The position numbers were made by a program, and so were the translations under genes. This document shows positions 1-64,000 of a DNA stretch of 64,000 nt, piece by piece. The first letter of the stretch is position 1. Each line of letters begins with the position of its first letter. The notes beneath the pieces were generated by a model. The model saw only the letters and a program-made list of their open reading frames with translations. It ran no database searches and was not told where the DNA came from. The stretch is from Chlorobaculum tepidum TLS. Lineage in GTDB: Bacteria; Bacteroidota; Chlorobiia; Chlorobiales; Chlorobiaceae. The stretch is taken from the NCBI RefSeq assembly GCF_000006985.1, contig NC_002932.3:1833292-1897291 (forward strand). The letters run 5' to 3'.

Positions 1-51
1 ACTTGACTGTAAACTGAATGCTTGCTTCCCTCAGGCTTATCACCGTCAGAC

Positions 52-2094
52 TTATCTGCCGCGCCGTTTGCCGTGACTGACTTTCCCGGAAGAATGCCGG
101 ACCTGTTCAGGCTTTTTCTCGATAACCGGCTCGCTGACCGGCTCCTTGACCGGCTCACTAACCGCTCTGCGAACCGGAATGTCGGACTCAATGATCATAT
201 ATTCTTGTGATATACTGGAACCTTCCATCTCCTCTATTTCGCCAAGGGCTGAAAAGATAACCTCTTCAGAGATATCGATCTCTTCTTCCGGCTCAGCCTC
301 GATTTGGCTCGCCTTCTGAACAGGCACCTCCAGTTGTGGCTCAGGCTCAAGCATGGATTTGATTTCCAATTCAGGTGATACCACCGGCAGTTCCGGCTCA
401 GTTTCAGTTTTGATCTGAATCTTTTTTCTGGTTGGCTCTTCTGGTTCAGCTTTAACTATAGGTTCGCTCTCTTGCTCGACGTCCGCCTTAATCTGGATTT
501 TCTTTCTCCGGAGAGGCTCTGGCTCAGACGGCTCTTCACTGGAAACGCTTCCCGGAACTTCGCCAGACAACGCAGATGTAACCGCACTGCGTGATGCTTC
601 GTCGTAATCCATCAGTTTCCGGGCAATATCCGCCTCCGCGCCACTGCCCTCTTCGGCTTTGATCGCGATCTTCTTGCGACGAATCCCGGAACCATTTTCA
701 GTGCTTACGGCTGATGATGCTTCGACTGGAGCAGGTGACGGTGCCTCACGCTCGGGCTCGTCGTAACTCATCAGCTTCCGGGCGATCTCGTTGTCGTCCT
801 CCATTTTGATTGAAAGCTTCTTGCGACGCCCACCCGGTTCCGCGCCTGAATCGCTGTCATCCGGAACGCTGCTGCGGGAAACTGGTGGACGACTCTCGCG
901 GGAAGTGATCGGCTCGTCATTGCCTGCGAATAAATCAGCACCAGTATGATTGTCATCATCTTTGATGCTGATCTTCTTGCGGCGAATCGTCGAACCGTCC
1001 TCATCCGGCTCCTCATCGACAAACGGCGATTTCCGCTCCTTCGCAGTGCTACGCTCCTCTCGAGGTGACTCGTTCGCCGGTGGCCTCGAACTCTTTTTTC
1101 CACCGCCGCTGCCGAAACCGGTCATCTTGATGATTTTGCTGAGAGAACCAAGCACCCCGTCGTTGGCTACAGCGGTTTTGATTGCGTTCATGACGAAACG
1201 CTCGGCCATAGGATTGCCTGCGATATTGGAGAGAAGCTCGTTCAGGGCGTTCAGCACCGTGGCCATGTCTCCAGGCACATGCTGCAAATCTTTCATCACC
1301 TGGTCACGCATCTTGAACGGAGCATCGCCAACCATATTCTTGATCTGTTCGGCAATCCGTTTCAGTGATGCGGGATCAGCCGGCAACATCGACTCCAGAC
1401 CACGCATGGCATCCTGCGACCCCATGGAACGGGGACTCGCCCCGCCAGTGCCCGAAGGCTGGTACGGCGGATAAGGCATTTGCGGTTGCTCATAACCAGC
1501 AGACGCACGATACTGTTCGAGCAGATCCTGCCCATAGCCAATACCAGCGTCAGGCGTGGGAGCCTGCGGAGTATCGAGCTGAAGAGCGATCTGTCTCGGC
1601 GGGCAGAGCGTCCTTGCTGCCTGAAAAATCCTGTCCGCAGTATCCTGGGGAATTTCCTGACGGTAATTGATACCGAGATAATCCTCGATAATCGATTCGA
1701 CGAGAGTCTGAAGCCTGACGATTGTATCGGCCTCACGAATCTCGACCATGTCGAAAATCACGTAGATCGGCTCCTTGCCTTCACGACGGATCTTGAGATT
1801 CATGGTCGCGAAAGCGCTGTCCTTATTGCGGCTGTTGACCGAAACAGCACCAAGGCTGAACCGGTCAAGAAAGTCTTTCGAAGCTCCTCGCGCCCAGAGG
1901 TAGAGGGCCTTGTCGGTATAGATCAGATAATCCTGATACACGATGTTGCCCACCCGTTCCTGATGAGACTCGTAAAACACCCCGTCAAAAAAAGCGATGG
2001 GAGTTTCACCCTTGCCTATCAACCGCTTCTGGAAAAACTCGGAGACGTCATCCAGCTCTGTCTGTCCTGAGATATAGAGAGAAATATTAGCCAT
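52..2094 (-). CDS. Unknown protein with basic repeat motifs in an acidic tail, downstream of csmCA
   Basis: Unrecognised protein of 680 aa. Residues 1-150 look like a folded domain with alternating strands, perhaps PH-like. Residues 150-230 are Pro/Gly/Gln-rich, and 230-325 look helical. From about 335 the chain is low-complexity and acidic, carrying five short basic motifs of the form RRKK-(I/L)-x-IK at about 371, 423, 472, 529 and 555. Two of these are followed by a second shared motif (I/E)ARKLMxYDE near 436 and 489. There is no signal peptide or membrane segment, so a cytoplasmic location is expected. It is the last gene of a minus-strand run arsA-like, csmC, csmA, but a terminator lies between csmA and it. 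A link to chlorosomes is inferred from position only. Confidence 0.8.
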   Translation of the reverse strand: MANISLYISGQTELDDVSEFFQKRLIGKGETPIAFFDGVFYESHQERVGNIVYQDYLIYTDKALYLWARGASKDFLDRFSLGAVSVNSRNKDSAFATMNLKIRREGKEPIYVIFDMVEIREADTIVRLQTLVESIIEDYLGINYRQEIPQDTADRIFQAARTLCPPRQIALQLDTPQAPTPDAGIGYGQDLLEQYRASAGYEQPQMPYPPYQPSGTGGASPRSMGSQDAMRGLESMLPADPASLKRIAEQIKNMVGDAPFKMRDQVMKDLQHVPGDMATVLNALNELLSNIAGNPMAERFVMNAIKTAVANDGVLGSLSKIIKMTGFGSGGGKKSSRPPANESPREERSTAKERKSPFVDEEPDEDGSTIRRKKISIKDDDNHTGADLFAGNDEPITSRESRPPVSRSSVPDDSDSGAEPGGRRKKLSIKMEDDNEIARKLMSYDEPEREAPSPAPVEASSAVSTENGSGIRRKKIAIKAEEGSGAEADIARKLMDYDEASRSAVTSALSGEVPGSVSSEEPSEPEPLRRKKIQIKADVEQESEPIVKAEPEEPTRKKIQIKTETEPELPVVSPELEIKSMLEPEPQLEVPVQKASQIEAEPEEEIDISEEVIFSALGEIEEMEGSSISQEYMIIESDIPVRRAVSEPVKEPVSEPVIEKKPEQVRHSSGKVSHGKRRGR

Positions 2095-2286
2095 TTACCG
2101 CTTCCGGTCACGTTACCTGTAATACCCGTTCATCATCGATGGAATACCGAACAACTAAAATATGAAAACAAAAATAAATTACGTAACAAAGAGACAGAAA
2201 AGCAGGGTATGACGGCCAGCGGCAGCCAGCAGCAGAAAAGGCGGAAAGCGGCAACAAAGGAGGAATTGCGAAGGAAAGCTTGTAAA

Positions 2287-2321
2287 CAAAAAAGCAGTGA
2301 AGGCGGAAAACCTGTCACTGC
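2287..2321 (-). terminator. Rho-independent terminator after csmA
   Basis: On the minus strand a 7-bp stem GCAGTGA/TCACTGC (2294-2300 with 2315-2321) is followed by a run of six T. It lies 27 bp past the csmA stop and would end the csmCA transcript before the 680-aa gene. Confidence 0.8.
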
Positions 2322-2347
2322 TTCTGAAAACCGGCTGAACGGTTTGC

Positions 2348-2587
2348 TTATTTGGCAAACTTCGATTCAACTTCTTTGGTAGGAACGGCATAGCCGGATA
2401 CCTCGGGGGAAGAACCACGAAGGCTGCCACCACCCATGGAACCATAAGCATTACGGTTGATCCTCATGGTGCCTTTGCCCAGCGAGTCAAAAAGCATACC
2501 GACGGTTTCCCAGTGACCTTCGACCATAACCTCGAAAATACGGCCTGCGGCGGCTAAAATGTCGGTAAAGACGCCTCCTCCACTCAT
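2348..2587 (-). CDS. csmA: Chlorosome baseplate protein CsmA
   Basis: Precursor of CsmA, the small protein that binds bacteriochlorophyll a and forms the paracrystalline baseplate between the chlorosome and the FMO protein. At 79 aa it has the family's usual precursor length; in known CsmA about 20 C-terminal residues are removed. It starts [10 protein letters not shown] and contains the amphipathic helix with His25 (VEGHWET), the residue implicated in BChl a binding. The ribosome site AGGAGG sits just before the ATG. It follows csmC with a 154-bp gap containing stable hairpins, the arrangement of the csmCA operon in C. tepidum, where a more abundant csmA-only message is known. Confidence 0.97.
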
Positions 2588-2695
2588 AACTCCTCCTTTT
2601 GGAATTTAATTGACGGAAAAAACAAAAATTAAAATTGAGACTCTAAGACAAAAATAATCGAATAAACGAAAAAACACAAATAAAAGATTTCATGG

Positions 2696-2741
2696 GCCAA
2701 CCGCCTCTATGCCTTGGCGATGGCCGCCGGGGAAAACGGCC
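2696..2741 (-). other. Hairpins in the csmC-csmA intergenic region
   Basis: On the minus strand, just after the csmC stop, GGCCG and CGGCC arms pair around a short loop, followed by a second GC-rich arm pair (GCCAA/TTGGC, CGCC/GGCG). No T-run follows at once. Such structures could stabilise a processed csmA message or attenuate read-through. The role is inferred. Confidence 0.45.
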
Positions 2742-3161
2742 TTACTTGTTTCCGGTTGTTTTCTGGAATGAGCCAGCAATGTTCTTAACTGCCTCAGACG
2801 CCGAAACCCCTACATCACCAACCGCTTTTGCCGCGTTGCTGGTCGCGTTTTCGACATTCCTCACTGCATCGTTGTACAGCTCACCTGCCGAACGGGACAC
2901 GTCCTTCACGGTAATCGCAACGCGATCAATGGTTTCCCCAACAACTCCGCCCGAACCACCAAGTATATTGGTGATACCAGATGCATCGATCAAAGAACCA
3001 ACTGTTCCCGTAACCGTTTCTACAACCCTGCCAGCGACCTCAAGCCCGCCAACGATGGCGCTCTGACCGGTCAGGAGCAGGCTTTCCGCAAGAAAGGTCA
3101 GCCTGTCGGTAAAATCAAGTTCCTTGAAGTCCTTACGAAGTTTCTGATACGATTCTGACAT
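2742..3161 (-). CDS. csmC: Chlorosome envelope protein CsmC
   Basis: Chlorosome envelope protein of the CsmC/CsmD family, 139 aa. The N-terminal third is charged ([17 protein letters not shown]). The middle is a Gly/Val/Ala-rich hydrophobic stretch, about 30-75, typical of envelope proteins embedded in the lipid monolayer. The C-terminal half is Ala/Val-rich and probably amphipathic helix. There is no cleavable signal. AAGGAGA precedes the ATG. It is directly upstream of csmA on the same strand, and the pair is the known csmCA unit. CsmC is dispensable in C. tepidum and is thought to affect chlorosome size or shape. Confidence 0.92.
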
Positions 3162-3282
3162 GGTACTTCTCCTTTTTGCCGACGGCCGGTGCAGCCACCG
3201 GTTACTGGTTTTATGGTGAAATTTACATCTACTTAAACCTAATAAAAAAATCAGCCATGCTCAAACAGAACCAAGCCACGCG

Positions 3283-4500
3283 TTATGCCTTGTTATACTC
3301 CCTCGTGCGGTGATGCTGCCCCTGCTTTTCGAGATCAAACGGAATATGGAGCCACTTGTCCTTGAAAACGGCATCGCCGGGTTCCAGACCAGTCAGACTG
3401 ACCGGCAGAGTGATGATCTTACGCTGGTTACCGATCTGCACAAACAACTCATCACCAGTCACCCACACGTCGATATCGACAGGGTTGGCAAACATAAGCT
3501 TGAGCTGAACTTCATACACGTCTCCTTGGCGGACAAACTTGATCGGCGGTTCGTCATACATCATACCGGACGGATCGGTATCGCCGTAGATGTCATGCGC
3601 GAAGACCTCCAGCGACTTCACGCCAACGATCTCCTGATCATACATTTTCAGCTTTTTGACTGGCAGCGGAGAGAATCCCTCTTCGATCTCACCGAGATAT
3701 TTTTGTTGGATACCTTTCCACTTTTCAAGGTAACCGCTGTTCTCTTGCGCGTCGAGAAGTTTGTTGACCAGTACCATATCGACCTTGAAACCATAGAGGT
3801 TCAGGTAGGTCAAGGCGCGCATGGTCTCCTTGATTGACATCTTCTCAGCATTCATCACCAATCTGACGGTTGACTTGACGTTGTCAGTCAGAATCTCGCG
3901 GATATCTTCGAGCTCGTCGAACACCTGATCAACCGACTCGATGGCGTCTTCCGGAGGAATGTAGTAAGCAATCTTGTCCGACATCTTGGAAAGCGGTTTG
4001 CTGAGCGGACGGACAATGTATTTGTTGACGTTTTTGACCGCCTTCATGCCCCACGAAAGAGTATCGGGCAATGAGAGCAGGCGAAGGGTTTCACCGGTCG
4101 GCGCCGTATCAAGCACAAGCGCATCGTAGAGACCGGCGGATTTGTAGCGTTTGATGCGGAGCAGAGAAAAAAGCTCCTCCATGCCGGGAAGAATCGTCAT
4201 TTCATCGGCCATGACGCCGGAGACGCCCTGGGCCATGAAAATACGGGTATAGTACTTCTGTACAGAATGCCAGTTCTGCTTGAGGTCAACATAGGGGTTC
4301 ACCTCGATGGCGTGAAGGTTTTCCTTGATCTTGGTCGGCTCGGCGCCAAGCTGAATGTTGAACGAATCGGAAAGACTGTGGGCGGGGTCGGTGGAAAGCA
4401 CGAGGGTGCGGTGACCCATTTCGGAAAGACGAACTGCCGTGGCGGCCGAGACGCTTGTCTTGCCCACACCACCCTTGCCAGTAAAAGTTAATATTCGCAT
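3283..4500 (-). CDS. ArsA/Get3-family ATPase with Hsp20-like C-terminal domain
   Basis: ATPase of the ArsA/GET3 clan, 405 aa. It begins with the deviant Walker A motif GKGGVGKTS at 8-16 and has the DPAHS switch motif (38-42) and the LDTAPTGETLR motif near 130. About the last 85 residues form a beta-rich alpha-crystallin-like domain (LPVSLTGL..AVFKDKWLHIPF), an architecture known in bacterial ArsA-like proteins. The protein contains no cysteine, so arsenite binding through a Cys triad as in plasmid ArsA is not possible. A GET3-like targeting or chaperone role is more likely (inference). It lies upstream of csmC on the same strand with a 121-bp gap. Two more ArsA-type genes are usual in Chlorobi genomes but are not in this window. 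Confidence 0.88.
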   Translation of the reverse strand: MRILTFTGKGGVGKTSVSAATAVRLSEMGHRTLVLSTDPAHSLSDSFNIQLGAEPTKIKENLHAIEVNPYVDLKQNWHSVQKYYTRIFMAQGVSGVMADEMTILPGMEELFSLLRIKRYKSAGLYDALVLDTAPTGETLRLLSLPDTLSWGMKAVKNVNKYIVRPLSKPLSKMSDKIAYYIPPEDAIESVDQVFDELEDIREILTDNVKSTVRLVMNAEKMSIKETMRALTYLNLYGFKVDMVLVNKLLDAQENSGYLEKWKGIQQKYLGEIEEGFSPLPVKKLKMYDQEIVGVKSLEVFAHDIYGDTDPSGMMYDEPPIKFVRQGDVYEVQLKLMFANPVDIDVWVTGDELFVQIGNQRKIITLPVSLTGLEPGDAVFKDKWLHIPFDLEKQGQHHRTREYNKA

Positions 4501-4824
4501 GAACCAGGCATTGGAAGTTTATTGTACAGCCAAGATCGTTAAGATATACTTCTCACATCATTCTGCAAAGGAACATTCACCACATCGCACATGCAGAGCC
4601 CTACCGCACTGCGACACAGCAACGTATTCCCGAACTTCGCGAATTATTATATGATTTTTTTTCAATCGCTTATCTTGATTAAGACAAGTGTTGGCCGGGG
4701 ATACTCATTTGCAAAATCCCGACAGGGACTCTTAATTATTGTCAAATACTTTTCAAAAGCGGGACGGCTGTAGACCAAAATTGCTCCGCTCGTCTGAAAA
4801 CCGCAATCCGAAACGCTCGCACCC
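4501..4824. other. Divergent intergenic region, arsA-like / pyrK
   Basis: 324 bp between two divergent genes, so it should hold promoters for both. I see no tRNA, riboswitch or repeat in it; it is moderately AT-rich. Confidence 0.4.
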
Positions 4825-5619
4825 ATGCTTCAAACCAGCGCTATTTCCGACGTCAGAACCCGCATTTCAGCCATCCGGCCTGCTGGAGCTGGCGTTTCGA
4901 TCCTGTCGATGCCGTGCCCCAAAATCGCCGCTGCCGCAAAGCCGGGCAACTTCGTCAATATCAAGATCAACGCCGCCGATCAGCCGCTGCTCAGGCGTCC
5001 CTTCTGTATCCATAACGTGCAGGGCGACATCATCGATGTCATGGTCAAGAACGTCGGAAGAGGCACCGCGCTGCTCTGCGAAGCATCCTGCGGAGAGAGC
5101 CTCTTGGTGCTCGGCCCACTCGGCAACTCTTTCGGCACCGGCACCGGAGATTTCGATACCGCCCTGCTGGTATCCGGCGGCATTGGCACCGCGCCGATGC
5201 TGTTCCTCGAAAAAACACTGGCCGCAGCTGGCATTCCATTCCATCACCTGGTGGGTGGCCGGAGCCGTTCCGATCTCCTGACCACCAGCCTGTCCAACGT
5301 CAGCACCGCCACCGACGACGGCTCCGAAGGGTTTCACGGCAATGTCGTCCAGCTGCTCGAAAAATATCTGACTGAACAAACGGACGCCGGACGGGTCAAG
5401 GTGTTCGCCTGCGGCCCCAATCCGATGCTCAAGGCGCTCGCCAGCTTCTGCCGTGCTCGCGCCTTTCCGTGCGAGCTGTCGCTCGAGTCGATCATGGGTT
5501 GCGGCGTCGGTATCTGCTACGGCTGCATGGTCGAACTCAGCAACGCCGATGGGGAAAAGGAGAGCATTCTGCTTTGCCGAGAAGGGCCCGTCATCGACGG
5601 CAACCGATTCACCACCTGA
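4825..5619 (+). CDS. pyrK: Dihydroorotate dehydrogenase electron transfer subunit
   Basis: FAD- and [2Fe-2S]-containing subunit that passes electrons from dihydroorotate oxidation by PyrD (class 1B) to NAD; pyrimidine synthesis, cytoplasmic. At 264 aa it is the usual length. The N-terminal flavin domain contains the RRPFCIHN motif near 57. The NAD domain contains the GGIGTAP motif near 118. The cluster cysteines are near the C-terminus in the pattern C-x4-C-x2-C then C about 17 residues on (CGVGICYGC ... LLC). No convincing Shine-Dalgarno precedes the ATG. The partner pyrD is not in the window. Confidence 0.92.
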   Translation: MLQTSAISDVRTRISAIRPAGAGVSILSMPCPKIAAAAKPGNFVNIKINAADQPLLRRPFCIHNVQGDIIDVMVKNVGRGTALLCEASCGESLLVLGPLGNSFGTGTGDFDTALLVSGGIGTAPMLFLEKTLAAAGIPFHHLVGGRSRSDLLTTSLSNVSTATDDGSEGFHGNVVQLLEKYLTEQTDAGRVKVFACGPNPMLKALASFCRARAFPCELSLESIMGCGVGICYGCMVELSNADGEKESILLCREGPVIDGNRFTT

Positions 5620-5700
5620 CTTGAACAATAACAAATAATCATGTAGCTTGTTGTGGGCGAAACCAACAACAAGAAAATTGCATAAATCCCGCACCATACT

Positions 5701-6189
5701 ATGGCAAGAGGCTTGAACAAAGTAATGCTGATCGGTCACCTTGGTAACGATCCTGAACGCCGCGAAACCGCATCGGGCCAGTCCGTCGTCAATTTCACCC
5801 TTGCAACCAGCGAGGGCTTCAAGGACAGCAGTGGCAACCTCCAGGAGCGCACCGAATGGCACCGGATCGTCGCGTGGGGAAAGCTGGCCGACATTTGCAG
5901 CCAGTACCTCAAGAAAGGACGTCAGGTTTATATCGAAGGGCGCTTGCAAACGCGCTCATGGGATGACAACAAGACTGGTGACAAGAAATACGCGACGGAA
6001 ATCGTGTGCACCGATATGCAGATGCTCGGAGCAAAAGATTCCGGCGGCGGCACGAGCGACGCTTCTTATTCGCAGAATCGCCCATCTTACTCGCGTCCGT
6101 CGAGGCCGGAACCATCTTCCGGCAATTACGGCGCAAGCCCATCATCTGGCGGAGCACAGGAGTTTGAAAAAGACGACTTGCCTTTCTGA
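5701..6189 (+). CDS. ssb: Single-stranded DNA-binding protein
   Basis: SSB of 162 aa. The N-terminal OB-fold starts [19 protein letters not shown] and runs to about 108. A Ser/Pro/Gly-rich linker follows, then the acidic tip DDLPF that recruits replication and repair partners. It is followed after 25 bp by holA, which fits a replication pair. Confidence 0.97.
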
Positions 6190-6214
6190 CCAGAATTTCC
6201 GGCACTGACCCCGC

Positions 6215-7255
6215 ATGGCTGACCTGAAAAAACAGATTGCCTCAGGCAAAATCGCCCCTGTCTATTTTTTTCAGGGTCCGGAAAGCTGGCTCAAGGAGGA
6301 GATTGAAACGCAACTGAAGGCGGCCATTTTCCCTTCGGAAAACGAGGCTGCCCTCAACACGCTTGTCCTGTACGGGCCAGACCTCACCCTCGGCCAGATC
6401 GTTTCAGCGGCCTCAGAATACCCGATGTTCACCGAAAAGAAGCTGGTCGTCGTCCGCCAGTTCGACAAGCTGAAAAAGGTGACCGACAAAACGGAAAGCC
6501 AGCGGCAGGAGAAGTCGCTCCTGAGCTATCTTTCCGATCCGCCGTCATTTACCGTGCTGGTGCTCGATGCAGACGAGATCGAAAAAACGGAGCTTGAAAA
6601 AGCCCCGTACAAACATCTCAAAGCGTTTCGCCATGACTTCGGGGCGATCAAAAATGCGGAGATCTTCGCCGCTGAAAGAGCCCGGGAAGCGGGATGGGAG
6701 TTCGAGCCGGAAGCCCTGAAAACATTCTCGGGATACATCGAGCCATCATCGAGGCTGATCTGCCAGGAGATCGAGAAGCTCACGCTCTACGCCTCGAACA
6801 AACGCCCCGAACGGCGCATCACCCTCGACGACGTCTGCGACTGCGTCGGCATCTCTCGAAAATATAATGTCTTCGAGCTTGAAAAAGCACTGGTCAGCAA
6901 GAACCTCCGGCAGTGTAGCGGCATCGCTTTGATGATCATGGAGCAGGAGGGGCAGAAAGAGGGGCTCATGAACATCGTGCGCTACCTGACCACCTTTTTC
7001 CTGCGGATATGGAAGCTCCAGACACCGGGCGCACAGCAACTCTCCCTTCAGGAAACAGCAGCGATGCTCGGCATGTACGGACGCCAGGAGTATTTCGCCA
7101 AAAACTTCATCGGCTACGCCCGCCAGTTCAGCGCCGCCGAAACCGAAAATGCCATTCTCGCCCTGCGTGACGCCGATGCCGCCCTCAAAGGCATTATTCC
7201 CTCGCCCGACGACAGATTCACCCTGCTCAAACTGATGCAGCAACTCTTCAATTGA
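6215..7255 (+). CDS. holA: DNA polymerase III delta subunit
   Basis: Clamp-loader delta subunit, 346 aa, the usual length. It has the N-terminal signature in which the peptide PVYFFQGPESWLKEE resembles the delta-family start (Y-x-x-x-G-x-E), then an AAA+-like fold without a functional P-loop and a helical C-terminal collar domain. It lies 25 bp downstream of ssb on the same strand. Confidence 0.9.
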   Translation: MADLKKQIASGKIAPVYFFQGPESWLKEEIETQLKAAIFPSENEAALNTLVLYGPDLTLGQIVSAASEYPMFTEKKLVVVRQFDKLKKVTDKTESQRQEKSLLSYLSDPPSFTVLVLDADEIEKTELEKAPYKHLKAFRHDFGAIKNAEIFAAERAREAGWEFEPEALKTFSGYIEPSSRLICQEIEKLTLYASNKRPERRITLDDVCDCVGISRKYNVFELEKALVSKNLRQCSGIALMIMEQEGQKEGLMNIVRYLTTFFLRIWKLQTPGAQQLSLQETAAMLGMYGRQEYFAKNFIGYARQFSAAETENAILALRDADAALKGIIPSPDDRFTLLKLMQQLFN

Positions 7256-7290
7256 GGAAAACAGCAGCGGCTTGAGTGAACAGCTGTTCT

Positions 7291-8292
7291 CTACAGCCAC
7301 CCCTGCTGCCGGTACCACACCAACGTTTCGGGAACCCCCGTTTCCAGTGGAATGCTCGCGGTAAACCCGAGTTCCCGCTCCGCTTTTTCCGGGCTGCATA
7401 CCCAGAAATCCTGCACCAGTTCATTGGCTTTGTCCTTGTTGATCAGAGCTGGGCAGCCGGTCAACTTAGCAACGCCGCCGAGCACCGCGCCCAAACCGAA
7501 CACCAGCGGCTTCGGCAGGTTGAGGCGAAGCAGTCGCCTGAAACCGAGCACCGGACGGGCCGCCGCGATCACCTCGTCCCAGGCGTAGCCGCGAGGCGAG
7601 GTGATAAAATAGTCCTGACCGGCGGCGTTTTCCGAGTCAAGTGCGAGCAAAATTCCGCGGATCAGCTCATCGACATGGATCATGCTGAAACGCTGGCGTC
7701 GCCCGGGACCCGCCGAGAGCAGATATCCGTTCTTCATCATGGTGAAAACTTCGAGAATATCGCGATCGCCAGGACCGTACACGGCAGGTGGCCGAACAAT
7801 GGTGAGCGGAACGCTTCCGGCGTGTCGCCGCGCAACCGCTTCGCCGAGCAGCTTGCTGCGCCCGTAAGCGCTCACCGGGCGAGGCCGGTCAGATTCCATG
7901 ACGCCCGGAGACGGTGACGATGCCGGGCCCATGGCGGCAAGCGACGAAACCAGCAAAAAACGGCCAAGCCCCGGATTGTGGCGTTTCACCGCTTCGAGCA
8001 GATTTTCAACCGGCCTCACGTTTCCCTCGGCAAATCCTGCTTCATCGACCGCTTTGGTCACGCCGGCAAGGTGGATGATCGATGCCACGCCAGAAACCGC
8101 TCTCCCGAGGGCTTCCGGATCGCCGTAAGCGGCGCAAACCTCTTCAACGCCTTCGCGATATCCCGCCGACAATGTGCTGCGGCTTTCAGGCCTGAGCAGT
8201 ACCCGCACCCGCCGGCCCTGCCCAACGAGGGCATCGACCATTCTCGAGCCGATAAAACCGGTCGAACCGGTAACCAGAATCACTCCGTCCAT
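7291..8292 (-). CDS. NAD-dependent epimerase/dehydratase (extended SDR)
   Basis: Extended short-chain dehydrogenase of 333 aa from the chosen ATG. An in-frame ATG two codons earlier is too close to the AGAGGA site. The NAD motif TGSTGFIG is at about 7-14. The catalytic Tyr-Lys motif YGRSK and a preceding VSSLAAMG strand place it with the 3-beta-HSD/epimerase group. It is divergent from the serine-palmitoyltransferase-like gene. The caulobacter ceramide-pathway reductase CerR belongs to this same broad family, so reduction of a 3-keto sphingoid base is a plausible but unproven role. A sugar-epimerase or hopanoid-linked function cannot be excluded. Confidence 0.85.
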   Translation of the reverse strand: MDGVILVTGSTGFIGSRMVDALVGQGRRVRVLLRPESRSTLSAGYREGVEEVCAAYGDPEALGRAVSGVASIIHLAGVTKAVDEAGFAEGNVRPVENLLEAVKRHNPGLGRFLLVSSLAAMGPASSPSPGVMESDRPRPVSAYGRSKLLGEAVARRHAGSVPLTIVRPPAVYGPGDRDILEVFTMMKNGYLLSAGPGRRQRFSMIHVDELIRGILLALDSENAAGQDYFITSPRGYAWDEVIAAARPVLGFRRLLRLNLPKPLVFGLGAVLGGVAKLTGCPALINKDKANELVQDFWVCSPEKAERELGFTASIPLETGVPETLVWYRQQGWL

Positions 8293-8456
8293 AAACATTA
8301 TCCTCTTTTATCCAGAAATTACCGTCCTTTACTGCCCGTGCACACCAACAGACAACGCCCTGACGAGCGGACAAAAAACACAGCCCTGTTTATCAAAAAA
8401 ATGAAAATTTTAATACATTTCTGTTTCATAGCAGAATCCGCAATACTGCTCAAGCC

Positions 8457-9737
8457 TTGCTAACACGATTTGCGGAAGAGCTCCATCATCAATTTCAAGT
8501 GCCTGGCAAAAACGTGGAAGTAAAACCGCAAACTGTGGAAAAAACGAAAGATATATTCAAAAAGTGTGTGGATTTCACCCTTGCCGACGAAGTCAAAGCA
8601 CTGGGAGTATATCCTTTTTTTCGCCCTATAGATGACTCCGAAGGGCCGGTCGTCTCTTTCGAGGGCCGGAAGCTCGTGATGGCCGGCTCGAACAACTACC
8701 TTGGCCTGACCAACGATCCGAACGTCAAGCAGGCCTCGATCGACGCCATCAAGAAATACGGCACGAGCTGTTCCGGCTCGCGCTACATGACCGGAACCGT
8801 CAGGCTTCATATCGAACTTGAAGAGCAGCTTGCCGACTTTTTCGAAAAAGAGTGCTGCCTGCTGTTCAGCACCGGCTACCAGACCGGCCAGGGCATCATT
8901 CCAACCCTCGTACAACGAGGAGAGTATGTTGTTGCTGACCGCGACAATCACGCGAGCCTCGTCGCCGCGTCGATCATGGCGATTGGCGGCGGCGCAAATC
9001 AGGTGCGCTACCGGCACAACGATATGGCCGACCTGGAGCGCGTGCTTCAGAACATTCCCGAAAGCGCAGGCAAGCTGATCGTTTCGGACGGCGTGTTTTC
9101 GGTCTCGGGCGAAATCGTCGATCTTCCGGCGCTGGTGGCGCTGGCCAAAAAGTACAATGCCCGCATCGTCATTGACGACGCGCACGCCGTCGGCGTCATC
9201 GGCAAGGGCGGACGCGGCACCCCCTCGGAGTTCGGGCTGGTGAACGAGGTCGATCTCATCATGGGCACCTTCTCCAAAACCTTTGGCTCGCTCGGAGGCT
9301 ACGTCGTCGGTGAGCGCTCGGTCATCAACTACATCAAGCACACCGCCTCGTCACTCATCTTCAGCGCCTCTCCGACTCCCGCCAGCGTTGCGGCGGTGCT
9401 GGCGACTCTCAAGATCATCCGCGAGCAGCCGCAACTGACCGAACGCCTGATCGCCAACACCGACTACGTTCGCCAGGGATTGCTGAAAGCCGGATTCACG
9501 CTTATGCCGTCTCGTACGGCGATCGTAACCGTGCTGATCGCCGATCAGATGAAAACGCTCTATTTCTGGAAAAAGCTTTTCGATGCCGGAGTCTATGTCA
9601 ATGCCTTCATCCGGCCTGGCGTCATGCCTGGCCACGAAGCGCTCCGCACCAGCTTCATGGCCACCCACGAAAAAGAGCACCTCGACAAGGTCATTACCGA
9701 ATTCTGCTCCATAGGACGCGAACTTGGCGTGATATAA
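8457..9737 (+). CDS. Serine palmitoyltransferase-like alpha-oxoamine synthase
   Basis: PLP-dependent acyltransferase that condenses an amino acid with an acyl thioester, 426 aa from a TTG; GTG codons at 8499 and 8514 are alternative starts and the true one is uncertain. It carries the family's marks: [13 protein letters not shown], the DNHAS motif, IDDAHAVG and the PLP-lysine motif [11 protein letters not shown]. The YP(Y/F)FR stretch, RYMTGT and the ending FMATH follow the Bacteroides serine palmitoyltransferase closely, more so than BioF or KBL. An aminosphingolipid has been described in Chlorobium, which agrees with this call. It is divergent from the epimerase at 7291 and followed by a strong terminator. 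Confidence 0.85.
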
Positions 9738-9773
9738 AGCGTTGCGTCAAATCATGCCATTGATTACCATCAA

Positions 9774-9803
9774 AGCCCTGCGAAACCCGCAGGGCTTTTT
9801 TTT
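9774..9803 (+). terminator. Terminator after the SPT-like gene
   Basis: Stem AGCCCTGC/GCAGGGCT with a short loop, followed by eight T. Confidence 0.9.
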
Positions 9804-10036
9804 CTGCGAACAGACCATCAGCAAAACGACATACTTTGGAGTTTGCGTTAATTCACCATAAATTTACAACGTTCTGCACGTCCCACAACATGATGCGATG
9901 ATGCGTACGACCAGATATACCGATACCCTTCCTCCCGCGCCGATGAGCAACAGCGGATCGCAACAATCAACCACTGTCCGCTGGAAAGCTATGTCCTACA
10001 ACGCTCAGACAACACAAACAACCCAATACTCACATT

Positions 10037-12571
10037 ATGAAAAAGCAGCAGGCAAAGGGTTCTGGCATGAAAAGGCTCGCGCTTTCGGCGACCTTTCTTG
10101 CAACAACGCTGGCTCCAGTGACAACCTGGGGTGCGGATGGCGTCATCCGGGGACGCGTCACGGACAAGGCAGACGGTGAAGGCGTCGTCGGCGCCGCAGT
10201 ATCGATCGCCGGCACCAACATCGCAACCGCCACAGACATCAACGGCAACTTCGTGCTCCGGAACGTTCCTGCCTCGAAACAGCAGAAAGTCATCGTGACC
10301 AGCATCGGTTACGCGCCAACGACGCAGGTCATCAACCTCGGCGATGGCCAGACCGCCACGCTGAATATCGCTCTCGGCCAGACCACCATCATGGCCTCGG
10401 AAGTGGTTGTCGGCGCCGCGCTGTACAAGCAGGACAGGCTTGACGTGCCGGTTACCGCTAACATTGTCACCAAAGAGCAGATCAGGGAAGAACCAAATCC
10501 GACACTCGATGAAGTGGTGCAAGACGTGCCCGGCGTCGTGGTCAGTCGCGCTGGCGGAACCTCGTCATCGAACTTGCAGATTCGCGGATCGAATACCTAC
10601 AATGGCGGCGGTATTGGCACCAGGGTGAACGCTTTCTACGACGGCTTCCCGATCAACAGCCCGGACAGCGGCGAAATCGTCTGGCAATCGGTCAACATGA
10701 ATGCTGCCGACAAGGTCGAGGTGCTCAAGGGCGCAGCCGCAACGCTCTACGGTTCCGGAGCCATGGGCGGCGTAGTGAACATCACGGGCCATTTGCCAGA
10801 CAAATTTGAAGTCAAGGCGGGAAGCGGCATCGGCTTTTACGACAAAACGCCATCGAGCGATGAGAGCGAATATCGCAAAGGCTTCACCCCGGTATTCTGG
10901 AACACCTATGCCGGTTTCGGAAACAAGTCCGGCAAATGGACATACGACTTCCTTTACTCGCACAGCGATGACGACGGCTACCGCCAAAACGCCTGGAATT
11001 ACATGAACGACGTCAAGTTCAAAGCACGGTACGACATCGATTCAAGGCAATACTTGCAGCTCACTTCGTTCTACAACTCGACGGTCGGCGGCTATGCGTA
11101 CCAGTGGCCTTACAATGCGACAATATCGACATCCACATTCACCCCAATTCTCGATCAATCGTATGATGTATTTGTAAATGCCAGATTGTTTCCCACCCAC
11201 ACGGCGGCATTCTCGTACGCTCAAACCATGTATCCTACTAGCCCTTTTCTATGGGATATACTTGCAAATGCCTGGTCAACGTATACAAAATACGACGTCT
11301 ATACCGATGACTTGATCAGCCGGAAAAACGCTCTGGTAGGCATCAATTATGTCAACCTGCTCAGCGACAAGCTGTCACTCGACACTCGTCTGTATTACAC
11401 CTACAATGCCTCGCGAATCGAGTACAACCGCACTGATGCTGATCAGACATACGCAACCGGCAGAATCAGAACTATCGGCGAGTTCAATGAAACGGATGAC
11501 AGCCGCTATGGCGCAGGGATAAAACTCGATTGGCGTGCCAGCGATAACCATCGCCTTCTGTTTGGTGTGGACGGCAATATCGTTGACACAAGAACAACTC
11601 AGGTTGCTGTGGAATATCCGGTAAAAAACGAGTTCAACAACATCCAGGAAAAGAATTTTGCTGTCTTCCTGCAAGACGAGTGGAAAATCACTGACAAGCT
11701 GACTTCACTGATGTCGTTGCGCTATGACTGGAGCGGTGTCAACAAAGATGAAGTAGAGATAACCCCGGGAGTCTGGATACCCATTAACAAAAAAAGCGTT
11801 GATGCCTTAAGCCCAAGGGTCGCCTTAAACTACAGAGCAACCGACGACATGGCACTTCGCGCATCTTGGGGCCGTAGTTTCCGTGCCCCGTCTTTATATG
11901 AGCGGTTCGTGCATGATGCGGGATTCCTGACCGTTGTACCAAATCCAGACCTTGACAAGGAAACCATGACAGCATGGGAGGCTGGCATTTTCAAGCAGTT
12001 CAGCGATAAAGTCTCACTCGACATCGCCGGGTTTATCAACAACTATGATAACCTTATCGAGTCGCGGCCTACCGCTGCTCCATTAACCTACATGTATGGC
12101 AACATAACCAAAGCTCGCATCTGGGGTATTGAGACAAACCTGAACTACAGACCAAACACAGACTGGAACCTGAGCGTGGGCTATACCTACATGAATGCAA
12201 AAAACCGTTCGTTCGATGCATCAACGGCCACCGCTACAGAACTGAACAACCCCGATCCGGAATGGCTGCCCTATCGGCCTGAGCACACGGCTTCGGCCAG
12301 CGTGACCTGGAAAGCAACCAAAAAACTGACTCTGAATGTCAACGGGCGTTACGTCGGCAAGTACAAGGCTGTCACCTTGTACACCAATCCTGATGGCAAG
12401 TGGTATCCCGGCGATTTCGTGGTGTTCAACGCTGGCTTGAAGTACCAGTTCAACAAGAACGTCACAGCCACACTGGCCTGCAACAACATCAACAACACAC
12501 AGTACAGTGAGGCTGAGTGGTTCCGCGCTCCGAACCGCAGCTTCATCGCCGGTATCGATCTGACGTACTGA
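10037..12571 (+). CDS. TonB-dependent outer-membrane receptor
   Basis: Outer-membrane receptor of 844 aa. A signal peptide lies at about 11-34 (hydrophobic core LALSATFLATTLAPVT). It is followed by a carboxypeptidase-regulatory-like beta domain (36-115, GVIRGRVTDKADGEGVVGA), a plug domain (about 130-245, with LQIRG and VEVLKGAAATLYGSGAMGGVVNI-type core) and a beta-barrel ending in an aromatic residue (IDLTY). The substrate is not readable from sequence. Its place directly upstream of the tetrapyrrole genes, which include the B12-dependent BchE, makes a corrinoid or metal chelate plausible, but I found no B12 riboswitch in the leader. A terminator isolates it from bchS. Confidence 0.93.
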   Translation: MKKQQAKGSGMKRLALSATFLATTLAPVTTWGADGVIRGRVTDKADGEGVVGAAVSIAGTNIATATDINGNFVLRNVPASKQQKVIVTSIGYAPTTQVINLGDGQTATLNIALGQTTIMASEVVVGAALYKQDRLDVPVTANIVTKEQIREEPNPTLDEVVQDVPGVVVSRAGGTSSSNLQIRGSNTYNGGGIGTRVNAFYDGFPINSPDSGEIVWQSVNMNAADKVEVLKGAAATLYGSGAMGGVVNITGHLPDKFEVKAGSGIGFYDKTPSSDESEYRKGFTPVFWNTYAGFGNKSGKWTYDFLYSHSDDDGYRQNAWNYMNDVKFKARYDIDSRQYLQLTSFYNSTVGGYAYQWPYNATISTSTFTPILDQSYDVFVNARLFPTHTAAFSYAQTMYPTSPFLWDILANAWSTYTKYDVYTDDLISRKNALVGINYVNLLSDKLSLDTRLYYTYNASRIEYNRTDADQTYATGRIRTIGEFNETDDSRYGAGIKLDWRASDNHRLLFGVDGNIVDTRTTQVAVEYPVKNEFNNIQEKNFAVFLQDEWKITDKLTSLMSLRYDWSGVNKDEVEITPGVWIPINKKSVDALSPRVALNYRATDDMALRASWGRSFRAPSLYERFVHDAGFLTVVPNPDLDKETMTAWEAGIFKQFSDKVSLDIAGFINNYDNLIESRPTAAPLTYMYGNITKARIWGIETNLNYRPNTDWNLSVGYTYMNAKNRSFDASTATATELNNPDPEWLPYRPEHTASASVTWKATKKLTLNVNGRYVGKYKAVTLYTNPDGKWYPGDFVVFNAGLKYQFNKNVTATLACNNINNTQYSEAEWFRAPNRSFIAGIDLTY

Positions 12572-12607
12572 TCGATCAAAACATCGTCTCGCCGCCAGCT
12601 CGGCACA

Positions 12608-12646
12608 AAAACGGAAGGGCTGTCACTGTGGCAGCCCTTCCGTTTT
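12608..12646 (+). terminator. Terminator after the TonB receptor
   Basis: 15-bp perfect stem (AAAACGGAAGGGCTG with its complement at 12632-12646) with a T-rich 3' arm; it could work in both directions. Confidence 0.9.
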
Positions 12647-13056
12647 GTCTTCTCGTAACCATTAACATCACCAGCCGATAAAGCCGACCTGAAAGAAGCC
12701 CGCCAGGTATCGATTTCCTTTATTTTTCAACCCGATCACATTGTTGCCATTCCGGATCACCCCAGAGATCATGACTGCTTTCACTGCCTTCCATGCTCGC
12801 CACAAGCGACCGGCACCGCCAGATTCTTGATCCTTAACTCTTTTCATTTAACAACTATCCGGGAACGATCCGCAACTACTTCTCATTATCAGGAATACTG
12901 CTGGATCAACCGGCGAACAGCATCGCGCCAACCTGCCGATTCGCCTGTCGAGCCCGGCAAAAAGCCTCGTACATGTTTTTAGCCTGTTATATCAAAGCGG
13001 GATTTATTACATTACGTGGCCTGAAAAACCTCAATCAAAGCACATCTCAGTTATTT
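12647..13056. other. Intergenic region upstream of bchS
   Basis: About 410 bp without a convincing gene. It should contain the bchS promoter. The bchS frame stays open back to 12973, but the extra residues do not resemble the family start. No known RNA element was recognised. Confidence 0.4.
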
Positions 13057-16000
13057 ATGGGCGACAAAATCCGAATTGCCGCGGTGGTCGGAATGGAACA
13101 GTGCAACCAGCGCGTATGGAGAGAAGTGAAAGATTTGATCGGCCAGAACGCCGAGCTGACTCAGTGGACCGATCAGGATCTCGAACACCAGAACCCGGAG
13201 GCCGGTAAGGCGATCCGCGAAGCCGACTGCATCTTCACCACCCTGATACAGTTCAAGAATCAGGCAGACTGGCTTCGGGAGCAGATCGATCAGTCGAAGG
13301 TCAGGACGATCTTCGCCTACGAGTCGATGCCCGAAGTGATGCAGATGACCAAAGTCGGCAACTACGTCGTTTCCGAAGACGGTAGCGGGATGCCCGACAT
13401 CGTCAAGAAAGTCGCCAAAATGCTCGTCAAAGGCCGCGATGAGGACGCCCTCTACGGCTATATGAAGCTTCTGAAGATCATGCGCACCATGCTGCCGCTG
13501 ATCCCGAAGAAGGCTAAGGATTTCAAAAACTGGATGCAGGTTTACACCTACTGGATGCATCCGACCGCCGAAAATCTCGCCTCGATGTTCAATTACATCA
13601 TGGCGGAGTATTTCGACGTAAACGTGAAGGCAGACAAGGTTCAGGAGGTACCGACCATGGGATTTTACCATCCCGATGCGCCGGAATACATGAAAGACCT
13701 GAACCACTACGAAAAGTGGCTGCATAAAAAGAGTCGCGACGCCAAATCCCGCAACAATATCGCAATGCTCTTCTTCCGCAAACACCTCTTGCAGGAGAAA
13801 GAGTATATCGACAACACCATCCGCGCCATCGAGGCCAAGGGACTGAATCCCCTACCGGTGTTCGTGATGGGCGTCGAGGGCCACGTGGCCGCGCGCGAGT
13901 GGTTCACCCACACCAAGATTGACATGCTCATCAACATGATGGGCTTCGGCTTCGTCGGTGGACCTGCCGGCGCAACCACGCCGGGCGCTTCGGCTGCCGC
14001 GCGCGAGGAGATTCTCGGCAAGCTCAACGCGCCGTACGTCGTCTCCCAGCCGCTCTTCATCCAGGACATCAACTCGTGGAAAACGCAGGGCGTCGTGCCG
14101 TTGCAGTCGGCCATGACCTACGCCCTTCCGGAGATGGACGGCGCAGTCTGCCCCGTCGTTCTCGGCGCGATCAAGGATGGCCGCCTGCACACCGTGCCTG
14201 ACCGCCTCGACCGTCTTTCCACGCTTGCAAAAAAATTCTCTGAACTGCGCCACACCGCAAACCGCGACAAGAAGGTCGCTTTCGTGGTCTACGACTATCC
14301 GCCCGGCATGGGCCGCAAAGCCAGCGCTGCACTGCTCGACGTGCCAAAGAGCATCTACAAGATGTTGCAGCGCCTCCAGAACGAGGGCTACAACGTCGGC
14401 GAACTGCCGGAGTCCCCGGAAGCGCTGCTCGCCATGCTCGACCGCGCCACCGATTACGAAATCCAGGCGCACGAGCCGGACTGCTTCGCCATCGACCGCG
14501 CGACCTTCAACGCCATCACCACCGAGCGCGAGCGCGAACGCATCGAGGCTCGCTGGGGCGGCTTCCCCGGCGAAATCGCCCCGGTCGGCGTGGACAAGAT
14601 GTTCCTCGGCGGGCTCACGCTCGGCAACGTCTTCATCGGCGTCCAGCCGCGCCTCGGCATCCAGGGCGACCCGATGCGCCTGCTCTTCGACAAGGAGAAC
14701 ACGCCGCACCACCAATACATCGCCTTCTACCGCTGGATCAGCCGCGAGTTCGGCGCGCACGCCCTTGTGCACGTCGGTATGCACGGCACGGTCGAGTGGA
14801 TGCCCGGCCTTCAGCTCGGCGTCACCGGCGACTGCTGGCCCGACGCACTGCTCGGCGAGGTGCCGCACTTCTACATCTATCCGGTCAACAACCCGAGCGA
14901 GGCCAACATCGCTAAGCGCCGCGGTTACGCGACCATGATTTCGCACAACATTCCACCGCTCTCCCGCGCCGGTCTGTACAAGGAGCTTCCGGCCTTCAAG
15001 GAGATGCTCAACGACTACCGCGAGCGCGGCCTTGAAAAAATCGTCGATGTCGAAACCGAGATGGCCATCATCGAAAAGGCTGAAAACCTCAATCTGGCCG
15101 ACGACTGCCCAAGGCTTGAAGGCGAACCGTTCAGCGACTACATCAGCCGCCTGTACATCTACCTGCTCGAACTCGAAACCAAGCTCATCTCCAACACGCT
15201 GCATGTGTTCGGGGAAACGCCGGAACTCGCGACCCAGGTCACCACGATCTCCGAGTACCTCAAGGTTCGCGGCAACGAGCGCTCACTGCCTTCGGTTATC
15301 ATGCAGGCGATCGGTGAAAGCGAAACCTGGGGCGACTATGCCGCACTGGCCACCAAAGCCCGCAAAGGCGATCCAAAGGCGCTCAAGGTGAGAGAAAAAG
15401 TTGACGACATCACCCGTAACTTTATCGAACAGACCATCTTCGGTAATGCGAATGCCAGTAACGTCTTCAGCGTGCTGACCGGAGGCGCGAAAGCCAACGA
15501 AGAGATGGCTGCGGCGATCAACTCCGCCTTGCAGGAGGGCGTGGCTCTCAAGCAGGGACTCCAGGACAACAGCCACGAGATGGAGAGCTTCGTGCGCGCT
15601 CTGAACGGCGAGTACCTCCCCTCCGGCCCCGGCGGCGACCTGGTGCGCGACGGCGCTTCGGTGTTGCCGACCGGCCGCAACATTCACGCCATCGACCCGT
15701 GGAGAATTCCCTCGGAGCTGGCCTTCAAACGCGGCAAGCAGATCGCCGACACCATCATCCAGAAACATCGCGACGAGAACAACGGCGAGTATCCCGAAAC
15801 TATCGCGCAGGTGCTCTGGGGTCTGGACACCATCAAGAGCAAGGGCGAAGCGGTCGCGGTCATCATTGCGCTCATAGGCGCGGAACCAGCCTACGACGCG
15901 CAGAACAAAATCAGCCACTACCGGCTCGTACCGCTCGAAAAGCTCGGACGCCCGAGAATCGACGTCCTGATCCAGATCAGCTCGATCTTCCGCGACACCT

Positions 16001-16860
16001 TCGGCGTCTTGGTCGATCACCTCGACAAACTGGTCAAGGACGCCGCCAAGGCCATCGAACCCGCCGAGATGAACCACATCAAGAAGCATGTCGATGAGGC
16101 GCTTGCCCAGGGCAAGGACTTTGAAAGTGCCACCTCGCGCCTCTTCACCCAGGCTCCAGGCACTTACGGATCGCAGATCGACGAGCTGGTCGAAGACTCC
16201 GCCTGGGAGTCCGAAGAGGATCTTGACAACATGTTCATCAAGCGCACCGCCTTTGCCTACGGCGGCAACCGCTACGGCGACGAGCAGTCGGACATTCTCA
16301 AGAATCTGCTCGGCACCGTCGATCGCGTCGTGCAGCAGGTGGACTCGGCGGAGTACGGTATTTCCGACATTGACCGCTACTTCTCCTCGTCGGGCGCGCT
16401 TCAGCTTTCAGCTCGCCGCCGCAACCCGAAAGGCGACAACGTCAAGCTGAACTATGTCGAAACCTACACGGCGGACATCAAGGTTGACGATGCCGAGAAG
16501 GCGCTCAAGGTTGAGTTCCGCACCAAGCTGCTCAACCCGAAATGGTTCGAGGGTATGCTTGCGCAGGGCCACAGCGGCGCAACCGAAATCAGCAACCGCT
16601 TCACCTACATGCTCGGCTGGGACGCCGTCACCAAGGGCGTTGACGACTGGGTGTACAAGGAGGCTGCCGAAACCTACGCCTTCGATCCGGCCATGCGCGA
16701 CAAGCTGATGAAGCTTAATCCGAAAGCTTTCAAAAACATCGTTGGCAGAATGCTCGAAGCGAGTGGCCGCGGCATGTGGTCAGCCGATCCCGACACCATC
16801 GAAAAGCTTCAGGAGATCTACTCCGATCTGGAAGATCGCCTCGAAGGCATCGAGGTCTGA
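13057..16860 (+). CDS. bchS: Magnesium chelatase large subunit homolog, BchS type
   Basis: Porphyrin-binding H subunit of Mg-chelatase, 1267 aa from the ATG at 13057 (MGDKIRIAAVVGMEQ, which lines up with BchH/ChlH starts). With BchI and BchD it inserts Mg into protoporphyrin IX, the first step specific to (bacterio)chlorophyll. The CobN/Mg-chelatase domain covers most of the length, with family blocks HVGMHGTVEWMPG, NNPSEANIAKRRG and GLDTIKSKGE. Chlorobi carry several H paralogs. I assign this one as bchS because it precedes the copy that abuts bchM, matching my recollection of C. tepidum order; the two could be exchanged. A strong terminator follows, so it seems to be its own transcription unit. 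Confidence 0.88.
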   Translation: MGDKIRIAAVVGMEQCNQRVWREVKDLIGQNAELTQWTDQDLEHQNPEAGKAIREADCIFTTLIQFKNQADWLREQIDQSKVRTIFAYESMPEVMQMTKVGNYVVSEDGSGMPDIVKKVAKMLVKGRDEDALYGYMKLLKIMRTMLPLIPKKAKDFKNWMQVYTYWMHPTAENLASMFNYIMAEYFDVNVKADKVQEVPTMGFYHPDAPEYMKDLNHYEKWLHKKSRDAKSRNNIAMLFFRKHLLQEKEYIDNTIRAIEAKGLNPLPVFVMGVEGHVAAREWFTHTKIDMLINMMGFGFVGGPAGATTPGASAAAREEILGKLNAPYVVSQPLFIQDINSWKTQGVVPLQSAMTYALPEMDGAVCPVVLGAIKDGRLHTVPDRLDRLSTLAKKFSELRHTANRDKKVAFVVYDYPPGMGRKASAALLDVPKSIYKMLQRLQNEGYNVGELPESPEALLAMLDRATDYEIQAHEPDCFAIDRATFNAITTERERERIEARWGGFPGEIAPVGVDKMFLGGLTLGNVFIGVQPRLGIQGDPMRLLFDKENTPHHQYIAFYRWISREFGAHALVHVGMHGTVEWMPGLQLGVTGDCWPDALLGEVPHFYIYPVNNPSEANIAKRRGYATMISHNIPPLSRAGLYKELPAFKEMLNDYRERGLEKIVDVETEMAIIEKAENLNLADDCPRLEGEPFSDYISRLYIYLLELETKLISNTLHVFGETPELATQVTTISEYLKVRGNERSLPSVIMQAIGESETWGDYAALATKARKGDPKALKVREKVDDITRNFIEQTIFGNANASNVFSVLTGGAKANEEMAAAINSALQEGVALKQGLQDNSHEMESFVRALNGEYLPSGPGGDLVRDGASVLPTGRNIHAIDPWRIPSELAFKRGKQIADTIIQKHRDENNGEYPETIAQVLWGLDTIKSKGEAVAVIIALIGAEPAYDAQNKISHYRLVPLEKLGRPRIDVLIQISSIFRDTFGVLVDHLDKLVKDAAKAIEPAEMNHIKKHVDEALAQGKDFESATSRLFTQAPGTYGSQIDELVEDSAWESEEDLDNMFIKRTAFAYGGNRYGDEQSDILKNLLGTVDRVVQQVDSAEYGISDIDRYFSSSGALQLSARRRNPKGDNVKLNYVETYTADIKVDDAEKALKVEFRTKLLNPKWFEGMLAQGHSGATEISNRFTYMLGWDAVTKGVDDWVYKEAAETYAFDPAMRDKLMKLNPKAFKNIVGRMLEASGRGMWSADPDTIEKLQEIYSDLEDRLEGIEV

Positions 16861-16871
16861 GAAGACTGAAC

Positions 16872-16920
16872 GGGACAAAAAAAGAAGGGCGCTGAATCAG
16901 CGCCCTTCTTTTTTTGTCCC
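16872..16920 (+). terminator. Terminator after bchS
   Basis: Long near-perfect palindrome: GGGAC and GTCCC outer arms, A7/T7 runs, and an inner stem GAAGGGCGCTGA with its complement. It should act on both strands. Confidence 0.93.
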
Positions 16921-17163
16921 CCGCCTTAGTGAATAAAAAATAGTACGTCTGGAACACAGCAACAAGGCAAGAAACACCCGATTGACAGGCTTCTGCGCCT
17001 TCACTTTCAAAACATTGTTTCATATATTGATACTGTTTAAAAGCATATCATCCTTCTGTAATCAGTCGCTATTCCGAACGAAAAACTGCACTCGCCTGCA
17101 TGACGTAGTAGCAACAAACTTATTGCGCAGATCAGGTCAGTAGCGCACTCACAGAACCAGTTT

Positions 17164-17580
17164 ATGCATATCCGAAAACATAGCGTCTGCAGAAATATTC
17201 TCCGCACTTTCGAGATCGCACTATTTTTTGCAATCTCGGTGCTCGGATACGGCCTGCTGCTCAAAGCATCCTCATTTAACACCAAATCGAAAAAACGCGA
17301 CCGTGAATCGATCGTTGTCCAGAACGCTGTTGATCTGAATGGACGGCACCGCGAACTAAAGGTACTCTCCGGCACGTTACTTTTTCCGAACGATACAAAA
17401 GCCGCCCTGCCGAACCGGTACACCTTTACCGGCCAGTCTTTTTTGGCTATCTCCCCATTGCCGGCTCTCGCCCTTCATCTCCTGTGTGAGAAAGAACTGA
17501 CAGTCAACTATCGCAACAGGAACAGCCGAATATCCCGCCCATACAATCTTTTTGAACAGAACCCTGTACTGCTGAATTAG
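17164..17580 (+). CDS. Small hypothetical protein with one membrane segment
   Basis: A reading frame of 138 aa between the two H-subunit genes, on the same strand. Residues about 15-35 form one hydrophobic segment (LRTFEIALFFAISVLGYGLLL); the rest is basic and Ser/Asn-rich. No ribosome site is obvious and I recognise no family. A short gene between bchS and bchH is consistent with my memory of C. tepidum, but this could be a chance frame. Confidence 0.4.
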   Translation: MHIRKHSVCRNILRTFEIALFFAISVLGYGLLLKASSFNTKSKKRDRESIVVQNAVDLNGRHRELKVLSGTLLFPNDTKAALPNRYTFTGQSFLAISPLPALALHLLCEKELTVNYRNRNSRISRPYNLFEQNPVLLN

Positions 17581-17778
17581 CCCCGGAACACGGCAAAGCG
17601 CCAGTACTTTGCCAAATGGCAGTCGCTGCTGTTGCCCATATCATCGGGCGCGCGACATCGGCCATATTTTGGTGGTCAGTCTTATGCTGCGTGTCAAACT
17701 TCTTAATTGACACGCCATATGACCTGAAAATGGTTTTTCGGGAAAGTTCTTATGAATGCGGGTAACGAAATCTGATCT

Positions 17779-20700
17779 ATGCGATTTCTGTTCATCACCA
17801 TGGAGCCGACGAACAACGGCGTGCTCAAGTCTGCGGCAGCCGAACTGAACCGTGAGTTCGACCTCGACCTGAAGGTTTCCATATTCAACCTCGGCCTGAA
17901 TCATGGCCGCCACTTCTGGGAGAAGCTCGAACAGGAAATTCCCAGAGCTGATTTCATCTTCGGCTCGATGCTCTTCAGCGAGGAGATCGTACGCCCGCTC
18001 GAAGAGCTGCTCGCAACCGCCGCATGCCCGGTTTGCATGATTACGAGCAACCCGGCGCTCATCAACCAGACCAGGATTGGCAAGTTCTCGCTCCAGAAAA
18101 ACGCTGAGAAGGAGAAACAACAGGGCATCTTCAAGCAGCTCGCCTCGAAGCTCAAACCGACCCACAGCAGCTCCGAAAGCCAGCGCCAGCTCTCGCTGGT
18201 GCGCAACGTCGGCAAGCTGATGAAGCACATCCCCGGCAAGGCGCGCGACATTCACACCTTCATCTCGGCGCACCAGTTCTGGCTCAACGGCTCGAAGGAG
18301 AACATGCGGCGCTTCCTGTGCCTGCTCATCGACCGCTACATTCCGGGCTACAAAGGGAAGCTGCCGCAGAACGACCCGATCTTCTATCCCGACACCGCGC
18401 TCTACCACCCAGACGCGGGCAAGCCCTTTTCGACCACTTTCGAACTCAGGGAGTGGCAGGAGAAGCACCTGCCTGCAAAAGGTGCGGGCCGGGTGGCAAT
18501 TCTGGTCATGCGAGCCACGTTGCTCTCCGAGAACATGCTGCATGTCATCAATCTGCTGCGCGAACTCGAATCGCGTGACGTGCAGTGCTGCATCGCCTAC
18601 AGCGGCGGCCTCGATTTCCGGCCAGCACTCGAAGGCTTTTTCGATCCCGCCAGCAGCGAATCAATATCCATCGATCTGATTATCAACGCCACAGGATTCT
18701 CGCTCGTGGGCGGCCCGGCGGAGACCCGGTCGGCGGAGGCGGTCGGCATTCTGAAAAAGATCGGCGTCCCCTGCTTCAACCTCATTCCGCTCGCCTTCCA
18801 GCCAATCAGTCAGTGGAGAGAGAACAACCTCGGCCTCGCGCCGTTGCAGGCCGCGTTGAGCGTAGCCGTACCGGAGCTCGACGGCGCCATCGAACCGCAC
18901 GTCTTCGCGGGACTCGAAGAGGGAAGCGACCGCACCCTGCCGCTCGAATCCGAGACCCGCGCCCTGGCTGACCGGATCACACGGCTGGTAAGGCTGCGCA
19001 AAAAGTCGAATGCAGAGAAGAAGCTCGCCATCGTGCTCTTCAACTTCCCGCCAAATCTCGGAAACGCAGGCACAGCGGCCTTCCTCGATGTTTTCGAGAG
19101 CTTGCTGCAGTTGATGCGCAAGCTGAAAAACGAAGGATACGACATCGAGCTCCCGGCGTCGGTCGATGATCTGCGCAACAAGCTGCTCGAAGGCAACCGG
19201 CTCGTGTTCGGCACCGACGGCAATGTGGCGGCGCACTATCCGGTCGAGCAATACCGAAAGGCGTTTCCGGCTTACGAGCGAATCGAACCGTTCTGGGGCG
19301 ACGCGCCCGGCGAGCTGCTCAACGACGGCAGCCGCTTCCACATTCTCGGCGCAATGTTCGGCAACCTGTTCATCGGCCAGCAGCCATCGTTCGGCTACGA
19401 ACGCGACCCGATGCGCCTGCTCATGGCCAAGGACGCCGCACCGAACCACGCCTTCGCGGCGTTCTACTCGTGGCTCGACCGCGAGTTCGGCGCGGACGCG
19501 CTCTTGCACTTCGGCACGCACGGCGCGCTGGAGTTCATGCCGGGCAAGCAGGTCGGCCTCTCGCAGGAGTGCTGGCCGAAACAGTTGATCGGTGGACTGC
19601 CGCACTTCTACTGTTACTGCGTCAACAACCCGAGCGAAGCAGCGATAGCCAAGCGGCGCGGATTTGCCACGCTGGTGAGCTACATGGCCCCGCCGCTCGA
19701 ACACGCCGGTCTGTACAAAGGAATGCGCCAGCTCCGTGAGCTGGTCGGCGCATGGCGCAGCCATCCTTCCGCCGAAGCGCTGGAGGAAATTCGCAAGATG
19801 GCCGGAACGCTTGACCTCGACCATCCGTCCGACGAAATCGGCGACGAGGAGTACGTCACCTGGCTCAACAACGAGCTCTACCTCATCGAGGAGCGCATGA
19901 TTCCGCTCGGCCTGCACGTGCTTGGCCAGGCGCCATCAGCCGAAAGCCTCGTGGACAACCTTGCACTGCTGGTCAGCCACTCCCGCCCTGAACTTGATAA
20001 CCGCTCACTGCCAGAGCTGGTCTGCACCGGTCTGCGCCTTGACTACGACAGACTGATCGAACACCACGAGGAGGAGATGCTGCTACGCGAATCGTGGCAG
20101 AAGGTCACCTCGATCTGCCACGAAGCGGTCAAACGTTTCGTTGGCAAACTTCCGGAAACGCTTCCCGAAGGCGTCAGCACCGCAGCCTTCCTCGAAGGAA
20201 CGCTCCCCGTCCGCATGAACGAGGCAAACACGTGGCTCCAGAAATCGGCTGCTATCAAGCCCCGGCAGCTCGACAGGCTCTGGCACTTCCTGAACGGCAT
20301 TCTTGCCGCCATGCTCGAAAACCGCGAAATCGAAGCAATCACGCAAGCGCTTGCCGGAGCCTACATCCCGCCATCGCCAGGCAACGATCTGGTGCGCAAC
20401 CCGGCCATTGTGCCAACGGGACGCAACATCCACAGCCTTGACCCCTACAGCATTCCAACACCGTTCGCAACAAAGGCTGGCGAGCGTTCAGCCGAGGAGC
20501 TGCTGGAGCAATATCGGCGCGAAACCGGCGAGCTGCCGGAGTCGATCGCACTCATCCTCTGGGGCACCGACAACCTGAAAAGCGACGGCGAAGGGGTCGC
20601 GCAGGCGCTTGCGTTGCTCGGCGCACGAACGAAAACCGACGAACTCGGCAAAATCGGCGACGTAGAGCTGATTCCGCTCGAAAAGCTCGGACGGCCGCGC

Positions 20701-21615
20701 ATCGACATCGTCGTAACGGTCAGCGGCATTTTCCGCGACCTGCTCTCCCACCAGGTGCGCCTGCTCGACCGCGCCGTCCGGCTGGCGGCGGCGGCGGACG
20801 AGCCAGAATCGATGAACTTCGTCCGCAAGCACGTGCTTCAGCAGGCTACCGAACTCGGGATCACGGCGAACGAAGCGGCAGACAGAATCTACTCCAACGC
20901 CCCCGGCTGCTACGGCTCGAACGTCAATCACCTGATCGAAAGCAGCACCTGGGAGGAGGAGCAGCAGCTCGCCGACGCCTTCGTCAACCGCAAAAGCTTC
21001 GCCTTCTCGCCGGAGGGCGACTGGCGGGAAAGTCCGGAAATCCTCCGTTCCGCCCTGAAAAATGTTACATTGACCTTTCAAAATATCGACAGTTTCGAAA
21101 TCGGATTGTCTGATATTGACCACTATTATGAGTATCTTGGCGGCGTCTCGAAATCGGTCGAGGTGCTCGGCGGCACGAAACCAAAGGTCATGGTCGGCGA
21201 CACTGGCGGATTCGGCAAGGGCCAGAAAATCCGCTCTCTGGAGAGCATGGTCGCTCTCGAAGCCCGCACCAAGCTCCTGAACCCGAAGTGGTACGAGGCC
21301 ATGATCGAACATGGCTACGAAGGAGTCCGGGAGATCGAGGCGCACCTGACCAACACCTACGGGTGGAGCGCGACCGCCTCGGCGGTCAAAAACTGGACAT
21401 ACCAGCAGTTCACGGAGACCTTCCTGCAAGATCGCCAGATGCTGGAGCGCATGGCGGCGCTCAACCCCAACGCCACCATGTCGATGACCCGGCGGCTGCT
21501 CGAAGCCAGTTCGCGCGGCTTCTGGGAGGCTGACGAAGGCACCATCGAACAATTGCAGGAGCTGTACGACGAGCTTGAAACCAGAATCGAAGGCGCCCAC
21601 ACTCCGGAGGTTTGA
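17779..21615 (+). CDS. bchH: Magnesium chelatase large subunit BchH
   Basis: Second Mg-chelatase H subunit, 1278 aa, with the full CobN/Mg-chelatase length and blocks [26 protein letters not shown] and [11 protein letters not shown]. It differs from the upstream paralog mainly in the N-terminal 450 residues; the C-terminal half is clearly conserved. bchM starts 43 bp after its stop, so Mg insertion and methylation are probably co-expressed; BchM is known to work together with BchH in other phototrophs. The assignment as bchH rather than bchS rests on this adjacency. Confidence 0.9.
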
Positions 21616-21658
21616 CCGGGAGCAAGCGACAAACCAACATCAACCACGATAAAACACC

Positions 21659-22357
21659 ATGAGCAGCCCATCATTCAACGTCGAGGAACACAAAAAGATG
21701 CTTCAGTCCTATTTCAATGGCCAGGGCTTCCAGCGCTGGGCATCGATTTACGGCGACGACAAGCTCTCCACCGTCCGCTCCACCGTGCGGCAGGGCCACG
21801 CGGTCATGATGGACAAGGCGTTTGAATGGCTCCAGAAAACCGGCCTGCCCAAAGGCTCGAAAATTCTCGATGCCGGATGCGGCACCGGCCTGTTCACCAT
21901 CCGCCTCGCCAAAAGCGGCTACCGCGTCAAGGCAGCGGACATCGCCGAGCAGATGGTCAACAAAACCCGCGAGGATGCCGAAAAAGCCGGCGTGGCGGGT
22001 AACGTCGAGTTTGAAGTGAATTCCATCGAGTCGGTGTCGGGCACATTTGACGCCGTCGTCTGTTTTGACGTCCTGATCCACTACCCGGCGGAAGGATTTG
22101 CCCATGCATTCAGCAACCTGGCGGGCCTCACCAAAGGACCAATCATCTTCACCTACGCCCCGTTCAACAACATCCTCGCCTTCCAGCACTGGATCGGCGG
22201 CTTCTTCCCGAAAAAAGAGCGCCGCACCACCATCCAGATGATCAAGGACAAGGAGATGCAGCGGGTGCTCAGTGAACTCGGCCTCAAGATCGTCAGCCAG
22301 CAAAAGATAAGCTTCGGCTTTTACCACACGATGCTGATGCACGTGGCTCGCCGCTGA
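21659..22357 (+). CDS. bchM: Mg-protoporphyrin IX O-methyltransferase
   Basis: SAM-dependent methyltransferase that esterifies the 13-propionate of Mg-protoporphyrin IX; 232 aa, the normal length. SAM-binding motif [14 protein letters not shown] is at about 62-75, and the motif [11 protein letters not shown] near 132. It sits between bchH (43 bp upstream) and bchE (164 bp downstream). Confidence 0.95.
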
Positions 22358-22521
22358 ACGGCGCGGATGCTGAATTCTGGCTCAGGAATTTTAGGGAATA
22401 AGTTGTAAATTAAAAATTCAAGAATTTTTTACAGCGCACACAGCGTTGCATAACAAGCGTGTAACCACATGCCGATCCAGTCGAATTTGTACACAACAAT
22501 CTATCCGGAGGGTGGAAACAG

Positions 22522-24162
22522 ATGAAAATTCTGATGATTCAGCCGAATTATCACTCAGGCGGCGCCGAAATTGCAGGCAACTGGACGCCAAGCTGGGTTG
22601 CCTACATCGGCGGTGCGTTGAAGCAGGCTGGCTTCAATCAGGTAAAGTTTGTGGATGCAATGGCTGACGACCTGCCGGACGAGACCATTGAAGAGATCAT
22701 CCGCAAAAACCAGCCGGATGTGGTAATGACCACCAATATCACCCCGTCGATCTTCAAGGCGCAGGACATCATGAAGATCGCCAAGAAGGTCAACAAGAAT
22801 ATCCGCACCATCATGGGCGGCATTCACTCCACCTTCATGTACCCGCAGGTGCTCACCGAAGCCCCGGAGACCGATTACGTCGTTCGCGGCGAAGGCGAAG
22901 AGGTGACCGTCAACCTCATGAAGGCGATCGCGGCAGGGAACGACAAAGAGACACGCTCCGAAATCACCGGCATCGCCTATATCGATGAGAACGGTAAAGT
23001 ATTCGCGACGGCGGCCCACCCGGTCATCGAAGACCTCGACACCCTGTCACCGGACTGGAGCCTCTACGACTGGGACAAGTACATCTACACCCCTCTGAAC
23101 TGCCGTCTGGCCGTACCGAACTTCGCCAGAGGCTGCCCCTTCACCTGCACCTTCTGCTCGCAGTGGCAGTTCTGGCGCCGGTACCGCGCCCGCAGCCCGA
23201 AGAACTTCGTGGACGAAATCGAGATTCTGGTCAAGAAATACAAAGTAGGCTTCTTCATTCTCGCCGACGAAGAGCCGACCATTAACAAGCAGAAGTTCGT
23301 TTCGCTCTGCCAAGAACTGATCGACCGCAAGCTCGACGTCACTTGGGGCATCAACACCCGTGTGACCGACATCATGCGTGACGAAGACCTCCTGCCGTTC
23401 TACCGCAAGGCCGGCTTGGTGCACGTCTCTCTCGGCACCGAGGCCGCGAGCCAGATGAACCTGAACCGCTTCCGCAAGGAAACCACCATCGAAGAGAACA
23501 AGTACGCCATCAAGCTGCTCCAGAAAAACGGCATCGTAGCGGAAGCGCAGTTCGTGATGGGTCTCGAGCACGAAACTCCAGAGACCATCGAAGAGACCTA
23601 CCAGCTCTGCAAGGACTGGGATCCCGACATGGCCAACTGGACGATCTACACGCCGTGGCCCTTCTCCGACCTCTTCAAGGAGCTTGGCGACCGCGTCGAA
23701 GTGCGTGACTACTCTCGCTACAACTTCGTCTCGCCGATCATCAAGCCAGACAACATGGAACGCGAGGACGTGCTCAAGGGCGTGCTGAAATCGTACGGTC
23801 GCTTTTACGCTCGCAAGACCTTCTTCAGCTACCCGTGGATCAAGGATCCGTATGTGCGCAAGTACATGCTCGGCTGCCTAAAAGCGTTCGCGAAGACTAC
23901 GCTCACCAAGCGTTTCTACGACATCGACCGCGTCAAGACCAAGAACCGCAAGATCGAGATCGACCTCGGTTTCGACCAGTCGCGAATCCTGACGCAGGAA
24001 GAGGCGAAGAACCTGAAAGAGCGGAGGCCAGAAATGATCGCCGACATGAGCTTCGGTCTCAAGGAAGCCGGCTACCAGCGAGAGCACGACGAACACAACT
24101 GGGACGAGTTCGACGAATCAACGATCAGGGATCGTACATCCAGCACCGTCCGCAACTGCTGA
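22522..24162 (+). CDS. bchE: Anaerobic Mg-protoporphyrin monomethyl ester cyclase
   Basis: Radical-SAM, B12-dependent enzyme that forms the isocyclic ring E without oxygen; 546 aa. The N-terminal B12-binding-like domain covers about 1-165. The radical-SAM cluster motif is C-x3-C-x2-C at Cys205, Cys209 and Cys212 (GCPFTCTFCSQ). A ribosome site GGAGGG precedes the ATG by about 8 bases. It completes a contiguous run of the first three pathway steps and is followed by a terminator. Confidence 0.95.
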   Translation: MKILMIQPNYHSGGAEIAGNWTPSWVAYIGGALKQAGFNQVKFVDAMADDLPDETIEEIIRKNQPDVVMTTNITPSIFKAQDIMKIAKKVNKNIRTIMGGIHSTFMYPQVLTEAPETDYVVRGEGEEVTVNLMKAIAAGNDKETRSEITGIAYIDENGKVFATAAHPVIEDLDTLSPDWSLYDWDKYIYTPLNCRLAVPNFARGCPFTCTFCSQWQFWRRYRARSPKNFVDEIEILVKKYKVGFFILADEEPTINKQKFVSLCQELIDRKLDVTWGINTRVTDIMRDEDLLPFYRKAGLVHVSLGTEAASQMNLNRFRKETTIEENKYAIKLLQKNGIVAEAQFVMGLEHETPETIEETYQLCKDWDPDMANWTIYTPWPFSDLFKELGDRVEVRDYSRYNFVSPIIKPDNMEREDVLKGVLKSYGRFYARKTFFSYPWIKDPYVRKYMLGCLKAFAKTTLTKRFYDIDRVKTKNRKIEIDLGFDQSRILTQEEAKNLKERRPEMIADMSFGLKEAGYQREHDEHNWDEFDESTIRDRTSSTVRNC

Positions 24163-24180
24163 TCGTCAGCGACAACATCA

Positions 24181-24219
24181 ACAGAAAACCCTCCGAACTC
24201 CGGGGGGTTTCTGTTTTTC
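24181..24219 (+). terminator. Terminator after bchE
   Basis: Stem ACAGAAAACCC..CCG with CGG..GGGTTTCTGT around a 5-base loop, then a T-rich tract. Confidence 0.85.
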
Positions 24220-24333
24220 TGATTCTCCCCTCTCTCAATCATACCAGAACGAACAGGCGACAGAAAGAGATTTCATAGTGGCAAGGATATACTCAAGACC
24301 TTCACGACGTTTTTCAACAAACACTACCTGCTC

Positions 24334-24722
24334 ATGGAGATGCGACGGTTGGGAACGACGGATATGGAGCTCACGCCGGTCGGGTTCGGCTGCTGGGCTA
24401 TCGGAGGCGCGAACTGAGCTTATGGCTGGGGAGCGCAGAGCGACCGTGACGCCATCGAGGCGATTGAGAAAGCTGTGGAGCGTGGCATCAACTGGATCGA
24501 TACGGCGGCGGTGTACGGCCTCGGCCACGCCGAGGAGCTTGTAGGCAAAGCGCTGCGAGGTCTTTGCGAGAAGCCGCTGGTATTCACCAAGTGCGGGCTT
24601 GTGTGGGACGAGAACCGCGCCATCGGCGTCATCGTCTATTCGCCAATGCTTTCAGGAATGCTCACCGGCGCGATGACGCGCGAGCGGGCGCTGAACCTTC
24701 CTGCGGACGACTGGCAGCGCAA
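24334..24722 (+). pseudogene. Aldo/keto reductase, 5' fragment (gene split by cassette array)
   Basis: N-terminal part of an NADPH-dependent aldo/keto reductase (MEMRRLGTTDMELTPVGFGCWAIGG). It is broken in three ways. A TGA at 24415-24417 sits where the family has a Trp codon (GAN-stop-AYGWG). About 100 residues are missing between LVWDEN and RAIGVIVYSPM. The frame is then interrupted after WQR by the cassette array. The missing C-terminal part is at 33352-33607. Base composition matches the host chromosome. Confidence 0.9.
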
Positions 24723-24787
24723 CGCTTAAGCTCACCTGTCGTTATGGAGCGTAGCGGAATAGCGGTCAGGTGGAGCGCCTTGTTAGC
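24717..24787 (-). repeat. attC-like site 1 (after the disulfide reductase)
   Basis: Imperfect palindrome on the minus strand: GCTAAC core, then AAGGCGCTCCACCTGACCGC, a spacer, then GGTGAGCTTAAGCG and the crossover G^TTGCGC shared with the host junction. It is nearly identical to the site at 30901-30970 (about three differences over 65 bases). It starts right at the stop of the reductase gene, as expected for a cassette. Confidence 0.85.
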
Positions 24788-26186
24788 TTTTACTGAGCAT
24801 CTTTTGGGCCAATATGCCAAATGCTTCCGTCAGAGTAGGGTGCGGATGTATTGTTTCGGCGACATTTTTGAGAATTAATCGATTTGCTATAATCAATGAG
24901 GCTTCTCCTGCCAACGATGATGCGTTATTCATGCAAATGTGGACGCCTATAATTTCCGAGTTTTTTTTGTTGACCACATACTTCAGATAGCCAAAAGGCG
25001 AATTCATAACTTGAGCAGCTGCGTCAATTTTGTAATCATACACACCGGTAATAATATCATACCCTTCTTGAACGGCCTGAGCCTCTGTAAACCCTGCTGC
25101 AACAATCTCCGGCTCAGAGAATAGTACCCAGGTGTTTTTGGAAAAATCGACTTTCTGATTATTTCCCGCTGAAATATTTGCTGATGCTATATGAGCTTCA
25201 TAGGTGGCAGTATGAGCAAATTTCGGCCCATGAGTGACATCGCCTGTAGCATAAATACCCTTCACGGAAGTTTCAAGATATTCATCAACGATGATCCCTT
25301 TTCGGTCGTATTTTATATCAGTCGAATCTAAATTGAGAGATTCAATATTCGGTACTTTTCCTGTAACTACAAGCACATCCTCGAAATTTTCTTTGTGCTC
25401 AGAGCCATTTGCATCTGTGAATGTCACATCAAAATGCCCATCGGACTTATTGATTTCCTGCACTTGGGATGAGGTGTAAATGTTGACTCCTAAGCTAGAA
25501 AGCTGATTGCTAATGATTGAGACAAACTCTGTCTCAACAACGCCATACAGAATGCTATCAAGCAGTTCAATGATTGTGCATTTCGTGCCTAACTTGGTAA
25601 GCATTTGAGCCAATTCAATACCGATTGGCCCCCCTCCGATAATAAGTAGTGATTCGGGAAGTTTATCTTGCGAAAAAAGTACTTCGCTTGTCAACACATC
25701 TTGAACACCATTGCCCTTGAAGGGAGGTATGAAAGAGTGAGACCCCGTGGCTATAATGGCCTTATTGAAGGTATATTTTTCTTTTCGTCCGGTATCTTTT
25801 TCGTTGATAACCAATTCATTATTAGAAACAAATTTGGCATGACCAGCAACAAACCTTAGATTTGACAAATGCTTTAACATTTGCATCGCTGCACCAGATC
25901 GTTGACTGAGAATGGTCTGCATTTTACGCATAATCTCATTCCACGCCGCTTCTCTGTCCTCTGGTGACAGAGCCTCCTGAGCAGAGTATTTGAGCTTAAC
26001 AGCATACTCATCCGCCCAATGCCGGATAATCTTGGACGGAATGCAACCGACAAACAAACATGCACCTCCAAGTTTTCCAGATTCTTCAACAAGTAAAACG
26101 GTTTTGCCTTGAGAAGCTAACTGCATAGCGGCCGGGGTTCCACCAGGGCCACCTCCAATTATGATAACATCGAATTTAGTGCTCAT
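24783..26186 (-). CDS. Dihydrolipoamide dehydrogenase-like flavin disulfide reductase (cassette gene)
   Basis: Class I pyridine nucleotide-disulfide oxidoreductase of 467 aa. The FAD motif IIIGGGPGGTPAA is at about 9-21. The redox-active pair is in GGACLFVGCIPSK, about 40-52. The NAD domain has IIGGGPIGIELA near 178. The dimerisation domain ends with HPHPTLTE, carrying the catalytic His-Glu pair. It resembles dihydrolipoamide dehydrogenase and mercuric-reductase relatives, but it has no N-terminal metal-binding domain and the C-terminal Cys pair of MerA is absent. A good ribosome site AAGGAGA lies within the cassette, 31 bases after the cassette edge. The substrate is unknown. Confidence 0.88.
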   Translation of the reverse strand: MSTKFDVIIIGGGPGGTPAAMQLASQGKTVLLVEESGKLGGACLFVGCIPSKIIRHWADEYAVKLKYSAQEALSPEDREAAWNEIMRKMQTILSQRSGAAMQMLKHLSNLRFVAGHAKFVSNNELVINEKDTGRKEKYTFNKAIIATGSHSFIPPFKGNGVQDVLTSEVLFSQDKLPESLLIIGGGPIGIELAQMLTKLGTKCTIIELLDSILYGVVETEFVSIISNQLSSLGVNIYTSSQVQEINKSDGHFDVTFTDANGSEHKENFEDVLVVTGKVPNIESLNLDSTDIKYDRKGIIVDEYLETSVKGIYATGDVTHGPKFAHTATYEAHIASANISAGNNQKVDFSKNTWVLFSEPEIVAAGFTEAQAVQEGYDIITGVYDYKIDAAAQVMNSPFGYLKYVVNKKNSEIIGVHICMNNASSLAGEASLIIANRLILKNVAETIHPHPTLTEAFGILAQKMLSKS

Positions 26187-26210
26187 AATAAGTCTCCTTT
26201 GAATAGTAAA

Positions 26211-26354
26211 AGCTAACGTTTGACAATATGAAACGGCTGGTTTTTTAGGCTACGTTCTTGTCCACCGATAAGAAAGTTGGCGCGAGAACCAAACCATCGC
26301 AAACCACTGAACCCTAACTGTTTTATATTGTGTGTTGTGTGCTTGGCGTTATTA
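26211..26354 (-). repeat. Probable degenerate attC-like site 2 (after enolase)
   Basis: Between the enolase stop and the next cassette. The minus strand runs from AATAACGCC through ACACAATATAAAAC to GTTTCATATTGTCAAACGTTAGCT. The arms pair imperfectly, and the right core GTTAGCT is good while the left one is degenerate. It is longer (about 144 bp) than the other sites. Confidence 0.5.
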
Positions 26355-26364
26355 ATTTCAGTTT

Positions 26365-27648
26365 TTATTTTGCATTTTTAAAGGCTTTCAATCCTGCAAA
26401 TTGAGCTGATTTACCCAATTCATTTTCAATCCGCATAAGTTGATTGAATTTTTCTATTCTTTCTCCTCGACAACCACTACCACTCTTAAGATGTCCAGCA
26501 TTAATTCCTACTGTCAAATCGGCAATAAAACTATCAACCGTTTCTCCACTCCGATGGGAAACAAAACAATTATATGAATTTTTATATGCAAGTTCAATCG
26601 TTTCTAAAGTCTCTGTCACAGTACCTATTTGATTCAATTTTATCAGGATAGAATTTGCAACGCCTTTATTTATACCATTTAATAAAATTGATTTATTAGT
26701 ACAGAACAAATCATCGCCAACAATCTCGATTTTGTTTCCGATTACATCTGTAAGATTTTTCCAACCTTCCCAGTCATTTTCAGCCATTCCATCTTCTAGT
26801 AATACAATTGGGTATTGATTTACCCAGCTTTCCCACAATTTCACCATTTCATCACTGGAAACCAATTTCTGAGTACTTTTAAAGAATTTGTATTTCCCAT
26901 TTTCCCACATTTCACTTGAAGCCGGGTCAAGACAAATACTAACATCTACACTTGGCTTATAACCAGCTTTAGTAATCCCTTCTAATATCATTTCAACGGC
27001 TTGTTCATTGGATTTTAAGTCTGGAGCAAAACCGCCTTCATCTCCAACGCCAGTGCTTAATCCTTTTAACTTTAATACAGCTTTCAAGGCGTGAAAAACT
27101 TCTTCGCCCATACGGATTGATTCTCTAAACGATGGAGCGTTATGTGGAGCAATCATAAATTCCTGAAAGTCTATTGTATTGTCTGCATGTTTACCTCCAT
27201 TGATGACATTCATACAGGGAACAGGCATAATGTGAGCATTACTGCCGCCTAAATATTGATATAGCGGAGTACGTGAACTTTGCGCTTTTGCACGGGCAAA
27301 AGCCATTGAAACACCAAGTATCGCATTAGCCCCTAGTTTAGATTTGTTATTAGTTTCGTCAAGTTCAATAAGAAAATAGTCCAATTCTCGTTGATTGGTA
27401 AAGTGTTTATTCTCAATGGCTTTTGCAATGGCTGAATTAACATTCTCGACAGCTTTTAAAACACCTTTACCGCCATAGCGCTTTTTGTCGCCATCTCTAA
27501 GTTCTGTTGCTTCTCTTTCTCCCGTTGATGCTCCACTTGGAACCATTGCACGAGAAATAGTACCGTCTTCAAGTTTTAAATTCACTTCAACGGTTGGGTT
27601 TCCTCTCGAATCGAGAATCTCGATAGCATTAACATTTTGAATTTTCAT
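26365..27648 (-). CDS. eno: Enolase (cassette gene)
   Basis: Phosphopyruvate hydratase, 427 aa, full length; converts 2-phosphoglycerate to phosphoenolpyruvate. Visible motifs are [20 protein letters not shown], the catalytic Glu region EGGF-like [38 protein letters not shown] and SHRSGET, so metal ligands and catalytic Lys/His appear intact. The sequence is markedly AT-rich against the surrounding chromosome. AUGGAGGAAA-type ribosome site precedes the ATG. It lies inside the cassette array, with a 27-bp tandem duplication and an insertion sequence upstream. It is probably an additional, acquired copy, since the chromosomal enolase is not expected here; that cannot be checked in this window. 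Confidence 0.95.
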
Positions 27649-27680
27649 AACTTATTTCCTCCATTTTTTTAAAAAAAATT

Positions 27681-27734
27681 TTCAATCAATTTACAAAAAT
27701 TAAGATGTTCAATCAATTTACAAAAATTAAGATG
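27681..27734. repeat. 27-bp perfect tandem duplication upstream of enolase
   Basis: Two adjacent identical copies (27681-27707 and 27708-27734) beginning TTCAATCAATTTACAAAA. They lie 33-86 bp upstream of the enolase start, in its likely promoter or leader. Confidence 0.9.
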
Positions 27735-27836
27735 ATGATGCGTATGTTTCTTCACCTTGCACACAATGTTTAACTCACTGGCTTGTCCATGTGTAGTGGC
27801 TTGTTGATATGCCCCTGGAAAGTGGGGGTGGTATAA

Positions 27837-29114
27837 GGCCACCTCTAAAAAGTCGGCAATAATATAAAGCGTTGAAATATATTGACGTAGCTGCGATATA
27901 AGTCTTGAAATATCCGTATGTTGACGTAGTACCTATCAACCCGACTGCGCTGCTATGAAAAACATCAACCCGCCTGGCTTTTTTGATGAGCATTTTCTGC
28001 TCGAACGCCTCACCAAACTCAAGGATCCGCTCGTCAAACTTGAAGCGCATATCGACTGGCAACTTTTTGCTCCCATTCTCGAAGTAGCTTTCAGCAAGCC
28101 AGCCAATCGCAAGAACATGGGTCGCCCACCGTTCGACCGGTTGATGATGTTCAAACTCCTCATTCTCCAGAGCCTGTACAACCTTTCCGACGACCAGATG
28201 GAGTACCAGATCACCGACCGTTTGAGCTTCAAGCGATTCCTTGGCCTGAAAGCGAGCGACAAGGTTCCGGACAGCAAAACCATCTGGAAATTCCGGGAAA
28301 CCCTTATTCAGGAAGAACTTATCGAGGCGTTGTTTTTCCGCTTCAATCAGGCGCTCGATGAGCAGTGTATCTTTGCTCGAAACGGACAACTGGTCGATGC
28401 CAGCATTGTCGAGGTGCCGCGCCAGCGCAACAGCCGCGACCAAAACGCTCAGATCAAGCAGGGCCAGACGCCGGAAGCCTGGAAACAGAAGCCCAACAAG
28501 CTGCGCCAGAAAGATGTCGATGCCCGGTGGTTGAAGAAAACCATGTCAAGGTCGATAAAGGCACCAAACTCATCAACAACTGGATGGTAACGCCCGCCTG
28601 CAAGCACGATTCCCAAGAGCTGGAAGCGCTGCTCGAAAAACAAGATATGGGCCAGCCGCTGTACGGCGACAGCGCCTATGTCGGACAGCAAGCTATTATC
28701 GACGAGTGTGAAATGACCAATGAAGTCCACGAAAAAGGAACGAAAGGCCATCCGCTGACCGAAGAGCAAAAAGCCTCGAATCGGGTGAAATCAAAGAGCC
28801 GTGCGCGAGTCGAGCATGTGTTTGGCTTCATGACCAACTCGATGAAAGCGATGTATGTCAGAACGATCGGCTCTGTGCGGGCCGTTGCAAAGATCGGTCT
28901 GACGAACCTGACCCTACAACCTGATGCGCTGCACGCAGCTCAACAAAAAAGTGCACAACGTCTTTCTCTGGGGATAACTACGCCCTGTCGCGGCTGAAAA
29001 GCTGTTTACAGGGACAATACTGTCAATAAATAACTGCTTTGCAGGGCAGAATGGCCCTGTTTCGTTGAAATACAAAACCGGGAATATTTCAGATCACCCT
29101 TTTTAGAGGTGCCC
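27837..29114 (+). mobile_element. IS5-type insertion sequence, inactive
   Basis: 1278-bp element bounded by 16-bp inverted repeats GGCCACCTCTAAAAAG (27837-27852) and the complement of GGGCACCTCTAAAAAG (29099-29114), with one mismatch. It is flanked by a 4-bp direct repeat ATAA (27833-27836 and 29115-29118). It sits within the leader of the enolase cassette. Its only gene is a frameshifted transposase. Confidence 0.88.
27955..28977 (+). pseudogene. IS5-family transposase with two frameshifts
   Basis: DDE transposase of the IS5 type: FDRLMMFKLLILQSLYNLSD, the first catalytic Asp in QLVDASIVEVPRQRNSRD, and DSAYVGQ and the HxxGF-like HVFGF region downstream. The frame breaks near 28545, where the usual Gly/Tyr-rich stretch before KNHVKVD is deleted, and again near 28912 (one extra C). 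Read through in the corrected frame it ends VHNVFLWG at TAA 28975-28977. It cannot make a full transposase. Confidence 0.88.
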
Positions 29115-29159
29115 ATAATTCTCCTTTGACTGCGGCGAAGCCTTGCTTCGCTCTGTCCG

Positions 29160-29231
29160 TCATAACGAGCAAGCTGTGCGGCGCAAACTACGCTCCGCTT
29201 CGTTTGCGCCCAAACAAGCGCCTTGTTATGC
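29160..29231 (-). repeat. attC-like site 3 (after the CDF transporter)
   Basis: Outer cores CATAAC/GTTATG enclose GAGCAAGC and GCGCCTT arms and a perfect inner stem GCGCAAAC/GTTTGCGC. About 72 bp. The next cassette begins TTATGACGG on the minus strand. Confidence 0.8.
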
Positions 29232-29507
29232 GCTGTGTTCACGGAGTACCTGAGCATGCGTGCCACCTTTCCAGCCAGTATTTGATATTTTTACGAAATC
29301 TGTATGTTTGCAGTTTTCTCAATATAACTTAAACACCAAAGTGAACCCATGTTTAGTTTTTTTCTTAAAATTTAAGTTTTACGGGTTATCTGGTGTTTCT
29401 TCTCTCACTCCATACTCCAAAATACGCATAATATATTTATCAAGGCAATTGAGGGAAAAAAGTAAAAAACTATTTTTAGTAGGTTCTAAACTAGCAAAAT
29501 ATATTTT
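29232..29507. other. Non-coding part of the CDF cassette
   Basis: About 275 AT-rich bases between the transporter stop and its attC-like site. No gene or clear structure seen. Confidence 0.4.
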
Positions 29508-30674
29508 TCATGTTTCATCATTTTTTTCTTTTTTGACTTCAATGTTCAATGCCTCAAACAACGTCAGTATATTCTCATCTAATTCTGCATTACCCATGAC
29601 AATCGTGTCTGTATGGATAGAAAGCAGATAGGCAACCAGCCTGAAAGCCTTGCCTTTGGGTGCTATAACTGCGGAATTTTTGACAAATTCCTTGCTGATT
29701 TGCTTATTATCTGCTTCAATATGCGTGATCTCCAACCATGCCGTTTGACCGAAGTGTATGCTCAGGTGTTTTTTGTCTTTATCCAGAAGCCTGACAACAG
29801 TCCTGTAGGGTGGATGATCGGGCTCATAATGGATGGTCACCGCTTCGAGTGTGTTTATCTCTTCATGCAACCTGTTGACCACTTCATCAATGCTTTTGTG
29901 TGCTTTTGCCGTAGCGACTTCTGCAATACTCAACTCGATATCGGCAAAATAGACGCTGCCCGATTTTCGTACATTTAATCGTTTGATATTAGTAATATCC
30001 GGCTCTGCCATGACGATGTTACGGATGGTATCGTTCATCTCTATGTCGGCTGCATCAAGCAAGGAAAGCAATCCCTCTTTTAGTACATCATAAGCGCCCT
30101 TTAGAATCATCAGTACAATGATGATCACCGAGACTTCCTGAGCATATGGGACCTTGTAATGATGGGCTACCAGACCGATGACGACGATCATCCCCGCTCC
30201 GATGTCTCCCAGCCAGTTTACCGCATCAGCTTTGACACCAGGCGATCCGAGCCGTTGTGCTGCTTTGAGCTCGAAAAAGTAGAAAGTGTACTGTATAAAG
30301 ACAATCGCCAAAATGAAGCCAATCGTGGTCCAGATTGCTTCTGGAGTTTTGATACCTGCTTCAAAAAAGACCGAATGGATGATCTCATACCCTGCGTAGA
30401 GTATCCCCAAACCACCAAGGACTGCCGCCATATCTTCAAGTTTGTGCAAACCGTAGGGGAAGCGCTCGGATTTATGAGCGGCAAAAAAAAGCGCAAGGAA
30501 GATGAGCAGCGCCCCGAACACATCGGAGATGGAGTGTATACCGTCCGCGACAACGAGTGTGGAACCCATCATCCATCCCCATCCCAGTTTGGCCACTGCC
30601 AGCGTAGCATTGAGCAGTGTGGAAAAAAAGAGCCAGCGCTGTTTCTCGTCGGTTCTGCGTATATGGATGATCAT
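29508..30674 (-). CDS. Cation diffusion facilitator fused to a NifX/FeMo-Co-like domain (cassette gene)
   Basis: Metal-cation/proton antiporter of the CDF family, 388 aa from the ATG chosen; a GTG four codons upstream is the alternative. About 15-210 is the six-helix membrane domain with the metal-site residues in VADGIHSISDV (HxxxD type) and NWLGDIGA (the second site). A cytoplasmic ferredoxin-like CDF domain follows to about 285. The last 100 residues resemble the NifX/NifY-type dinitrogenase iron-molybdenum cofactor fold (LSIHFGQTAWLEITHIEAD...VMGNAELDEN). Such CDF-NifX fusions exist in a minority of bacteria. The transported metal cannot be told; Fe, Zn or Co are possible. Confidence 0.85.
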   Translation of the reverse strand: MIIHIRRTDEKQRWLFFSTLLNATLAVAKLGWGWMMGSTLVVADGIHSISDVFGALLIFLALFFAAHKSERFPYGLHKLEDMAAVLGGLGILYAGYEIIHSVFFEAGIKTPEAIWTTIGFILAIVFIQYTFYFFELKAAQRLGSPGVKADAVNWLGDIGAGMIVVIGLVAHHYKVPYAQEVSVIIIVLMILKGAYDVLKEGLLSLLDAADIEMNDTIRNIVMAEPDITNIKRLNVRKSGSVYFADIELSIAEVATAKAHKSIDEVVNRLHEEINTLEAVTIHYEPDHPPYRTVVRLLDKDKKHLSIHFGQTAWLEITHIEADNKQISKEFVKNSAVIAPKGKAFRLVAYLLSIHTDTIVMGNAELDENILTLFEALNIEVKKEKNDET

Positions 30675-30900
30675 TTTCTTTTCCACTTTATTTTAGGCAT
30701 CCTTTCATGGCGGCCTCTGAGCCGTGATATGGCTTGCCATTATTAAATTTAAAGGCTGTCCATCTGAGTGCTGTGGGCACAAGATATTGCGACGTCATCT
30801 AAGGAATGCGCTCTTTTGTTCACCACCAATAGGGATTACAGCATTTACATGGATACCCCTTTTTAAATTTTGCCATTTATACATTTCTCATTTGTTTGCA

Positions 30901-30970
30901 CATAACGCTTAAGCTCACCTGCCGTTATGGAACGTAGCAGAATAGCGGTCAGGTGGAGCGCCTTGTTAGC
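30901..30970 (-). repeat. attC-like site 4 (after the permease)
   Basis: Palindrome CATAACGCTTAAGCTCACC ... GGTGGAGCGCCTTGTTAGC, 70 bp. Nearly the same sequence as site 1, pointing to one source array. It begins 11 bp after the permease stop. Confidence 0.88.
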
Positions 30971-30981
30971 TCCTTGATATT

Positions 30982-32070
30982 TCATAACGAAACATCCGCA
31001 CCATACAATAGAAAATATAGCCCTATTGATACAAATAATGCAATGTAACCTATGACGAGAAACTTGACAGTAAATCCAACAGTATCATTTGTACCCTTGT
31101 TTTTGACATATATTTTGTAAGCTATCAGATTTGCCAGTGAACCAAATAAACTGCCAAATCCTCCTGCATTCACGCCCCACAACAATGCCTGCCACTTGGG
31201 CGTGCAATTAGCAAACAACAGTGCTGCTGGAACATTACTCATAACCTGGCTTGCCAAGACTGAAAACAGGAAAATATGCTCAGAATGAGTGATTTTGGGA
31301 CCTAAAATTACCTTGAGATTGTCGGCAATACCAAAAAAGAAAAGGAAACTAAATAATAGCGCATAATCAACATTCAGAGATTTTCGGTCAAAAATCAGCG
31401 CAAAAAGGATGACCACAACGGCACTTAAAACAGGAAGAACATGAAAGACTGCCAGGAGCACAATAGCAAGCAACACACCATAAACAAATGCTTTTTTATT
31501 TATGTTCTGAACATGGTTTTCCTGTAACACTCTTTTGGTTCTAAAAGAAAGCGAGGCAATTATTAACAAAACGAGAAACATCAAAGAAAACGGTGCTATT
31601 GTTTTGATAAATACGCCTGGGGGAACATTATAGAACCAGTAAATAAAAAGGTTTTGAGGATTGCCTACTGGTGTTAATGCCGACCCTGCATTGGCAGCCA
31701 ATGCCTCGAGAATTACAAGTATTCCTTTCCTATTTACAGTAAGTGATAACGTGAGCGGTACAATAACTATTAGAGAAATATCGTTCGTTACCAGCATTGA
31801 AAGGAAAAATGTTATTACTACCAACTTTAAGGGTATGAGCTTCCCTTTCTCTATTTTTTGAGCGATTTTTAATATAGTTCCGCTTTTCAGCAGTCCATTT
31901 ACTGCAATAAATAAAACAAACAGGAGAAATAGAACCTGTATTTCATTGGCTGAGTATTCTGGCAAACGCTTTATATAAACGGACGTCAACACCAAAACCA
32001 CGCCAGAGCCTACCAGCAACCATTCCTTTAAGACAAAATCAATCAATGACGCTTGAACTTTCAAAAACAC
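30982..32070 (-). CDS. ArsB/CitM (SLC13)-type permease (cassette gene)
   Basis: Integral membrane protein of 362 aa with about ten hydrophobic segments, starting at a GTG. The loop motif ALTPVGNPQNLFIYW and the preceding MLVTNDISLIVIVPL are characteristic of the ArsB/NhaD/citrate (ion transporter) superfamily. It is shorter than ArsB (about 430 aa), so it may be a compact relative. The substrate (arsenite, dicarboxylate or sodium) is not evident. The gene starts about 25 bases from its cassette edge and ends at attC-like site 4. Confidence 0.8.
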   Translation of the reverse strand: MFLKVQASLIDFVLKEWLLVGSGVVLVLTSVYIKRLPEYSANEIQVLFLLFVLFIAVNGLLKSGTILKIAQKIEKGKLIPLKLVVITFFLSMLVTNDISLIVIVPLTLSLTVNRKGILVILEALAANAGSALTPVGNPQNLFIYWFYNVPPGVFIKTIAPFSLMFLVLLIIASLSFRTKRVLQENHVQNINKKAFVYGVLLAIVLLAVFHVLPVLSAVVVILFALIFDRKSLNVDYALLFSFLFFFGIADNLKVILGPKITHSEHIFLFSVLASQVMSNVPAALLFANCTPKWQALLWGVNAGGFGSLFGSLANLIAYKIYVKNKGTNDTVGFTVKFLVIGYIALFVSIGLYFLLYGADVSL

Positions 32071-32090
32071 TCCGCTTATTGTATTTGGGG

Positions 32091-32170
32091 GCTAACGCCG
32101 AAGCTCAGGGGCGGACTGACCGACCGACGCGGAGCGGCGGTCGGTCAGTCCGCTGGAGCGCCTTGTTGGG
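32091..32170 (-). repeat. attC-like site 5 (after the DUF4352-like gene)
   Basis: Cores GCTAAC and GTTGGG flank CGCCGAAGCTC and GAGCGCCTT arms. The inner stem CGGACTGACCGACCG pairs perfectly with CGGTCGGTCAGTCCG. About 80 bp, the best-paired site of the set. Confidence 0.9.
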
Positions 32171-32172
32171 CA

Positions 32173-32685
32173 TCATTTTAGTCCGAGATCGACGAGAGCC
32201 TTATCGCTGGACCAGTATCCACCTGATACCTCTAACTTGTAGTGCTTGCCCCGCGGAACATCAAAAACAATATACCCGCGTTTCTCTACACCCGGATTCA
32301 AACTATCCAGAATACCGATGCTGCCATCAACCGACCATGCGTTGCTGCTTGTCTCATATTCGGCGCCGTTTTCGTCTATGAGCTTGAAGGGTGCGATTGT
32401 TCTCGCCTCTTTATCGTCGTTGCGAACCGTGATGTCGACGAACAGATACGCGGCATCTGGAGGTTGATTGATGTATGGATTATCACTGAGCTGGTTTCGG
32501 TAGAAGGCTTTCCATACAGCGTATGACATATACCCCACGTGTGCTGTCTCTCCAATCTTGTAATTCGTGGTCGTAGCGCCATCGTCGGAGTTTCCTGCCG
32601 CGCCAACGCCAAAGCTTCCTGCCGCCAATATACAGAGCATTAATAATAAAAGCCCAGACAGTACATGTTTATAGACCTTTTGCAT
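32173..32685 (-). CDS. Exported DUF4352-like protein (cassette gene)
   Basis: 170 aa. Residues about 8-30 form a signal peptide or membrane anchor (LSGLLLLMLCILAAGS). The rest is a single beta-sandwich resembling DUF4352/telomeric-repeat-binding-type domains: YKIGETAHVG, AAYLFVDITVRNDDKE, FKLIDENGAEYE and GYIVFDVP. The function of this family is unknown, and a surface or periplasmic role is expected. It overlaps the upstream gene by 17 bases, so the two are translationally coupled within one cassette. Confidence 0.78.
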   Translation of the reverse strand: MQKVYKHVLSGLLLLMLCILAAGSFGVGAAGNSDDGATTTNYKIGETAHVGYMSYAVWKAFYRNQLSDNPYINQPPDAAYLFVDITVRNDDKEARTIAPFKLIDENGAEYETSSNAWSVDGSIGILDSLNPGVEKRGYIVFDVPRGKHYKLEVSGGYWSSDKALVDLGLK

Positions 32686-33124
32686 CGCTTACCTCCTTTA
32701 TTGCGTGATTTTTGTTACCTATGGTAATTGCTAGCGGAATGAAGATGAGCATTAGAGATATGTCAGTAGTATCGTAGGTTCCCGGAACGATTCCTACCAA
32801 TTGGCCAATTTCGGAGCCAACTGCTGTCATGGAAAACAATAGCACCCAGAACATCCTCTCTGAACAGGCATCCTTCCAAATGCTGTAAAAAAGCAAGATG
32901 CCTCCAAACGCCCACAGTGCATTTGGCAAAGAAAAGTAAACCCATTCTGGCATGACCAATGAGTATGAATGAGCAAATTCTCTCAATAAGGCAACAAAAG
33001 GTTTTAGCCCTATGGAATAAAACCATGAAAACATGAGCAAGCTTTGCTTACGCCATAACACATAGATCATGCCTCCGAAAACAATGCTAAATATTCCGAT
33101 TACCGTATTTCTGTTCTTTTTCAT
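32669..33124 (-). CDS. Small polytopic membrane protein, VanZ-like in part (cassette gene)
   Basis: 151 aa with four hydrophobic segments (about 8-24, 38-58, 68-85 and 120-138). The segment GSEIGQLVGIVPGTYDTTDISL resembles the E-x-x-Q ... G-T-x-D-x-x-D signature of VanZ-like proteins, but the rest does not help, so the function is unassigned. It overlaps the next gene by 17 bases. Upstream, a tiny frame (MKRNMKKRTNNLLASRT) ends in ATGA over this gene's start. Confidence 0.7.
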   Translation of the reverse strand: MKKNRNTVIGIFSIVFGGMIYVLWRKQSLLMFSWFYSIGLKPFVALLREFAHSYSLVMPEWVYFSLPNALWAFGGILLFYSIWKDACSERMFWVLLFSMTAVGSEIGQLVGIVPGTYDTTDISLMLIFIPLAITIGNKNHAIKEVSDAKGL

Positions 33125-33138
33125 GTTCTTGAAGCTAA

Positions 33139-33351
33139 CAAGTTATTAGTTCTTTTCTTCATATTTCGTTTCATGTGACGCTCATCAACAGTGTTCTGTA
33201 ATGAAATCCCTTAAAAGCTACCACAAAAGCCAAGCAAAATCAAGAATAGTTTGAATTTTATCTTTATTGATATGATATTGAAAGCAGGATAAACGAGAAT
33301 AAGGGTATCACTTATGATCACCTTGCCGAAAGCGCTTGTAGACAAATTCAA
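33139..33351 (-). other. Leading segment of the cassette array, no clear gene
   Basis: 213 bp between the right host junction and a GTTAGC core at 33134-33139. On the minus strand it starts TTGAATTTGTC, fitting a cassette edge, but I see no full attC palindrome and no gene longer than 17 codons. It may be a decayed cassette, or the remains of an attachment site and promoter region for the array. A TTGCTT...TAGCTT pair in it could be a weak promoter. Confidence 0.4.
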
Positions 33352-33607
33352 CAGGGAGTTCCAGGAACCGCGCCTCTCCGCCAATCTTGAACTGGTCGAG
33401 CTTTTGCGCCGCATCGGCAAGCAGCACAACACCTCGCCGGGCGAAGTCGCCATCGACTGGACGCTCCGCCATCCGGCGGTCACGGCGGCGATTGTCGGCG
33501 GACGCACCGCGGTGCAGGTCGAAGACACGGTTAGGGCCGCCAGCCTCGCGCTTTCGGAGCAGAAGATCAGTGAGATCGAAGCCTTTCTCGCCTCCATGCC
33601 TGCATAA
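33352..33607 (+). pseudogene. Aldo/keto reductase, 3' fragment
   Basis: Encodes the C-terminal end of the aldo/keto reductase (REFQEPRLSANLELVELLR...SPGEVAIDWTLRHPAVTAAIVGGRT). It continues the 5' fragment at 24334-24722 in the same frame once the array is removed. An ATG at 33314 inside the array gives it an open frame, but no independent function is expected. Confidence 0.9.
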
Positions 33608-33647
33608 ACGCGCAAAAAACAGCTACGCCAACCTCACCGGAGAAGCT

Positions 33648-34790
33648 ATGAGCGGCATTTACGAAAGCAAATTGCGAGCGCTGCTCGAATCGGCGGGCAT
33701 CGCCATCGGAGGCAGCAATCCGTGGGACATCACCGTCCACAATCCGCATTTCTACAAGCGCGTCGTCACTGAGTCGCACCTCGGCATCGGCGAATCGTAC
33801 ATGGACGGCTGGTGGGACTGCGAGGCGCTCGACCAGTTCTTTTACCGTGTGCTTCGCGCACGGCTCGACGCGAAAGTTTCGCAAGCGAGCCGCGCCCTCG
33901 GCAACATCCTCGGCGTGCTCGTCAACCTGCAAAAACCCTCGCGGGCATTCACGGTCGGCGAAGTCCACTACAACGTGGGCAACGACCTGTACGAGGCAAT
34001 GCTCGACAAGCGGATGCTCTACAGTTGCGGCTACTGGAAAGACGCCCGCAACCTCAACGAAGCGCAGGAGAACAAACTGCGCCTCATCTTCAACAAGCTT
34101 GAACTCCAGCCCGGAATGCGGGTGCTCGACATCGGCTGCGGCTGGGGCGGCGCGGCACGCTTCGCAGCGGAGCACTACGGCGTGAGCGTCACCGGCGTCA
34201 CGGTATCGAGCGAGCAGAAGAAGATGGCCGACAAGCTGCGAAACAACCTCCCGGTCGAGGTGCGGCTCGTCGATTACCGCCAGCTCGACGGCAGCTTTGA
34301 CCGCATCTACTCCATCGGCATGTTCGAGCACGTGGGCGTAAAAAACTACCGGCGCTTTTTCGAGATCGCACGCAACTGCCTCAAAAGCGACGGCCTGTTC
34401 CTGCTGCATACCATCGGCAGCAAACGCTCCTCGACCCACACCGACAAATGGACGCACAAGTACATCTTTCCCAACTCTATGCTCCCGTCGGCCCGGCAGA
34501 TCACCACAGCCGCCGAGGGCCAGCAGCTCATCGAGGACTGGCACGCCTTCGGCAACGACTACGACCGCACCCTCATGGCCTGGCACCGGAACTTCGAAGA
34601 GCACTGGCCGCAACTTCGCCACGCCTACGACGAGCGCTTCTACCGTATGTGGCGCTACTACCTGCTCAGCGCCGCCGGATCGTTCCGAGCCCGAAACGTC
34701 CAGCTCTGGCAGATACTCTTTTCAAACAACGGAATTACCGGGGATTATTACGTGCCGCGGGAACACAAAGCCGTCCTGTTGAAAAACTGA
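33648..34790 (+). CDS. cfa: Cyclopropane-fatty-acyl-phospholipid synthase
   Basis: SAM-dependent enzyme that adds a methylene bridge to unsaturated acyl chains of membrane lipids; 380 aa from the ATG at 33648, close to the E. coli protein (382). It has a lipid-binding N-terminal domain, HYNVGNDLYEAMLDKRMLYSCGYW at about 107-130, SAM motif VLDIGCGWGGAARF near 160, and the catalytic region MFEHVGVKNY. The bicarbonate-site residues fall in these blocks. It lies 40 bp after the reductase remnant. Confidence 0.95.
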   Translation: MSGIYESKLRALLESAGIAIGGSNPWDITVHNPHFYKRVVTESHLGIGESYMDGWWDCEALDQFFYRVLRARLDAKVSQASRALGNILGVLVNLQKPSRAFTVGEVHYNVGNDLYEAMLDKRMLYSCGYWKDARNLNEAQENKLRLIFNKLELQPGMRVLDIGCGWGGAARFAAEHYGVSVTGVTVSSEQKKMADKLRNNLPVEVRLVDYRQLDGSFDRIYSIGMFEHVGVKNYRRFFEIARNCLKSDGLFLLHTIGSKRSSTHTDKWTHKYIFPNSMLPSARQITTAAEGQQLIEDWHAFGNDYDRTLMAWHRNFEEHWPQLRHAYDERFYRMWRYYLLSAAGSFRARNVQLWQILFSNNGITGDYYVPREHKAVLLKN

Positions 34791-34824
34791 CGGACACAAT
34801 CGCCTTCCCCGCACCACGAAACCA

Positions 34825-34856
34825 TAAAAAAAGCCCCATGTCTGAAACATGAGGCT
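34825..34856 (-). terminator. Terminator after hsp20
   Basis: Hairpin AGCCTCATGT/ACATGGGGCT on the minus strand followed by seven T. It also separates the convergent cfa gene. Confidence 0.8.
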
Positions 34857-34883
34857 GGGGAAGTCCTGTGTTCTGAAGAAAAA

Positions 34884-35312
34884 TCAGCTGACGGCGATCT
34901 CTTTGCTCTTTTTCTGTTCGGGTTCCTTTTTCGGAATAACGACCTTCAGCACGCCATTATCGTAATTGGCGGTGATGTTGTCACTATCCACGTTGTCACC
35001 GATGGTGAAACTTCTTGACAGGCTACCCCACGAGCGTTCGACCCGGTGGTAGTTTTTCTTTTTCTCCTCCTCTTCCTGAGTGCGCTCCGCACTGATGCTA
35101 ATGACATCGTCCTCAATGCTTACCTTTACATCCTCTTTCTTTACGCCGGGAATGTCGGCTGAGAGATAGATAGCCTTCTCATCTTCACTGATATCCACCT
35201 TGAAGGCCGGCGCCATCATCGAGCCCATCGAACTGATGAACGGTGTCAGCCTTTCGTTGAACACATCTTCGAACATCTTCAGGGGGTCTTTGCCATAAAG
35301 TGTGAGTGCCAT
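34884..35312 (-). CDS. Small heat-shock protein, Hsp20 family
   Basis: ATP-independent holdase of 142 aa. The alpha-crystallin domain spans about 36-135 with DIPGVKKEDVKVSIEDDVISI and the YDNGVLKVVIPK motif. A C-terminal I-x-V tail (KEIAVS) is seen. Ribosome site AGGAGG lies just before the ATG. Single gene convergent with cfa; no CIRCE element is visible upstream. Confidence 0.94.
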   Translation of the reverse strand: MALTLYGKDPLKMFEDVFNERLTPFISSMGSMMAPAFKVDISEDEKAIYLSADIPGVKKEDVKVSIEDDVISISAERTQEEEEKKKNYHRVERSWGSLSRSFTIGDNVDSDNITANYDNGVLKVVIPKKEPEQKKSKEIAVS

Positions 35313-35641
35313 AGTTATTTCCTCCTTTTATCTGTTCATAAAAAATGTTTGACAACAACAAGTACAAAACATTGAAACACTTTTCCACCCGCCAAAGTTC
35401 CATTCAGGCTCTCCGTGGGATCACCTCAGCGCAATGTCACCAAACCGGCACTGACGCGAAATCTGGCGAATTTTCTTGCTATTGCTATTTCAGACCGCTG
35501 AGCTCACGTTTCTTTGTACCAGATTTTTACATTGATATGTTACCCCGACCCCGCGCGCCAGCAATTCCGGTTCATTGTGGCCCGGTTGACCGTTTTTGCC
35601 TTGCATGACAACGCCGTTCAAACCTCACAACCCGATCGCAT
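35313..35641. other. Divergent intergenic region, hsp20 / cas3
   Basis: 329 bp that must contain the hsp20 promoter and the promoter of the cas operon. No CIRCE, no repeat copy and no small gene recognised. Confidence 0.4.
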
Positions 35642-38227
35642 ATGCGTCACTACCCCAAATCCCTGAAAAATGCGGATGCGCCCGTTGAGCATCCGCCGCT
35701 GCCGCTCGAACGCTGCCTCGCGAAATCACGGAAAATCGACGCCAGCCGCTCCGTTGCCGGGCGAACGGTGCTCGACCACTGCCGCATCGCGGGCGAGGTG
35801 GCACGGGAGCTGATCGCCCGCTCGCCCGCCTTCCTGCGCGAGTCGTTTTTTCCGGACGGCTCGGCGCTCGTCGCCGCCAGCCACGACATCGGCAAGGTCA
35901 GCCCGACCTTCCAGAAAAAAATCTACACGGCGATCGGGAACGCCGATCCGACGATTCTCGATGTGTTGAACGATGTCGATTCGGAGATCGAAAAAAATTG
36001 GGGCGGCCACGCGGGCGTCAGTCAGTGCGCTCTCGAAGCACTGGAGGCAGGCAAAGACATCGCCGCGATTGCCGGTTGCCACCACGGCTACGCGCCGAAA
36101 CTCGCGGGCAAAACCGCTGATGCGGAGGCGTTCGGCGGCGCGGCGTGGCAACGTCAGCGGGCGCGGCTGCTGGAGCGGCTCGCGGAGGCGACAGGCGAGC
36201 GGTTCCCGAAAATCCGCAATTTGCTGCACGCCCGCGTGCTGGCCGGGCTGACCTCCGTGGCGGACTGGATCGGCTCCGGCGCGACGTTCGACGATCCCGG
36301 CGAGGCGTGGCAAAGCTGCATCGCCGACGCCGTCGATGCAGCCGGATTCACGCCGCCGCGCCTCAGGCCGGGGCTGTCGTTCCGGGAGATTTTCGGGTTC
36401 GAGGCGCGCCCGATCCAGCGCAGCCTGATAGAAAAGGCCTGTCGCCCCGGCGCGTACATCCTCGAAGCGCCGATGGGCATCGGCAAAACCGAGGCCGCGC
36501 TCTACGCCGCCTACGCCCTCGTATCGGCTGGCAAGGCTCGCGGCATCTACTTCGCCTTGCCGACGCAGCTCACCTCCAACCGCATCCACGAGCGGGTCGA
36601 GCGCTTTCTCGACAAAGTGCTCGAAGCGGACTCGCCCCACCGAAACGCGCTGCTCGTGCACAGCAACGCTGGGCTGCAAAAGTTCGAGTTCGGCGCGGAT
36701 GCCGCCCCCGGCTGCTCGTGGTTCAGCGCATCGAAGCGCGGGCTGCTCGCCCCCTTCGCCGTCGGCACCATCGACCAGGCGCTGATGGCCTCGATGAACG
36801 TCAAACACGGCTTCGTCCGCGCCTTCGGCTTGGCGGGCAAAGTGGTCATTCTCGACGAAGTGCACAGCTACGACGCCTACACTGGCACCATTCTCGACCG
36901 GCTGGTGCGCGAGTTGCGGCAGCTGCATTGCACGGTCATCATCCTCAGCGCCACCCTCACCGGAGAGCGCCGAAGCGCCCTGCTCGGCGCGGCCCGAAGC
37001 GCGGAGGCGGCCTACCCGCTCATCTCCGCCCTGCCCGCCGAGGCGCGGGAACCGGTCGAAATCGCGCCGGAAACGATGCCCGGAAACCGTGTCGCCATCC
37101 ACCAGACGCTCGACATCGACGAAGCAATGGATGAAGCGCTCAACCGGGCGGATTCCGGCCAGCAGGTGCTTTGGATCGAAAACACCGTCACCGAAGCGCA
37201 GGAGGCGTTCAAACTCCTCGCCGCCCGGTCGAGCGGCATGGCGATCGAGTGCGGCCTGCTCCATTCGCGCTTCATCCACTGCGACCGCGAGGCGCTCGAA
37301 GAGAAGTGGGTGACGCGCTACGGTGCGGATGGTGCGGCGGCGCGGCGCGAGCGGGGGCGGATTCTCGTTGGCACGCAGGTGCTCGAACAGTCGCTCGACA
37401 TCGACGCCGATTTCCTCGTCACGCGCCTCTGCCCCACCGACATGCTTTTGCAGCGCATCGGACGCTTGTGGCGGCACAGCTTCCACCAGCGCCCTGCCGG
37501 AGCGAGGTGCGAGGCGTGGATCGTCAGCGCACAGTTCGAGGCCGCCGAGCAGAATCCCGGCGAGGCGTTCGGCAAAAGCGCGAAAGTCTATAGCCCATAC
37601 GTGCTCTTGCGAACGCTTCAGGCGTGGAGCGGCGTGGAAGCGCTTTCGCTGCCGGGCGACATTCGCGACCTGCTCGAACGCACCTACGAAGCGAGGCCGG
37701 AGAGCGAGGCGATGGCAAAACACAAAGCCGACCTCCAGCGGCGCAGGGAGATACTCGAAAGCTTCGCGCTCCAGGGGGTCTCGTTCGGCCTCGACGCAAG
37801 ACCCGACACCAATGTCGCCACCCGTTACAGCGACATCGACACCGTCGAGCTGCTCCTGCTGCAATCGGTCAGCCACAACCATGCGGCGCACGAAACCACG
37901 GTGACGCTGCTCGACGGCCAACAGCTCACCCTGCCGCACGACTTCGCCGCCGGGCGGAAGCGCGAGCAGCGGCAGCTCGCCGCCCGCCTCGCCACGCAAA
38001 CCCTCAAGGTGGCCGAGTACGCCGCGCCCGCCGACCCCGGACGCAACACGCTCACGTGGCTCAAGCCCTACTTCTACCTCGGCGATCCGTCGAAGAGCGA
38101 AAGCCTTTTGCGCGTCGCCATCGTGGGCGAGGGTGGCCTGTTGAGGTTGCCCGGTGGCGGCGCGGCGGCGGAGAAATACGAACTGAGTTACAACCCACGA
38201 CTGGGCTACCAGTACAAAAAACGATAA
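35642..38227 (+). CDS. cas3: CRISPR helicase-nuclease Cas3 (type I-E)
   Basis: Effector nuclease-helicase recruited by Cascade to degrade target DNA; 861 aa. The N-terminal HD nuclease has His-Asp at about 80 (SHDIGK) and an upstream His (DHCRIAGEV). The SF2 helicase has Walker A GIGKTEA near 280, the DEVH box LDEVHSYDAY near 404, SAT motif LSATL and motif VI QRIGRLWRH. All key motifs look intact, with a Cas3 C-terminal domain after about 700. It is first of the eight-gene cas operon; cse1 starts 17 bp after its stop. Confidence 0.95.
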   Translation: MRHYPKSLKNADAPVEHPPLPLERCLAKSRKIDASRSVAGRTVLDHCRIAGEVARELIARSPAFLRESFFPDGSALVAASHDIGKVSPTFQKKIYTAIGNADPTILDVLNDVDSEIEKNWGGHAGVSQCALEALEAGKDIAAIAGCHHGYAPKLAGKTADAEAFGGAAWQRQRARLLERLAEATGERFPKIRNLLHARVLAGLTSVADWIGSGATFDDPGEAWQSCIADAVDAAGFTPPRLRPGLSFREIFGFEARPIQRSLIEKACRPGAYILEAPMGIGKTEAALYAAYALVSAGKARGIYFALPTQLTSNRIHERVERFLDKVLEADSPHRNALLVHSNAGLQKFEFGADAAPGCSWFSASKRGLLAPFAVGTIDQALMASMNVKHGFVRAFGLAGKVVILDEVHSYDAYTGTILDRLVRELRQLHCTVIILSATLTGERRSALLGAARSAEAAYPLISALPAEAREPVEIAPETMPGNRVAIHQTLDIDEAMDEALNRADSGQQVLWIENTVTEAQEAFKLLAARSSGMAIECGLLHSRFIHCDREALEEKWVTRYGADGAAARRERGRILVGTQVLEQSLDIDADFLVTRLCPTDMLLQRIGRLWRHSFHQRPAGARCEAWIVSAQFEAAEQNPGEAFGKSAKVYSPYVLLRTLQAWSGVEALSLPGDIRDLLERTYEARPESEAMAKHKADLQRRREILESFALQGVSFGLDARPDTNVATRYSDIDTVELLLLQSVSHNHAAHETTVTLLDGQQLTLPHDFAAGRKREQRQLAARLATQTLKVAEYAAPADPGRNTLTWLKPYFYLGDPSKSESLLRVAIVGEGGLLRLPGGGAAAEKYELSYNPRLGYQYKKR

Positions 38228-38244
38228 CCCTCATCGACACAGCC

Positions 38245-39837
38245 ATGCACAACCGTTTCAACCTGATCGACGAGCCGTGGATTCCGGCCATCGGCAAAGG
38301 CCTCGTGAGTCTCGCCGACATCTTCAGCGATCCACGCATTCCCGCGCTCGGCGGCAACCCCGTGCAGAAGATCGCCCTCACCAAGCTCCTGCTCGCCATC
38401 GGCCAGGCCGCCTGCACGCCGGAAACCACCGAGGCGCTCGAACAGCTCGACGCCGAAACTTTCCGCCGCGCCTGCCGCGCCTACCTCGAAAAATGGCGCG
38501 ACCGCTTCTGGCTCTTCGGCGACAAGCCGTTTTTGCAGATGCCCGCAATTCTTGACTGGATGGAATCTCAACGCGCTGCCGGAATTTTATCTGAAACAGA
38601 GAATGCGAAACAAATTGGACCCGGATTTTATCCAAGTCTTCCGTCTGAAAATGATTCCATTCTGAGTCAGTTCCAGACACTTAAGGCTCAAACAGATGCC
38701 GAAAAAGCGTTATTCATTGTTTCGGTCATGAACTTCGCTTTTGGCGGAACGCAGATTAACAAGAACATTTATCCATCAGAAGAAAAAGTCAAAGGCAAAG
38801 GAAAACCGGCAAAACCCGGACCGAGTTTAGGTCGAAATGGTTATTTGCACACCTTTCTTTTCGGTTCGACGATAATTGATACGCTCATCATGAATCTTCT
38901 TTCGCAGGAAGAGATCGACAACTTGCCATTCTGGGAAAAAGGAATTGGAACTCCACCTTGGGAAAACATGCCTGTCAGCAGAGAATGCGACGCCGCACTA
39001 TCTCTCAAAAAATCTTACATGGGGACTCTTGTATCGCTTTCACGATTCGTACTCTTGCACGACGACGGGATTTATTATATCGACGGCCTCCCTTATCCAA
39101 GTCATCAAGAGGGCTGGTTAGAACCAAGTATGACGATCGATAATCAGCAAAATCCGCCGAAAGCCATACTGGTCAATCCAGAGAAGCGCCCGTGGCGCGA
39201 GTTAGTATCAATCCTTGCTGTTTTCGATAGCAACAAAAACAACAAGTTTGTTTGTCTGTTCATAAAATACGGTTTGAGCAGATGGCCAAAACGATACAAT
39301 AAACCTGGAGATAAAATCGGCGTTTGGTCGGGAGGACTTCAGGTGTCATTTCAAACTGGCGAGCAATATGCAAAAGCTACTAATGATTTTGTAGAATCAT
39401 CGGTAGAACTCGACCCCGACATGTGGAACAACTTATGGTATGACAAATTCTTCGGAGAAATAAGCATTCTTGAAATAATGGCAAATAAAGTCAAAAATGG
39501 AGTCATAAATTATTATGACTCATTTGAACCAAAAAAAGAAAAAAAGCCCAAAGAAAGAGCTTCAACAATAATGGGGAAAAAAGCTGTAGAATTATTCTGG
39601 CAGCTCTGCGAACGGCGCTTCCCGGAGCTGGTCGATGCCTGCGGCGAGCCAGACAAGCTTCCCGCCATCCACGAGGCGATAAACTTGCTCGCCTTGCAGT
39701 CTTACGACGCCTACTGCCCGAAGGAGACGGCACGGCAGATCGATGCGTGGGCGGAGTGCCAAAAAGACCTTAAAAAATTCATCCGCGAATTGATGGAGGC
39801 AGATCGACGCGTGGGCGGAGTGCCGTCCGAATTTTGA
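38245..39837 (+). CDS. cse1: Cascade large subunit Cse1 (Cas8e)
   Basis: PAM-recognising large subunit of type I-E Cascade, 530 aa from the ATG at 38245 (MHNRFNLIDEPWIPA, the family's start). The N-terminal domain includes the LFGDKPFLQMP block. Later are MNFAFGG and LGRNGYLHTFLFG, and a C-terminal four-helix bundle. Codons from about 38555 to 39595 are distinctly AT-rich, while both ends have the GC-rich usage of the other cas genes. Near the 3' end a 26-bp stretch (39735-39760) recurs at 39799-39824 in another frame, so the last residues may be altered. It is followed by cse2 after 36 bp. Confidence 0.93.
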   Translation: MHNRFNLIDEPWIPAIGKGLVSLADIFSDPRIPALGGNPVQKIALTKLLLAIGQAACTPETTEALEQLDAETFRRACRAYLEKWRDRFWLFGDKPFLQMPAILDWMESQRAAGILSETENAKQIGPGFYPSLPSENDSILSQFQTLKAQTDAEKALFIVSVMNFAFGGTQINKNIYPSEEKVKGKGKPAKPGPSLGRNGYLHTFLFGSTIIDTLIMNLLSQEEIDNLPFWEKGIGTPPWENMPVSRECDAALSLKKSYMGTLVSLSRFVLLHDDGIYYIDGLPYPSHQEGWLEPSMTIDNQQNPPKAILVNPEKRPWRELVSILAVFDSNKNNKFVCLFIKYGLSRWPKRYNKPGDKIGVWSGGLQVSFQTGEQYAKATNDFVESSVELDPDMWNNLWYDKFFGEISILEIMANKVKNGVINYYDSFEPKKEKKPKERASTIMGKKAVELFWQLCERRFPELVDACGEPDKLPAIHEAINLLALQSYDAYCPKETARQIDAWAECQKDLKKFIRELMEADRRVGGVPSEF

Positions 39838-39873
39838 GTAGAATTTCATCAACAACCGATAAATCCAACCGTT

Positions 39874-40410
39874 ATGGACAACGAAAAAGAAAAGAAAACC
39901 GGTAGGCAGAAACAGTTCGTGGAGTTCGTGATCGGCCTGTGCCAGCGCGACAAGGGGGCCGCCGCCGCGCTTCGCCGAGCCGATAATCCGGCGACCGAGT
40001 ACCAGAGCTGGGAGTACCTGGCGGGCTTCAACATCGACCTCGAAAAACCGTTCGAGCGCATTCCTTACGCCGCCATCGCCGCAGCCATCGCGCGGGCCAA
40101 AGCGGAGCGCAACGGCTCAGCGGGCATCGGCAAGGCTATCGCCTTCTGCTACGAAGATCGGAGCAAGAGCGATCAGGCCAAAGCGCGGCTCCGGCGGCTG
40201 CTTGCCTGCAATTCGGTTGAGGAGGCGTGCCGGATTCTGCGCCCGCTCTTCAGCCTTATCGACTCGAAAGCGGCGGTAACGCTCGACTACGCCGAGTTGC
40301 TCAGCCAGCTCCTCTGGTTCAATGACGACAGCAACCGCATCAAAACGGATTGGGCGACCGACTTTTACCGCCACGCCGCCAAAACCGAAAACGAGGAGGT
40401 GAAGGCATGA
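39874..40410 (+). CDS. cse2: Cascade small subunit Cse2 (Cas11e)
   Basis: Small helical Cascade subunit, 178 aa, which stabilises the R-loop. It starts with a basic segment (MDNEKEKKTGRQKQFVEFVIGLCQRDKGAAAALRRA), the Cse2 family hallmark. The stop overlaps the cas6e start (ATGA), so translation is coupled. Confidence 0.92.
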   Translation: MDNEKEKKTGRQKQFVEFVIGLCQRDKGAAAALRRADNPATEYQSWEYLAGFNIDLEKPFERIPYAAIAAAIARAKAERNGSAGIGKAIAFCYEDRSKSDQAKARLRRLLACNSVEEACRILRPLFSLIDSKAAVTLDYAELLSQLLWFNDDSNRIKTDWATDFYRHAAKTENEEVKA

Positions 40411-41036
40411 TTGCCACGATGCTCACCCTCAGCCGCAAGGACGTCAAGGCCTTGCGCATTACGGACAGCTATTCGCTGCACCGCGTCATTTACAGCCTCT
40501 TCGAGGACGTGCGCTCGGAAGCCGAAAAGCGGTCGAGCGTGCCAAGCGGCTTTCTGTTCGCCGACAAGGGGGGCGACGCCAAAGGGCGCAAAATCCTCAT
40601 CCTCTCCGACAGGCCGCCGCTGCAACCGGCGCACGGCGAACTGGTTTCCAGACCTGTGCCGGAAGAGTTCCTCCAGCACCGCTTCTACAAGTTCGAGGTA
40701 ACGCTCAACCCCACGCGCAAGGAGAACAAAAGCGGCAAGCGCGTGCCCATCAAAACCCGCGAGGAGGTGGCGGCGTGGTTCGGCGGCAAGTCGCAGACGT
40801 CGTGGGGATTCAGCGTCGATCCGGCGCGGCTCGACGTGCGGATGCTGCCGGTGATGCAGTTCAGCAAGCAGGGCGACCGTACCGTCACCCACGGAGCGGC
40901 CCGCGTGTCGGGAATGCTGCGGGTCGAAAACCGCGACCTCTTCATCGAAAGCTTCAACAAAGGCATTGGCCGGGGCCGCGCGTTCGGCTTCGGGCTGTTG
41001 CAGATCGAACCTCTCAAAGACAACTCAAACCACTAA
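40407..41036 (+). CDS. cas6e: CRISPR RNA endonuclease Cas6e (Cse3)
   Basis: Processes the crRNA precursor at the repeat hairpin; 209 aa from the ATG at 40407, preceded by GAGGAGGTGAAGGC. The N-terminal DSYSLHRVIYSLF carries the candidate catalytic His25, in the position of E. coli Cas6e His20. The C-terminal glycine-rich loop GIGRGRAFGFGLLQI contacts RNA. It sits between cse2 and cas7, whereas in the E. coli order it follows cas5. Confidence 0.93.
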   Translation: MIATMLTLSRKDVKALRITDSYSLHRVIYSLFEDVRSEAEKRSSVPSGFLFADKGGDAKGRKILILSDRPPLQPAHGELVSRPVPEEFLQHRFYKFEVTLNPTRKENKSGKRVPIKTREEVAAWFGGKSQTSWGFSVDPARLDVRMLPVMQFSKQGDRTVTHGAARVSGMLRVENRDLFIESFNKGIGRGRAFGFGLLQIEPLKDNSNH

Positions 41037-41048
41037 AACCATACCACC

Positions 41049-42095
41049 ATGAACAACAATCCATTCAAGGGCCAGCGCATCGAATTCCACATCCTCCAGT
41101 CCTTTCCGGTTACCTGCCTGAACCGTGACGACGTTGGCGCTCCGAAAACGGCGATGGTCGGCGGCTCCACCCGCGCCCGCGTCAGCTCGCAGTGCTGGAA
41201 GCGGCAAGTGCGCCTCGAAATGCACGAACTCGGCGTGAGGCTCGGCATCCGCAGCAAAAAGGTCGCCGATTACGTTGCCAAAGCCTGCGTCGCACTCGGC
41301 GCGGATGATGAGGCTGCTAAGGCGTGTGGTGAGAAGATTGCCGCCGCCTTCAGCAACGACACGCTCTTCTTTTTCAGCGAAACAGAGGCCAGCGCCTACG
41401 CGCAGTACGCCGCCGAAAAGGAGTTCGACGCCGCGAAGTTCAACGACAAGGAGCTGGCGAAGCTCTCGAAGAAAACGCTCGACCCGGCCAAAGACGGCCT
41501 CGACATCGCGCTGTTCGGGCGGATGGTGGCGCAGGCTGCCGAGCTGAACGTCGAGGCTGCCGCGTCGTTCGCTCATGCCATTTCGACCCACAAGGTGAGC
41601 AACGAGGTCGAGTTCTTCACGGCGCTCGACGACCTTGCCGAAGAGCCGGGTTCGGCGCACATGGGCAGCCTTGAGTTCAACTCCGCCACCTACTACCGCT
41701 ACGTCAGCCTCGACCTCGGCCAGCTTTCGGCGAACCTCGGCGGCGCGGACATTGCCGACGCGGTGGAGGCGTTCACCAAAGCGCTCTTCGTGGCCGTGCC
41801 GAGCGCCCGGCAAACAACGCAGTCGGGCGCGTCGCCGTGGGAGTTCGCGAAAATCTATATCCGCAAGGGCCAGCGCCTTCAGGTTCCGTTCGAGACTCCG
41901 GTCAAAGCCGAAAGAGGCGGCGGATTCCTCCAGCCGAGCATCAAGGCGCTCACCGACTATCTCACCAAAAAGGAGCAGCAGGCCGGCTCGCTCTTCGGCA
42001 AGGAAAAGGAGTTCACCTTCGGCGGCGAGGACGAAACGTTCAGCATCGACACGCTGGTCAGCGAAATCCGCAACTTTATCGAAGCGAAATCATGA
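41049..42095 (+). CDS. cas7: Cascade backbone subunit Cas7 (Cse4)
   Basis: RRM-like backbone protein, 348 aa, six copies of which coat the crRNA. Family start IEFHILQSFPVTCLNRDDVGAPKTA and the motif RARVSSQCWKRQVR. It starts 12 bp after cas6e and its stop overlaps the cas5 start (ATGA). Confidence 0.95.
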   Translation: MNNNPFKGQRIEFHILQSFPVTCLNRDDVGAPKTAMVGGSTRARVSSQCWKRQVRLEMHELGVRLGIRSKKVADYVAKACVALGADDEAAKACGEKIAAAFSNDTLFFFSETEASAYAQYAAEKEFDAAKFNDKELAKLSKKTLDPAKDGLDIALFGRMVAQAAELNVEAAASFAHAISTHKVSNEVEFFTALDDLAEEPGSAHMGSLEFNSATYYRYVSLDLGQLSANLGGADIADAVEAFTKALFVAVPSARQTTQSGASPWEFAKIYIRKGQRLQVPFETPVKAERGGGFLQPSIKALTDYLTKKEQQAGSLFGKEKEFTFGGEDETFSIDTLVSEIRNFIEAKS

Positions 42096-42808
42096 GCAAT
42101 CCATTCATCCTGTTATGGCTCGAAGCGCCCCTCCAGTCGTGGGGCGCTGACTCGCGCTTCGGACGGCGCGACACGCTCGATTTCCCCACGAAGTCGGGCT
42201 TGCTCGGGCTGCTCTGCTGCGCCCTCGGCGCGGGCGGCGAACAGCGCGAACTACTCGACGAAATGGCCGAACTCCGCCAGACGGTGCTCGCGTTCCAGCG
42301 CGAACGCGGCGAGCGACCGCCGCTGCTCCGCGACTTCCAGATGGTCGGCAGCGGCTACAACGAGAAAGACAAGTGGGAAACTTTGCTGATTCCGAAAAAG
42401 CGCGATGGCGGCGGCGCGGTGGGCGGCGGCACGAAGATGACCTACCGTTACTATTTGCAGGAGGCCGCGTTCGCCGCCGCATTGGAGGTTCCGGCGGCAC
42501 GGGCCGGGGAGTTCGCCGAAGCGCTTAAGGCTCCCGTGTGGGACATCTACTTCGGGCGGAAGTGCTGCGCGCCGACCGATATGGTGTTCCGGGGCGAATT
42601 CGACTCGGAGGTGGCAGCGCTCGAAGCGGCCTCTTCGATCGCCAAAGAGAAGCGGCTCCGGGAGGCGTTCCGCGTTCGCGACTACGCGCCGGGCGACGAA
42701 GGCGAGGCGGAGGTGGTGGCACTCAACGACGTGCCGGTGCGGTTCGGCCCAAAGAAAAAATATCGCCAGCGGCGAGTAACCATAATCCACCACAACGATG
42801 AAGAGTAA
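42092..42808 (+). CDS. cas5: Cascade subunit Cas5e
   Basis: Caps the 5' handle of the crRNA; 238 aa from the ATG at 42092. Begins with LLWLEAPLQSWGADSRF, then RDTLDFPTKSGLLGLLCCALG, which are the Cas5e signatures. A Lys/Arg-rich C-terminal part ends KKKYRQRRVTIIHHNDEE. Overlaps cas7 by 4 bases and cas1 by 11. Confidence 0.95.
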   Translation: MSNPFILLWLEAPLQSWGADSRFGRRDTLDFPTKSGLLGLLCCALGAGGEQRELLDEMAELRQTVLAFQRERGERPPLLRDFQMVGSGYNEKDKWETLLIPKKRDGGGAVGGGTKMTYRYYLQEAAFAAALEVPAARAGEFAEALKAPVWDIYFGRKCCAPTDMVFRGEFDSEVAALEAASSIAKEKRLREAFRVRDYAPGDEGEAEVVALNDVPVRFGPKKKYRQRRVTIIHHNDEE

Positions 42809-43688
42809 CACACTCGGCGACGAAGGAAATCCGGCCCGGCTCTTGATAAAAGTGACGCGGGAGACCCTTCCGCAGGTCAAGGAAAAGTATCCGTTTCTGT
42901 ATCTTGAGAAGGGCCGGATAGAGATTGACGACAGCAGCATCAAGTGGATCGACTGCGACTGCAACGTCGTGCGTCTGCCGGTGGCCATGCTGAACTGTAT
43001 TTTGCTCGGCCCCGGCACGACGGTAACGCACGAGGCCGTAAAAGTAATGGCCGCCGCCAATTGCGGCATCTGCTGGGTGGGCGACGACAGCCTGATGTTT
43101 TACGCGAGCGGGCAGACGCCGACCAGCAATACGCGGAACATGACGCATCAGATGAAGCTCGCGGCCAATCCGGCAAAAGCGCTTGAAGTGGCGCGGCGGC
43201 TCTTCGCCTATCGCTTTCCGGACGCGAATCTGGAGAACAAGACGCTGCCGCAAATGATGGGCATGGAGGGTTTGCGGGTGCGGAAGCTTTACGAAGAGAT
43301 GGCCGTGAAGTACAAGGTCGGCTGGAAGGGGCGGCGGTTCGAGCCGGGAAAATTCGAAATGAGCGACACGACGAACAAGATTCTGACGGCGTCGAACGCG
43401 GCGCTGTACAGCATCATTCTGTCGGCGGTGCACAGCATGGGTTACTCGCCGCACATCGGGTTCATTCACTCCGGCAGTCCGCTACCGTTCATTTACGACC
43501 TGGCCGATCTGTACAAGCAGCAGGTCTCGATCGACCTGGCCTTTTCGCTGACCGCCGACATGGCCGGGTATTACGACCGGCACAAGATCGCCTCGGAGTT
43601 CCGGAAGCGCGTCATCGAAATCGACCTGCTTGGCAAGATCGGGCCGGACATCGAAACCATTCTGGGGAAAAAACAATGCTCGTCGTAG
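42798..43688 (+). CDS. cas1: CRISPR integrase Cas1 (type I-E)
   Basis: Metal-dependent integrase for spacer acquisition, 296 aa. Type I-E blocks are visible: GPGTTVTHEAVKVMAAANCGICWVG, the metal-site Glu in MEGLRVRKLY, then NAALYSIILSAVHSMGYSPHIGFIHSGSPLPFIYDLADLYK containing the His and Asp ligands. Overlaps cas5 and cas2. Confidence 0.96.
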   Translation: MKSNTLGDEGNPARLLIKVTRETLPQVKEKYPFLYLEKGRIEIDDSSIKWIDCDCNVVRLPVAMLNCILLGPGTTVTHEAVKVMAAANCGICWVGDDSLMFYASGQTPTSNTRNMTHQMKLAANPAKALEVARRLFAYRFPDANLENKTLPQMMGMEGLRVRKLYEEMAVKYKVGWKGRRFEPGKFEMSDTTNKILTASNAALYSIILSAVHSMGYSPHIGFIHSGSPLPFIYDLADLYKQQVSIDLAFSLTADMAGYYDRHKIASEFRKRVIEIDLLGKIGPDIETILGKKQCSS

Positions 43689-44011
43689 TCGCCAATGATC
43701 TGCCCCCGGCCGTGCGTGGCCGGATGAAGCTCTGGTTCATCGAACCACGGGCGAACGTTTTCGTCTCTGGTGTGCGGGACAGCCTGGCCAGAAAGGTGGT
43801 GGATTATCTGCACCAGCACTGCCCGCCGAAAAGCGGCCTGATGATTTTCAACAGCTCGAACACGTGCCCCGGCTACGAAATTTTCGGTTTGGGCGACACG
43901 CGCAAAGAGATCACGGAAATATCGGGCCTGCCGCTCGTGATCGAAAAATCCGCCGCCTCGCCACCAGAAAACCAAAACAGATTGACGCCAGAGGCCCCGA
44001 AAGTCCAGTAA
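43676..44011 (+). CDS. cas2: CRISPR adaptation protein Cas2e with C-terminal extension
   Basis: Scaffold subunit of the Cas1-Cas2 integrase, 111 aa, against about 94-97 aa for typical Cas2e. The ferredoxin-like core starts MLVVVANDLPPAVRGRMKLWFIEPRANVFV and ends around LPLVIEKS. The last 18 residues are Pro/Glu/Asn-rich and unlikely to be folded. The start overlaps cas1 by 13 bases, and the stop is only 8 bp before the first CRISPR repeat. The tail codons therefore occupy the position where the leader should be. Confidence 0.93.
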   Translation: MLVVVANDLPPAVRGRMKLWFIEPRANVFVSGVRDSLARKVVDYLHQHCPPKSGLMIFNSSNTCPGYEIFGLGDTRKEITEISGLPLVIEKSAASPPENQNRLTPEAPKVQ

Positions 44012-44019
44012 AACCCAGT

Positions 44020-45159
44020 GTCTTCCCCACGCCCGTGGGGGTGTTTCCACCGAAACCGCGCAATTGCTGTACGCATGGGACGTCTTCCCCACGCCCGTGG
44101 GGGTGTTTCTTTCTACCCATTACCAACACAAGGGGCGCGCGTGTCTTCCCCACGCCCGTGGGGGTGTTTCCAACAACAACCAAAAAACTCAAAACTTACG
44201 GAGTCCGTCTTCCCCACGCCCGTGGGGGTGTTTCCATGCGACGCCTTTTGTCTAACTTGACAACGATGTCTTCCCCACGCCCGTGGGGGTGTTTCTCACG
44301 CGATTGCGGCGTTCGCGCTGATCAAAAAGGTCTTCCCCACGCCCGTGGGGGTGTTTCCCATGTTATCATTTCAGAAACAAGAAAAGAATGAGTCTTCCCC
44401 ACGCCCGTGGGGGTGTTTCTGGGATAACCGTATAGGAAGCGTAGCAGTGCAGGGTCTTCCCCACGCCCGTGGGGGTGTTTCCCTTGATTGCCCGCGCCGT
44501 TATGGGCGGCGGGCGTCTTCCCCACGCCCGTGGGGGTGTTTCCAAGGAACAATTTGAAATTCTCACGCAAGGAACGTCTTCCCCACGCCCGTGGGGGTGT
44601 TTCCACTACAATATCATAAAGCAAGGCGTCTCCGCATGGTCTTCCCCACGCCCGTGGGGGTGTTTCCTCTTGGGGGATCGAGGGCCTTCAATTTGCCGGG
44701 TCTTCCCCACGCCCGTGGGGGTGTTTCTCACGCGCTGGCGGCAAAGGCGTTAATTGAACGCTGTCTTCCCCACGCCCGTGGGGGTGTTTCTAAAAAAGTG
44801 CTTGCTTTTTGGAAAAAATGAATGTCTTCCCCACGCCCGTGGGGGTGTTTCTGGTGTATAGCATCTAATCCAGTAATCTTTTTAGTCTTCCCCACGCCCG
44901 TGGGGGTGTTTCTGTCAGGACATATCACTTAGAGCTTATGAGCGAGTCTTCCCCACGCCCGTGGGGGTGTTTCCAAGTATATGGCTCACTTCCCGGATAA
45001 TTACGGGTCTTCCCCACGCCCGTGGGGGTGTTTCCAAAAACCGGAGACCAACCATGAAACAGGAACAGGTCTTCCCCACGCCCGTGGGGGTGTTTCCGCC
45101 TCGGGTCGCCGGGGCGTTGTCTTTGACCCGTGTCTTCCCCACGCCCGTGGGGGTGTTTC
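44020..45159 (+). CRISPR. Type I-E CRISPR array, 19 repeats and 18 spacers
   Basis: Nineteen repeats of 28 bp, each starting GTCTTCCCCACGC and ending CCGTGGGGGTGTTTC (these two strings overlap in the centre), all identical by eye including the last. The palindrome CCCCACG/CGTGGGG gives the Cas6e hairpin. Repeat starts: 44020, 44082, 44143, 44207, 44268, 44330, 44392, 44454, 44515, 44576, 44639, 44700, 44763, 44824, 44885, 44946, 45007, 45069 and 45132. Spacer lengths: nine of 33, five of 34, three of 35 and one of 36. Every spacer begins with C or T. Orientation follows the cas genes. There is no separate leader. Confidence 0.98.
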
Positions 45160-45194
45160 CTTGTCCAGCCCGGATGGGGTTGCTTCGTTTGCGT

Positions 45195-45226
45195 AAAAAA
45201 AGGCGACCTCGCAAATCGAAATCGCC
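45195..45226 (-). terminator. Terminator after the DUF4438 gene
   Basis: Minus-strand stem GGCGA/TCGCC followed by seven T, between the DUF4438 stop and the convergent CRISPR array. Confidence 0.7.
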
Positions 45227-45256
45227 CCTGCAAAAACAGCAAACCCTGCCGCGCAA

Positions 45257-46141
45257 TCACAACCTTGTGCCTATTCCAAGCAGGTCGGCGATGTTGGCTT
45301 TGGGGTCTATGACCGGGCGGATGCCGCGAGTGGCGCAGGTCATAATGGTGGTAACGCCGGGACCGTGGCCCGCTTCGCGGCAGTCGCTGTGCACCACGAC
45401 GCCGATGGTGACGGCCCCCTTGCGGTAGGCTCGCCCGTAGCGATTGTCCTGGTCGAGCAGCGCCACGAAGTCGCCGAAGCGGATACGGTCGAGGCCAAAC
45501 TCTTCGACCGCACCAGGATCGCTGGTCACGATGTCGTAATCGCCCTTGGCCACGTGCGCCGAACCGATACCGGAACCCATGCAGTACGCCGGGACCAGTG
45601 TCGTTACCGGCACTTCGAGCACACCGTCCTCGGCAATATTGATCTTCATTTTCGCCAGCAGCGCCGGGTCGAGGTTGAAGAGCGAAACATCCGGAAAGTC
45701 GGTCAGCTTGAGTCCCTGCCCTTTCGAGCGCACCATGATGGTGTCGCCATAGGCCATCTTCTCCTTCACTTCGCGCGGAAAATCGACAATGATGTGCTCC
45801 GAACCGCCGTGATGGCCGATCACCACCCCGCTCTCGCCCTTCGCCTCGCCGGAGACGATGGTGGCCGTGTTGCCCACGCAGCTCAGCATCTGCACGGTAA
45901 CGTTGGGGTGCTCGAAAGGTTTGTGCGTATCGGCAGTGCAGCTCACGCCTGGCTCGATGTGGTCACCCTCCCAGCCAAACGCCGGGTCGCCGACCTGAAG
46001 ATTGAGGGTGATGCCGCCAATGGAGGGCAAAATGAAGGGCGTGCCCTGATGATCAACCTCCCATGTGCCACGGGTACGTGGCTGGCCGGGCTGGCATTGA
46101 AGCAGGATTTCAACAAGGCGGTTTTCGTTGGTTGCAAGCAT
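45257..46141 (-). CDS. DUF4438 family protein
   Basis: 294 aa from the ATG at 46141 ([13 protein letters not shown]); a frame-extending ATG 11 codons earlier is possible and neither has a clear ribosome site. It resembles DUF4438 proteins: [51 protein letters not shown] and [16 protein letters not shown]. The family has structures but no established activity, and its fold has been compared to metal-dependent hydrolases. No signal peptide. Convergent with the CRISPR array; no functional link is implied. Confidence 0.85.
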
Positions 46142-46417
46142 GGTAAAGTCAATGGTTTGATTGTGAAATAACACTACCCGAGAAGTACCCGGCGCGACGT
46201 AACGCTGTGACTACTCAACAATGAAAAGGTTCGATACAAACATCGCTATCCATGAAAAAATCCTCTTAAAAAAAGAACTTTTTCGTCAGCTTCGGGCAAA
46301 TTCAGCGTATCAAAGAAGTAACTCATTTTCCTTTCCGGGCTTTTTTTATAACATTGTGATCTTTTAGGTCTCTGCGAGGTGGTTCCCCTTTGTTTTTCAT
46401 GAATTTACACAGTCATC

Positions 46418-47836
46418 ATGTCCAGTCCACAGTTTCACCATTTTCTCTTGCGATTACGCCGTTCAGCGCTTTTCCGAAGTCGTCCGCTTCTTCTCGCCTC
46501 ATCGACGGCGCTACTCGTTGTCCTCTTCTTTTCTGTCAGCCTCATCCTTTCCGCCACATCCCGGCAAACACCATCCGGACACTGGTCAGCCTCACCAATT
46601 CACGCGCTCGGTAAATCCCTCGGCCTGAAGAGTGACGACGAGCTTGGCTTGAACAACGAGTCCGACAAGGTAACACTCGACGAGGGCGAAAACGATCCTG
46701 CCCACCGCGTCGAAAAGAAAATTCTCCAACGGGGCGAATCGATCTACACCATTCTGACCGCCGCCGGACTGACACCAGCAGAAGTCCACGAACTTACCTC
46801 GCAAATCAAGGGCAACCGTGCCATCAAAGGGCTGAGGGCCGGAAAAACCTATGAACTCGAAACAGGCAAAAACGGAACGTTCATCAGCTTTTCCATGCAA
46901 TCGAGCCCGTACGAAGTCCTTCATCTCGTCAAGGATCAACAAACCGGCAAGCTGAGCGCCGAGAGCGAAACCATCGAATACGATACCCGCGTTGCCACCA
47001 TCGAGGGTACCCTCCGCTCCTCGCTGTCGAGTGAGCTGCGCAGCCGGAACCGCGGTTCGCTCAACCCCAAGATCAGAAAAATTCTCTCCTCCCGACTCAA
47101 TTTCAGAAGAGATATTCAACCCGGCGCAACCTACCGGATCCTGTTCCAGGAAATGTGGAACGAGAACCATTGTGTTGGAACCGGTGATATTCTCGCCATC
47201 GAAATCAACTCGAAAGGGCAGCGCTTCAACGCCTATCAGTTCACCAATGCCAAAGGCGATACGGCATACTACGATGAAAACGGACGCGCCATGATGCAGG
47301 GCCGCTCCATGTTCATCAAGCCGTGCAGCTACCGCCGCATTTCGAGCGGTTTCGGCTACCGCATCAACCCGGTCACCGGCCAGCACCAGTTCCACGGCGG
47401 CGTCGATCTGGCCGCGCCGGTCGGCACGCCGGTCAGAGCCGTGGCCGACGGGCGCGTCATTTTCCGCGGACGCAAGGGCAACGCTGGCAATCTGGTCACC
47501 ATCGCGCATGGCGGCGGGCTGCATACAATGTACATGCACCTGAGCCGTTACGCAGCCTCCTGCCGTTACGGCAAGCGGGTCAAACAGGGTGACATTATCG
47601 GCTATATCGGCTCGACCGGACGTTCGACCGGGCCGCACCTCGATTTCAGAATCGTCAGAAATGGCCATTTGCAGAATCCGCTGGTTGCGCTGAAGCAGAC
47701 CGCGCCGCGCCGCTCGCTTTCGCCCGCGGAGCTGCACAGCTTCTTGGCCAGGGTGCAAACCTATCAGCACCAGCTCAACACCGACCGTCCCGTCATGGTT
47801 GCCGATACCGGCAAATCCGGCGAGCCGGTGCTCTGA
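46418..47836 (+). CDS. M23-family cell-wall peptidase, copy 1
   Basis: 472 aa. A membrane anchor lies at about 30-50 (SSTALLVVLFFSVSLILSA), placing the rest in the periplasm. An OapA/LysM-like segment (RGESIYTILTAAGLTPAEV) and a long beta region follow. The M23 domain is at about 310-430, with the zinc motif H-x3-D in FHGGVDLAAPVGTPV and the second motif GPHLDFRI. In that second motif the usual HxH is HxD. Probably a peptidoglycan endopeptidase or a LytM-type activator. A second copy starts 282 bp downstream. Confidence 0.9.
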   Translation: MSSPQFHHFLLRLRRSALFRSRPLLLASSTALLVVLFFSVSLILSATSRQTPSGHWSASPIHALGKSLGLKSDDELGLNNESDKVTLDEGENDPAHRVEKKILQRGESIYTILTAAGLTPAEVHELTSQIKGNRAIKGLRAGKTYELETGKNGTFISFSMQSSPYEVLHLVKDQQTGKLSAESETIEYDTRVATIEGTLRSSLSSELRSRNRGSLNPKIRKILSSRLNFRRDIQPGATYRILFQEMWNENHCVGTGDILAIEINSKGQRFNAYQFTNAKGDTAYYDENGRAMMQGRSMFIKPCSYRRISSGFGYRINPVTGQHQFHGGVDLAAPVGTPVRAVADGRVIFRGRKGNAGNLVTIAHGGGLHTMYMHLSRYAASCRYGKRVKQGDIIGYIGSTGRSTGPHLDFRIVRNGHLQNPLVALKQTAPRRSLSPAELHSFLARVQTYQHQLNTDRPVMVADTGKSGEPVL

Positions 47837-47859
47837 CACTTCAGAGACATTTTGTCAAA

Positions 47860-47902
47860 AAGCCTCCGGAATGCTGATCGGTATTTCGGGGGTTTCTTTG
47901 TT
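47860..47902 (+). terminator. Probable terminator after M23 copy 1
   Basis: AAGCCTCCGGAAT pairs with ATTTCGGGGGTTT through several G-U pairs, followed by a T-rich tract. Confidence 0.6.
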
Positions 47903-48118
47903 TCGGTCGGGAACGTACAGAAAGGCTTCGACAAGCGGCTCAGAATTTACAATGAACAATATCCGTTATTTAAACACAACAACATCGACTCGCATTAACA
48001 ACTTTACTGAAGCGATGAGTACCGTTCAGTTTTCTTTGAAGGCTTTTTTTTATAACCTTTACTAAAGGTTTTTGTGATGTGCCCGCACCTTCATGTTTTA
48101 TGAATTTATGCCCTCACT

Positions 48119-49399
48119 ATGTCTAATGAGCGTTTTCAACACTTTCTGTTGCGGTTAAAGCGTTCGGAGCTTTTCCAAAAACTCTTGCACTTCCGGGCCT
48201 CATCAGAGGCGTCGCTTTTTATTGCCCTGTTTTCAGTCACGTTCTTTTCAGTCAGTTTATTCCTTTTCGCAACATCCAGACAGGCATCATCTGAACATCC
48301 GTCAGACTCGCTGGTTCAAACAATGCTCAAATCCATCGGCTTTGCCAGTGACGCCGAGCCGGGCACGAACAACGAAGACCAAAACGATCCATCTCAGATG
48401 ACCGGGCAAAACGCCCTTGGCAAAGAAGAGTCCGGCTACACCATTCTCACCGCTCCCGGGCTGACGCCAGCCGAAGTCCAGCAGATGACCGAACAACTCG
48501 AAAAGCTCACCCCCCGGCAGAAAACCATCGTTAACGATACCCGCATCGTCTCCATCAAAGGCACGCTCCACTCTTCGATGGCAAATGAGTTGCACAAACG
48601 GCACCTCTCGTGGCTCATTCCAAAACTCAATAAAATCCTCGATGCAAAATTCGATTTTGCAACAGACGTCAAGGCTGGAGCAACCTACCGGATTCTTTTC
48701 CAGGAACAGCGGAACGGCAGCCAATTCATCGGCACAGGAGATATTCTCGCCGTTGAAATAAGTTCGAAAGGGCGGAACTTCAACGCTTACCTGTTCACCA
48801 ACGACACAGGTGAAACCGCATATTACGATGAGAACGGGTGGGCCATGTTACAGGTGCGAACCATGTATATCCAGCCCTGCCGCTACAGCCGCATTTCAAG
48901 CGGGTTCGGCTATCGCATCCATCCGATAACCGGCCGGAGCGAATTCCATGCAGGCATAGATCTGGTTGCGCCAATGGGCACACCGGTCTTTGCTGTCGCA
49001 GATGGGCGTATCGTTTTCAGTGGATGGTACGGCTATTCGGGCAATATGATCGCCATCGCCCATGATGCAGGAAGAATCCAGACCATGTATCTGCACCTGA
49101 GCGGTTTTTCCCCGGCCGTCCATTACGGCAACACGGTAAAACAGGGCGAAATAATCGGTTATGTCGGTTCGACCGGCCGCTCGACCGGGCCGCACCTCGA
49201 TTTCAGAATCGTGAAAAACGGACAATGGCAGAATCCGCTGTTGGCACTCCAGCAACCCATGCTGTGGCGCTCGCTGTCTTCGACGGAATTTCAACACTTC
49301 ATGGCCAAAGTGCAAACCTACCACGAGCAACTCGGCAGACAATCGCCGGACATGGTTGACCAATACCGGCAAACACCGCGAAACGTTGCACTGAAATGA
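48119..49399 (+). CDS. M23-family cell-wall peptidase, copy 2
   Basis: 426 aa, a tandem paralog of the preceding gene, alike from the first residues (FQHFLLRLKRSELF) to the end (QNPLLALQQ). The membrane anchor is at about 33-55. Some 47 residues present in copy 1 between the OapA-like segment and YDTRV are missing. The M23 motifs are FHAGIDLVAPMGTPV and GPHLDFRI, again with HxD. The upstream DNA (TTTTTTTATAAC and the run to the start) is also similar to that of copy 1, so the duplication included the control region. Confidence 0.9.
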   Translation: MSNERFQHFLLRLKRSELFQKLLHFRASSEASLFIALFSVTFFSVSLFLFATSRQASSEHPSDSLVQTMLKSIGFASDAEPGTNNEDQNDPSQMTGQNALGKEESGYTILTAPGLTPAEVQQMTEQLEKLTPRQKTIVNDTRIVSIKGTLHSSMANELHKRHLSWLIPKLNKILDAKFDFATDVKAGATYRILFQEQRNGSQFIGTGDILAVEISSKGRNFNAYLFTNDTGETAYYDENGWAMLQVRTMYIQPCRYSRISSGFGYRIHPITGRSEFHAGIDLVAPMGTPVFAVADGRIVFSGWYGYSGNMIAIAHDAGRIQTMYLHLSGFSPAVHYGNTVKQGEIIGYVGSTGRSTGPHLDFRIVKNGQWQNPLLALQQPMLWRSLSSTEFQHFMAKVQTYHEQLGRQSPDMVDQYRQTPRNVALK

Positions 49400-49440
49400 C
49401 GGACACGCCTCAGCGTTTTTTGCAACATTTTTGGCGCCGT

Positions 49441-49860
49441 TCAATCTTCTGTGCTCACCTCTTTTCTCGACGCCTTGAGTTCAGCTCTTTTGGCTTTCTG
49501 TTCGAGCCGTTTAACCGAGGCGCTTTTTGGCGGCTTCGTCGCTTTGCGCATTTTCTGTTCGACCAAAGCCTTGGTCAGAATGCCCTGAAACCGCTCGATG
49601 GCGTCCTGACGATTTTTCTCCTGCGTGCGGTAGCGCTGGGCGCGAATGACGATCACTCCCTCCCGCGTTATCCGGCGGTCTCGCTGCTGCATGAGCCGAT
49701 CTTTCAGCTCCGGCGGCAGGAACGACGCGGCGATGTCGAAGCGCAGATGCACCGCCGTTTCGACCTTGTTGACATTCTGCCCGCCCGCGCCCTGCGCGCG
49801 CATGGTTGTGATTTCGATTTCACTGTCATCAACCGAAACGCCTCTGGCTATACAGATCAT
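49441..49860 (-). CDS. arfB: Ribosome-rescue peptidyl-tRNA hydrolase ArfB
   Basis: 139 aa from the ATG at 49860, chosen because AAGGAGGT lies 6 bases before it. Release-factor-like domain with the catalytic GGQ in TTMRAQGAGGQNVNKVETAVHLRF, about 20-43. The C-terminal tail is long, basic and Ala/Lys-rich (KRLEQKAKRAELKASRKE), which enters the empty mRNA channel of stalled ribosomes. This tail separates it from true release factors. Confidence 0.93.
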   Translation of the reverse strand: MICIARGVSVDDSEIEITTMRAQGAGGQNVNKVETAVHLRFDIAASFLPPELKDRLMQQRDRRITREGVIVIRAQRYRTQEKNRQDAIERFQGILTKALVEQKMRKATKPPKSASVKRLEQKAKRAELKASRKEVSTED

Positions 49861-50374
49861 CGGCGCACCTCCTTTGCTGCGAAACGTTGCAAAAACGACG
49901 CCAGCTCCGGAACAGCATGCTTGCGATACCCGCCGCCGCACACGTGCGGGTGTTGACCTCACGGTCATCGATCAACAGAAATCCGGAAGCATTGAGTACA
50001 TGCAGAAGCGTCTCTGGTGAGCGCTTGAGGTAGACGTGCTCGTGGGAAAAAAATAGCGCTCCATGATCACTGCCGCACCCTCTTCGCCGTCACGCGAAAC
50101 CGCCCGGCAGAAACTTGCCAATATCGAGAAGAATGATACCCATACGAGAGAATTGTCATGATCGATCTCTGAAACAGGCGAAAAGAAGTGCTGCCGTCAG
50201 CCGACCCGAGGTTTATGACAGATATGTTAACCAAACGGCGGGAAAGAGACAATGACAAAAGAGCTCTTCCGGCGACAAAGCCTCGCCCTTGGAACTCTTT
50301 GCGCCTCCGCCGCGTCATCGTAAGGACACCCGTGCTAACGGGCAAACACCACATTCTACAGGAGGGGAAAAGCT
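49861..50374. other. Intergenic region with a probable methyltransferase remnant
   Basis: 514 bp without an intact gene. On the minus strand about 49875-50060 reads FSHEHVYLKRSPETLLHVLNA and on, resembling the end of a class I SAM methyltransferase, but without a start or upstream domain. The rest shows nothing recognisable apart from the ferredoxin promoter it should contain. Confidence 0.35.
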
Positions 50375-50623
50375 ATGGCCAACAAAGAGATGAAGCACCC
50401 GGGCAATGTGCCCGGCCCGTTTTACGTCACCAGCCCGGACGATCCCGACGGAGAGGGGTGCAGCGCCTGCACCATTTGCTACAACGCAGCGCCGGACTTC
50501 TTTGCCGAAGATCCGGACGGATACGCCTATGTAGCGCAGCAACCGCAATCGGATGCCGATATCGCTCTTTGCCGCGAACAGATAGCGGCCTGCCCGACAA
50601 ACTCCATCGGCGATGACGGCTGA
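50375..50623 (+). CDS. Single-cluster [4Fe-4S] ferredoxin
   Basis: 82 aa. Cluster ligands C-x2-C-x2-C in GCSACTICYNAAP and a fourth Cys in ACPTNSI near 73. Acidic low-potential electron carrier, cytoplasmic. Partners are not indicated by neighbours. Ribosome site AGGAGGGG about 7 bases before the ATG. Confidence 0.9.
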   Translation: MANKEMKHPGNVPGPFYVTSPDDPDGEGCSACTICYNAAPDFFAEDPDGYAYVAQQPQSDADIALCREQIAACPTNSIGDDG

Positions 50624-50680
50624 CGCGCTCCAAACCTTCAAATTCTTCTCTTATCCACACCCATACGTCTATAAACAAAA

Positions 50681-50702
50681 CTGCCGGGCATCAACCCGGC
50701 AG
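50681..50702 (-). terminator. Terminator of the WD40 gene
   Basis: Stem CTGCCGGG/CCCGGCAG with a 6-base loop; on the minus strand TTTTG follows. It can also limit read-through from the ferredoxin gene. Confidence 0.7.
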
Positions 50703-50723
50703 ATTCGCTAAACTCCTGAAGCT

Positions 50724-51674
50724 TTAGACTACGCCCCAGAGCTTGATTTTGAAGTCGTCGCTTCCGCTGGCGATCACCTTGCCATCCGGCGAAAAGGCGA
50801 CCGACTGTACTTCGTGGGTGTGACCACGGTAGGTGTGCACAAGCGCTCCCTTCGCCACATCCCAGAGCCTGACCGACTCGTCGTTGGCGGCGCTGGCGAT
50901 GAGCGTGCCTGCCGGATTGTAGCAGAGAGCACGAACACCATCTTCATGACCTTCGAGCACCTTGAGCATCTGGCCGGTGGCCGCGTCGAGCACCTTGACC
51001 TTGGCGTCGCGACCGCACAGCGCGATCTGGCTGCCATCCGGGCTGAACGAGACGAAGTGCGAAAGCGTGTCGCCGGTCGGATAGTTGGCGATATTCTTGC
51101 CGGTTTCGAGATCCCAGATTTTCACCACAGGCTCCTCGCCGCAGCTCACGAGCTTTTTACCGTCGGCGCTGAAAGCGATGCACTCGATGTACGATTTGTG
51201 TCCGAAGAGGGTTTTCACCTCATTGCCGGTTTCAGTGTCCCAAAACTTGATGGTGGTGTCGCGCGAGCAGCTCGCCACCGTCTTGCCATCGGGGCTGAAA
51301 GCGATCATGCGCACCTCGGTATCGTGCCCCTTGCAGACGTGCAGGCACTGGCCGGTCGCCACGTCCCAGATGCGCACCGTACTGTCGATGCTGCCGCTGG
51401 CGACCTTGTCACCCTTGGGGCTGTAATCGACGCACTTGACCCAGGTAGTATGACCCGACATGGTATGGATCGCATTGCCGGTCTCGACATCCCACAGCTT
51501 CACCTTTTCGTCGAAACTGCCGCTGACCAGCTTCTTGCCATCGGGGCTGAAGCGCACGCCAAGCACCCGGTCTTCGTGACCGACGAGGGTTTTGATCAAG
51601 GCCGCGTCTTCGCGCACCTGAGGCCGTTTCAGTTCCACCTCTTTTTTGCCGAATATCTTCGAAAGAAAACCCAT
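50724..51674 (-). CDS. WD40-repeat beta-propeller protein
   Basis: 316 aa from the ATG at 51674. After a 25-residue lead (MGFLSKIFGKKEVELKRP) it consists of seven WD40 repeats of about 42 residues, most with GH ... FSPDGK ... SGS.D..(V/I)(K/R)(L/I)WD. A complete seven-bladed propeller is expected, acting as a protein-binding platform. No enzyme domain, signal or membrane segment. Repeat 5 has lost the GH and WD consensus. Confidence 0.93.
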   Translation of the reverse strand: MGFLSKIFGKKEVELKRPQVREDAALIKTLVGHEDRVLGVRFSPDGKKLVSGSFDEKVKLWDVETGNAIHTMSGHTTWVKCVDYSPKGDKVASGSIDSTVRIWDVATGQCLHVCKGHDTEVRMIAFSPDGKTVASCSRDTTIKFWDTETGNEVKTLFGHKSYIECIAFSADGKKLVSCGEEPVVKIWDLETGKNIANYPTGDTLSHFVSFSPDGSQIALCGRDAKVKVLDAATGQMLKVLEGHEDGVRALCYNPAGTLIASAANDESVRLWDVAKGALVHTYRGHTHEVQSVAFSPDGKVIASGSDDFKIKLWGVV

Positions 51675-51794
51675 GAGTGTTGATCGTTTGATAGTTGCCG
51701 GGCGACGGCGCAATGATGCCGGAAAACGCCTGAAAAATTGTTCGCTAATTTAAAAAATTTTATCCGTAACACCACCCCTACCCGCTCTGCGGCG

Positions 51795-52955
51795 TCAGTG
51801 GCCGTGACCGGAAAGCGGATAGTTCCTCCCCTTCCACTCCGGACCTTTGCCGAACACTGTCAGACGAAAAGAGTTGAACGCGATCAGCAAAAGCATCACC
51901 TGCGAAAAAAGATGAAGAGCCGCCGGCCACGGCGGCTGCCGGAACTTCACGGCAATCAGGAAGCGGATGAAAAGTGCTACACCTACCTGCGCCAACGGCA
52001 GCCAGAACAAGGCAACGGTGCGGTCACCAAGCAGCGCCGATGAGGCGAGGAATGCATACGGCGCAAGGTAAAGAAGCGCGACAAACGCCATCAGAGCAAA
52101 GAGGCCGACGATGTTGTTGCCGAGTCCGGCGAAAAGATTTTTGGAAAATCCCTGCCACACCTCGCCGAAACCGCGATACATACGGCAGTTCACCACGTCG
52201 GTGCCATCGAAAGCCGCCACCTTGCCGCCCGAACGCTTGACCGCCTTGCAAAGCCAGACATCCTCGACGATGTTGTTACACACCGATCGGTGGCCGCCGA
52301 TCTGCTCGTAAGCCTCGCGCCGGAACAGAATGAACTGACCGATAGCGTAACAGAAAGCCGGAGAAGAACTTTTCGAGACCATCGAGATGGGCAGATAGCT
52401 AAAGAGGATGTGGTAGACCAGCGGCACGATCAGCTTCTCCCAGAAGCTCTCCATCTCTTGCGCTGGAGTCAGCGAAAGCATCCCCGCGCCGCACCGGCGC
52501 ATCGCCTCGACCGCCCGCGCGAGCGCGCTGGGCTGGTGGCGCGTGTCAGCGTCGGTGAAAAGCAGCAGCTCGCCCGTCGCCGCTTCGGCAAGCTGCTGGC
52601 AGGCCCACGCCTTGCCATGCCAACCCTCCGGTAGCTCGCGGCCTTCGAGAATGCGCAGTCTTGCGCCGGCTTTTGTGTCGGCAATCCGCCGAAGCACCGC
52701 CAGCGTGCTGTCGCTTGAGTGGTCGTCGAGCACGATCACCTCGAAATCCGGATAGCGCTGGCCAAGCAACGACAAAACGCACGCCTCGATATTCAGCTCC
52801 TCGTTGCGTGCAGGCACCAGCAACGACACTTTCGGACGATACGCCTCCTCACCCGTCACCTCAGGCAACGAACGAAGATCGCCGAGGTTCTTCAGCACAA
52901 TGCCGAGAAATACCAGTAGCGAACCGAGGATGAAGAGCTGATAAAAGATGATCAT
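51795..52955 (-). CDS. cruC: Carotenoid (hydroxychlorobactene) glucosyltransferase, CruC-like
   Basis: Family 2 glycosyltransferase, 386 aa. An N-terminal membrane segment at about 3-25 is followed by the GT2 domain: SLLVPARNEELNIEACV, VIVLDDHSSDSTL, DXD motif FTDADTRH, and the acceptor-side ED and QXXRW-like VEDVWLCKAV. Two to three C-terminal membrane helices follow. It is like carotenoid glycosyltransferases such as CrtQ. The position between a WD40 gene and hisG near bchK matches what I recall for cruC of C. tepidum, so attaching glucose to hydroxychlorobactene is the likely role. The ATG lies 3 bases after the T-run of the hisG terminator, without a Shine-Dalgarno. Confidence 0.8.
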   Translation of the reverse strand: MIIFYQLFILGSLLVFLGIVLKNLGDLRSLPEVTGEEAYRPKVSLLVPARNEELNIEACVLSLLGQRYPDFEVIVLDDHSSDSTLAVLRRIADTKAGARLRILEGRELPEGWHGKAWACQQLAEAATGELLLFTDADTRHQPSALARAVEAMRRCGAGMLSLTPAQEMESFWEKLIVPLVYHILFSYLPISMVSKSSSPAFCYAIGQFILFRREAYEQIGGHRSVCNNIVEDVWLCKAVKRSGGKVAAFDGTDVVNCRMYRGFGEVWQGFSKNLFAGLGNNIVGLFALMAFVALLYLAPYAFLASSALLGDRTVALFWLPLAQVGVALFIRFLIAVKFRQPPWPAALHLFSQVMLLLIAFNSFRLTVFGKGPEWKGRNYPLSGHGH

Positions 52956-52957
52956 AG

Positions 52958-52985
52958 TAAAAAAAAGGCCGCCCCCGGCGGCCTT
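52958..52985 (-). terminator. Terminator after hisG
   Basis: 9-bp stem AAGGCCGCC/GGCGGCCTT followed by eight T on the minus strand. Confidence 0.9.
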
Positions 52986-53050
52986 GCAATGCATCTGATT
53001 GGCGTTTAATCAGGAATCAGTAGGTTTTCTCCTCTCAGTCCCTGTTGTCC

Positions 53051-53932
<882 letters not shown>

Positions 53933-53959
53933 GTGATAAAATAGAATCTGATAGTTGAC

Positions 53960-54691
53960 TTAAAGCTTTTCGAGCCGGAACTGCCCCTGTTCGTAAACGC
54001 CATAGTGATAGCGTCCTTCGATCCACGAGCCGAGATTGACGTAGGTACTGCCCGAATCATGCAGCGCCTGCACGCGCTCCGAGTGGTTATGACCGCAGAC
54101 AAAGTAATCAAAATCACGTTCACGCGCCAAAGCGGCGGCAAAATCAAGGAGGCGCGTCGATTCAGCGCGCATATCGACCTTTTTGTGCTTTCGACTGAGC
54201 AGGGAAAAGTGCTTCATGAGCGCCGTCGAGAGGTCGGAGTGAAAAGCAGTCAGAAGGCCGAGATTGAAACGGTTGCGGATAAAACGGGCGAACAGCTTGT
54301 AACCGAGATCGCCCTCGCCCAGCCCGTCGCCATGCGCAACGAGAAACAGCTTGCCGTCGTAACGCACCTCCTGCAATCCGTAGCAGGTTTTGACGCCAAG
54401 CTCGTCGTCGAAAAAACTGCCGAGGTAAAAGTCGTGGTTGCCCGCCAACCAGGTCACTTCGACGCCACTCCGGACAAGCCCCGAAAGCATGCAGAAAAAC
54501 CGGGTGAAGCCCTTGGGAACAACGTGGCGGAACTCCATCCAGTAGTCGAGAATGTCGCCGAGAAGGTAAAGAGCCCCGCCCTGTTCGCGGATAAGCGAAA
54601 AAAGTTTTTCGAGGCGTTCGAGTTTTTCCTGCTCCGCCTGAGGCTCTTGCAGGCCGAGATGAAGATCGCTGAGAAAATAGAGTCCAGGCAT
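53960..54691 (-). CDS. LpxH-like UDP-2,3-diacylglucosamine pyrophosphatase
   Basis: Calcineurin-like metallophosphoesterase of 243 aa. Dinuclear metal ligands lie in FLSDLHLG (8-14), LLGDILDYW, AGNHDFYLG, VAHGDGLG and CGHNHSERV. Length and motif order fit LpxH, which makes lipid X for lipid A. Closely related phosphoesterases cannot be ruled out. It lies 18 bp downstream of the phytol-kinase-like gene and 27 bp upstream of hisG, all on the minus strand, so an operon is likely. Confidence 0.85.
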   Translation of the reverse strand: MPGLYFLSDLHLGLQEPQAEQEKLERLEKLFSLIREQGGALYLLGDILDYWMEFRHVVPKGFTRFFCMLSGLVRSGVEVTWLAGNHDFYLGSFFDDELGVKTCYGLQEVRYDGKLFLVAHGDGLGEGDLGYKLFARFIRNRFNLGLLTAFHSDLSTALMKHFSLLSRKHKKVDMRAESTRLLDFAAALARERDFDYFVCGHNHSERVQALHDSGSTYVNLGSWIEGRYHYGVYEQGQFRLEKL

Positions 54692-54709
54692 CGCGTAGAG
54701 TGAGCAGGT

Positions 54710-55423
54710 TCAGAGCACCGCGGCGAGCGCGATGACCTCCGCCGGAATGAGAATGTTGTCTACCTCTTTCGGGCTGAGCGCTTCAATGACGGTGGCCGCC
54801 ACAGCGATCATGGCGATTTTCGCGGGATTAAAAGCCTGCGGCACGATCAGCCAGACGAAGAAGAGGCCCGCCGCGAGGCTGCCCGCGAGAAAGGCAATGC
54901 TCCCCTCGACGCTCCGTTCGCAGAACACCTTGTACTTCATTTTCCCCATCCTCGTACCGACAATGGGAGCAAGACCGTCACCCCAGCCCAGGATAGCCAT
55001 TGCGAGCACACCCGCGAACTGCTTGTAGTAGAGAGTACCACAGATCATGGCGACGATCACGAAGTAGAGCGGGCCTTTGAGCAGCTCGCGCTTGTCGCCG
55101 GTGCGGGTCATGGTTTTGACCGCCTGGTCGTCATCGGCAGCGAACAGTCCTTTCTGGATGAGCAGCACCGTCCAGACGGCGAAGACCGTGATGTTCAGGT
55201 AGTGCGACCAGTCACCGTCGCGAAAGAGCGGCAGGAACACGATGACCGAACCGGCGCAGATGTGGGTGATCTTGCGGCTGATGTCTCGCGGCAGACCGTG
55301 GTTGGTTACGAGCCAGTCCATGAGCAGCGGCACGCTGAAGACATACGCGATCGTGAGCAGCATGACCAGAACGTTGTGCCACACGACAGGCAGGTCGAAA
55401 AAGGTAGGGGCTATGGCTGTCAT
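54710..55423 (-). CDS. Phytol/dolichol-kinase-like membrane protein
   Basis: 237 aa with six to seven hydrophobic segments. LPRDISRKITHICAGSVIVFLP near 43 and the GWGDGLAPIVGTRMGKMKYK block near 145 are typical of the SEC59/VTE5 group of CTP-dependent polyprenol kinases. It is downstream of bchK on the same strand (147-bp gap). A role in phosphorylating farnesol or phytol released from bacteriochlorophyll is a reasonable inference. A general CDP-lipid or dolichol-kinase-type activity is the alternative. Confidence 0.8.
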   Translation of the reverse strand: MTAIAPTFFDLPVVWHNVLVMLLTIAYVFSVPLLMDWLVTNHGLPRDISRKITHICAGSVIVFLPLFRDGDWSHYLNITVFAVWTVLLIQKGLFAADDDQAVKTMTRTGDKRELLKGPLYFVIVAMICGTLYYKQFAGVLAMAILGWGDGLAPIVGTRMGKMKYKVFCERSVEGSIAFLAGSLAAGLFFVWLIVPQAFNPAKIAMIAVAATVIEALSPKEVDNILIPAEVIALAAVL

Positions 55424-55570
55424 GCCGCCTCCGGATGGTGAAGGTTATACGGAAGATGACCTGAAAAACGGATGTTCGTGCGGGGTATCGTCATCGTTTT
55501 TTCGCCCGGTATTCATTAGAACCGGCAGGCGGAACGAGTAATCGCAATCCACCTGCCACCTTCGGAAAGC

Positions 55571-56566
55571 TCACATGTACTTTGCGCCAATCAGCGCGGC
55601 GGCAAACATCTGGTTGGTCAGAAACAGAATGTTGTTAACCACCTGGAACCGCAGGAATGCGTTGTGCTCCTGTACCTCGCTCTTGCCGATAGCGTTGCCG
55701 AAGCCGTCGTCAACGGCGTGCTGCACCAGTGTAATGCCCGATTTGGGGTCGCGATAGATCGGAATCTGAATGATGATGTTCAGTACAAGTCCTGCAATGA
55801 TAAAGTACATCAGGGTCGTGAACCCCCACATGTATGAGCGCCACGCGAAGACGGCGAACACCAGGTCGATGATGATGAAGGCGACAAGAAAGGTGTTCTT
55901 CGCGCCAATCATGACGGTCAGGGACTTCATGCCTTCTTTGGCATCACCCTCCTGCGACTTGAAGTCGTTCATGACGATGAGCGCCACGGCCATGAAGAAA
56001 TTAAGTCCGGCAAGCCAGAGCACCTCGGGGCGAATATCGCTGAAAAGCGCATTGGCCGAAAGATAGGTGATAAAGCCGTAGGAAAAGCCGACCGCTGGAG
56101 CGGAAAAGAAGATGTTTTTCTTGAGCTTGAAAGGAGGCGCGGAGTAGAGATAACCAATGACAAGGCCGGCCAGGAGCGAACCAACGAAAATCATGCCGCG
56201 CTGGCCGCCGATGCTCGTGCCGATCCAGCTGCTCAGTGCCACAGCAATCACCAGCACGATGCTCCAGTTCCAGATTGCCTCTTTTTCCGACAGCCTTCCC
56301 GACGGAATAGGGCGGGTCGGCTCGTTGACCCGGTCGAGTTCGAGATCGTAGTAGTCGTTCACCGACTGGCTAAAGCCGGTTCCAAGTGGGCCGTAGAGCA
56401 AAAAAAGCGCCGCGAGCAGCAGGTAGTCGTGCACGGTGGGCTGCATCGCTCCGGATGCCATGACTCCCCCGGCGAGGCAAGGAAAAACGCTGATCCAGGT
56501 GACGGGATCGAGCAGTTCGAGATGGGCTTTTACTTTATCGACCAATCCTTGGCTTGCAACTGACAT
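55571..56566 (-). CDS. bchK: Bacteriochlorophyll synthase, BchK type
   Basis: UbiA-family prenyltransferase that esterifies bacteriochlorophyllide, 331 aa from the ATG at 56566 (MSVASQGLVDKV). About eight membrane segments. The Asp-rich prenyl-diphosphate site is SVNDYYDLELDRVNEPTRPIPSGRLS near 65-90, and a second loop is MNDFKSQEGD. Chlorobi have bchG (for BChl a), chlG and bchK (for BChl c); the assignment to bchK rests on synteny with C. tepidum as I remember it. Product assignment among the three is therefore less sure than the family. Confidence 0.88.
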   Translation of the reverse strand: MSVASQGLVDKVKAHLELLDPVTWISVFPCLAGGVMASGAMQPTVHDYLLLAALFLLYGPLGTGFSQSVNDYYDLELDRVNEPTRPIPSGRLSEKEAIWNWSIVLVIAVALSSWIGTSIGGQRGMIFVGSLLAGLVIGYLYSAPPFKLKKNIFFSAPAVGFSYGFITYLSANALFSDIRPEVLWLAGLNFFMAVALIVMNDFKSQEGDAKEGMKSLTVMIGAKNTFLVAFIIIDLVFAVFAWRSYMWGFTTLMYFIIAGLVLNIIIQIPIYRDPKSGITLVQHAVDDGFGNAIGKSEVQEHNAFLRFQVVNNILFLTNQMFAAALIGAKYM

Positions 56567-56751
56567 GACTGATGAGATAGTGAAAACGGCTCCGGGCCGG
56601 TTGAAAATGACTGTGTGAGCCTCCGGCGAGGAGATATTCCGCACCATGATGCTCCTCTATATGTTGCGTAAATTTACAAATCCCGCAGAAATAATAACAT
56701 CATATCGGGAACAATTATGAAGGAAGTGCCCGCCCGTTGGGTGACCGGGCG

Positions 56752-58065
56752 CTAAACCGCCTCTCCGGAGAGCGTAGCCGAGGTGGCGCCCGTGATTTTC
56801 ACCAGCAGCGTGTCGCTGGGATTGAACCTGCCCCGGCTGAAAACCACCACACGGTTTTCGGGGGTACGGCCCATGAGCATGGACTCCGATCGCTTGCTCT
56901 CGGCTTCGGCAAGCACCTCGACCGTCTTGCCGATCTCGCGCTGGAAAATCTCGCGCGATATGGCATTTTGCAGCTCGATGATCTCCTGAAGCCTCGCCTT
57001 TTTGACCGTGTCCGGCACATCGTCCGGCAGGTTACGCGCCGCCCAGGTGCCCGGGCGTACCGAATAGTGGAACATGAATGCCGTATCGTAACCGACTGCC
57101 TCCATCAGCGAAAGAGTCTCGCGATGATCCTTTTCGGTTTCGGTGCAGAATCCGGCAATCAGATCGGTGGTAATGGCCACCTCCGGAATGTAGCTGCGGA
57201 TCATGGCGATCCGGTCGAGATACTCCTCACGGGTATGGCCACGCTTCATCAGGTCGAGCATTCGCGACGATCCTGACTGCACGGGCAAATGGATATGGTT
57301 GCAGAGATTCGGGCGCGCAGCGATGACCTTGACGAGCGCTTCGGAGATGTCCTTCGGATGCGAAGTGGTGAAACGGATGCGCATTGAAGGCACCGCGAGG
57401 CTCACGCCTTCGAGCAATCCGGCGAAGTCGAGCCCCTTTTCGGCGTCGCGCCATGAGTTGACGTTCTGGCCGAGCAGCGTCACCTCGCGGAATCCGGCTT
57501 TTTCCAGTGCAACCACCTCAGCCACCACGCGCTCGAAACCGACGCTGCGCTCGCGCCCGCGCGTCACTGGCACCACGCAGAAGGCGCAGTGGTTGTTGCA
57601 GCCGCGCATCACCGGCAGGAACGCGCTGATCGACCCGGCGCGAACCGGCTCGATGCCCGCGTAGGTCTCCGTCTGGTCGTAGTCAAGAAGAGCGGGGCGC
57701 GCCACCGCCTCGCGCAAGCCTGCGACGAGACCGGCAAGCTCGCGATAGTTGTCTGGCCCGACGATGAAATCGACAAAGGGATAGTCGCTGAACACCCGTT
57801 CACGTTCGAACTGCGGCACGCATCCAAGCACACCGATCACCAGCTCCTTGCACCGCCGCTTGCGCCCTTTGAGGTGCATGAGAATGTTGCCGAGCCGCTC
57901 CTCGGCATTCTCACGCACCGCACAGGAGTTGAGCAGCACGATATCGGCGTTCGTCTCATCTGCCGATGGAACAAACCCCTCGGCCCGAAGCAGCGCCGTG
58001 ACGATCTCCGAGTCCGCCTGGTTCATCTGACAGCCGAAGGTGTGAATGTAAAATGATGATGGCAT
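56752..58065 (-). CDS. miaB: tRNA-2-methylthio-N6-isopentenyladenosine synthase
   Basis: Radical-SAM methylthiotransferase, 437 aa from the ATG at 58065; two other in-frame ATGs lie 3 and 7 codons upstream. The UPF0004 domain carries Cys12, Cys48 and Cys82 ([31 protein letters not shown]). The radical-SAM cluster is at Cys156, Cys160 and Cys163 (GCNNHCAFC). A TRAM domain is at the C-terminus. Modifies A37 of tRNAs reading UNN codons. Confidence 0.95.
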
Positions 58066-58219
58066 ACGGCTCATTCGTTGACGCATAGTGCTTGCTCGAT
58101 CTCAACTACCAGAACGGAGCGAGGCGCGATCTCGTGATTTGTCCGGCGAACCGGAGTCGTCACAAGGCGCGCCCTGCCGCCTCCTTCCCTTGAAACTGAA
58201 TGCTCACCGACGGAATCCG

Positions 58220-58831
58220 TCAGGAGCCGAAGTGGAGGTGGATGTACTTCTGGAGTTCGTTTTCGGCATCCTCCCTGCACTGGCCGCACACCGTGCTGAT
58301 CTTGGTGTGCTCCTGAAGCTCATAGAAGGTGCGCGCGCCTTCGAGCACCGCCTCCTCGATGTCGTGATCGGTTACGTTCATGCACTGGCAAACCGTGCGC
58401 GCCTGCACCTTCTGGACGCGGTCGCTCATGCCGTTGCGGATGAAGTAGTCGTTGATCGCCGCCCGCAGTGCCTTGTCGCCAAGCACCGAGCAATGAATCT
58501 TGTTCTCCGGCAAGCCGCCAAGCTCCTTGGCCACCTCTTTGGGCGAAATGTTGAACGCCTGGTCGAGCGTCATGCCTTTCACCATCTCGGAGAGTATCGA
58601 GGTGCTGGCGATCGCGCTGGCGCAGCCGTAAGTCTTCCACTGGCAATCGGTTATTTTTTCCGACTCCTTATCAACCTTGATGGCCACCATCATCTGGTCG
58701 CCGCACTGGAGGTTACCCTCCATGCCGACGCCGTCGAAGGCGCTGGTGTCGTTGCCCTGAAGAACATTTTTCGGACTCTCGAAATGCTCCTTGAGTTTTT
58801 CCGTATATGCCCATTCACCTGATTGCAGCAT
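58220..58831 (-). CDS. nifU: NifU-like Fe-S scaffold (IscU plus BFD-type domain)
   Basis: 203 aa from the ATG at 58831, preceded by AAAGGAGG. Residues 1-130 are an IscU-type scaffold with Cys43, Cys70 and Cys114. A [2Fe-2S] BFD-like domain follows with Cys148, Cys150, Cys182 and Cys185. The C-terminal Nfu domain found in Azotobacter NifU (about 310 aa) is absent. The start overlaps the end of nifS by 17 bases. Works with NifS in assembling Fe-S clusters, whether for nitrogenase or in general use. Confidence 0.92.
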   Translation of the reverse strand: MLQSGEWAYTEKLKEHFESPKNVLQGNDTSAFDGVGMEGNLQCGDQMMVAIKVDKESEKITDCQWKTYGCASAIASTSILSEMVKGMTLDQAFNISPKEVAKELGGLPENKIHCSVLGDKALRAAINDYFIRNGMSDRVQKVQARTVCQCMNVTDHDIEEAVLEGARTFYELQEHTKISTVCGQCREDAENELQKYIHLHFGS

Positions 58832-60017
58832 GCGGGCCTCCTTTGATATATGCAGTTGACATGTTTCTGATTCTTTCAATAATGCCCGGCAAAACGTCGA
58901 GCATGTACTCCACATCCTCGACGGTGGTCGAGCGGCCCATGCTGATGCGGATCGAGCCGTGAGCGCGCTCGGCATCGACGCCCGTGGCGAGCAGCACGTG
59001 CGACGGATCGAGCGACCCCGACGCGCAGGCCGAGCCGGTCGAAACCGCGATTCCCGCAAGGTCAAGGTAGAGTAAAATCGATTCGCCCTCTGCGCCGGGA
59101 AACGACACGTTGAGCGTGTTCGGTATCGAATCAGTCGGATGGCCATTGAAAAGCGCATCGTCGATCCGGGCCGAGATGCCTTCACGCAGCATCTCACGGA
59201 AACCGCGCAACCGTTCCGCCTCAGCCGCCATCTCGATCTTGCGCATATCGACCGCCATCGCCAAGCCCATGATACCAAGCGTGTTTTCGGTGCCCGCACG
59301 GCGGCCCCGCTCCTGGTGGCCTCCGCGGATGAAGGGGCAGTACGGCGTGCCCTTGCGGACGTACAGCGCACCAATCCCTTTCGGGCCGTAAATCTTGTGG
59401 CCGGAAATGGTCAGGAAATCGACACCGAGCTCATTCACATCGACCGGAATCTTGCCGAACGCCTGCACGGCGTCGGTGTGCATGAGCGCGCCGTACTGGT
59501 GAGCGAGGGCGCTGATGGCCGGAATATCCTGAATCGTGCCGATCTCGTTGTTGGCCATCATTACCGACACCAGCCCCACGCCGTCCGACTTCAGATACTC
59601 TTCGAGCTGCCCGAGATCGATCTTGCCATAAGCATCCACATCGAGATAGCTCACATCAACGCCGCGATGCACCAGGCATTGCGAGGTTTCCAGCACGCAG
59701 GGATGCTCGATTTTGGTGGTCACGATCTTCGGCTTCATACCCGGAAAGCACTGGCTCGTGCCGCACGCGAACAGCGACAGCACGGTATTGTTGCCTTCCG
59801 AACCGCTTCCGGTGAAAACGATCTCGCTCTCGTCGGCCCCCATGAAGGCCGCCACGCGGTGACGTGCATCCTCGACGTTGGCGCGGGCCTCGCGGCCAAA
59901 CGCATGCATACTCGAAGGATTGCCGTACATCTCCATGGCCGCCACCAGCTCCTTCTTCACCTCGGGATGAAGCGGCGTGGTAGCATTGTTATCGAAGTAA
60001 ATCTGTCTTGATGGCAT
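58815..60017 (-). CDS. nifS: Cysteine desulfurase
   Basis: PLP enzyme that moves sulfur from cysteine to the scaffold NifU; 400 aa. Starts YFDNNATTPLHPEVK. PLP-binding Lys in TISGHKIYGPKG, active-site Cys in VSTGSACASGSLDPSHVL near 325. Head-to-tail overlap with nifU shows an operon. Confidence 0.95.
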   Translation of the reverse strand: MPSRQIYFDNNATTPLHPEVKKELVAAMEMYGNPSSMHAFGREARANVEDARHRVAAFMGADESEIVFTGSGSEGNNTVLSLFACGTSQCFPGMKPKIVTTKIEHPCVLETSQCLVHRGVDVSYLDVDAYGKIDLGQLEEYLKSDGVGLVSVMMANNEIGTIQDIPAISALAHQYGALMHTDAVQAFGKIPVDVNELGVDFLTISGHKIYGPKGIGALYVRKGTPYCPFIRGGHQERGRRAGTENTLGIMGLAMAVDMRKIEMAAEAERLRGFREMLREGISARIDDALFNGHPTDSIPNTLNVSFPGAEGESILLYLDLAGIAVSTGSACASGSLDPSHVLLATGVDAERAHGSIRISMGRSTTVEDVEYMLDVLPGIIERIRNMSTAYIKGGPHAAIR

Positions 60018-60248
60018 AAAACTGGTTTCTGAATTTCGGTGATTTTTGCCGCAAGCAGGACAAATATAAGGTTATTACCGATGAACACCCATGCCAAAAG
60101 ATAAGGTTCCCGGCATCAATAAATAAGGATAATTTTAGTCTTATTTGGTCTGAAAAGCAAGCGGGAAGAGAGAAAATCGCCCTTTCCAGGAATCGGGCAG
60201 GCTGGAAGAAAAGCAAAACCTGAGGCGGACGGCTTGCCGGAAACCATT

Positions 60249-60683
60249 TCAGAAAATCCCGGAGAAGAACAGCAGAAATATCAAGACAGCAAGAATGAGG
60301 GCGGCGGCCACTGCGGCCACAACCGGCCAGCGGCGCGTTTTGCCTCGCGGTTCCGACGCGGACTCACGCGGACTTTCCGTGACGACCTGGGCTGGAGGCA
60401 AAATTGAAAAATTCGATGCGGAAACCCCCAGCTCGTTCCGGCAGGCATCGAGCAGGGCATCGTCGCCAACGCCGAGTTCGGCAGCGTACTTCTTCAGGTA
60501 GGAGTAGATGTACAGGGGAGGCAGAAAACTGAAATCACCCTCTTCAAGCCGTTCGATATGAACCGTGCGAATTTTGACAAGGCGGGAAATTTCATCGACA
60601 GAGAGGGCTCTCTGGACACGCGCTTGCTTGAGCGCCCGGACAAGCCGCTCAAGTGAACTCCGGTCCAAAGTCTCATCGGGCAT
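60249..60683 (-). CDS. RodZ-like helix-turn-helix membrane protein
   Basis: 144 aa. An N-terminal HTH_25 domain of the RodZ type (about 10-80: VRALKQARVQRALSVDEISRLVKIRTVHIERLEEGDFSFLP..YIYSYLKKYA), a short linker, and a membrane helix near 122-143 ending almost at the C-terminus. RodZ links MreB to the membrane and normally has a periplasmic domain, which is lacking here. Could be a small RodZ relative or a membrane-tethered regulator. Confidence 0.85.
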   Translation of the reverse strand: MPDETLDRSSLERLVRALKQARVQRALSVDEISRLVKIRTVHIERLEEGDFSFLPPLYIYSYLKKYAAELGVGDDALLDACRNELGVSASNFSILPPAQVVTESPRESASEPRGKTRRWPVVAAVAAALILAVLIFLLFFSGIF

Positions 60684-60923
60684 TGGAGGGGAATGGTTTT
60701 TTGTGATAAAAAAACGACCGATCTATTTTTAAATCTATAAAAAAAATAATGTTTTTCCCCAAAAGTAATCATCAGGATACCGCCAAGATTCAGCCGTGAA
60801 ATGCAACAAAAAGCCGTCCTGATTGTTACGAAATGACAACAAACCAAAAGTACTCTTGCTTAATCCACCCGACGAATGCGGTGCCAGCATTACATCATGA
60901 TAGCAGCCCCTTAAAGGGAAAAA

Positions 60924-62987
60924 TCATTTGGCGCCATAAGGACCGAGCCATAGCCAGGCCTGAGCACCAATCGGACCGGAATGTTGTACAGCTTTTTTCA
61001 GGATATCCGAACTCGACGCTCCAGATTCGGATGCCTTTTTCAGAAGTTGTTTCAGGCCGGCATCCTCATTTTCCTGCATCGGTTTCCAGGAAAGAAACAG
61101 CTGGTCTTCCGGATGAAACAGCTTGTAAATCGCAGCCTTTTCAGGGTTTGACGCATCGAAAAACACAATATCACCTTGTGACTTAACGGCTGCATACAAA
61201 AGCAACTCGTCAGCAGAAAAAAGCCATGAAACCTGATGATCACTGCCAAGCATAGGGCCGCGACCAAGCAAGTGAAACGGCTCCGCGTTTCGTGAAACGA
61301 AGATAATGTGACGGTAATCAGAAAGGCGATCACCCATCGATTGCAGAAGCGTGCCGCTCAACCACCGACGATCATCATCGGCAGCAAGTATCGCCTCGAG
61401 ATTCGGGCTGGCAGAGGCCAGCCGCTGCCGCAGCGCGGTAAAGCGGGCTCTGACCTGCTCTTTTGTCACCTTCGCGGTGACAATCTGCAACTCCCTGCTG
61501 CTGACCAGCATCGAGGTCGAAAGCGAGTCTCTGACAAGAAACCTGATGAGCGCCTCGTCTGAGCGGAGGCTTTTCTGGAGCGTGCGTAAGGTAAGAAGCC
61601 GGGGCTGCAACCGCTCGGGAACCGTGCTGTCAACTTTGGACGCCTCCACTATCAGTTCGATCAGCCGCCCCTGCTTCTCCCTGATGGCCTGGTCAACAAC
61701 GGAAGCAAGCGCAAAACCCGTCCCCTCTTCAAGCATGTTGATCTTTCGCTGGAGCAATCCTGAAATATCCCTGGTCAGTTCAATGATCTCGTTCTGCACA
61801 GCTTCATGACCCGGCGGCAAACGGAATCCGGAAATACCTGCATATACCAGACGCCGATGTTCCAGGTAGTCAGCCATGGCGCTGGCGTCGAAAAGCTCGA
61901 TGTATCGTCTTTCAGCAGCCAAAAGATCGCAAAGCTCACCAGCCGCCTCCCGCTCAAGGGTGACATAGTCGGTAGCCGTGGCTGGTATACCGTAATGCTG
62001 GCAGGCAGCAAGTCCGAGCCGGTATGCCTCGATCCGCTCGGCAGGAGTAAGCTCGACGGAACGACCGAGCATGAAGAGCGCCGCGACTTTCGCGAACGGC
62101 ATGTTTCTCTGCCCGAAATATTCGATGACACTGCGATACGTATCAGGTTTACGGACAATGAGGTTGTTGGATTCATACTGGAGGATGGCCACGAGCCTGG
62201 GGTAACCGGCCTCCTGTGCAATGGCCAGCGCACGGAACAACAGATAGCTGGCGTTCGGACGCTGCTTTTCCATTTGCTGGAGACTCCTGGCTGCAATGCG
62301 CAACGCTTTGATCTTCACCTCCGGAGACGTATTCATCTTCATTACCCGGCCTGAAATCATGGCAATCTTTCCAGCCAGATTATCCGGCGTATCGAGACCG
62401 GTTACCCTGCCCGTCAGGGCGCAATCGAGAATCCCGGAGAGGCCTGATATTTTGATGGCATTATCATCTGAAACCGAAAGTTTCGTATAGATACGCAAGG
62501 CCTCAATGATCTTTCCTGCCCTGAACAAAAAGCGAGCCTCATCGAAGAGCTGCCACGCGTCGGGATTTCTGAGCGAAGCCATGACCGAAGCCGCCTGGCC
62601 GTACATGCCAAGCTCAGCATACATTTTTCCAGTATCAAGCGCGACAGCGGTGTGCAGCGAATCGGGCAGATTTTTGCCGCCATGCCGCCGGATCGCATCC
62701 CAGGTGCGGAATGCACCGGCATAACGCCCGGTCAGAAACTCGATCCGACTCTTCCGGCAAAGCGCATCCAGAGCCTTCTGGCTGAACCCATTCAGGGTAT
62801 CCGCGGCCAGTGCCCGGTCGTAGCGGTCAAGTGCATCCGAATACTTCTTGAGCCGATAGAAGCGAGCTGCCTCGTCGTAAAGGGAAGCAGTATCCGCATC
62901 CTGCCCCTGATGGCTGCACGAAAAAAACGGCAGCACAACGATGAGCAACAAAAGGCTGCGAAAGCACAACGACCGAACAGTTTTCAT
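60924..62987 (-). CDS. Lipoprotein with TPR-like repeats and a CHAT-like C-terminal region
   Basis: 687 aa. Signal peptide with lipobox FFSC, lipidation at Cys24. Residues about 35-400 are helical with TPR-like units (ASLYDEAARFYRLKKYSDALDRYDRALAAD). From about 470, EALIRFLVRDSLSTSMLVSSRELQIVTAKVTKEQVRARFTALRQRL and HIIFVSRNAEPFHLLGRGPML follow the start of CHAT (caspase-like) domains. I do not see the catalytic His-Cys pair, and the domain ends early. The activity is probably lost or changed. Likely a cell-envelope scaffold; no partner is evident. Confidence 0.75.
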   Translation of the reverse strand: MKTVRSLCFRSLLLLIVVLPFFSCSHQGQDADTASLYDEAARFYRLKKYSDALDRYDRALAADTLNGFSQKALDALCRKSRIEFLTGRYAGAFRTWDAIRRHGGKNLPDSLHTAVALDTGKMYAELGMYGQAASVMASLRNPDAWQLFDEARFLFRAGKIIEALRIYTKLSVSDDNAIKISGLSGILDCALTGRVTGLDTPDNLAGKIAMISGRVMKMNTSPEVKIKALRIAARSLQQMEKQRPNASYLLFRALAIAQEAGYPRLVAILQYESNNLIVRKPDTYRSVIEYFGQRNMPFAKVAALFMLGRSVELTPAERIEAYRLGLAACQHYGIPATATDYVTLEREAAGELCDLLAAERRYIELFDASAMADYLEHRRLVYAGISGFRLPPGHEAVQNEIIELTRDISGLLQRKINMLEEGTGFALASVVDQAIREKQGRLIELIVEASKVDSTVPERLQPRLLTLRTLQKSLRSDEALIRFLVRDSLSTSMLVSSRELQIVTAKVTKEQVRARFTALRQRLASASPNLEAILAADDDRRWLSGTLLQSMGDRLSDYRHIIFVSRNAEPFHLLGRGPMLGSDHQVSWLFSADELLLYAAVKSQGDIVFFDASNPEKAAIYKLFHPEDQLFLSWKPMQENEDAGLKQLLKKASESGASSSDILKKAVQHSGPIGAQAWLWLGPYGAK

Positions 62988-63178
62988 AGCGAACCGGCAA
63001 AGTGATGGTGTATCTTTTTGATTTTACACAGAAATTCGCCGCTGGGCAAGCATCATCACTCTGACAATGGCAACGCCTTTCAATGAAACGTTCAAAACAC
63101 CAAGCCGGTTATGTGAAGGTATTGCTGTATCTTGAGACATATCAAAGCATAACATGCCGGGTCACTGAACCTTAATTT

Positions 63179-64000
63179 ATGAGTCCCCAAAGCGCAGAAG
63201 CGATCATCATCATCCTGCTGATCCTCTTCGAAGGAGTCCTCTCTCTGGCGGAGTTCGCCATCATCTCTTCGAGCCCGGCCCGCCTGCGTGAGCTGCGGGA
63301 AGCGGGATACCCATCGGCGTCTGTCGCGCTGAAACTTCAGGATAATGCCGCCCGGTTCCTGTCGTCCATCAAGGTCACAGCCATTCTGATCACCACGCTG
63401 ACGAGCGTTTTAGGCGGACTTTTTCTTGCCGAACCACTTGCTGCGCTGTTCAGCCACCTCGCCATACTTGAGCCCTACAGCCATCCTCTTGCGCTCACGG
63501 TCGTCATTGCATCACTCGCTTACCTGACTCACGTGATCGGCGGACTGCTTCCGAAAAAATTCGCCCTGCGGCATCCAGAAGCAATCGCCGTGAGGATTGC
63601 CGGATTCATGAACAAACTTTGCACCATCAGCTCCCCTGCGGTGCTGCTTGCTGACGCCTCGGCAGCGCTGCTGCTCCGCGCATTCGGCATCGAGGCGAAC
63701 GAAAAACCCCAGGTCAGCGACGAAGATGTGATGCTCATGATCCGGCAGGGCGCCAAGAAGGGGGTGTTCGAATCGGTCGAGTACGAGATGATCTCAAGAA
63801 TTTTCCGCATGAGCGACAAGCGAGCCAGCGCCCTGATGACACCGCGCAACGAGATCGAGTGGCTCGATCTGGAGAGGCCGGACGAAGAACTGGTTGCACG
63901 GATCAAGGCGAGCGGCCGCTCACGCTTTCCGGTAGCAAAGGGCAGCCTCGACGAGCTTCAGGGCGTGGTAAGGTCTCTCGATCTGGTCAACTTCAGCCTC
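63179..64000 (+). CDS. CNNM/CorC (HlyC)-type membrane protein, 5' part
   Basis: At least 274 aa; runs off the window. DUF21/CNNM transmembrane domain at about 1-180 with AIIIILLILFEGVLSLAEFAIISSSPARLREL and HVIGGLLPKKFALRHPE. The first CBS domain begins near 210 (FRMSDKRASALMTPRNEIEWLDL) and would be followed by a second and a CorC_HlyC domain. Family members take part in Mg2+/Co2+ transport; the older haemolysin label is not supported. Confidence 0.9.
   Translation, partial: MSPQSAEAIIIILLILFEGVLSLAEFAIISSSPARLRELREAGYPSASVALKLQDNAARFLSSIKVTAILITTLTSVLGGLFLAEPLAALFSHLAILEPYSHPLALTVVIASLAYLTHVIGGLLPKKFALRHPEAIAVRIAGFMNKLCTISSPAVLLADASAALLLRAFGIEANEKPQVSDEDVMLMIRQGAKKGVFESVEYEMISRIFRMSDKRASALMTPRNEIEWLDLERPDEELVARIKASGRSRFPVAKGSLDELQGVVRSLDLVNFSL

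Follow-up and report, generated by a model that had tools for sequence, protein, structure and literature searches.

A Cassette Array Inside a Reductase Gene

The chromosome of Chlorobaculum tepidum TLS carries, within the 64,000-nucleotide stretch analysed here (the window; NC_002932.3, positions 1,833,292 to 1,897,291), an AT-rich insert of 8629 bp at window positions 24723-33351 that interrupts an aldo/keto reductase gene. This insert is very probably a cassette array without an integrase (CALIN), placed at a non-classical G^TT site by an integron integrase (IntI) that has since been lost or was supplied in trans. Junctions and alignment to relatives delimit an array of five units on the minus strand (24723..33351), with a GC content of 0.426, whereas the 20-kb flanks have 0.566 and 0.578. 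The array thus represents a natural multi-cassette example of cassette insertion outside any integron.

Like other CALINs, the array holds classical attC sites (three to four) and one-directional genes, with no adjoining integrase; it differs in lying inside a single chromosomal gene, both halves of which are kept, and in having one site of another family among its five. Cassette insertion at non-classical secondary sites (attG) has reportedly been described by Loot et al. in 2024. The array shares with such events an attC joined to G^TT in ordinary DNA; it differs in comprising several cassettes, in having arisen naturally within a gene that has decayed, and in its 3-bp misfit to relatives. 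Secondary-site insertion by IntI at a GNT/GTT core is also documented in passages of a published report (PMC10127599).

Insertion Site and Junctions

The 5' part of the reductase, now a pseudogene, occupies 24334..24722 on the plus strand, as aligned to the intact genes of relatives (loci L068-L075 and L077), and the 3' part, recognised by family search and the same kind of alignment, continues at 33352..33607 (plus). Two further lesions are present: an in-frame TGA at 24415..24417 (plus), in place of the TGG (Trp) of relatives, and an in-frame loss of 312 nt whose junction lies at about 24620/24621 (24618..24623, plus). The gene may have been decaying already when the insert arrived, or have begun to decay afterwards. 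The alignment proposed in the earlier note shows the reductase uninterrupted in relatives, with an open frame of at least 291 aa in 58 of the 60 other genomes that have a match; model R1, described below, finds no attC at E ≤ 0.01 in 29 reductase loci of relatives.

On the plus strand, the left junction reads ...CAGCGCAA^CGCTTAAG at 24722/24723 and the right junction ...AATTCAA^CAGGGAG at 33351/33352. The limits and junction coordinates given in the earlier note are exact, and G^TT is present, as claimed there, at both outer junctions when these are read on the minus strand. The first cassette starts with TTGAATT (33345..33351, minus) directly after the G^TT crossover, as placed from the junction and the cassette boundaries, and at the other end the array's final base, next to the reductase, coincides exactly with the attC crossover base.

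Excision of 24723-33351 had been expected to restore the family sequence W-Q-R-N-R-E-F. The match is not exact: all nine aligned relatives read W-R-R-N-N-K/R-E-F, so that excision at G^TT leaves the reductase one AAC (Asn) codon short. Because an exact exchange at G^TT leaves one GTT (3 bp) fewer, placement by IntI requires slippage in GTTGTT, either before or after insertion, which counts against it; the minus strand of the uninterrupted gene would have read either CTGTTGTTGCG or CTGTTGCG.

This misfit bears on a different origin, in which a transposon or homologous or illegitimate recombination delivered the block, with the attC sites as passengers. The insert is bordered by CGCAAC and AACAGGG, and the flanking 3-bp AAC repeat could then be a target duplication; an insertion sequence (IS) does lie inside. 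Since relatives already have two Asn codons, however, such a duplication would also need a loss. Moreover, none of the 22 inverted-repeat pairs listed (at least 18 nt) joins the outer ends 24723 and 33351, no shorter one was seen by eye, the IS is internal with its own ATAA repeats, and the array meets the reductase precisely at the attC crossover base. We therefore regard this origin as the least probable of those considered, and placement by IntI remains the preferred reading.

attC Sites of the Array

Covariance model R1 was trained on 15 attC sites from other genomes, all at Chlorobiaceae loci where attC lies beside intI genes or intI fragments. This independent model, run as the covariance check suggested in the earlier note, locates four sites in the array, all on the minus strand. 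With default filters it finds the attC of the first cassette (32090..32171, 48.7 bits), that of the transporter cassette (30900..30971, 42.4 bits) and that of the last, oxidoreductase cassette (24717..24788, 37.2 bits), whose GTT forms the junction between array and reductase. The divergent attC of the cation-efflux cassette (29160..29231) scores 19.1 bits (E 0.0016) with filters off; this weak site is missed with default filters and lies within the background of a profile scan. The array therefore has three attC sites close together, or four with filters off, where IntegronFinder 2 defines a CALIN by at least two.

The claim that genes are followed by attC-like palindromes is thus borne out for four classical sites, while the fifth, 26340-26211, belongs to another family, which had been overlooked. 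In each of the five sites (5/5), the GTT of the 3' box coincides with the cassette boundary. The two palindromes described as almost identical, at 24721 and 30904, are indeed 96% identical over 68 nt.

The profile scan returned 56.5, 48.1, 42.1 and 29.2 for the four classical sites but did not find 26340-26211. With the array-overlapping locus L067 set aside, the highest score in its background of 148,092 bases is 30.0, so that a score of 29.2 alone is not significant. Minimum-free-energy folding of the plus strand was not decisive, with z values of -6.7 (32090), -1.6 (30900), -2.0 (29160), -1.8 (26211) and -0.4 (24717). Nor could a scan for palindromes tell the sites apart from shuffled sequence, the five sites scoring 52, 43, 43, 40 and 40 on the better strand against 45 for the best of 20 shuffles. 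Two over-strict pattern scans for the sites returned nothing in one case and one match in the other. The arms of the twin sites recur in two records of an 84,980-species collection, one being a Pelobacter MAG with an intI-like gene in two frames, as judged by eye.

Cassette Genes and the Insertion Sequence

Between 24783 and 32685, every gene that family searches identify lies on the minus strand, except for the IS; the single gene direction claimed earlier accordingly holds for the cassette genes and fails for the plus-strand IS at 27837-29114. The last cassette encodes a pyridine nucleotide-disulphide oxidoreductase resembling dihydrolipoyl dehydrogenase (24783..26186, minus), which stays under the curated NCBIfam cut-off in each of the 25 families listed. 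An extra enolase copy follows (26365..27648, minus; TIGR01060, 640.9 bits), sharing 58% identity over 278 aa with a second enolase gene. A search with the N-terminal domain had found the cassette copy alone, and the idea that it is the only enolase was dropped because the sequence searched contains the second gene only in part.

The IS (27837..29114, plus) was identified by family search; its DUF772 transposase is apparently split between two frames, and 4-bp ATAA repeats flank it. It lies within the enolase cassette and has a 99.5% identical copy elsewhere in the genome; in view of the repeats and this copy, an IS-made deletion fusing two cassettes was rejected. Further units encode a cation diffusion facilitator (29508..30686, minus; TIGR01297, 151.3 bits, cut-off 82.35) and, by family search, a CitMHS-type ion transporter (30982..32070, minus), for which a search of the 85 remaining Chlorobiaceae genomes gave no homologue at E ≤ 1e-20. 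A DUF4352 protein, also found by family search (32173..32685, minus), and a reading frame of 151 aa (32669..33124, minus), which matches nothing in Pfam or NCBIfam at E ≤ 0.001, complete the array.

The earlier note took the array to have been captured whole. Clean outer junctions, a single orientation and two near-identical attC sites that suggest a common source would suit one-step capture of a multi-cassette circle. This cannot be asserted from the sequence, because successive insertions at attC sites would produce the same result, and the other-family site and the quite different attC sites inside point to several sources. One-step capture is thus possible but doubtful.

Integrase Genes and attC Sites in the Genome and Clade

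The absence of an integrase near the array is borne out by the genome search for intI: in the searched part of the genome no full integron integrase exceeds the TIGR02249 cut-off, the best piece scoring 86.4 bits against a cut-off of 265 and lying about 370 kb from the array. That piece belongs to another recombinase family. The integrase-like piece at 1488565, considered as an IntI remnant and rejected as such, is the deleted end of a member of this second recombinase family. Between the two reductase parts there is no integrase match, and neither intI nor attI is present at the window locus. Above the curated cut-off, intI occurs in 15 of 86 Chlorobiaceae genomes, which places the enzyme at hand in the clade, and in 2 of 21 genomes of the genus, the present one counted.

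Complete integrons have been reported in Chlorobi (PMC9024848), and in the Chlorobiaceae loci where intI stands beside attC (for example L050, L053, L054 and L058) the attC sites are of the same family as those of the array, whose locus lacks intI and attI. CALINs are proposed in the same source (PMC9024848) to be degraded integrons, and intI fragments do occur near attC in other Chlorobiaceae (L063-L065). It could be supposed that the array is what is left of a once complete integron that lost its intI and attI on the spot, by decay or deletion. Both edges, however, run straight into the two parts of a single reductase gene, no integrase match lies between these parts, and of the 60 other genomes that have a match 58 keep that gene in a long open frame, which makes decay in place highly unlikely, if marginally less so than delivery by a transposon or recombination. 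The evidence continues to favour insertion by IntI.

Elsewhere in the genome, classical attC sites occur at five places (680306 and 681137; 1354641; 1644281 and 1644387; 1094069; 1375777; E ≤ 4.1e-4), with weak candidates at 1567220 (E 0.017) and about 1088847 (27.2 bits; L144 848-903). As 150 of the 1897 candidates were scored, these numbers are a lower bound. No empty site was resolved for the pair at 680-681 kb. Scattered classical attC sites without a full intI fit repeated integration away from attI. The genome is small, and with these five places, the two weak candidates and the lack of a full intI in its searched part it lends itself to testing whether insertion at non-classical sites has a lasting influence on how genomes are shaped.

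The following course of events would account for the array. An IntI formerly in the lineage, or briefly supplied in trans, would have acted on the reductase locus, where the folded, single-stranded attC of a circular cassette, or of a multi-cassette circle, may have recombined with the reductase G^TT, with exchange at G^TT. More cassettes may have entered later at attC sites, and the IS would then have arrived in the enolase cassette. With the integrase gone, the array would now be stranded.

Long-Hairpin Sites and a Second Recombinase Family

The site after the enolase gene (26211..26340, minus) is attC-like and about 130 nt long. It scores 9.6 bits under R1, hence is not a classical attC, and 76.0 bits (E 5.9e-16) under a second model, R2, whose training did not include the window sequence 26340-26211. 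One unit bearing a site of this second, long-hairpin family means that the array mixes cassettes of two pools.

In Bacteroidota, long hairpins of this family accompany a tyrosine recombinase without the IntI-specific domain, always on the same strand (67/67 sites). The sites, about 130 nt long and running from AAC to GTT, covary, and arrays of them adjoin the second-family recombinase; among 20 loci from other parts of the phylum that had no share in the training, 18 have such hairpins with it. The columns of the IntI-specific insert hold 7 residues in all 21 second-family recombinases, against 34 in all 16 IntI rows (including two pairs of identical rows). The domain is held to be essential for IntI.

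Judged by these sequence patterns, hairpins and recombinase together are probably an unrecognised integron-like system, a second cassette system that is widespread in the phylum and apparently undescribed so far. IntegronFinder 2.0 would not call it a complete integron, since the tool requires the IntI-specific domain. The enolase site shares its site family with the Bacteroidota arrays that stand behind tyrosine recombinases near NCBIfam NF040815, and differs in that no recombinase lies at the window locus. The genome does hold, elsewhere, an internally deleted copy of the second recombinase; four long hairpins come after it, and three of them belong to the R2 family. We lean, with some reserve, towards placing the enolase site at the margin of a second integron-like system that spans the phylum. 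In this system an IntI-like recombinase lacking the domain would read its hairpins differently from IntI, and cassettes would have passed between it and classical integrons. The mixed array suggests such traffic.

One site of the window thus leads to a Bacteroidota recombinase family that heads hairpin-site arrays without the IntI-specific domain. If this recombinase works on its hairpins, the supposed necessity of the extra domain for cassette recombination would need revision, as would surveys that find hardly any complete integrons in Bacteroidetes, and an origin of integrons from Xer-like enzymes would become testable with living intermediates.

Whether the enolase unit was itself placed by the second recombinase family instead of IntI bears on the array's history. 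The site clearly belongs to the long family, and the deleted recombinase copy with its hairpins shows the family's presence in this genome. Against this, the neighbouring site on either side is a classical attC whose G^TT boundaries are the same, and a single enzyme could have handled all sites. A further point against it is that the boundary between the two families of sites may be gradual, since R2 matches, weakly, three long attC sites beside intI (27.4, 21.8 and 19.1 bits). Placement by the second family is accordingly a tentative option, less likely than not.

Structure of the cassette array and its target gene

The insert at window positions 24723-33351 (adding 1,833,291 gives the position in the genome, a single contig of 2,154,946 bp) spans 8629 bp and has a GC fraction of 0.426; the 20-kb flanks have 0.566 and 0.578. 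It comprises five cassette units on the minus strand, each closed by G^TT. Unit 1 (1256 bp) holds a 151-aa frame that matched no family and a DUF4352 protein; unit 2 (1190 bp), a CitMHS-type transporter for which no homologue was found in the other 85 Chlorobiaceae genomes at E<=1e-20; unit 3 (1740 bp), a cation diffusion facilitator; unit 4 (2949 bp), an enolase with an insertion sequence (IS) in front of it; and unit 5 (1494 bp), a dihydrolipoyl dehydrogenase-like oxidoreductase, which reached the curated cut-off for none of the 25 NCBIfam families among the matches listed. The IS (27837-29114) is flanked by 4-bp ATAA and recurs at another place in the genome with 99.5% identity, and so is read as a simple guest.

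The 3' part of the interrupted aldo/keto reductase has a match at E<=1e-20 in 61 of 86 family genomes, its own included; in 58 of the 60 others the match lies within an open frame of 291 aa or longer. The earlier note held that excision restores the family sequence. The gene is indeed whole in relatives, but the insertion point reads W-R-R-N-N-K/R-E-F in all nine aligned, and the restored sequence is one Asn short. With CGCAAC to the left of the insert and AACAGGG to its right, a precise AA^C exchange (minus-strand G^TT) would leave one AAC in the emptied gene versus two Asn codons in relatives. A GTT unit would therefore have gone missing at some stage, be it before, during or after the insertion; the simplest guess is slippage in a GTTGTT repeat. 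Two further lesions mark the reductase: a TGA in frame at 24415-24417, and the loss of 312 nt that leaves the frame intact.

Two families of hairpin sites

To model classical attC, attC-like sites adjoining intI genes or fragments in other Chlorobiaceae were picked by script and by eye, and 15 of the shorter ones were aligned to train a covariance model, R1. A second model, R2, was trained on 15 long-hairpin sites of about 130 nt, excluding the window's and including three from another place in the same genome; the E-values of both are rough. R1 found three window sites on the minus strand with default filters (48.7, 42.4 and 37.2 bits) and a weak fourth on that strand once the filters were switched off (19.1 bits, E 0.0016). 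The site at 26340-26211 scored just 9.6 bits in R1 and 76.0 bits (E 5.9e-16) in R2, making it a member of the long-hairpin family. Covariance modelling supports the attC-like palindromes reported earlier, with three classical sites, a weak fourth, and one site of the second family. In 29 reductase loci of relatives, R1 gave no match at E<=0.01 and R2 none at E<=1.

The border between the families may not be sharp, since R2 weakly matches three long attC adjoining intI (27.4 bits in L053, 21.8 in L048 and 19.1 in L055) and one classical attC (32.8 bits) occurs at one of the 24 second-family loci fetched, L157.

Origin of the array

The earlier note saw no integrase near the array, and a TIGR02249 scan of the readable part of the C. 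tepidum genome found no integron integrase over the cut-off. Such an enzyme occurs in 15 of 86 family genomes, two of them within the genus. Further classical attC in the C. tepidum genome number at least seven, at five places, with E<=4.1e-4 in R1 (150 of 1897 candidates scored; a lower bound): 680306 and 681137, 1354641, an inverted pair at 1644281 and 1644387, 1094069, and 1375777. Weaker sites lie at 1567220 (E 0.017) and about 1088847 (27.2 bits). Insertion at non-classical sites would be expected to leave attC scattered without intI, and may account for these.

Two of these places have features of their own. The pair at 1644281-1644445 stands head to head in opposite orientation with about 40 bp between, some 1.2 kb from the 99.5% identical copy of the IS. 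The pair at 680306-681209 flanks a 233-aa gene, JAB/RadC-like by eye and without an NCBIfam match, in a region variable relative to the related genome G016, beside an apparent duplicated piece of a thiF-like gene end.

The best-supported origin is that IntI would have recombined folded attC with G^TT in the reductase, the integrase having been lost afterwards; entry in one step and stepwise growth would fit the sequence equally well. Since the arms of the twin attC (24717-24788 and 30900-30971), scanned against a collection of 84,980 species, recur in two records, a Firmicutes and a Pelobacter MAG, a cassette pool outside Chlorobi is plausible. In the Pelobacter MAG an intI-like gene is split over two frames, as judged by eye; on the Firmicutes contig, the attC at L097 1586-1658 is nearly identical to the twin attC in both arms.

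The locus is real, and the earlier note read it mostly well: it is best taken as a CALIN lodged at a non-classical G^TT site within a chromosomal gene that is decaying. PMC10127599 describes recombination at secondary sites that have a minimal GNT core, and PMC12444791 describes Xanthomonas CALINs away from the integron platform, comparing them to E. coli attG insertion. Taken alone, the array is an instance of an already known kind; its interest is raised by the mixture of site families and by the probable phylum-wide system at which the odd enolase site hints.

A second recombinase with long-hairpin arrays

Across the 86 Chlorobiaceae genomes, R2 found at least 104 sites, spread over 38 genomes (E<=1e-8, strict filters; a lower bound). 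At a threshold of 80 bits, set above IntI matches, the associated tyrosine recombinase gave 27 matches in 21 genomes, 20 of them with an R2 site within 10 kb; some of the seven without one are fragments or lie at contig ends. On contigs outside the training set, sites occurred near 12 of 19 matches, and all 20 of these sites lie downstream and share the strand of the recombinase; among the 20 sites on training contigs, two lie upstream and 18 downstream. Long sites were present in 18 of 21 genomes having the recombinase versus 20 of 65 without it (Fisher p 1.1e-5).

Beyond the family, 394 Bacteroidota genomes were searched and 91 of them match the recombinase at E<=1e-60, among them ten Chlorobiaceae; the weaker matches, at 35-48% identity, could represent Xer-like proteins of another kind. 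The best 20 matches outside Chlorobiaceae, leaving out G124 (at a contig start), were taken with as much as about 8 kb of downstream and 1 kb of upstream sequence, or less where a contig ended. R2 found 67 sites (E<=1e-5) at 18 of these 20 loci; all 67 are on the recombinase strand, which alone, not downstream position, is a fair count given how the stretches were cut. One array has eight sites in 8.8 kb with same-direction frames between, the listed recombinase match of that genome being only weak and Xer-like.

Covariation in the alignment supports the long hairpin: 92.6% of cells are paired, and both partners vary in 16 of 18 pairs, whereas sliding the partners lowers the paired share to 37-42%. 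This comparison favours the structure, which was derived from the same alignment. At L199-L218 and L153-L163 (Bacteroidota and Chlorobiaceae genomes), recombinases without the IntI-specific domain head same-strand arrays of covarying AAC...GTT hairpins of about 130 nt.

Relation to IntI

The IntI-specific insert columns hold 7 residues in 21 of 21 recombinases versus 34 in 16 of 16 IntI rows, which include two identical pairs; another two recombinases, removed from the count because of their length, also lack the insert. Judged by the insert that defines IntI, the second recombinase is not one. When a tree was built that includes two long-branched Xer proteins, the recombinases clustered with modest support (90/72) and IntI with 100/100. 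The best NCBIfam match is NF040815 (217.4 bits, cut-off 220). Among chains of solved structure, the two closest in sequence are Xer-like proteins, and IntI4 comes next.

In the open-licence PMC literature, as far as its accessible text extends, no published account of long-hairpin arrays was found. PMC9668308 states that IntegronFinder requires the IntI-specific domain. According to PMC9024848, the complete integron that this tool newly reported for Bacteroidetes proper is that of Salinibacter ruber M1, Chlorobi and Ignavibacteriae cases being already known. A tyrosine-recombinase classification describes an 'integron-like' subgroup in which the insertion is not fully conserved (PMC8138268); this subgroup may include the second recombinase family.

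Second-family sites elsewhere in the genome

The integrase-like piece at genome position 1488565 is the deleted end of a tyrosine recombinase of 390-500 aa, full-length relatives of which are present in other genomes. This internally deleted gene and the four hairpin sites of about 96-134 nt after it, three of them R2 training sites, form a degenerate second-family array (1488565-1490921; L014 about 9490-11922). By eye, the small genes between the hairpins are SHOCT-like and DUF805-like. Long-family sites also lie at 1805774-1808095 (three clustered) and 1730640 (single), with no recombinase there among the matches listed. Elsewhere in the window, two short tandem arrays (44207-44358 and 44884-45037) of units of about 61-62 bp share GTCTTCCCCACGCCCGTGGGGGTGTTTCC and resemble small CRISPR arrays.

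Follow-up and report, generated by a model that had tools for sequence, protein, structure and literature searches.

Probable overlap of the CRISPR leader with the 3' end of cas2 in a type I-E locus of Chlorobaculum tepidum

We propose that the type I-E CRISPR-Cas locus of Chlorobaculum tepidum TLS probably has a leader that overlaps the 3' end of cas2, so that part of the leader would also encode a tail of the Cas2 protein, predicted to be disordered. This reading rests on comparison of related sequences. The window that we analysed is the whole stretch of 64,000 nucleotides from positions 1,833,292 to 1,897,291 of contig NC_002932.3; positions in the text and in Table 1 count from its first letter, and negative positions count back from the first repeat.

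The operon runs cas3 ... cse2-cas6e-cas7e-cas5e-cas1-cas2 and is followed by the CRISPR array. In a profile search, Cas1e (TIGR03638) and Cas2e (TIGR01873) scored above cut-off, as did the Cascade components Cse2, Cas7e, Cas5e, and Cas6e (TIGR02548, TIGR01869, TIGR01868, and TIGR01907, respectively) and the Cas3 helicase-nuclease at 35642-38224 (TIGR01587 and TIGR01596); the ORF ending at 39837 is a candidate for Cse1. The order of cse2-cas6e-cas7e-cas5e at 39874-42808 is unlike the order in E. coli, where cas6e comes after cas5e. The end of cas1 overlaps the start of cas2 by 13 bp. This cas2 gene is presumably CT1978, the namesake of TIGR01873, and a Cas2 of this type is carried by 16 of the 98 genomes of the order. 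Residues 1-89 of the protein can be aligned with E. coli Cas2 structures; beyond them lies an extra tail, as the earlier note had claimed, that brings the protein to 111 aa, compared to mostly 93-95 aa in relatives with an intergenic leader. The same note had put only 8 bp between cas2 and the array, and this holds: the TAA stop codon at 44009-44011 is followed by AACCCAGT (44012-44019) and then by repeat 1 at 44020. Six other Chlorobaculum species have the identical arrangement of a 111-aa Cas2, TAA, AACCCAGT, and repeat 1, which excludes an assembly accident.

Table 1 Features of the cas2-array junction and its surroundings.
Feature	Position	Strand	Basis
cas1 (Cas1e)	42798..43688	+	TIGR03638 354.8 bits, cut-off 215.6
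cas2 (Cas2e, CT1978 type), 111 aa plus TAA	43676..44011	+	TIGR01873 135.2 bits, cut-off 33.15, residues 1-87; PF09707
Cas2 C-terminal tail, residues 92-111	43949..44008	+	codon-position test; pLDDT; missing where relatives have an intergenic leader
Putative core of the leader (about -40 to -1), made up of the final ~32 bp of the cas2 ORF with its stop codon and of the 8-bp gap	43980..44019	+	low change counts
TTGACGCCAGA, invariant in 7 Chlorobaculum, within the cas2 ORF	43982..43992	+	alignment
Motif CCAGTAAAACCCAGT of the leader, with CCAGT twice at an interval of 10 bp and the cas2 stop inside	44005..44019	+	kept at -15..-1 by Chlorobiaceae in either of two frames
Type I-E CRISPR array, 19 identical 28-nt repeats, 18 spacers of 33-36 nt	44020..45159	+	repeat search
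Inverted repeat with T7 after it on the - strand; probably terminates the convergent gene 45257-46174	~45202..45226	-	read by eye

The array is the only one in the 2,154,946-bp genome with the repeat GTCTTCCCCACGCCCGTGGGGGTGTTTC. Its unit, a 28-nt repeat plus a C/T base at a spacing of 61-64, is in line with the 28-29 nt repeats and ~61-bp period of type I-E systems. The spacers are irregular in length, as if the ruler of the integrase were loose: lengths other than 33 nt occur in 9 of 18, while other Chlorobiaceae arrays have them in 39 of 372 spacers (Fisher p = 6e-5). No protospacers for the 18 spacers were found among the phages searched, which leaves the first spacer base as the sole guide to the PAM, and no spacers were common to different species among the Chlorobiaceae arrays compared. 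With E. coli type I-E systems the locus shares Cas1e, Cas2e, and the effector genes, the 61-bp period, repeats of the I-E kind, a putative leader zone of ~60 bp on the cas2 side, and a PAM-type base at the leader-proximal end of the spacers. In contrast to the intergenic leader of ~60 bp in E. coli, however, the gap here is only 8 bp and the leader zone would overlap the cas2 ORF and its stop codon.

We compared 86 I-E loci in which an array could be detected close to cas2. The distance from the cas2 ATG to repeat 1 has a median of 337 bp and lies between 332 and 348 bp in 33 of the 38 loci of the CT1978-type Cas2e clade, although these loci are not phylogenetically independent; in the same 38 loci Cas2 is anywhere between 93 and 111 aa long. 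A longer Cas2 goes with a smaller gap (slope -2.5 nt per residue, r = -0.95, n = 35), a slope that follows arithmetically from the constant total; it is the constancy itself that is the finding. In contrast, in the 47 more distant I-E loci the gap is unrelated to Cas2 length (slope 0.4, r = 0.05). The fact that the distance stays constant while Cas2 length varies suggests that the stop codon floats within a leader zone of fixed length. Gammaproteobacterial loci of the CT1978 type (e.g. L036-L043) belong to the same Cas2e clade and repeat family and have an ATG-to-repeat distance of 334-335 bp, with a 95-aa Cas2 followed by a 46-47 bp intergenic leader that contains TTTAACAATTTGTTGGT and, upstream of it, a CACTATATATTGTG-like motif; in the Chlorobiaceae, CCAGTAAAAYCCAGT stands in place of these two elements. 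With a zone of fixed length, the Chlorobaculum tail would fill the place of the gammaproteobacterial intergenic leader (95 aa plus 47 bp).

Two loci outside this clade, L150 and L151 of another I-E clade, have a gap of 14-18 bp behind an ordinary Cas2 of 90-91 aa and share a sequence ending in GAAGT before repeat 1. They are an independent case, in which tight packing has arisen without a tail. In an Elusimicrobiota locus with a 100-aa Cas2, about two degenerate repeats lie 30-40 bp past cas2 and form a short, perhaps decaying, array. Arrays away from cas2 (L059, L070, L071, L075, and L083) were considered as cases of a leader alone and were set aside, because they had no upstream motif or seemed to be remnants or to continue from another contig.

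The best evidence for uptake of leader DNA into the cas2 frame comes from two relatives. The semi-palindromic, CACTATATATTGTG-like upstream motif lies at -46..-33 and is intergenic in gammaproteobacterial and other loci. In L045 (Desulfobacterales, Cas2 of 102 aa) and L046 (Spirochaetales, Cas2 of 104 aa), the motif occupies the same position but falls in the cas2 reading frame, where its palindromic versions, CACAAGATCTTGTG and CACTACATGTAGTG, are translated within Cas2; both score above every background window. As in Chlorobaculum, then, part of the leader zone appears to be translated as a Cas2 tail at a fixed total spacing, but unlike Chlorobaculum these two loci keep the upstream motif of the gammaproteobacterial leader. 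Chlorobaculum has a weak match to the wider-clade motif (P about 0.05, shifted by one base), and no match was found in Chlorobium.

What the Chlorobiaceae conserve is a block at -15..-1, CCAGTAAAAYCCAGT, with two copies of CCAGT one helical turn apart. In C. tepidum this block is made up of 7 bases of cas2, including the stop, and the 8 bases of the gap, and CCAGT-N5-CCAGT occurs once in the window, at 44005-44019. CCAGTAAAAYCCAGT supplies the cas2 stop codon as CCAG-TAA in Chlorobaculum and in two further loci (L020 and L023). In five Chlorobium, cas2 ends earlier, at a TGA, and CCAGTAAAAYCCAGT is intergenic, in a different frame relative to cas2; another Chlorobium (L024) has no CCAGT motif and L016 has half of it. 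Conservation of CCAGTAAAAYCCAGT across frames, whether coding or not, points to selection on the DNA. There are no changes at -15..-1 among the seven Chlorobaculum species, where 5.6-8 are expected (p 0.004-0.0003).

Along the tail the changes among the seven species, which are closely related and make all of these tests rest on few changes, number 7 in the 33 nt of -41..-9 and 14 in the 30 nt of -71..-42. Compared to the third-position rate of cas1, changes are significantly low at -41..-9 (p = 0.004) and at -15..-1 (p = 0.0003); compared to the slower third-position rate of the cas2 core, the reduction is marginal at -41..-9 (p = 0.08) and clear at -15..-1 (p = 0.004). The constraint on the DNA is limited to about the last 40 bp before repeat 1. 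We infer that the DNA at -40..-1 acts as the functional leader, and the part of the tail at -71..-42, about half of it, looks like neutral, unconstrained filler.

A leader at the distal end, beyond 45160, with the array pointing towards cas2, would account for the locus differently, since adjacency to cas2 cannot by itself fix polarity; moreover, in four Chlorobaculum (L087, L088, L091, and L092) a similar sequence, a trailer of the TTGCAANANGTGGACAGTGTGGACG kind that is absent from this genome, stands just past the last repeat. We consider such a leader extremely unlikely, because four lines of evidence agree in supporting the cas2-facing end. In I-E systems the base after each 28-nt repeat is the PAM-derived position; among 390 spacers from 15 Chlorobiaceae arrays, 378 have C or T as this first base, at the end that faces cas2, and the second base is unbiased and the last only mildly biased. 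Degenerate last repeats sit at the distal end of the array in L087 and L090. The 60-nt upstream flanks are 93% identical among the seven Chlorobaculum species, a figure that partly reflects coding, compared to 31% for the downstream flanks; the flank at the far end, where the earlier note saw no leader-like sequence, is unconserved. Finally, the repeats are oriented with the cas operon, also as that note had it and as in all related loci, including those in which an ordinary intergenic leader lies on the side of cas2. The convergent terminator that it placed at the far end is probably an inverted repeat at ~45202-45226 with T7 on the - strand that we read by eye; the terminator scan does not report it, its loop being too long for the scan settings.

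It is also conceivable that the tail is a functional element of the protein, contacting Cas1 or DNA for example, and that its overlap with the leader is a coincidence. The tail stays open and Pro-rich in all Chlorobaculum, and there is a precedent in E. coli Cas2, where a short C-terminal part past the shared fold contacts Cas1. The pattern of substitution, however, makes this improbable. Among seven Chlorobaculum, third positions account for only 10 of the 21 substitutions in the tail, whereas in cas1 and the core of cas2 they account for 189 of 251 (Fisher p = 0.0097). At first and second codon positions the tail has a rate of 0.275 changes per site, 3.4 times the 0.082 of cas1. The sequence of the tail is not conserved between genera, and AlphaFold2 gives a pLDDT of <50 at residues 94-109, where the alignment is shallow, a prediction that hints at disorder. 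We see no sign in these sequences of constraint at the protein level.

An alternative that deserves more weight, although we still think it somewhat less probable than its converse, is that the leader comprises the last 10-15 bp only (CCAGTAAAACCCAGT, mostly gap and stop codon) and that the remaining tail is neutral sequence left by the loss of an earlier stop and unrelated to leader function. Strong conservation across genera is limited to -15..-1, the rate of change in the first half of the tail looks neutral, and about 10 bp of leader is enough in type II-A systems, but E. coli I-E requires 60 bp (PMC5815122). A leader this short would also leave unexplained the constant ATG-to-repeat spacing, the in-frame motif at -46..-33 in L045 and L046, and the measure of DNA constraint that extends to about -40. 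The weighing modifies two claims of the earlier note. That the leader must lie within cas2 is borne out insofar as the 3' end of cas2 appears to occupy the place of the leader, but the most strongly conserved block straddles the border between the coding sequence and the gap. That the tail may be recruited leader DNA is supported by the constant spacing, the lack of protein-level constraint, the motif kept across frames, and the in-frame motif in relatives, but this does not extend to the neutral-looking stretch at -71..-42.

If leader and cas2 overlap as we propose, Cas1-Cas2 would dock at the junction of repeat 1 (44020) and a short upstream leader of about 40-60 bp, the most conserved part of which would be CCAGTAAAACCCAGT, containing the cas2 stop. 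Recognition would most likely involve the boundary between leader and repeat with CCAGTAAAACCCAGT and, with less certainty, reach into cas2 as far as about -40. Within the Cas2e clade the distance from start codon to repeat is nearly fixed, and the stop codon falls at any point from about 3 to 20 codons beyond the end of the folded core; the Chlorobaculum stop lies almost at the repeat, and leader DNA would thus be translated into the disordered tail.

Two features that are part of the comparison with E. coli concern transcription and bending of the leader. A consensus scan found no sigma70-like promoter in 43400-45500, although other promoters are possible; TTGACG at 43982 was rejected as a -35 box because it has no acceptable -10. 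Nor did the terminator scan find one between cas2 and the array. With neither element found, it is plausible that the array is transcribed by read-through from the cas operon; the literature searched held nothing useful on crRNA or transcription starts in C. tepidum. The genome encodes two proteins of the HU/IHF family, both below the IHF cut-offs, so that no canonical IHF subunit scores above cut-off. The bending mechanism of E. coli may therefore not apply, and bending of this leader by canonical IHF is doubtful.

We found no paper describing an overlap of leader and cas2 in a search limited to open-licence literature, and leader finders limited to intergenic DNA will miss such leaders. There is an outside chance, which we rate as quite unlikely, that the overlap is regulatory, with docking of the integrase on the translated 3' end of its own gene, or fresh integration at 44020, disturbing translation termination or read-through from the cas operon; if true, adaptation would be coupled to how both the cas genes and the array are expressed. 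For I-E systems that lack canonical IHF, the locus gives exact leader boundaries that can be tested. As a natural series in which the leader zone is translated to varying extents, these loci may allow the DNA needs of the integrase to be separated from the protein needs of Cas2.
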